Source: a virus. Taken from it: 23,625 nt of DNA. Position 1 is the stretch's first letter, and every line of letters starts with the position of its first letter. The notes below the pieces were generated by a model that was not told the origin of the DNA, made no database searches, and was given only the letters and a program-made list of their open reading frames with translations. The stretch covers positions 2,678 to 26,302 of the IMG/VR virus record IMGVR_UViG_3300001419_001203. One strand, 5' to 3'. The translations under genes and the position numbers were made by a program. This document shows positions 1-23,625 of this stretch, one piece after another.

Positions 1-264
1 CAGGTTATTGATACACCTGACGATGCCTCGTTGTACCCGTTCGTTGCAGCTGAGTTCCACAAGCAAGACTGGCGCTACCACAACATGCAGTACCAACGTG
101 TGTACGAGTTGTCTGGCATGGACACAATCAAGAAGCACTTGTACTCAATGATGTACGACAAGAAAGGGCTGTCTGGTTTCCGACAGCTAGCACTAGGTGA
201 GTCTATACACGCCCGTATATACACACATGAAGAAGTTAAACAGATGGAGAACAGCAATGTCTAA
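1..264 (+). CDS. Unknown phage protein, C-terminal part only (5' end outside window)
   Basis: The frame is open from base 1 to the TAA at 262-264, so this is the last 87 residues of a longer gene. A TTG at 31 could serve as a start, but it has no ribosome-binding site and coding continues upstream of it. The fragment is rich in Tyr, His and Met and has no motif I can assign. It overlaps the next gene by 8 bases, so the two are probably translationally coupled. In phages with a DUF3150-like gene nearby, MoxR-type ATPase or VWA (CobS/CobT-like) genes often sit close by; this fragment could be the tail of one, but nothing in it proves that. Confidence 0.6.
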   Translation, partial: QVIDTPDDASLYPFVAAEFHKQDWRYHNMQYQRVYELSGMDTIKKHLYSMMYDKKGLSGFRQLALGESIHARIYTHEEVKQMENSNV

Positions 265-646
265 TTACTTAAAAGCGGCTACGTTCGAGAGCCATGAAGA
301 TTTGGTTGCAGCACTGGTGGCATCCAAGCTGCACTTCGATGCAGACAAATGGAAAGAGTTAACACGCTACATACGTGTAGATGAGTATGAGTTGACTGTC
401 TGGACTGAGTGGGACGATAGCGATCTAGCTCCCTTCTGGGGTTTCTGGGAGATGAGCGACTTCTCCATCGACATCGAGTGGTCAGAGATTGAGTTGAGTT
501 CTTATGAAGAAGATGTATGCACGCAGCACTACACCTCAACCGCAGTAGATCACAACGTCGAGTTCCCACAGTTCGAGTTCGAGATTAATTTTATTAACAC
601 CAAGCTAGATAAGTTCCTAGCAGAACAACAAGGAGAAGCAGCATGA
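257..646 (+). CDS. Highly acidic small protein of unknown function
   Basis: 129 residues. I chose the ATG at 257 because GGAGA sits at 246-250 just upstream; an in-frame ATG at 197 lies deep inside the preceding gene. The protein has about 29 Asp/Glu against 8 Lys/Arg. Residues 41-115 carry about 20 acidic residues and no Lys or Arg, together with many Trp, Phe and Tyr. There is no signal peptide or membrane segment. Strong acidity with aromatic and beta-like alternation is what DNA-mimic proteins (the Ocr or Ugi type of strategy) look like, but there is no sequence match I can claim. It ends in an ATGA overlap with the DUF3150-like gene, so it belongs to the same transcript. Confidence 0.75.
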   Translation: MSNYLKAATFESHEDLVAALVASKLHFDADKWKELTRYIRVDEYELTVWTEWDDSDLAPFWGFWEMSDFSIDIEWSEIELSSYEEDVCTQHYTSTAVDHNVEFPQFEFEINFINTKLDKFLAEQQGEAA

Positions 647-1500
647 GCATTTCAATCTCATCGTCGGCGATGTTAGTCGACCTATCAATCGGCACTTGGA
701 CAGCACGCAAGCTAGATCGCAGCGTGACTGACGAGGTTAACTCTAACAAGAAAGCTAGCAAGTCAGCGTCGCGCGTTAACAAGAACTTGTTACCAGAAGT
801 TAAGCAGCTTGATCGCATCAACAAGTTCGTGTCTGCGACTCGTAAGTGGATGTATCAAGAGACCCTGCCTTGGTCTGACTATGGTCCTCGCCTTATCCCT
901 ACGGCTAAGTTCTTTGACTTCAAGCGCAAGCTAGACGAAGCGAAGACCGAGTTTGAAGATATGGTGCAGGATTTCCTCACTGATTACCCAACACTAATCA
1001 GCGCACAAGCGTTTGAGTTGGGGGATATGTTCAATCGTGATGAATATCCTTCGGTAGATTCAATCGCTAGTCGATTCAATTTCCGTGCATCGTTTATCCC
1101 AGTGCCTGAGTCTGGTGACTTCCGTGTGGATATTGGTGATGAAGCAGCTGAGGAACTTCGTACACAGTACGAGCAGGAGTACATGGCTCGATATGAGAAT
1201 GCTCTCGCAGACATTCGATCTCGGATTGCCGTTGGTTTGAAGCACTTGTCTGAGCGCTTTACTGACAACGATGACGGCAACCGCAAGCGTTTCAATAACG
1301 ATATCCTTGAACGATTCATTGAAACCTTGTCGACTGTGCGCGCACTGAACCTAACTAACGACCCGCAGATCGCCAAGATTATTCACGAGTCTGAGTGGGC
1401 AGTTGCTAACGTAGATGTAGAAGAAGTGCGGGACAGCAAAGAGATTCGCAAGGATGTTCGCAATCGTGTTGACTCGATCTTAGAAACGTTCGACTTCTAA
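643..1500 (+). CDS. DUF3150-like protein
   Basis: 285 residues, starting at the ATG of an ATGA overlap with AAGGAG at 629-634 as ribosome-binding site. The N-terminal third has the pattern I associate with DUF3150: an opening stretch ending in IGTWTARKLD, then a conserved TLPWSDYGPRLIP block near residues 75-88, then an FRVDI segment near 158-162. The rest is charged and helical, with likely coiled-coil parts at about 90-110 and 170-205. DUF3150 proteins have no established biochemical role. In phages and bacteria they tend to be encoded beside MoxR-type AAA ATPases and VWA-domain (CobT-like) proteins, suggesting a chaperone-like or metal-chelatase-like complex. The partners would lie left of this window. 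The family call is from memory of the pattern, not a search. Confidence 0.65.
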   Translation: MSISISSSAMLVDLSIGTWTARKLDRSVTDEVNSNKKASKSASRVNKNLLPEVKQLDRINKFVSATRKWMYQETLPWSDYGPRLIPTAKFFDFKRKLDEAKTEFEDMVQDFLTDYPTLISAQAFELGDMFNRDEYPSVDSIASRFNFRASFIPVPESGDFRVDIGDEAAEELRTQYEQEYMARYENALADIRSRIAVGLKHLSERFTDNDDGNRKRFNNDILERFIETLSTVRALNLTNDPQIAKIIHESEWAVANVDVEEVRDSKEIRKDVRNRVDSILETFDF

Positions 1501-1802
1501 TGGCAGACCCATCCTACAAACCAGTTTTGTTAGATAAGTTTGCTGTTATTTACAAAGATGACTGTGATTGGTGGTGTGATGATACAGGACGTGACTTCAT
1601 CAACTACGGGAATCTTTTTAACCTTCCTTCTGACTATGCACAGAAGGTAACTCTGTTGCAGCACTGCGACATACACAAGGCTCTCAAGGGCATTGGTCGT
1701 CGTGTTGCAACTAACCGCTACTGGGTAGAGAAGGCTGTTGCGCCACAAGCACTGCTGTCCTACACTATTCGGTGGAAACAGAAACAAACCAAGTCTAAAT
1801 GA
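1500..1802 (+). CDS. Hypothetical phage protein, 100 aa
   Basis: The start overlaps the previous stop by one base (TAATG), typical of translational coupling; no independent ribosome-binding site is visible. The protein has an aromatic, Cys-containing first half (KDDCDWWCDDTGRDF near residues 19-33) and a basic tail (RWKQKQTKSK). Two Cys in the first part and one in the middle are too few for a clear zinc site. I do not recognise a family. Co-transcription with the acidic protein and the DUF3150-like gene suggests an accessory function of the same cluster. Confidence 0.75.
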   Translation: MADPSYKPVLLDKFAVIYKDDCDWWCDDTGRDFINYGNLFNLPSDYAQKVTLLQHCDIHKALKGIGRRVATNRYWVEKAVAPQALLSYTIRWKQKQTKSK

Positions 1803-1830
1803 CACTAACCCAACATAGAGAAACCAAACT

Positions 1831-2289
1831 ATGACTACTCGTAAACAACGTAAATCCGTAACTACTGAATCTGTTAAAGAGTTCCAACGCCTTAAAAAAG
1901 AAGGCTTCAACAATCAGCAGATCGCTGAGCTGACTAACTATTCTGCACCTACTGTGGGTCGCCATCTCAAGAACGCTAAACCTTCGGGTAAGCAGCTGAC
2001 TAAAGAAGATCGTGCGTCTATCGTTGCCCAACGTAACGCAGGCATGTCGTTCTCCGCCATCGCTTTAAACTTGCATTGCAGCGAATCAACCGCACACCGC
2101 ATCTTCCATGAGGAAACTGGGCGCTACAACCGACGCTCCAAGCGTGGTCAACCTGTGCTAGCTGAAGGTGTAGCGGCGCGTAAAGCCCCACATAAATCTC
2201 CAAGCGTAGCTCAGGAGCAAAGCACCACACCTTGGGGTGCTCTCGCAGCGCTTGTCGTACTGGCAGGCATCGCAGCTTTAGCTATATGA
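1831..2289 (+). CDS. Tandem helix-turn-helix protein with C-terminal membrane anchor
   Basis: 152 residues. Two HTH units of the resolvase/Hin type are visible: residues about 24-46 (GFNNQQIAELTNYSAPTVGR) and about 66-92 (AGMSFSAIALNLHCSESTAH). Both have the 'not yet bound, then sequence-reading helix' spacing of DNA-binding helices. A basic, disordered linker (about 95-130) follows, and the last 17-18 residues from G136 to the end are purely hydrophobic (Ala, Leu, Val, Ile) after a single Trp. That would make it a tail-anchored, membrane-tethered DNA-binding protein. Just downstream lies a perfect palindrome over a promoter-like sequence (2300-2333), a plausible target. The start has only a weak AGAG ribosome-binding site at 1815-1818. 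Alternative: a small terminase-like DNA-binding protein, although membrane anchoring and position argue for a regulator. Confidence 0.7.
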   Translation: MTTRKQRKSVTTESVKEFQRLKKEGFNNQQIAELTNYSAPTVGRHLKNAKPSGKQLTKEDRASIVAQRNAGMSFSAIALNLHCSESTAHRIFHEETGRYNRRSKRGQPVLAEGVAARKAPHKSPSVAQEQSTTPWGALAALVVLAGIAALAI

Positions 2290-2299
2290 TATTGGCATC

Positions 2300-2329
2300 T
2301 TGACATTAGGTTGGACAACCTGACCTAAT
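2300..2329 (+). promoter_or_regulatory. Candidate sigma-70 promoter
   Basis: A perfect -35 hexamer TTGACA (2300-2305) is followed 18 bases later by CCTAAT (2324-2329), a 4-of-6 match to the -10 box. It lies in the 64-base gap after the HTH gene and would drive the 60-aa gene and probably the VRR-NUC-polymerase transcript. The hexamers fall in the two arms of the inverted repeat at 2301-2333. The -10 match is only moderate, so this is a candidate. Confidence 0.45.
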
Positions 2330-2333
2330 GTCA
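2301..2333. promoter_or_regulatory. Perfect 11-bp inverted repeat, candidate operator
   Basis: TGACATTAGGT (2301-2311) and ACCTAATGTCA (2323-2333) are exact inverted copies separated by 11 bases. An alternative shorter stem (AGGTT/AACCT) lies inside. No T-tract follows, so a terminator is unlikely. The arms cover the -35 and -10 hexamers of the candidate promoter, which is how repressor operators are often placed. The HTH protein encoded immediately upstream is the obvious candidate to bind. Confidence 0.55.
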
Positions 2334-2353
2334 CTTTGTCCTTGGAGAATGCT

Positions 2354-2536
2354 ATGGCTACTACCACTGAAGAAACAACTGTTATCAAAAACGCGCGCAC
2401 TGACGAGGTGTATGCTGACGAGTCTGCGGCTGCTGCTGATATTGCTAGCCCTGATACCGACACTACCGATTCTGATATTTCTCGTAGCGTTACTTTATCT
2501 GTCTTGAAAGGCGTTGGCTCACAAGGTAAAGCGTAA
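2354..2536 (+). CDS. Small acidic, probably disordered protein
   Basis: 60 residues. I chose the ATG at 2354 because TTGGAG lies at 2341-2346 with good spacing; the TTG at 2336 would place the start in the operator region. The composition is Thr, Asp, Ala and Ser rich (for example ADIASPDTDTTDSD), with a short hydrophobic C-terminal segment (VTLSVLKGVG). There is no recognisable domain. It sits directly behind the palindromic promoter/operator and is bracketed by copies of a TGTCACTTTG element, so it may be the first product of a regulated transcript. Function unknown. Confidence 0.6.
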   Translation: MATTTEETTVIKNARTDEVYADESAAAADIASPDTDTTDSDISRSVTLSVLKGVGSQGKA

Positions 2537-2542
2537 GACAAA

Positions 2543-2596
2543 ATGCGAGACCGTACCCGACGTAAAGACAAAGTGACTGGGTGTCACTTTGGCTGA
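2543..2596 (+). CDS. Possible 17-aa leader peptide ahead of the VRR-NUC gene
   Basis: A short frame ATG-TGA encodes a very basic peptide (MRDRTRRKDKVTGCHFG). Its stop overlaps the first codons of the nuclease gene (TTG at 2589), and its translation would run through the hairpin at 2569-2591. The ribosome-binding site is poor (AGG at 2525-2527, about 15 bases away). It could be a coupling leader or simply chance. Confidence 0.2.
   Translation: MRDRTRRKDKVTGCHFG
2569..2591. promoter_or_regulatory. Perfect 9-bp hairpin covering a TTG start codon
   Basis: CAAAGTGAC (2569-2577) and GTCACTTTG (2583-2591) form a perfect stem with a 5-base loop. The last three bases are the TTG start of the VRR-NUC gene, so in RNA the start codon would be paired. 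The left arm, extended to GACAAAGTGAC (2567-2577), is also the exact reverse complement of bases 2330-2340 upstream of the 60-aa gene. Confidence 0.55.
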
Positions 2597-2888
2597 TACT
2601 CCCGAAAAGAAAGTTAAGCGCAAAATTGTCGCGATACTGAAAGAGTATGGCGCGTATTATTTTTATCCCGTTACTGGAGGCTTCGGTGCCTCTGGTGTTC
2701 CCGATGTAATTGCCTGTGTAAATGGGCACTTCGTTGGGATTGAAGCGAAGGCTGACATGAATAAGAACAAGCCAACGGCGCTTCAGGTGAAGAACCTAAA
2801 CCACATAAAGGAGTGTGGGGGGACAGCGTTGGTAATTGATGCCAACAATTTAGATCATCTTGTAAACACATTGGAGAAACTTAAATGA
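2589..2888 (+). CDS. VRR-NUC family nuclease
   Basis: 99 residues, a compact stand-alone VRR-NUC domain of the PD-(D/E)XK fold. The signature is clear: GASGVPDVI (Asp39), then GIEAK (Glu52, Lys54), then PTALQ (Gln66) and a closing GGTALVID strand. Stand-alone VRR-NUC proteins are common in phages and are predicted to cut branched or junction DNA (Holliday-junction resolvase-like), fitting a role in replication or packaging. No ATG or GTG lies before the catalytic residues, so TTG at 2589 is the most plausible start, with no convincing ribosome-binding site. The start lies in a hairpin and overlaps a possible leader peptide. It ends in an ATGA overlap with the next small gene. Confidence 0.85.
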   Translation: MADTPEKKVKRKIVAILKEYGAYYFYPVTGGFGASGVPDVIACVNGHFVGIEAKADMNKNKPTALQVKNLNHIKECGGTALVIDANNLDHLVNTLEKLK

Positions 2889-3043
2889 TCAAGCAATTAT
2901 CACTGGCAGTAGTAGCCGTCGCACTTATCATCGTGGGCGTGTTTGTCGTAGTAGACGTGATGAATGAGACTGATGCAGAGGCTCAAGCAGAGCAAGCGAT
3001 GCACGAGATTCAGGTGAACAAAGTCACCGAAGAAGCTAAGTAA
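2885..3043 (+). CDS. Small single-pass membrane protein, 52 aa
   Basis: The start is the ATG of an ATGA overlap with the VRR-NUC stop, so it is probably coupled. Residues about 5-24 (LSLAVVAVALIIVGVFVVV) form one uninterrupted hydrophobic helix after a short basic MIKQ start. The remaining 28 residues are acidic and helical (ETDAEAQAEQAMHE). It looks like an N-terminally anchored inner-membrane protein with a short soluble tail. No family recognised; a holin or host-membrane modulator is possible but unproven. Confidence 0.6.
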   Translation: MIKQLSLAVVAVALIIVGVFVVVDVMNETDAEAQAEQAMHEIQVNKVTEEAK

Positions 3044-3061
3044 TTAGTCGCTTGCCGCCAC

Positions 3062-5005
3062 ATGCAGATTATCTACTTAGACTTTGAGACGTATTGGTCT
3101 CAGACCCACTCTTTAACCAAAATCCATCCAGTTGAGTACGTCATGCACCCAGAGACGGAGATTCAGTCCGTCGCAATAAAGGTTAATGGCGACCCAGCCT
3201 TCGTGATGTTTGGGGAAGATAAAATCCAAGAATGGGCTGACGCCACTGACTTTTCCAACTGCGCGTTGGTTGGTCACAATATGTCTGGCTTCGACGCGAT
3301 GATCTGCGCGTGGCGATTTAACATTAGACCCAAGATGTGGGGCTGCACACTGGCGATGGCTCGCAACATGGGCTATGCAAAAACAGTGGGTGGCTCATTA
3401 AAAAAGGTAGCTAGTGACTTAGGTGTAGGCGAGAAGCTGAGCCTTGAGGCTACGAATACAAAGGGCAAGTACCTGAAGGACTTTACCGACGAAGAACTCA
3501 AGGCGATGGAGAAGTACAACGTAGTCGATACGGAGTTGTGCGCAGGTATATTCCAGAAGCTCGCCCCCAAGATAGGTGCCAGAGAACTCAAACTCATCGA
3601 CACCACAATCAAAATGCTAGTTGAACCCAAGTTCAATTTAGACATCCCGCTTTTAGAACGCACACTGGCTGACATCCAAGAAGCCCAGAAAAAAGTTCTG
3701 CTGAACATCGCCGAGGAAATATCAGATGAACCGCTCGCGTTACTCACCGAAGATGAGCAAGTTGAAATCGCTAAGAAAATCTTGGCGTCGGCTCCAAAAT
3801 TTGCAAAGTATCTACAATCACGAGGTGTGGAGGTGCCGAAGAAAGCGTCCCCTTCTAACCCCGAAAAGCTCATTCCGGCACTGGCTAAGACAGACGAAGC
3901 ATTCCTCGCGCTACAAGAGCATGAAGACTTCAACGTCGCTGCGGCTGCATCTGCTCGTCTTAACGTTAAAAGCACAATCTTAGAATCACGAATCCAACAG
4001 TTCATAGCTTGCGGCTCTGCCATTGGAGGCAAGCTGCCAATCGCATTGAACTATTACGGCGCGGATACAACTGGTCGATGGTCTGGGACCATGAAGATGA
4101 ACCAGCAAAACCTACCTCGCGTCAATCCGTACAAGCCACAGCCTTCGGACAGCCTTCGTAACTCTCTGGTCGCACCGGAAGGTTACAAGGTGGTTGTGGC
4201 TGACTTATCTGGCATTGAGCTGCGTGTGAACCACTTCCTATGGAAGGTGGAGTCGAGCATGTCACTGTTCAAAGCTGACCCTGAGAAAGCTGATCTGTAT
4301 AAGGACTTTGCCTCTAAGCTGTATGAAAAGCCCGTAGGGGAAGTCACTAAGGAAGAACGTCAGGTGGGCAAGGTTGCACACTTGGGTCTAGGTTTTGGTG
4401 CAGGGGCTAAGACATTCCAGAATGTTGCGAAGCTCATGGGCGGAGTCGATCTTTCTGAGGAAGAATCGCAGAATGTAGTCGACAAGTGGCGTAACACCTA
4501 CGACGACATCAAGCAGGGGTGGCGCACCTGCCATGACATGCTGCCTTGGATGCTTGAGATGGAAGGTTTAGAGTCTTTTGACATCGACCCTTGGGGGTTA
4601 TGCACAACTACGTTGGGCGGCATCAAGACGCCGATGGGCATGATTCGCTACCCACATCTGCGCAAAGAGTACAGCGAAGAAGATCAACGATACGAGTGGT
4701 GGTACGGCGAAGGTCGTAAGAAGGCTCGCATCTACGCAGGGAAGATAACTGAGAACATCGTGCAGCATCTAGCGCGTGAGGTTATCTGCGACAACATCCT
4801 AGAGGTAGCCAAGACTCGACTCGGTAAAAAGTACCCGCTAGCACACACAGTTCACGACGAATTGATCTACGTTGTAAAGGATGAAGATGCTCAGGAAATG
4901 CTTGATACTGTTCAGAAAGTTATGCGAAACGGCGTGACATGGTGGCCTGAATTGATAACATGGTCTGAGGGTGATATCGCCCAAACATATGGAGCCGCCA
5001 AGTAA
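3062..5005 (+). CDS. polA: Family A DNA polymerase with 3'-5' proofreading exonuclease
   Basis: 647 residues, the phage replicative polymerase. The exonuclease domain is intact: Asp7/Glu9 (LDFET), HNMSGFD with Asp78, and Tyr152-x3-Asp156. Polymerase motif A is DLSGIELR with Asp381. Motif B (O-helix) is R433-x3-K437-x3-L441-G-x2-F445-G. Motif C is HDE at 598-600. There is no 5'-3' exonuclease domain, as in T7 DNA polymerase. The residue aligned with E. coli Pol I Phe762 (T7 Tyr526) is Leu441, the type common in marine virioplankton and linked in the literature to slower, more accurate synthesis. Motif A has Gly384 where the canonical motif has Gln. The ribosome-binding site is weak. The stop overlaps the next start by one base, joining it to the Cas4-like nuclease gene. 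Confidence 0.96.
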   Translation: MQIIYLDFETYWSQTHSLTKIHPVEYVMHPETEIQSVAIKVNGDPAFVMFGEDKIQEWADATDFSNCALVGHNMSGFDAMICAWRFNIRPKMWGCTLAMARNMGYAKTVGGSLKKVASDLGVGEKLSLEATNTKGKYLKDFTDEELKAMEKYNVVDTELCAGIFQKLAPKIGARELKLIDTTIKMLVEPKFNLDIPLLERTLADIQEAQKKVLLNIAEEISDEPLALLTEDEQVEIAKKILASAPKFAKYLQSRGVEVPKKASPSNPEKLIPALAKTDEAFLALQEHEDFNVAAAASARLNVKSTILESRIQQFIACGSAIGGKLPIALNYYGADTTGRWSGTMKMNQQNLPRVNPYKPQPSDSLRNSLVAPEGYKVVVADLSGIELRVNHFLWKVESSMSLFKADPEKADLYKDFASKLYEKPVGEVTKEERQVGKVAHLGLGFGAGAKTFQNVAKLMGGVDLSEEESQNVVDKWRNTYDDIKQGWRTCHDMLPWMLEMEGLESFDIDPWGLCTTTLGGIKTPMGMIRYPHLRKEYSEEDQRYEWWYGEGRKKARIYAGKITENIVQHLAREVICDNILEVAKTRLGKKYPLAHTVHDELIYVVKDEDAQEMLDTVQKVMRNGVTWWPELITWSEGDIAQTYGAAK

Positions 5006-5658
5006 TGCCTGCATGGTCATTTAGTTCTATCAAGCTGTACGATACCTGCCCCCGTAAGTATCACGCAGAGAAAGTCGAGAAACTGTATCCGTTTCAAGAC
5101 ACCCAAGCCACAATCTATGGTAAAGAAGTTCACCTTGCTGCTGAAGAGTACATAAGGGATGACAAGCCATTGCCTGTGGGACACTCGCAATTCCAACCCA
5201 TGCTAGACCGCTTGCGTAACATCAAGGGCGAGAAGCTGTGTGAGCTAAAGATGGCACTCACCGCTGATCTACAGCCGACTAAGTTCCTAGCGAAGAACGT
5301 ATGGGTGAGGGGTATTGCGGACCTCATCATTGTCAACGGCGAGACAGCACGAGTCATTGACTACAAGACTGGCTCAGCTAAGTACCCAGACAAAGGGCAG
5401 CTAGAGTTGATGGCGATGATGGTGATGGCTCACTACCCAGAGGTGCAGTACGTCAAGGCAGGGCTTCTGTTCATGCTGCACGACACATTTATTACCGCTG
5501 AATACCACCGAGATGATCTTGACGAGATGTGGGATAGGTGGCGGAATAAGTACAACAAGCTAGCCGCTTCATACGACAACGACAACTGGCCTCCAAACCC
5601 GAATGGATTGTGCCGAAACTGGTGTCCTGTCGAGCATTGTGAGTTCCAAGGAGGCTGA
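5005..5658 (+). CDS. Cas4/RecB-like PD-(D/E)XK exonuclease with Fe-S cluster motif
   Basis: 217 residues. The N-terminus has SSIKLYDTCPRKYH with Cys15, then GKEVH (His43), RGIADLI (Asp106), VIDYKTG (Asp119, Lys121) and QLELM (Gln132), the RecB-nuclease motif series. Three C-terminal Cys (203, 207, 212) together with Cys15 make the four-Cys pattern of the Fe-S cluster in Cas4 and AddB-type nucleases. No CRISPR array or other cas gene is present, and its position right after the polymerase points to phage replication or recombination: end resection, host DNA degradation or concatemer processing. The ribosome-binding site GGAG (4991-4994) lies in the polymerase gene. A one-base overlap couples them. 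Confidence 0.9.
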   Translation: MPAWSFSSIKLYDTCPRKYHAEKVEKLYPFQDTQATIYGKEVHLAAEEYIRDDKPLPVGHSQFQPMLDRLRNIKGEKLCELKMALTADLQPTKFLAKNVWVRGIADLIIVNGETARVIDYKTGSAKYPDKGQLELMAMMVMAHYPEVQYVKAGLLFMLHDTFITAEYHRDDLDEMWDRWRNKYNKLAASYDNDNWPPNPNGLCRNWCPVEHCEFQGG

Positions 5659-5659
5659 C

Positions 5660-5917
5660 ATGCCACGCAATCCACGCGACTACAAAAAAGAGCGTAAGTA
5701 CGACTCTAAACCTGAAGTTAAAAAGAAACGCGCAGCTCGTAACCGTGCTCGTTACCAGCTGATGAAAGAAGGCGTCGTTAAGAAAGGCGACGGCAAAGAT
5801 GTAGACCACAAGAAGCCACTAAGCAAAGGTGGCAGCACAAAGCGTAGCAACCTGCGCGCTGTACCGGCATCGAAGAACCGCTCATTTGCACGCACTAAAA
5901 AAGCAAAGATGAAGTAG
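5660..5917 (+). CDS. Small HNH endonuclease
   Basis: 85 residues. The ATG at 5660 is chosen because of the strong AAGGAGG at 5649-5655; a longer in-frame start at 5603 lies inside the Cas4-like gene. A strongly basic N-terminal half is followed by DVDHKKPLSKGG (His50), SNLRAV (Asn64) and SKNRSF (Asn73), the HNH/N motif series. The ribosome-binding site abuts the end of the nuclease gene, so the two are likely co-translated. Small free-standing HNH proteins occur as homing-type endonucleases or as packaging-associated nickases. This one is not next to terminase genes, so a replication/recombination or homing role is more likely. Confidence 0.85.
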   Translation: MPRNPRDYKKERKYDSKPEVKKKRAARNRARYQLMKEGVVKKGDGKDVDHKKPLSKGGSTKRSNLRAVPASKNRSFARTKKAKMK

Positions 5918-5924
5918 TTGCCAA

Positions 5925-5955
5925 CCACCCAAATCTAGCGCAGACTAGAGGGTGG
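5925..5955. promoter_or_regulatory. Imperfect hairpin in the gap before the helicase gene
   Basis: CCACCC plus TCTAG (5925-5938, with an AAA bulge) pairs with CTAGA plus GGGTGG (5945-5955): 11 base pairs around a 6-base loop. There is no T-run downstream, so a standard intrinsic terminator is not supported. It may be an RNA processing or stability element, or a protein site. Confidence 0.4.
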
Positions 5956-5973
5956 ATTAAACCGAATAATAAG

Positions 5974-5988
5974 TGTGGCTAGTCCACA
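5974..5988. promoter_or_regulatory. Short hairpin just upstream of the helicase ribosome-binding site
   Basis: TGTGG (5974-5978) and CCACA (5984-5988) flank the 5-base loop CTAGT. The ribosome-binding site AAGGGA (5992-5997) and ATG at 6001 follow directly, so the stem could influence helicase translation. It is short enough to be chance. Confidence 0.3.
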
Positions 5989-6000
5989 AACAAGGGAATC

Positions 6001-7557
6001 ATGGAAATCATTCAAGACCGCGGTCTTATGGTGCGTGTTCGCAATCATGAGCGCATCACTACCGCTATTAAGCAGAGCAAGTACATCAAACCAATCGGCG
6101 ACGACGCCCACGAAGTGCTTGTAAATTGGAATCTAGAGAACGCCAGAAGGCTAGCAAACATGGGGCTTTACAAGACCCCGTCCCCCATTCTCAGAGATTA
6201 CGATTGGCCCGGACAGTATCAGCCGTACGACCACCAAAAGCAGACAGCTAGCTTCCTGACAGCCAACAACCGCTCATTTTGTTTCTCAGAACAAGGTACA
6301 GGGAAAACCGGTGCCGTCATCTGGGCTGCTGATTACCTACTAAACTTAGGCGACATCAAGAAGATTCTGATCGTCTGCCCCCTGTCGATTATGCACTCAG
6401 CGTGGATGAAGGATATATTCACCATAGCCATACACCGCACAGCTGCGGTGGCTCACGGCTCAAAGGATACTCGTAAGAAGATAATCGATGGAGATTACGA
6501 CTTTACAATCATTAACTACGACGGTGTCCCTACTGTTGTCGATGATCTTGCTGGCAAATATGACCTCGTAGTTTGTGACGAGGCTAACTTTGTAAAGACC
6601 GCAACGACCCGCAGATGGAAGGCACTGGCTAAGGTGCTGCGCCCAGACACTAAGCTCTGGATGCTGACGGGCACCCCTGCGGCGCAAAGCCCAGTGGATG
6701 CCTTTGGTCTGGCTAAGATGTGTGTACCACAACGCGTACCACGTTACTTCAACGCTTGGAAAGACAAGGTGATGATGCGTGTCACCCAGTTCAAGTATGT
6801 GCCCACACCGCAGGCAACGACTCTGGTCAATGCGGCGCTGCAACCGGCTATTAGATTCAGCAAGAAAGACTGCCTAGATTTGCCGCCAGTGACCTACGTC
6901 ACCCGTGAAATAGAGATGACCCCACAGCAGAAGAAGTTCTACACGGCGCTCAAGAAGCAGATGTACGTTGAGGCAGCGGGTGAGCAGATTAGCGCTGTCC
7001 ACGCAGCGGCGGGTTTGAATAAGTTATTGCAGTTGAGCTGCGGCGCAGTCTACTCAGATGATGGCGAGGTTGTGCAGTTCAGTGCGAAGAACAGACTGGA
7101 CGAAGTTTCTGAGGTAGTGAAGGAGTGCAACAACAAGGTGATTGTGTTCGTGCCTTTCCGCCATGCCATCGACATCGTCACTGACAGACTACGCAAGGAT
7201 GGGTTCGCAACGGAGATCATCAGTGGTGCTGTGACCATGAAGAATCGCACCCAGATATTCAAAGACTTCCAAGAATCAAAGGACCCAAAGGTTCTGGTTA
7301 TCCAACCTCAGTCTGCTGCACACGGGGTAACTCTGACTGCGGCTGACACTATCGTGTGGTTCGGACCCATAGCTTCAGTTGAGACTTGGTTGCAGGCTAA
7401 CGAGCGTATAAACCGCCCATCTCAGAAGAACAAGATGACAATTATTAAAATTTTCGGCTCAGAGGTTGAAAAGCGGGTCTATTCTGCGCTAGAATCAAAA
7501 GAAGCTAGTCAAAAAGACCTAGTTAAGCTCTACGAGAGTGAAATAAGCAGTAACTAG
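6001..7557 (+). CDS. SNF2-type superfamily 2 helicase/ATPase
   Basis: 518 residues with both RecA-like halves. An N-terminal YQPYDHQKQ (Q-motif region, about 73-81) is followed by Walker A SEQGTGKT (96-103), motif II DEAN (193-196, in place of DEAH), motif III LTGTP (222-226), motif V AAHGVTLTAAD near 440-450 and motif VI QANERINRP (465-473). The size is that of compact phage and mobile-element SNF2 proteins, which move on double-stranded DNA. In phages they are thought to assist replication, recombination or clearing of bound proteins. The ATG has a good ribosome-binding site (AAGGGA, 5992-5997), and an 83-base gap separates it from the HNH gene. I see no attached nuclease domain. Confidence 0.93.
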   Translation: MEIIQDRGLMVRVRNHERITTAIKQSKYIKPIGDDAHEVLVNWNLENARRLANMGLYKTPSPILRDYDWPGQYQPYDHQKQTASFLTANNRSFCFSEQGTGKTGAVIWAADYLLNLGDIKKILIVCPLSIMHSAWMKDIFTIAIHRTAAVAHGSKDTRKKIIDGDYDFTIINYDGVPTVVDDLAGKYDLVVCDEANFVKTATTRRWKALAKVLRPDTKLWMLTGTPAAQSPVDAFGLAKMCVPQRVPRYFNAWKDKVMMRVTQFKYVPTPQATTLVNAALQPAIRFSKKDCLDLPPVTYVTREIEMTPQQKKFYTALKKQMYVEAAGEQISAVHAAAGLNKLLQLSCGAVYSDDGEVVQFSAKNRLDEVSEVVKECNNKVIVFVPFRHAIDIVTDRLRKDGFATEIISGAVTMKNRTQIFKDFQESKDPKVLVIQPQSAAHGVTLTAADTIVWFGPIASVETWLQANERINRPSQKNKMTIIKIFGSEVEKRVYSALESKEASQKDLVKLYESEISSN

Positions 7558-7577
7558 CCTCAACACAGGAAACAATT

Positions 7578-7973
7578 ATGGAAACCGATAAGCTTGTAAA
7601 GGCTTACATCAACCTCCGTGACGCTAGACACGAGTTGAAAGCCAAGTTTGACGATCAAGATGCTGAACTTGAAAAGAAGATGAGCATGATCGAAGAGAAA
7701 TTGCTTGAGCATGCCAAAGAACATGGCATCGATAGCATGAAGACGCAGTACGGAACTGCTACCCGTGTGGTACGTACTCGTTATTGGGCATCTGATTGGG
7801 ATGCCTTCGTGAAGTTCCTGAATCAACATCCCGACGAAGCACTCTACATGGTGGAGAAGCGGATTCATCAGGGTAACTTCAAACAATTTCTGGAAGAACA
7901 TCCAGACCTCGCCCCGCCTGTTAATTCCGACAGTCGGTATTCAATAACCGTTAGAAGGAGAAACAAGTTGTGA
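7578..7973 (+). CDS. Coiled-coil phage protein of unknown function
   Basis: 131 residues with a clear ribosome-binding site (AGGAAA, 7567-7572). The N-terminal half (about 10-52) is a charged coiled coil. Then come a YGTATRVVRTRYW strand segment and a helical part with two NQHP/EEHP-like turns (FLNQHPDEAL and FLEEHPDLAPP), ending in a basic SITVRRRNK tail. The coiled coil followed by a beta-rich end resembles the layout of phage Gp157-type and Gam-like DNA-binding proteins, but I cannot confirm either family. It sits between the helicase and the SSB-like gene, so a replication-accessory DNA-binding role is plausible. The stop overlaps the next start (GTGA). Confidence 0.8.
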   Translation: METDKLVKAYINLRDARHELKAKFDDQDAELEKKMSMIEEKLLEHAKEHGIDSMKTQYGTATRVVRTRYWASDWDAFVKFLNQHPDEALYMVEKRIHQGNFKQFLEEHPDLAPPVNSDSRYSITVRRRNKL

Positions 7974-8164
7974 ACGAGCTTGGACTTCTAAGCATCGAAG
8001 AAGCCGCCAAATTACTGCGCGTGTCGGAAGACGTTCTACGCAAACTGCGTGTAGAAGAGGGACTACCGTTCGTAAAGTTTGGGAAGCGAATCTTCTTCAA
8101 ACGTGAAGCGTTGGTGCAATTCATCGACGATCAACAATACAAGTATGAAAAGACAGGAGACTGA
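7970..8164 (+). CDS. MerR/excisionase-like helix-turn-helix protein
   Basis: 64 residues, GTG start in a GTGA overlap, with a strong AGAAGGAG ribosome-binding site (7953-7960). The sequence fits the short winged HTH of the excisionase/HTH_17 group: LLSIEEAAKLLRVSEDVLRKL, then a GLPFVKFGKRIFF wing and the REALVQFID helix. Proteins of this group act as excisionases (Xis), small regulators or architectural DNA binders. There is no integrase in the window, and its place in the replication operon makes a regulator or origin-binding accessory protein more likely than a true Xis. Confidence 0.85.
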   Translation: MNELGLLSIEEAAKLLRVSEDVLRKLRVEEGLPFVKFGKRIFFKREALVQFIDDQQYKYEKTGD

Positions 8165-8165
8165 T

Positions 8166-9029
8166 ATGTCTGAATTAATGACAATAAACGGCTCAGCGCC
8201 GTCATATCTGGCTAAAGTAGAAAAGTCAGACCTTGCAAAAGCACTAGCAGGTCCAGAAGGTGATTCTGGTTATAAGTGGGTAAGCATCAAAGGCGGCGTG
8301 TTCCGCATGATGGTCGGCTCAAAAGAGATGGCTAAGAACGAAGACCGCAGCATGAACTTCGTTGTTGTAGCGTCAGGTCAAGGCACCGCACGCACTTACT
8401 ACAAAGATGCGTACAAAGAGGGTGTTAACTCTGCACCTACATGTTGGTCAGACGACGAAGTAAAGCCAAGCCCTAACTGCTCTACCCCGCAGCACACTAC
8501 TTGTGACGGCTGCCCACAGAACATCGCAGGCTCAGGTAACGGCAACTCTCGTGCGTGTGGATACTCAACCCGTCTAGCTGTTGTGCTTGAAAGTGACATT
8601 GGCGGCGATGTGTTCGGTATCAAGCTGCCAGCAACTTCTACTTTCGGTAAGCCTGAGAACGAGAAGTACGCACCTTGGAAAGAGTACGTCAAGCGCCTGA
8701 TCGCTCAAGGCATTGACCCTGCGACTGTGGTAGCTGAGTTCCGTTTCGACACTAGCGGTCAGTTCCCTAAGCTGAAGTTCGCACCAGTGCGTTACATGGA
8801 AGAAAGTGAGTACAACTTGGCAGCCGAGGCTAGTAAGAGTAAGGCAGCTCAGATCGCTACTGGCCCTCGTGAGTTCAAGTCTATGGACGAGGAAGTGCCT
8901 TTCGAGAAGAAGGCTGAGGCGCCTGTTGCAGAGGCTGAGGAAGCCCCCAAGAAGGTAGAAAAGAAGAAAGCTGAACCTGCCAAGGAAGAATCCCTTGACA
9001 GCGTTTTAGATGAGTGGGCAGAGGATTAA
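8166..9029 (+). CDS. SSB-like Cys-containing phage protein with acidic tail
   Basis: 287 residues. The ATG at 8166 has AGGAG just upstream (8155-8159); the longer frame from 8079 only overlaps the HTH gene. Residues 35-235 form a probable globular domain opening with GYKWVSIKGGVFRM. It includes five Cys (93, 105, 113, 116, 131) in the arrangement CW...NC...CDGC...AC, which could hold a metal. From about 240 the chain is Glu, Ala, Lys and Pro rich and ends SLDSVLDEWAED. An acidic tail with a terminal aromatic is the hallmark of phage single-stranded DNA-binding proteins (T7 gp2.5, T4 gp32), where it contacts polymerase and helicase. Its place just before the primase-helicase supports an SSB role. 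That function is inference; the family itself is a recurrent but poorly described phage family. Confidence 0.75.
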   Translation: MSELMTINGSAPSYLAKVEKSDLAKALAGPEGDSGYKWVSIKGGVFRMMVGSKEMAKNEDRSMNFVVVASGQGTARTYYKDAYKEGVNSAPTCWSDDEVKPSPNCSTPQHTTCDGCPQNIAGSGNGNSRACGYSTRLAVVLESDIGGDVFGIKLPATSTFGKPENEKYAPWKEYVKRLIAQGIDPATVVAEFRFDTSGQFPKLKFAPVRYMEESEYNLAAEASKSKAAQIATGPREFKSMDEEVPFEKKAEAPVAEAEEAPKKVEKKKAEPAKEESLDSVLDEWAED

Positions 9030-9047
9030 TTAAAAAACCCACTTGTC

Positions 9048-9065
9048 CACCGGAAGAATCCGGTG
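9048..9065. promoter_or_regulatory. Perfect 7-bp hairpin before the primase-helicase gene
   Basis: CACCGGA (9048-9054) and TCCGGTG (9059-9065) enclose the tetraloop AGAA. The following bases (CTATCTTC) are not a T-run, so termination would be weak. It lies between a TTGTCC (9043-9048) and a TATCTT (9067-9072), 18 bases apart, each a 4-of-6 match to -35 and -10 boxes, so an operator inside a weak promoter is also possible. Confidence 0.45.
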
Positions 9066-9072
9066 CTATCTT

Positions 9073-9102
9073 CAGTCCCCTGCCCCTCGTGGTGGGGGAC
9101 TG
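9073..9102. promoter_or_regulatory. GC-rich 8-bp hairpin before the primase-helicase gene
   Basis: CAGTCCCC (9073-9080) pairs exactly with GGGGACTG (9095-9102) around a 14-base loop that can pair further. It ends about 17 bases before the ATG at 9120 and directly precedes the weak TTGGAA ribosome-binding site. Candidate translational control or RNA-processing element; not a standard terminator. Confidence 0.45.
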
Positions 9103-9119
9103 CACAACTTGGAACATAC

Positions 9120-11960
9120 ATGAATCGAATCACAGACTTTCTGGGAACGATTCTCCCCGAGGATGGACGGTATTGCGTTGTAGGAATCAACAACGGCAAG
9201 CTGATAAAACAAGAATTCGTAGACGACCTAGAGTCAGTAGCAGATAAAGCTGACAAACTGGTTAAAGACGAAGTAGACGCCTACTACGCTGTCGCATCTT
9301 TTAAGGAAGGTGTCAGCCAACGTACACAAAGCAACGTTGCGTGGGTTAAGTCATTCTGGTTAGACATCGACTGTGGAGAAGGTAAGCCCTACGCGAACCA
9401 ACAAGAAGGCTTAGAAGCCCTTAACCAATTTAGAGAGACCACGAAACTTCCAGAACCTTACGTTGTAAATTCAGGCAACGGGCTGCACATCTACTGGCTG
9501 CTAGATCGACACATCGAGTCAGCGGACTGGTCGCCGGTTGCTAAACGCCTAAAGCAGGCGTGCGGTAAGTTCGGGTTAGAAGCAGACCCATCGGTGACTG
9601 CTGACGAAGCTCGCATATTGCGGGTGCCTTACACTTTAAACTTCAAAGATCGCGAGCATCCGAAAGATGTTCTCGTGCAGACTCGTGCTGAGCCGGTCAA
9701 GTTTGAAGACTTCAAAGGTGTGCTTGACGCTCTTGATATGCCGGTCATTAAGACCCGTGAGAAGCTAGACGTTAGCCAAATGTCTGACCTAGCCAAGGCA
9801 ATGATGGGCAACAAGCAGTCTCGCTTCAGCACAATCGTGCGTAAGAGTGTGAAAGGCGGTGGCTGTAACGCCATCAAGCACATCGTAACTAAACAGGATG
9901 ACACGGACGAGCCACTGTGGCGCGCCGGTTTGTCTATCGCTTGGTGCTGTGTGGACAGGGAAACCGCCATACACAAGATGTCGAGCAAGCACCCTGACTA
10001 TTCTCCAGAAGTTACTATAGAGAAGGCGGGCCTGACCAAAGGTCCGTACACCTGCGAAACTTTTAAGCGTGATTATCCTGACCTTTGTGAAGGATGTACG
10101 TTATCTATAACAAGCCCTATCCAAATTGGCGCTGAGATCGCTCGTGCCCCAGAAGTTATTGAGGGCGATGGCAGTATTCAAACGCAAGTCACGCAGAGTA
10201 TTGCATTTAAGCCACCCTTCCCATATTTCAGAGGTAAGAACGGCGGCATCTACATTGAAGGAAATGACGCTGACGGAGAGAAGATTGACGAGCTGGTGTA
10301 CGACCACGATTTGTTTGCATCCGCTCGACTAATGGACCCCAACGACGGGGAGTGCATTGTTTGGCACCTGACTTTACCTATGGACGGAGAGCGCGAGTTC
10401 CTACTCCCGCTAGCTGACATGACATCACCTGACGGATTCAAGAAGGTGCTAGGTAAACGAGGTGTCGCAGCCAACAAGAAACAATGGAATCAACTGATGG
10501 ATTACACAATTCGCTACACAAGAGAGTTGCAGATGACGCAGAAAGCCCAAGATGCGCGTTTGCAGTTTGGTTGGAATACTACCAACACAGAGTTCACTGT
10601 CGGTGACCGCGTGTATGTGAAGGGCAAGACTGAGCCTGAGCATAACTACGCATCAAGCACGACGGCTAACATCATCAAGTTCTTCGACATGAAGGGCTCA
10701 CTTAGTGACTGGACTAAGATGATTAACAGGCTAAACGTGAAGGGCGACGAGGCGTTGCAGATTCACGCGCTGGCTGGGTTCGCAGCGCCGCTTATGAAGT
10801 TCAGCGGTATCGACGGCTGCGTAATCAACCTAGTTAGTAACAAGTCAGGCACCGGTAAAACGACCGCAGGTAAGATTGGTCTGAGTGTGTTTGGCAATCC
10901 GAAGCGCACCATCCTCACCAAGAAAGACACGCAAGCTGCTAAGTACCACCGCATGGGTGTTATGAATAACCTGTTTGTGCTGTCAGATGAGATGACCAAC
11001 GCAACCGCAGAAGAAATATCTGACGAAATCTACGGCTCGTCACAGGGTCGTGGTCGTAACCGGATGAACTCAAACAGCAACACTGAGCGTGAGAACAGCG
11101 CGACGTGGGCAACTATTCACGGAACAAGTTCTAACGCTTCGTTTATGGATAAGCTGTCTAAGCACAAAGCTCGTGCTGACGGTGAGATGATGCGACTGAT
11201 TGAGTACAAGGTTAAGAGTAAAGGCGAAGAGCTTTACGACCCAATCTTTGACATGCTCGAAACAGAAAGCTGCTATGGCGTAGCAGGGCACGTTTGGGCA
11301 CAGTGGTTGGTAGACAACGCTGACACACTGCATGAGTTGGTAATCGTAGTTCGCACTCGTTTGCGTAAGCGTGTTGGGCACAACAACTCCGAGCGTTTCT
11401 ACATCAATGGCTACGCTTGCATCATCGCAGCAGGTAAAGCATCCCGCGATCTGGGCCTACACTGCATCGACATGGAGTGGTTAGAAGACTGGATTTGCGA
11501 GGAGATCATCAAAAGCCGTGAGATATTTAAGGACCATGTGGTCGACCCATTCGAGTTGATCGTGGAATTCTTGAACCGAAACTTACGCAACACAGCTGTA
11601 ATCGGCGCAAACAAAAACCCACTGACTGGCGACGAGTCTCTAGTAATCCCAATGGGTGCTAGCTGTAATGTTCGTTTTGAGCAGGAAACCAGCAAGATGT
11701 TTATAGCTGCTCGTGACCTGCACGATTTCTGTGTAGATCAGCAGATGACATTTGAAGAAGTGTTGAACTCAGCGATGGAGAACGGCGGTCCGTTCAAGTT
11801 CGTTAAGCGGGCTAAGAAACGCATGCTGGCTAAGACCAAGTTCAAAAACGTCGGTGCAATTAACGCACTTGAGTTTGACCTCTCTCCAGAAGAAGTTGAT
11901 AACCTACTTGAAAACGTGATGGCGCAAGATGCTCAAGTGGAATCTGAAAGCGACGATTAG
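9120..11960 (+). CDS. Primase-helicase (RepB-like primase plus DUF927-type AAA+ helicase)
   Basis: 946 residues from the ATG at 9120; an earlier in-frame ATG at 9063 lies in the hairpin region and lacks a ribosome-binding site. The N-terminal part carries the primase signature: WLDID (Asp82, Asp84), then SGNGLHIYW (Gly121, His123) and DEARILRVP (about 162-170), as in AEP/RepB-type primases of phages and plasmids. A Cys pair, CETFKRDYPDLCEGC, lies near residues 319-333. The C-terminal half resembles DUF927/DUF3987-type helicases, with Walker A SGTGKTT (G577, K580) and LFVLSDE as probable Walker B. The protein would prime and unwind at the fork with the polymerase and SSB-like protein. No T7 gp4-like TOPRIM/RecA layout is present, so this is a different primase-helicase type. 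It ends with an acidic tail (VESESDD). Confidence 0.9.
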   Translation: MNRITDFLGTILPEDGRYCVVGINNGKLIKQEFVDDLESVADKADKLVKDEVDAYYAVASFKEGVSQRTQSNVAWVKSFWLDIDCGEGKPYANQQEGLEALNQFRETTKLPEPYVVNSGNGLHIYWLLDRHIESADWSPVAKRLKQACGKFGLEADPSVTADEARILRVPYTLNFKDREHPKDVLVQTRAEPVKFEDFKGVLDALDMPVIKTREKLDVSQMSDLAKAMMGNKQSRFSTIVRKSVKGGGCNAIKHIVTKQDDTDEPLWRAGLSIAWCCVDRETAIHKMSSKHPDYSPEVTIEKAGLTKGPYTCETFKRDYPDLCEGCTLSITSPIQIGAEIARAPEVIEGDGSIQTQVTQSIAFKPPFPYFRGKNGGIYIEGNDADGEKIDELVYDHDLFASARLMDPNDGECIVWHLTLPMDGEREFLLPLADMTSPDGFKKVLGKRGVAANKKQWNQLMDYTIRYTRELQMTQKAQDARLQFGWNTTNTEFTVGDRVYVKGKTEPEHNYASSTTANIIKFFDMKGSLSDWTKMINRLNVKGDEALQIHALAGFAAPLMKFSGIDGCVINLVSNKSGTGKTTAGKIGLSVFGNPKRTILTKKDTQAAKYHRMGVMNNLFVLSDEMTNATAEEISDEIYGSSQGRGRNRMNSNSNTERENSATWATIHGTSSNASFMDKLSKHKARADGEMMRLIEYKVKSKGEELYDPIFDMLETESCYGVAGHVWAQWLVDNADTLHELVIVVRTRLRKRVGHNNSERFYINGYACIIAAGKASRDLGLHCIDMEWLEDWICEEIIKSREIFKDHVVDPFELIVEFLNRNLRNTAVIGANKNPLTGDESLVIPMGASCNVRFEQETSKMFIAARDLHDFCVDQQMTFEEVLNSAMENGGPFKFVKRAKKRMLAKTKFKNVGAINALEFDLSPEEVDNLLENVMAQDAQVESESDD

Positions 11961-11964
11961 CGGC

Positions 11965-12120
11965 ATGAGTGAAGGGGATAGCTTCTTTATCCCCTGTCTT
12001 GCCTGCGAAGGCATACAGCAGCACGTCGGAAAACTAGGTAGGGACTTCGGCTACAAACTCCGCACCCGTAGAGTCGTTGAAGACTTTACAAAGGGGTTGC
12101 GGGTCTGGCGTGTGGGTTAG
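11965..12120 (+). CDS. Small conserved-looking phage protein, 51 aa
   Basis: Begins 5 bases after the primase-helicase stop, so it is probably translated by re-initiation; no good ribosome-binding site is visible. It starts MSEGDSFFIPCLACEG and ends with a basic half finishing GLRVWRV. A GDSFF(I/V)P opening and a (G)xRVWR ending are features I recall from short uncharacterised phage proteins, so I call it real despite its size. One CLAC pair is present, too little for a metal site. Its stop (12118-12120) overlaps the stop of the oppositely oriented giant gene by 4 bases. Confidence 0.6.
   Translation: MSEGDSFFIPCLACEGIQQHVGKLGRDFGYKLRTRRVVEDFTKGLRVWRVG
11974..11994. terminator. 7-bp hairpin between converging arms, weak terminator candidate
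   Basis: GGGGATA (11974-11980) and TATCCCC (11988-11994) are perfect inverted copies around a 7-base loop. It lies where either arm would need a stop signal, but neither strand has a T-run after the stem (plus strand continues TGTCTTGCC, minus strand TTCACTCATG). It is also inside codons 4-10 of the small gene, so it may instead affect translation. Confidence 0.25.
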
Positions 12121-15100
12121 AAGTACTGACCTATAACCTTAGCATTCGAGCTCTTCAGTACAACTTCTTCCTGCTCTCGCAGCGCCTTTATCATGTAACG
12201 CTTCTGCTCAGAAGATAGGTTGCTGTCTCGGCTGATGCGGTTAACCTCTTTACGAATACCTGCAATTTGCTTAGCAACGTCACGGAACATCTTGTTGTAC
12301 TCAACCTTAGCAGCGTTGTTGTCCTTCAGCAGATACGGAATTGCTTTCTCAGGCTCGTTAGCCATCAGGCTCAAGTACGACTTGTAAGCTTCATCTGACA
12401 CGCGCTTGTAGTCGTAGAAGATGTCCTTGTAAGCGCCGCCTATCTCTTTATTCAAGAAACGTGACATGCCCGGGAATGAAGACAATGCGTCTTGGATAGA
12501 CTCTTCCGTGCGGCTACCTGCAACACCAGCAACTCTATTACCCGTCCACAATACAGCCGCAGCCGCCGAGCCAAACGTGCCACGCAGCCAGTGGTCTAGC
12601 TTAACTGGAGACATGTTAGTTGCCTCACCCAGAGCTTTACTAAACTCAGATGTGTACTGGTTGTACTGTAGGTATGGCTCCATACCTTCTAGGTACGCAG
12701 GGATTAAGTCGCGCCCAGTAAAGAAGCTCTTGTTAAACGCAACCTCAATTGTAGGCTTGATCAACTGAGGAACTGCTGTCGGAGATAGAACACCCATCAT
12801 GAAGCCATTCTTCAGCGACTCAGTAAATTGTTCTGGAGTGGCAGTAGCTGAACCCGCCGCCAGACGAATCGCATTCTCAACAGCAATCTTAGGCAGTAAG
12901 AACAAGTCAGTACGCATCGGGATGCCGAAACCACCGCCGAAGTGAAGCATGCGATCACGCATCTCTGGTGCTAGCTCTTCGTAGTCATCGTCGCCCATCT
13001 GCATCATTGTGTAGATGGCAGTGGCAGTCATTATCGTGCCAAGATTAGCGTATAGATTCTTACGGCTACGCTGCGCTCGTGGAGAGACACCTTCGCCAGA
13101 TAGAGTTTTAACCTGCACGTTCATCGCCTGTAAGTAAGCGTTGAAGAACGGAATCAGGCGAGCGGCGGCGTGTACGCTACCTGCTGAACCTTTACGGCGG
13201 AAGTTGATGATCTCAAACGAACGCTCAACCGCTTCAGCTTTACTCAAACCTTCTTGCAGAGACAGCTCGTACACAGCCTGACGCACAGCGTTATCTGACG
13301 CCATCGAGAAGTCTTCCATCTTGCGGAGTATCTTCGCACCCCACTTTTGACGGTTCTGCTTCAGATTAGTAGCGTAGCTCTCCATCTCGTCACGCACCAC
13401 AGCGTTACTGTAGTCACGCACGCCAACTGCACCGAAACGACGTAGCTCTTCGTGAGTTGAGCTGGTCTTAGCTACTGTGTTGCTGAATTGTCTGATGATC
13501 TCAAACGGAAGCTTGATAGCCTGACGAACTGGCAGACCAGATGCGAACATAGCGCCAAATGCGTCTTGGGTAAGCTGGCCCAGTGAGAACAATGGGTTGA
13601 GTACAACTGACTTACGTAAGAAGTTAGTAGCAGCTGTGAAGTACTTCAGCATTGGGATGGCAGCAGTCTCTGTACCTTTAAACGCCTCGATGAACAGAGG
13701 GTCAGCCATTGTGTAGGCAACCTTCTTACCATCTTCCCAAACTTTAACTGTGGTCTTTTCGTCGCCTTTAGCTTTAGGCGCAAGCTTCTCAGCCAGACCT
13801 AGTTGAGCTGCTGTGTTGACCATGCTCTGTGCTTGCTTGTTACGCACAGAAACCTCAACCATGAATGACATCATGCGTTCCATGTTGTCGAACACGTTGT
13901 TAACTGGGCTCTGCGAACCAACAACAGGTTTAAACTTAGGGTCAATAACCAAGCCGCTCAGATATTCACGAGGGCCTTTACGATCTTCGATCTGCTGCTC
14001 ACGGTAGAAAGGAACATAGCCTGAGTTATCAAGCCACACTTCAGCAGTGTCAGAATCAACGATGCCAGTGTCCACCATAATCTTTAAGGTGTTACTACGC
14101 ATGCCGTCCCACATCTCTGAGATTTGATCTAGCTCTGGGAACTTAGCGTTGATGTCAGCGTAGTCGTCGATCTGCTCGTCAGTCATGCTAAGGAAGCGAC
14201 TCTCGTCTAGCTTCTCCATCTTCTTAGCACGCTGTCTTTCACCCTTAGTGCCACGCTTCATTCGAGCGATGTCACGCTTACGAGCTTCCTGACGGTTCTT
14301 CAGTCCACGCTCACGCTTAGCGATCAAGTGGTAGTGTGCAATAGTCTCAGCGTCTTGCATTGACAAGCCGTTCTTTTCAGCCATTGTCTGGATGAGACGA
14401 ACCAACGCAGGGTAGTTGTTGGCATCTTCTACGGCTTTCCACTTGTGAATTTCTGTGTCGTACTCAAGGTTGCCGAACTCCATAAACAAGCTAGAGAGTG
14501 CTTCAGCGTGGAACGTTTGCGACATTGAGATATCTAGCATCTCGCCGATAGCCGCTGCTTCATCAATAGGTAGTGTGCGCAGCTCTCGCAAGATAGCGCG
14601 ATTCAGAGCAGCATCAGCAGAGAACATCTTCGTCATGATGGTGTCTACCCAACGGGTAAAGCCATTCGCGTAGTCTTGCTTGGTCTTTGGAACCATCTGA
14701 CCATCGACTTCTTTGTAGCCAATCTGCTGAACAGCAGCCTTAACCGCACCTGTGTCTTTGGTCTCGATCTTCTTGTCGCCGTGCTTATTCAGCAGGTCAT
14801 TTACAGTCTGAGTATTCTCAGCATCTGGCTCGATGTAGAAACTTAGAGGCTTGTCGGTCTCTTCATTGTAGTCAGTTACGTTATCCCGCTCGCCACGAAT
14901 AGCTTCAGCGTAGTCAATCGCCTCTTGCACCGTGCCCATGGCGTCGATAACTTCAACCTCAGTACCGCCTGTACGTAGAACGTTAATCGCTGCACGCAGA
15001 TCAGTAACATCTTCTCCCTCAGCAGCTAGCTCACGCAACGCACGTCGACCATCCGACATGATGCGCATCGCTTTGTTCTCGTCCTTCATCGCTTCCTGAA

Positions 15101-18100
15101 CCTGACGATCAGCTTCATCAAGGTCAATTGTGCGAGTGCCTTCTGCCTCACGCTGTGCGCCAGTCTTCTTCAGGCTGCGGTCTAGCATCAGTGCCATGCT
15201 GTCTACCAAGTTCAGGTAGTCAACGGCGGTAGGAGTAGCGCCTGCCTCACGAGCAACAGCAAGCTGCTTAATATCTAGCTCAGCCTGCTCAACAGCTTCG
15301 GTACCCACTGTATCTTTGAAACGCTGGATAGCTTCATTCATGTCGCCTTTGATGGTTTCAAAGTCAGCACTTCCAACCTGAATCTGACGAAGCAAGTCTT
15401 TAACCAACTCAACTTCTTTCTCAGCTTGGGTCTTAGCTTCTGGGTAGAGCTCAACGCGTGGCATAGCAGGTGACGGCTGTTGTTCAGCCTCACGAGCAGC
15501 TTGTCTGCGTTCTGCTTCCTGTCTGCGGCGTATTAAGTCTTCACCCTGCTCAATGGTGCCAGCCATGTCACGATCTTGGGTGAGAGTGCGGAAGGTGCGA
15601 GCAATAGCTTCTGGGTCTGCCTTCATCAACGCAGCGTTAGACATGTTCTCGATGCTTTCACGCAGCTCAATAACTGCTTCACCGCCCATGTCTTTACCAG
15701 TGCGAGCTTTAATCTGCTCACTAACACCCTTGATTACCTTGCGAACAAGTTCATCACGCAGTGGTGCATCTGTAATCTTGTCAGCCACTAAATCAATTAG
15801 CTGAGATGTAGGCACGTTGAGGTTTACTTCTGGGTTCTCAAGCTGCTTACGCAACGCTGGCATAGCACGACCGGGCAGATTACGACCGGTTTTAGCAACA
15901 AACTGACCAACCTTCTTAACAGCTGCGTCAACATCCTTAGCGGTTTTTTCTACGGCTGGTGCAGGTTCTGGCTCAGCAACTGCTTCTGGTTCTGGTTCTG
16001 GTTCTGGCTCCGCAACTACTTCGGGCTCCGCCTGTATTTCTGGGGCCTGCGCGGTCGTTTGCTCCTGCACTGTCGCGGGTTCAGCTTGTAGCTCGTCAAC
16101 CAATCTCAACGCAAAAGTTTCGTTAGTTAAACCCCAGTCCCTAAGACCAAGAAGATTTAACGAAGAGTTGATCTCGCTAATGCCTTTAGACTTTCCTATA
16201 GGAAGTACGTCTTTCACCCACTGGTATACGTCTTTCTTTGATAGCTCGCCCCTTTCGATAGCATCTTCGGCGGCTTTCATGGAATCATACTTAGATAAAG
16301 TTTTAACCATGCTGCGCGCGCTATTCAAACGCCTAACTGTTTCTGCCCGCTCTTCGCCTTTTCTAAATGGAAGACCAAACGAGTTCATCGTCTGTTTAAC
16401 AGCACGCTCACTGGCGGTTGGAACCTGAGCGACAATCTCTGCAAACGTGCCTTCTAATTTATTTTTAGGCGCAACCGCCGCTGCTGGCTTAGCTTTTGGT
16501 TTAGCAGTTAGCGCGCTGTACTGAGTGATTGCTTCCATCAACGCAGTGTTATTCTCAACGCCCAGCAACTCGGCAACTATCTCAGCCAGTTTGCTCAGTA
16601 CCGATGTATTCTCGTACTTGGTATTAGCTAGGTACGTCTGTAGCTCTGGGCTAGTCATCGCCTCAGAAACAAACTCATAAATGTTAGTTAGCCCGTAGAA
16701 GTCTCTGCCGTCTTTCTTAGCCTGAGTTTTTACAAATTTATACAGCTTGCGCATCTTGTTGACGGCAATCTTCTCTGCTTTAGTTTTAGGGTTCTTAAGC
16801 TTCTGTACGGTTAAGACGTGAACAAGCTCGTGCCCGATGATTCTACCGTCGCCCTTGATCTCACTACGTATAACCAAAGTGTTGCTTGGTGAGTTGTAAT
16901 AGGCTTTCGCATCTTTAGGGTCACGGATGCCAGCTTGTACAGCATCGACATCAATCGACATGTCATCAACTCTGATCTTGGGAGCGTTCTCGCCTTTCAG
17001 CTTAGTCGCAATGTCATTGATCAGTGGGTTGCCCGCATTGGCTAGAATATCCAATGCTGTATTTGTTTCGTCCGGAGTAAGGTCCGCACCTTGCCTGTCG
17101 CCAATCAGATTAGCTAACTCAGGTAAATCCTCAACGTCGCCTAGGTCCTCACGGACCATGTCTTCTTCTAGTGGAGGGGTAGCGAATTCTTCTGGTCCAA
17201 CGTCTCCTCGAGCAGTTCCATCAACGCCTCCCAGTGCTCCCTCTTCAGGTGTTGGAATTCCCCCGGTGGGTACTGGCTGCTGCTCTCCAACCAACTCCAT
17301 GCGCGGCTCACTTGGCTTGCCGTCAGACACACGTCCAGCGCCGGGCTTTCTTCCGACACCAGTTTTAGGTACGGGCGCGAATTCGGGTAATTCATAAACA
17401 CCTTCCTCGTCTGGCAGCTCGTCAATGTCAACTTCTTCGTCTGCCGTAGCCAGAGCCTCAGCGCTAGCTTTAGCATCTTCTTCCGCTTGCTGGTTTAGGG
17501 TTTTAACCAACGTGCTGTTGTTCAACGCAGCGGCTTTGTCGCCGCCTACTTCCTCGTTATACGCTTCAATAAGCTTACGAGCAGCCTCACGACCTTCAAC
17601 TGTGTCTAAGTCTAGCGCATCAAGAGAAGTGCCAAACACGCTGCTAGGCTTCAAGCCAGCTAGCTGAGAATTAAGTTTCGCAGGCAGCATGTCATAGCCA
17701 CTCTGCTTAATTTCCGCACCCTGAAGCTGCTCAATAAAGGTCTCAGCCTTAGACTCAAGGTTCATCGCCGCCTTATTCAGGCCATTAGCTTTTCTGGTGT
17801 CGTCAGTTAGCTCAGCAGCTCTACGATACGCCGCTGCCTGCGCCAATAGGTTAGACGCAGTAGCAAAATCAGTGTTGTCTTTAGCCGCGGATGCTTCTTC
17901 TGGGGTCTTAGCTGCGTCCATTTCCTGACGTGAGCCAGTAACTTGAGCCGCTGTATCAGCCAGAGTCTGATTAATTTCAGCAGTAGTTGCGTCGTCGTTA
18001 GCAATTAGTACCGAGTTGACCACGCCAAGATTACGGGTGTTCGCATCAACTCCGGTGTTGTCAAATCCTACGCCACGAGACTCTGCCAATTCAGCCAGTG

Positions 18101-19154
18101 TTTCAGCTTTTGCCTCTTCAGCGCTTACAGCTGCTTGTTGCTCCGCTGCTCTTTGTTGAGCTAGACGACGCTGCGCCTCGGCTACATTCTGCTGGGCAAT
18201 CTCTTCTGCACCTGCTTGTTGACGGGCACGAACTGTACGAACGCCACCACCTACACCACCAAGAGGAGCAACACCTGCGATAGTGCCGTAAATAGTCTCT
18301 TCGTACTCACGCATCGCATCGTCAGAAGTAAGGTCTAGACCCGCTGCCTGACGCTCAAGGACACCTTGCACCAATTCAACTGGAACTTCCACGCCAGCTG
18401 ACAGCACCATGCCTTTACCGACGCTTTTAGCAACGCCTTCTTCAGCGATACGTTTGATTGTTTCTTTAGCTGTCTCAGCGCCCTCAAAGCCAAATACTTT
18501 GTTGAGCCCGGGAATAAATCTACCAATAACACCCAAACCGAGTCGTTCAGTACCTGACTGCAACGCTGAGTAGCCAAGAGTTTCTAGTTTGCTGTATTCA
18601 ACTGGAGCTTCACCGCGAGCGATACGCGCTTCGTTTTCTTGCTCCTGACGGAGTGTGTTCTCACCGAAGAAATATGTAAGTGCTGGAAGTGCAACTGCGC
18701 CGATAGCTGAGCCGACAGGACCTGCAAATGCGCCTGCTTTAGCACCCGCTAGAGACGCCGCTGCGTACGGAGCTAAACCACCGAGCACCTCTCCAGATTG
18801 CTGCTGAACATAATCTATGCCGGTACCAAGACCGGTGACATCCTCAGAGCTTAAGCGTGGGGCTTGCTCAGTTTCTTCAACTAGCTCTTTGCCGTAGGCT
18901 GCTAAACCTTCTAAGCCGGTAAGCTCACCTGTACCTTTTAGACCAGAGCCAATAGCACGCTGGAAACCGCTGCCAACAGAGCCTAAAAAGCTAACATCTT
19001 CTGGTGGGGGTGGCACAACAGGCTCAGGCATTCTGAGCCCGTAGTACTCGTTGTACTGGCTAGCTAGAAGGTCTTTTGCCTGATCTTCAGTGAGCTCTGT
19101 ATCTGAGTCGAACGAATACCTTTCGCCGTTGATAAAACCGGAATACGTTGGCAT
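12117..19154 (-). CDS. Giant polyvalent virion protein with HExxH metallopeptidase motif and LPD38-like region
   Basis: 2345 residues, the largest gene here. Order from the N-terminus: a Pro run (46-50); a long Gly/Ala hydrophobic stretch (about 123-163) that could insert in a membrane; coiled-coil Gln/Ala-rich segments (about 315-480); an acidic linker (about 570-690); a predicted zinc peptidase with HELVH at 775-779 and a possible third ligand Glu827 or Glu831 in YEFVSEA; a Glu-Pro linker (about 1023-1070); a long helical region; and from about 1480 a region (GFTRWVDTIMTKMF onward) resembling large polyvalent protein domain 38 (LPD38). Polyvalent proteins are thought to be packaged and ejected with phage DNA to act in the new host. 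It follows the transglycosylase gene by 15 bases, like the T7 gp15-gp16 ejection genes. The start has AGGGGC upstream. Domain borders are estimates. Confidence 0.85.
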   Translation of the reverse strand: MPTYSGFINGERYSFDSDTELTEDQAKDLLASQYNEYYGLRMPEPVVPPPPEDVSFLGSVGSGFQRAIGSGLKGTGELTGLEGLAAYGKELVEETEQAPRLSSEDVTGLGTGIDYVQQQSGEVLGGLAPYAAASLAGAKAGAFAGPVGSAIGAVALPALTYFFGENTLRQEQENEARIARGEAPVEYSKLETLGYSALQSGTERLGLGVIGRFIPGLNKVFGFEGAETAKETIKRIAEEGVAKSVGKGMVLSAGVEVPVELVQGVLERQAAGLDLTSDDAMREYEETIYGTIAGVAPLGGVGGGVRTVRARQQAGAEEIAQQNVAEAQRRLAQQRAAEQQAAVSAEEAKAETLAELAESRGVGFDNTGVDANTRNLGVVNSVLIANDDATTAEINQTLADTAAQVTGSRQEMDAAKTPEEASAAKDNTDFATASNLLAQAAAYRRAAELTDDTRKANGLNKAAMNLESKAETFIEQLQGAEIKQSGYDMLPAKLNSQLAGLKPSSVFGTSLDALDLDTVEGREAARKLIEAYNEEVGGDKAAALNNSTLVKTLNQQAEEDAKASAEALATADEEVDIDELPDEEGVYELPEFAPVPKTGVGRKPGAGRVSDGKPSEPRMELVGEQQPVPTGGIPTPEEGALGGVDGTARGDVGPEEFATPPLEEDMVREDLGDVEDLPELANLIGDRQGADLTPDETNTALDILANAGNPLINDIATKLKGENAPKIRVDDMSIDVDAVQAGIRDPKDAKAYYNSPSNTLVIRSEIKGDGRIIGHELVHVLTVQKLKNPKTKAEKIAVNKMRKLYKFVKTQAKKDGRDFYGLTNIYEFVSEAMTSPELQTYLANTKYENTSVLSKLAEIVAELLGVENNTALMEAITQYSALTAKPKAKPAAAVAPKNKLEGTFAEIVAQVPTASERAVKQTMNSFGLPFRKGEERAETVRRLNSARSMVKTLSKYDSMKAAEDAIERGELSKKDVYQWVKDVLPIGKSKGISEINSSLNLLGLRDWGLTNETFALRLVDELQAEPATVQEQTTAQAPEIQAEPEVVAEPEPEPEPEAVAEPEPAPAVEKTAKDVDAAVKKVGQFVAKTGRNLPGRAMPALRKQLENPEVNLNVPTSQLIDLVADKITDAPLRDELVRKVIKGVSEQIKARTGKDMGGEAVIELRESIENMSNAALMKADPEAIARTFRTLTQDRDMAGTIEQGEDLIRRRQEAERRQAAREAEQQPSPAMPRVELYPEAKTQAEKEVELVKDLLRQIQVGSADFETIKGDMNEAIQRFKDTVGTEAVEQAELDIKQLAVAREAGATPTAVDYLNLVDSMALMLDRSLKKTGAQREAEGTRTIDLDEADRQVQEAMKDENKAMRIMSDGRRALRELAAEGEDVTDLRAAINVLRTGGTEVEVIDAMGTVQEAIDYAEAIRGERDNVTDYNEETDKPLSFYIEPDAENTQTVNDLLNKHGDKKIETKDTGAVKAAVQQIGYKEVDGQMVPKTKQDYANGFTRWVDTIMTKMFSADAALNRAILRELRTLPIDEAAAIGEMLDISMSQTFHAEALSSLFMEFGNLEYDTEIHKWKAVEDANNYPALVRLIQTMAEKNGLSMQDAETIAHYHLIAKRERGLKNRQEARKRDIARMKRGTKGERQRAKKMEKLDESRFLSMTDEQIDDYADINAKFPELDQISEMWDGMRSNTLKIMVDTGIVDSDTAEVWLDNSGYVPFYREQQIEDRKGPREYLSGLVIDPKFKPVVGSQSPVNNVFDNMERMMSFMVEVSVRNKQAQSMVNTAAQLGLAEKLAPKAKGDEKTTVKVWEDGKKVAYTMADPLFIEAFKGTETAAIPMLKYFTAATNFLRKSVVLNPLFSLGQLTQDAFGAMFASGLPVRQAIKLPFEIIRQFSNTVAKTSSTHEELRRFGAVGVRDYSNAVVRDEMESYATNLKQNRQKWGAKILRKMEDFSMASDNAVRQAVYELSLQEGLSKAEAVERSFEIINFRRKGSAGSVHAAARLIPFFNAYLQAMNVQVKTLSGEGVSPRAQRSRKNLYANLGTIMTATAIYTMMQMGDDDYEELAPEMRDRMLHFGGGFGIPMRTDLFLLPKIAVENAIRLAAGSATATPEQFTESLKNGFMMGVLSPTAVPQLIKPTIEVAFNKSFFTGRDLIPAYLEGMEPYLQYNQYTSEFSKALGEATNMSPVKLDHWLRGTFGSAAAAVLWTGNRVAGVAGSRTEESIQDALSSFPGMSRFLNKEIGGAYKDIFYDYKRVSDEAYKSYLSLMANEPEKAIPYLLKDNNAAKVEYNKMFRDVAKQIAGIRKEVNRISRDSNLSSEQKRYMIKALREQEEVVLKSSNAKVIGQYF
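15964..16017. repeat. TTCTGG-type tandem repeat encoding a Glu-Pro linker
   Basis: An 18-base unit (GGTTCTGGCTCAGCAACT, 15964-15981) recurs with one change at 16000-16017, with further GGTTCT units between. On the minus strand it encodes EPEPEPEPEAVAEPEP inside the giant protein, a flexible, charged spacer between the peptidase half and the helical/LPD38-like half. Such repeats expand and contract by slippage. Confidence 0.7.
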
Positions 19155-19169
19155 AGCCCGCCCCTAAAT

Positions 19170-21821
19170 TTAGTCTGTAGCTAAGGTAACAGATTCCCTA
19201 GAAATTGGCATCGCTGGTGTTGATAAGCCGCCAGCGTACTTAGCCATATGCTGCACATATGCTTGTTGCATCGCAGCTGCGAGTTCTTCCTGTGTAGGTT
19301 GACGACGCAGTTTGCCAGCTAGCTCGCCGATTAGGCGTACCTTTTCACTCTCAGCCTTCTTAGTCCACTGCTTCTCGCCTTCAATCTGATTCTTCAGCAT
19401 CAGTGCGTAGTTTTTGTACTCGTTAGCAGCAGAAGCTGTGCGGATGTCGCCTTCTTCCTTGAGCAGATCAAGGATTTCTTGCTTTTCATCTTTAACTGCT
19501 TGGGTGTACTGCTTCATACCAGCTAGACCGCCTTCGGCAGCCATACCCAAAAAGTCTTGTTTGCCGCTAGCAGCCATGCCTAGACCCGCTGCGATCATAG
19601 CTTTGTTCAGCTTGTTAGGGTCTTTAGCCTCTTCCATACGCTTACGTAAGTCAGCGAAGTATTCAGCATCTGAGCGCAGACCAGTGATACCTTCACTCTT
19701 AACGTCATCTTTACGGAATCCGCTAACTTTAGCGCCAGTTTTAGCCTGCGTTTCAGTGGCTTTCTTCTTGGCTTCTTCAGATGCCTTATCTTCTGTAGCT
19801 TTTTGTTGCTCGTAGTATGCGGCAACGCCCTCTTGCTTCTCCTTAGCGTCGCGCTTTTCTGCAAAGGTATTAGCATCATCTACCCGCTTCTGAGCCGCTG
19901 CTTCAGATTCAGCTTGAGCCTGCGCGCGTATTGCATCAGTTTGAGCTTGCGTTGCAAAAGGATCAACGTTATCGGTTGGGACCTGTGCGACTATTGGAGC
20001 CGCCGCTGCGCTCTCTTCAGCACGCTTTTTAGCTAGTTCTTCAGCCTTACGAGCGGCTTCTAAACGTGGAGAAACTCGCTTAAACGCAGGGTCACGATCT
20101 GGGTCAGTAGTTGGGAACGGATATCCTACTTCAGGCTGCACGTTCATGTCCTCGCCCGGTGCATCTGGGTCGTAATCCTGCATATTTGCTAGGCGACGGA
20201 TGCCTTCCTGAGAGTCAGCACGTACTTTCTTTTGTGGAGCTGGAGCTTTTTTGTATGCCTCAGCAGGTGGCTCAGTAAAATCTAGCGATGGGTCGTCGGT
20301 GTTTCGAGGTGGCATGTATGGGTTGAAGTTCATGTCTTCACCCGGCGCATCTCGGTCAATAGACATAGGTGCCACAGTCTCACTAGGCGCACCCGCCTCA
20401 GTCATTCCGCCTGAATTAGCTAGAGCAGTCAGCCACTCGTAGAATGACTTCTCATCATCTTTCTTAACTTCTTTACCTTCTTTGAACGACGCTAGAGGCT
20501 CGTAGTTAACCTCTTTATTGAGGTCGTTGAGAATCTTCTGCTCATCAAAATAGTCTTTCAAATCGCGCAGTGAGTAGCCGGTATCTGGGTCAACCCAGTC
20601 TTCGTTGCTTGGGGGTGGGTTACGATCTTCAACAGGCGCTGCCTCAGCACGCTTACTACCCATAAAGAAGTCGCCGATTGAGCCTAACAGCCCAGCCAAG
20701 CCGCCTTCATCTTCACCTTCTTCAATAATTTCACCACTGCGGTCAACAGTAGACGCTAGCGGAACAGGCTTGCGACGCGGCTCATTAGGTAGAGCCTGCA
20801 TGATTCCCTCGCTAGGACGGTTCATCGCCTCTTCTTTAGCATCAATCGCTGCCAACTGGCGCATAACTTCAGCGTGCTCAGAATCAGCAGCGTAGTCTTT
20901 AGATATGCCTGTAGCGTATGGTTCAGTCTCACCACGACGTGGCAGAACAGCGTAGTCACGACCTGATCTTAGCCACTTATCAGCGTTACCCATACCTGCG
21001 TTGTACGCGATAGCAGCAGCTTCAACGTCGCCGTCGTAGCGTTTAGTCAAACCTTGTAGGTACATATCGCCGAACTGAATATTCAACTCTGGCATAGCTA
21101 ACAGACGTGCCGCTTCAGCCTGCGCTTCTGGCGCTGGATACGGACTGCCGTTGCGGTCAACCTTTTTAGTCGCCGCTGCCTCGTCAAATGGCACACCCAT
21201 AGACTTAGCTAGCTTAAAAATAGATGGAGAAATACTGCCGGGTTGAGCAGCTGTAACAGGCATAACCTGCATCATGCCTAACGCTCCGGCTTTGCTCTTC
21301 TTTACACGACCAAGCATGTCAGTGTGACTTTTGCTCGACTCGTAGCCCTTCAGTATCTCTGACAAACGCTGGAAGTCTTCACCAACAATGCCGCCCTCAG
21401 CCATCTTCTTCAGCTTTGTCTTGCTGGTGTTGGCTTTACGTACGTCTGGCTTAGCTGGTGGGCACTCTTGCTTGCCTGTAATTGGGTTCTTGTAGCATGC
21501 GTCCGCAGCGCCAGCTTGAGCAGCGCCTTTCTGGTATGCAGTCATACCGCCTTTTGCAAAACCTACAATGCCGCCAGAGTTCATGCCCATCATCGGAGCT
21601 TGAGGCATAGCAGCGATACCTTGCTGCTGAGGCGGAGCCATAATCTCTTCGGCAACGCTAGTCTCAGGTTGAGGCTGGCTGCCAGCTTCTTCACGCATCT
21701 TCTTACGACGCTGCATTTCACCAAGAACTAAGTACTGTGGAGCTGCACCACCCTGCATAGTTTGATACAGCTGCTGATCAGACAGGTCTTTAAGATCGTT
21801 TTGAAGCTTTACGATATTCAT
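19170..21821 (-). CDS. Virion protein with lytic transglycosylase (SLT) domain
   Basis: 883 residues. The opening (LKDLSDQQLYQTMQGGAAPQ) is helical, then comes a Gly-rich GGIVGFAKGG segment (83-92). An SLT domain follows at about 150-290: likely catalytic Glu161 (GYESS), GALGMMQVMP (179-188) and IAYNAG (271-276) are the family's conserved blocks, apart from extra residues between the Glu and the GALG block. The rest is long, acidic and low in complexity, with coiled coil (about 580-720) and a Lys/Glu-rich end. Such proteins are ejected with the DNA and cut peptidoglycan during entry, as the SLT domain of T7 gp16 does. The motif DAPGEDMN occurs twice (489-498 and 551-560). The ribosome-binding site (GGGCG) is weak. 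It lies 11 bases after the 294-aa gene. Confidence 0.88.
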   Translation of the reverse strand: MNIVKLQNDLKDLSDQQLYQTMQGGAAPQYLVLGEMQRRKKMREEAGSQPQPETSVAEEIMAPPQQQGIAAMPQAPMMGMNSGGIVGFAKGGMTAYQKGAAQAGAADACYKNPITGKQECPPAKPDVRKANTSKTKLKKMAEGGIVGEDFQRLSEILKGYESSKSHTDMLGRVKKSKAGALGMMQVMPVTAAQPGSISPSIFKLAKSMGVPFDEAAATKKVDRNGSPYPAPEAQAEAARLLAMPELNIQFGDMYLQGLTKRYDGDVEAAAIAYNAGMGNADKWLRSGRDYAVLPRRGETEPYATGISKDYAADSEHAEVMRQLAAIDAKEEAMNRPSEGIMQALPNEPRRKPVPLASTVDRSGEIIEEGEDEGGLAGLLGSIGDFFMGSKRAEAAPVEDRNPPPSNEDWVDPDTGYSLRDLKDYFDEQKILNDLNKEVNYEPLASFKEGKEVKKDDEKSFYEWLTALANSGGMTEAGAPSETVAPMSIDRDAPGEDMNFNPYMPPRNTDDPSLDFTEPPAEAYKKAPAPQKKVRADSQEGIRRLANMQDYDPDAPGEDMNVQPEVGYPFPTTDPDRDPAFKRVSPRLEAARKAEELAKKRAEESAAAAPIVAQVPTDNVDPFATQAQTDAIRAQAQAESEAAAQKRVDDANTFAEKRDAKEKQEGVAAYYEQQKATEDKASEEAKKKATETQAKTGAKVSGFRKDDVKSEGITGLRSDAEYFADLRKRMEEAKDPNKLNKAMIAAGLGMAASGKQDFLGMAAEGGLAGMKQYTQAVKDEKQEILDLLKEEGDIRTASAANEYKNYALMLKNQIEGEKQWTKKAESEKVRLIGELAGKLRRQPTQEELAAAMQQAYVQHMAKYAGGLSTPAMPISRESVTLATD
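20142..20171. repeat. Copy 1 of a 30-base imperfect direct repeat (DAPGEDMN motif)
   Basis: Matches 20328-20357 at about 26 of 30 bases. On the minus strand it encodes DPDAPGEDMN (residues 551-560) of the transglycosylase protein. Most differences are at third codon positions, so the peptide is conserved more than the DNA. Confidence 0.6.
20328..20357. repeat. Copy 2 of a 30-base imperfect direct repeat (DAPGEDMN motif)
   Basis: Partner of 20142-20171; it encodes DRDAPGEDMN (residues 489-498) of the transglycosylase protein, in the Pro-rich linker after the SLT domain. The two copies are 62 residues apart. Confidence 0.6.
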
Positions 21822-21832
21822 TGTTTCGCCCG

Positions 21833-22717
21833 TTACTGGTTGAACGCGTTGTAGGCACCAAGACCTGCAATACCCAAACCTGCTAGCTGACCAGCAGTGT
21901 TAGTTGGGGTGTATTGAACCACGCTAGACTGCGTAGGCACGGGGATACCACGGAGTAGTGCGTTGTAGAACGCTAGGTTCTGGCGCTCATTGTCGCGAGC
22001 GTTAAGGAACTCTTCATATTTAAGGTCAAGCTCTTTCTGCGCTTCGGCTTTCTCTTCCGCACCCACAGCATTCTGTAGCTTGAGGCGTGACTCTTGTAGA
22101 GCTTGTTGAGATGTAGCCAGTTTTTCCTGCGCCGCCGCCAGTTGTTGTTGGCTTTGAGCTTGCTGCTGCTTGTTCGCTTCAGCTTGTTGGAACTGCTCAC
22201 GAGATGTGCCGTACGCTTGCTGCAAACCTGTAGCTTGAGCCATAGCCATACGATCTAGCATTTCACTTTCAGCAACTGCTTCTTGAGCACCTTGACGACC
22301 GCCACCAAATGCACCAGCCTGCACAGCTTGAGCTGCGCGACCTGCTTTTTGAGCTTGGTAGTCTTGCTGAATTTGTTTCTTCTGCTCGTTAACCACAGCC
22401 TGCATGTATGGGTCCATGCCTGCTTTTGCAGTCGCAGTATCAAATGCACCCGCTGTATAGCCTGCGCCCGGACCTGCAAGGATGTTACCAGCCGTAGTTA
22501 GACCTGTTGGGGAAGTCATGCCAGCAGCTTCAGTGCGAACGTCCGTCTGCATCTGACTTGGATCGGCAGTTCTGTCGCCTGTAAATGGGGTGTAGGGTTG
22601 AATAGACTCTTTCTGAGCACGAGTCATCATCTCTTCATAGAAGGGCTGTGCGTACTCAGGTAAGTTTGTCTGATAAGAAGTTGAGGTGGTATTACCACCG
22701 CCGCCACCGCCGCTCAT
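21833..22717 (-). CDS. Internal virion protein-like, Gln/Ala-rich coiled coil
   Basis: 294 residues. The start overlaps the previous stop (ATGA) and has a GGAGA ribosome-binding site. It begins with a poly-Gly stretch (MSGGGGGG), followed by NLPEYAQPFYEEMM, then a Gly-rich part with GAFGGGRQG near 136-144. A long Gln/Ala/Glu coiled coil (about 165-250) leads to NLAFYNALLRGIPVP and a hydrophobic Gly-rich C-terminus (AGLGIAGLGAYNAF). This layout recurs in marine podovirus structural proteins and is similar in size and place to T7 gp14 and other DNA-ejection proteins; the hydrophobic end could enter a membrane. It is followed by the transglycosylase protein and the giant protein, as in ejection modules. 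Exact function is inference. Confidence 0.75.
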   Translation of the reverse strand: MSGGGGGGNTTSTSYQTNLPEYAQPFYEEMMTRAQKESIQPYTPFTGDRTADPSQMQTDVRTEAAGMTSPTGLTTAGNILAGPGAGYTAGAFDTATAKAGMDPYMQAVVNEQKKQIQQDYQAQKAGRAAQAVQAGAFGGGRQGAQEAVAESEMLDRMAMAQATGLQQAYGTSREQFQQAEANKQQQAQSQQQLAAAQEKLATSQQALQESRLKLQNAVGAEEKAEAQKELDLKYEEFLNARDNERQNLAFYNALLRGIPVPTQSSVVQYTPTNTAGQLAGLGIAGLGAYNAFNQ

Positions 22718-23124
22718 AAGGCTGTCTCCACAATAGAGTATTTTTCTGCCATACCGTACTTAGATTCGTATAACCGCTTGGTTGACTCTCGTGCAGCGCC
22801 TTCTAATCTAGTTGCGCCGTAGTGTTTCAACAACTGTTTAAAGTTGTTAATTGTGTCAGAGTCGCTGATTAAGCGACCACCCATAGCAGTTACAAACGCG
22901 ACTCTATCGTTCGGTCTGTTTTCAAAGTTTACTGTGCAAGCGCCTTTTATATCGCCAGATTCGTCAACAGCCACGAATAGATTCCATGTGCCATTGGCTA
23001 GGTATACTTTAGCATGTTCTGCGTTGTAGTCACCTTTTGAGAATTCTAACGCTTTCTCAAGCCATTTTTCTACTAAATGCCAGACTTGCTGGACATTTTC
23101 TTGTAGTACGGGCTGCACAATCAT
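22714..23124 (-). CDS. GNAT-like acetyltransferase-fold protein in the virion operon
   Basis: 136 residues, ATGA overlaps at both ends, so tightly coupled to its neighbours; no own ribosome-binding site is evident. The pattern fits a GNAT fold: an N-terminal helix (VWHLVEKWLEKAL), a strand pair with NLFVAVDESGDIKGACTV (the beta turn), a FVTAMGG strand and a last helix-strand (GAARESTKRLYESKYG, then KYSIVET). The usual acetyl-CoA loop R/Q-x-x-G-x-G/A is not clearly present, so it may not be a catalyst. GNAT-like proteins at this place are seen among tail and ejection genes of marine podoviruses. An unrelated fold is possible. Confidence 0.6.
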   Translation of the reverse strand: MIVQPVLQENVQQVWHLVEKWLEKALEFSKGDYNAEHAKVYLANGTWNLFVAVDESGDIKGACTVNFENRPNDRVAFVTAMGGRLISDSDTINNFKQLLKHYGATRLEGAARESTKRLYESKYGMAEKYSIVETAL

Positions 23125-23625
23125 GCTGGTAAGTATTTGTTCGCGTCAATCTGCGGCGCTTGCTCTTCGGTGCCAGTACGAGCCTTACGGATTCGATCTA
23201 GCATTTCATCTAAACGTACAGCACCGTCATCAGATGAGCCGTTGCCCAAATGACTGACTACATCGGCAGGGATTACATACTCACCGGTGCTCAATGCTGC
23301 TGGCTGCGACCCATCAATTTCTGCTGGCACGGAGTCGCTCATGCCATCACCCTTTAAACTTGCGATTCCGCCTTCTAAGTAACCACCAGCTGCAAACATA
23401 ACCTGTTTGCCGCCGTGCTCTTGCATCAGCGCATCGTCCATTGAGTTGCCTGTACCTTGCCAGTCCATAGGCGCAGCGCCGTTAAGATCAGACTGGTACT
23501 GCTGAATCATGCCTTTCAAACGGCGTAGCTCTGGCAGTGAGAGTTTATCCAGCTCTTCGTCAAAATTAGGTTTTGGCACCGCTTCTGAGTAGACTGAACG
23601 ACCTTCTTTAAAACCTTGAGGGCCA
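23121..23625 (-). CDS. Virion structural protein, C-terminal part (5' end outside window)
   Basis: The frame stays open to the window edge, so this is the last 167 residues of a longer protein; a GTG at 23579 is not needed as start because the reading continues upstream (GPQGFKEGRSVYSEAVPKPN). It contains GGYLEGGIASLKGDGMSD, then SVPAEIDGSQPAALSTGEY, VIPADVVSHLGNG and a final helix (LDEMLDRIRKARTG). The string 'SD(S)(I/V)PA...LS.GE(Y/F)V(I/V)(P/N)ADVV' is common near the ends of phage tail tape-measure and related structural proteins. The stop overlaps the next start (ATGA). Confidence 0.65.
   Translation of the reverse strand, partial: GPQGFKEGRSVYSEAVPKPNFDEELDKLSLPELRRLKGMIQQYQSDLNGAAPMDWQGTGNSMDDALMQEHGGKQVMFAAGGYLEGGIASLKGDGMSDSVPAEIDGSQPAALSTGEYVIPADVVSHLGNGSSDDGAVRLDEMLDRIRKARTGTEEQAPQIDANKYLPA

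What the first reader, a model, noticed from the sequence alone, without database searches (positions are those of the whole stretch)
12117..19154. A 2345-aa, probably ejected protein carries an HExxH metallopeptidase signature
Seen: HELVH at residues 775-779 with GDGRIIG before it and YEFVSEAM 48 residues later, the spacing of a gluzincin-like zinc site. Known: polyvalent phage proteins combine peptidase and other effector domains with LPD modules and are thought to be delivered with the DNA. Inference: this peptidase acts on host proteins (a defence factor, for example) or matures the virion. Nothing shows its substrate.
Basis: partly seen in the sequence, partly recalled or inferred. Interest (0 to 1): 0.68.

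Follow-up and report, generated by a model that had tools for sequence, protein, structure and literature searches.

The report
Metallopeptidase domain in phage ejection protein
A giant phage protein, probably fired into the bacterium with the viral DNA, carries a well-conserved zinc-peptidase domain that many distantly related phages also place in their ejected proteins, sometimes mislabelled as a cell-wall enzyme; what it cuts is unknown.

Summary
The ORF is real (12117-19154, minus strand, 2345 aa). HELVH at 775-779 is its only HExxH (0.005 expected from composition). It lies in a ~190-residue domain found in 65 further viral contigs and 144 phage records. Across ~20-29% identity the only invariant residues are H775, E776, H779 and E827. 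Residues on one side of the site were tested on relatives retrieved through the other side: E827 42/42, HExxH 22/22. AlphaFold gives a confident zincin layout. Foldseek's best hits for a compact relative are M34-type gluzincins.

The same clade occurs in N4-like virion RNA polymerases (the HExxH 'C1' domain), crAss-like and Cellulophaga structural proteins (one detected by MS) and the large internal core proteins of KP34/phiM1/phiKMV-like phages. So it is a new member of a known kind: the zincin domain of polyvalent/ejected proteins (Iyer 2017). The most useful extra is a re-annotation: the 'endolysin/exotransglycosylase' domain named in KP34-like and PhiM1 ejection proteins is this zincin.

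Ejection is likely, not shown, for this phage. Substrate is unknown. Virion maturation is disfavoured, because relatives are packaged intact. A host defence target has no evidence. Action after ejection, perhaps on the ejection machinery itself, is my preferred inference.

The parts
12117..19154 (-). Giant LPD38 polyvalent / ejection protein, 2345 aa
   Evidence: ATG-initiated ORF without internal stop; Pfam LPD38; PHROG matches to large phage proteins
16485..17057 (-). Zincin (gluzincin-type) metallopeptidase domain, residues 700-890
   Evidence: Profile of 12 phage blocks matches residues 700-885; AlphaFold model of 690-900 has pLDDT 88.1, pTM 0.80
16818..16832 (-). HELVH, residues 775-779: zinc ligands H775 and H779, general base E776
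   Evidence: Invariant in all rows reaching these columns (77/77, near-duplicates included; 41/41 in the non-redundant set)
16674..16676 (-). E827 of N-x-x-E-F, candidate third zinc ligand
   Evidence: Invariant; 42/42 in relatives found only through the HELVH pattern
17085..17492 (-). Acidic / Pro-rich linker before the peptidase domain, residues 555-690
   Evidence: Composition; sequence
15891..16103 (-). Glu-Pro-rich linker, residues 1018-1088
   Evidence: Low-complexity stretch AEPEVVAEPEPEPEPEAVAEPEPAP
12174..14117 (-). Conserved C-terminal core, residues 1680-2327
   Evidence: Shared with Pag-Yong1, PTXU04, CF418P1, phiARM81mr, L045/L046 and L077
12513..12992 (-). LPD38, residues 2055-2214
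   Evidence: Pfam PF18857, E = 2.4e-26
18666..18788 (-). Gly/Ala-rich hydrophobic stretch, residues 123-163, possible membrane segment
   Evidence: Kyte-Doolittle maximum 1.46 over 21 residues from residue 143; inference only
19170..21821 (-). 883-aa protein with SLT transglycosylase domain, second ejection-module protein
   Evidence: Pfam SLT E = 1.4e-13
21833..22717 (-). 294-aa DNA ejection protein (PHROG family)
   Evidence: phrog_4287 'DNA ejection protein', E = 3.1e-13

Best explanation
Residues ~700-890 form a catalytically competent zinc metallopeptidase domain: H775, H779 and E827 bind zinc, and E776 activates water. It is carried by the largest of three proteins of a short-tailed-phage ejection module (294 aa ejection protein, 883 aa transglycosylase protein, 2345 aa LPD38 protein). 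The giant protein is packaged intact, leaves the capsid ahead of or with the DNA, and the peptidase works after ejection. The most likely substrate is the ejection machinery itself (its own linkers or a partner), freeing or dismantling parts once the channel has formed. Shown here: the conserved site, the predicted zincin-type layout, the clade, and the gene context. Inferred: zinc binding, activity, packaging in this phage, timing and substrate.
For: Only invariant residues are H, E, H, E across 41 non-redundant sequences, tested reciprocally: E827 42/42, HExxH 22/22. Conservation of the general base E776 argues for catalysis rather than a purely structural zinc. AlphaFold: helix, three strands, HExxH helix, Glu helix; pLDDT 95-98 around the site; a relative gives pLDDT 93.1. 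Its ten best PDB fold hits are all zincins. Relatives: MS-detected virion protein phi14:2 gp076; solved phage ejection/core proteins 23sg, 8vb2 and 9sfn and N4 vRNAP by profile, E 4.5e-26 to 7e-4; 31 of 41 blocks match PHROG 'virion RNA polymerase'. Neighbour genes in relatives include virion structural, DNA-ejection and T7-gp14-like proteins. The domain is flanked by long linkers. In N4 a 23-residue linker joins the RNA polymerase to the CTD, which begins with the HExxH C1 domain and inhibits the polymerase (PMC12633501). The module is kept in phages of Bacteroidota, Proteobacteria and Cyanobacteria, which suits a substrate common to the ejection process.
Against: No activity, zinc content or cleavage product is known for this protein or, in the papers read here, for any relative. 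Recombinant N4 vRNAP was imaged full length with the zincin-like C1 domain ordered (PMC12633501), so it does not cut itself constitutively. Related LPD38 proteins (CF418P1, PTXU04, phiARM81mr) lack the domain, so it is dispensable for ejection in those phages, which also suits a host-directed accessory role. No proteomics exist for this phage. I could not measure distances in the model. Foldseek E-values against PDB are weak (best 0.06), and the phage ejection structures were not among the 50 fold hits listed.
Confidence: 0.55

Rival explanations
1. Ejected effector: the peptidase cleaves a host protein (defence factor, envelope protein or regulator) after entry.
For: Effector-type domains share some relatives' polypeptides: ART-PolyVal in 2 and Macro in 1 of 21. 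The domain is modular and absent from some LPD38 relatives. Iyer 2017 lists host targeting as one possibility (PMC5512222).
Against: No target is known. The clade spans phages of very different hosts with all four residues invariant, which is unusual for a host-specific anti-defence factor. No linked defence or counter-defence gene was identified.
Confidence: 0.25
2. Virion maturation: the domain processes the giant protein or other virion proteins before or during packaging.
For: Phage P1 DdrB, a polyvalent protein with a zincin domain, is processed before packaging (PMC5512222).
Against: N4 vRNAP, which carries the related domain, is packaged unprocessed (PMC5512222). phiM1 gp48 was modelled in the capsid with this region present (PMC11440229).
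Confidence: 0.1
3. Wall or envelope penetration: the domain cuts peptidoglycan peptides or envelope proteins to help the channel cross, alongside the transglycosylase next door.
For: The adjacent gene has an SLT domain. The closest viral fold match is named 'LT_GEWL domain containing protein', and At2 has an SLT-like neighbour. KP34- and PhiM1-like ejection proteins carry the domain and have been labelled endolysin-like.
Against: The wall-enzyme neighbour is not general: of 70 neighbouring ORFs in relatives, no Pfam SLT and only one PHROG endolysin match; none of the 20 relatives' giant ORFs scanned had SLT. The fold matches are to proteinases, not to known peptidoglycan endopeptidases.
Confidence: 0.12
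4. Inactive remnant or structural zinc site.
For: No activity reported; the N4 MPTase/C1 domain sits in a region needed for encapsidation (PMC5512222).
Against: The general base E776 is as invariant as the ligands although the rest of the domain has drifted to ~20-29% identity; a purely structural site would not need it.
Confidence: 0.08

Closest known systems
Zincin-like MPTase / 'C1' domain of coliphage N4 virion RNA polymerase (PMC5512222; PMC8472413; PMC12633501)
   Same: Same sequence clade by profile (31 of 41 blocks match the virion RNA polymerase PHROG); HELVHAST and a downstream EF glutamate; inside a giant ejected virion protein
   Different: The window protein has no detectable RNA polymerase; its C-terminal part is an LPD38 core
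KP34-like (Drulisvirus) / Pectobacterium phage PhiM1 gp48 / phiKMV-like large internal core proteins (23sg, 8vb2, 9sfn)
   Same: Same zincin block with all four residues, in the largest ejectosome protein
   Different: 1230-1340 aa, no LPD38; in PhiM1 the region is published as endolysin/exotransglycosidase-like (PMC11440229)
Cellulophaga phage phi14:2 gp076 and crAss-like phage structural proteins
   Same: Best single match in annotated phages (2e-12); virion protein by MS/MS according to the record
   Different: Different flanking domains; Bacteroidota hosts
LPD38 large polyvalent proteins (Pag-Yong1, PTXU04, CF418P1, phiARM81mr)
   Same: Same ~650-residue C-terminal core
   Different: Only Pag-Yong1 also has the zincin; the other three have no HExxH at all
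M34-type gluzincin fold (PPEP-3, lethal-factor catalytic domain) and minigluzincins (selecase, projannalysin)
   Same: Best solved-fold matches of the compact relative, Foldseek probability up to 0.66 (PPEP-3) and 0.97 (lethal factor); HExxH plus Glu
   Different: Fold-level likeness only; no implication for target or toxicity

Membership tests
Gluzincin-type zincin peptidase | HExxH motif with a downstream Glu third ligand, conserved | tested here: met
   H775, E776, H779 and E827 are the only invariant columns
Gluzincin-type zincin peptidase | Zincin core: helix, three-stranded sheet, HExxH helix, Glu helix | tested here: met
   DSSP of AlphaFold models; top fold hits of the compact relative are zincins. 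Ligand distances could not be measured
Gluzincin-type zincin peptidase | Binds zinc and cleaves peptide bonds | not testable with these tools
   Needs purified protein
N4 vRNAP MPTase/C1 clade of polyvalent proteins | Profile-level homology to the N4 domain with the same residues | tested here: met
   N4 chains at E 1e-5 to 7e-4; PHROG 2206 matches 31/41 blocks, though not the window's own block
Phage-type polyvalent protein (Iyer 2017) | Large protein with LPD module(s) and enzymatic domains | tested here: met
   2345 aa, LPD38 E = 2.4e-26 plus the zincin domain; no second enzymatic domain was detected
Podovirus ejection (internal virion) protein | Gene in the ejection module; relatives in virions | tested here: met
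   Neighbours are an SLT protein and phrog_4287 DNA ejection protein; relatives are virion proteins
Podovirus ejection (internal virion) protein | This protein is packaged and ejected | not testable with these tools
   No proteomics for this metagenomic phage
Lytic transglycosylase / endolysin-type ejection protein (T7 gp16-like) | SLT or other wall-lytic domain in the same polypeptide | tested here: not met
   No SLT or lysozyme Pfam match in the 2345-aa protein, nor in the Drulisvirus and P. putida phage core proteins scanned
Pfam MPTase-PolyVal (PF18818) and other curated zincin families | Match above the curated cut-off | tested here: not met
   The window block matches no Pfam zincin family; only weak SprT-like (2 of 41) or MPTase-PolyVal (2 of 12) matches in relatives

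The most novel reading that the evidence does not exclude
One catalytically conserved gluzincin clade is a hidden, shared component of ejection machines in otherwise unrelated phages (N4-like, crAss-like, KP34/phiM1/phiKMV-like, LPD38). Its job is to cut ejectosome linkers after delivery, for instance freeing the N4 virion RNA polymerase from its inhibitory C-terminal domain. The 'endolysin domain' annotations of KP34-like and PhiM1 core proteins are wrong.
Probability: 0.2. Interest if true: 0.75.

Novelty: new member of a known kind. Interest (0 to 1): 0.42.

Why it matters
The zincin domain of polyvalent proteins was described in 2017 and in N4 vRNAP, but its function is untested in the papers found here. 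Recognising that the same invariant site sits in the core proteins of KP34/phiM1/phiKMV-like phages, which have solved structures, makes the question testable in cultured phages. It also corrects widespread 'endolysin' and 'exotransglycosylase' labels. If the peptidase works on the ejection machinery, it would add a proteolytic step to genome delivery.

Tried and rejected
Direct viral-contig scans with the whole protein and with the single domain found no relative. Alignments A1 and A2 were too diverged to seed a scan. A3, three closer blocks, worked. Single-sequence PDB searches were uninformative. A wall-enzyme partnership as a general rule was rejected, because neighbours of relatives rarely carry SLT or endolysin domains. 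GDGRIIG as a signature was rejected as not conserved. E831 as third ligand was rejected as not invariant. A virion RNA polymerase in the window protein was considered: no Pfam or PHROG support. Foldseek against PDB with the window domain gave no match below E = 0.1; the compact relative gave clear but weak zincin matches. Literature searches in the held library found no activity measurement for this clade.

Full report
WHAT IS THERE. The ORF 12117-19154 lies on the minus strand and encodes 2345 aa without interruption. It contains one HExxH, HELVH at 775-779; composition predicts 0.005 such motifs in a protein this poor in histidine. The window is part of a 26.3-kb IMG/VR virus record with no completeness estimate given, possibly a fragment. 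Replication genes run on the plus strand (DNA polymerase A, PD-(D/E)XK nuclease, SNF2-type helicase, primase-helicase-like protein). They converge on a minus-strand module of a 152-aa protein, a 136-aa protein, a 294-aa DNA ejection protein (phrog_4287), an 883-aa SLT protein and the giant protein.

DOMAINS. Pfam sees only LPD38 (2055-2214, E 2.4e-26). PHROGs sees a larger C-terminal core (about 1637-2334) and a weak match over the HExxH region. The core occurs in phages PTXU04, Pag-Yong1, CF418P1 and phiARM81mr. The HExxH domain has its own distribution, and long low-complexity linkers flank it at about 555-690 and 1018-1088.

THE ZINC SITE. tblastn with residues 690-900 finds relatives in 144 phage records at E <= 0.1. 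Twelve blocks (the window plus KP34-like, P. putida, N4-like, crAss-like, Flavobacterium and Cellulophaga phages and a rodent-gut virus) share only four invariant residues: H775, E776, H779 and E827. A viral-contig scan brought 65 more loci, all with the block inside large ORFs of 984-4706 aa. Because each locus was found through one of two short patterns, the other half of the site is an independent test. E827 is conserved in 42 of 42 rows found through HELVH; HExxH in 22 of 22 rows that reach it among those found through YG-x-x-N-x-x-E, where the middle letters vary (HEAVH, HEMLH, HEVMH, HELSH and others). The one gapped locus, L068, also carries HELAH and a downstream NIDEF. The H-to-E spacing runs from 24 to 97 residues, median 52. 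The non-redundant 41-sequence alignment again leaves exactly these four residues invariant.

FOLD. AlphaFold on residues 690-900 gives pLDDT 88.1 and pTM 0.80, with about 95-98 around the site: helix, three strands, HExxH helix 770-787, Glu helix 825-834. That is the core described for polyvalent-protein zincins in PMC5512222. A compact relative gives pLDDT 93.1 and pTM 0.89, and its ten best PDB matches are all zincins: M34-type (lethal-factor catalytic fold, PPEP-3) and minigluzincins, probability up to 0.97 but E no better than 0.06. The window's own model gives only weak PDB matches. Against predicted viral proteins it gives 20 matches at E <= 1e-3, all phage proteins, many of them core, polyvalent or structural ones, including phi14:2 gp076 and internal core proteins of Pseudomonas and Ralstonia phages. 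I could not measure ligand distances.

WHERE RELATIVES SIT. phi14:2 gp076 is a virion protein by MS/MS according to its record. The profile of the domain matches solved phage proteins: 9sfn internal virion protein (4.5e-26), 23sg gp10 (8.8e-18), 8vb2 tetrameric ejection protein of PhiM1 (3.9e-14) and N4 virion RNA polymerase (6e-5 to 7e-4). 23sg matches the Drulisvirus core protein over its full length. 9sfn has the 1337-aa length of phiKMV gp37 (PMC8954989); that identity is my inference. 31 of 41 blocks match the virion RNA polymerase PHROG. Neighbours of the giant ORFs include virion structural, DNA ejection and T7-gp14-like proteins.

WHAT WAS KNOWN. Iyer et al. 2017 (PMC5512222) described zincin MPTases as the commonest domain of polyvalent proteins and recognised one in N4 vRNAP at 2130-2448. 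They proposed self-processing or host targeting, and noted that N4 vRNAP is packaged unprocessed. PMC8472413 repeats this for Cbunavirus, and PMC12633501 notes the HExxH in N4 C1. So the window protein is a new member of a known kind. What I did not find in the held literature is recognition of the same domain in KP34/phiM1/phiKMV-like core proteins. PhiM1 gp48 Asp268-Asp528 is published as endolysin/exotransglycosidase-like (PMC11440229), yet the zincin match at 377-514 with all four residues lies inside it. The two core proteins of this type that I scanned, one of them labelled 'endolysin', have no Pfam wall-lytic domain.

HOW IT PROBABLY WORKS. Shown: conserved residues, predicted fold, clade, gene context. 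Inferred: zinc, activity, packaging, ejection, substrate. Maturation before packaging is disfavoured by intact relatives. A wall role is weakened because SLT or endolysin neighbours are rare in relatives. Breadth across host phyla with invariant catalysis suits a substrate common to ejection; N4's linker between the polymerase and its inhibitory CTD (PMC12633501) is an attractive but untested example. Against this, recombinant N4 vRNAP is intact, and some LPD38 relatives lack the module, which leaves a host-directed role open. Nothing here points to a defence factor as the substrate.

Noticed in passing
L003, L006, L012; PDB 8vb2 residues ~377-514: 'Internal virion protein with endolysin domain' and 'peptidoglycan lytic exotransglycosylase' labels in KP34-like and P. 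putida phages, and the endolysin-like region of PhiM1 gp48, coincide with a zincin block; no wall-lytic Pfam domain was found in the two such proteins scanned.
   Followed up: partly
L082:802-1971 (G000:C1, just outside the window): A DUF2201_N putative metallopeptidase plus DUF2201 VWA-like protein (HENFH), preceded by an incomplete ORF that might be a MoxR-type ATPase (no Pfam match), near the replication genes.
   Followed up: partly
L080 (Planktothrix phage Pag-Yong1), residues 559 and 1717 of the giant ORF: Two separate HExxH sites in one LPD38 polyvalent protein (HEGYH and HEAVH); only the second belongs to this clade.
   Followed up: no
23121-23579 (-): 152-aa protein with SDSVPAEIDGSQPAALSTGEYVIPADVV, weakly like tape-measure protein segments (PHROG E 0.016), in an apparently short-tailed phage.
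   Followed up: no
22714-23124 (-): 136-aa protein that reads like a small acetyltransferase, next to the ejection-module genes; no Pfam match.
   Followed up: no
L010 and L011 (crAss-like phages cr115_1 and cr4_1): In-frame TAG codons inside the zincin-bearing structural genes, consistent with TAG reassignment; read as Gln here.
   Followed up: partly
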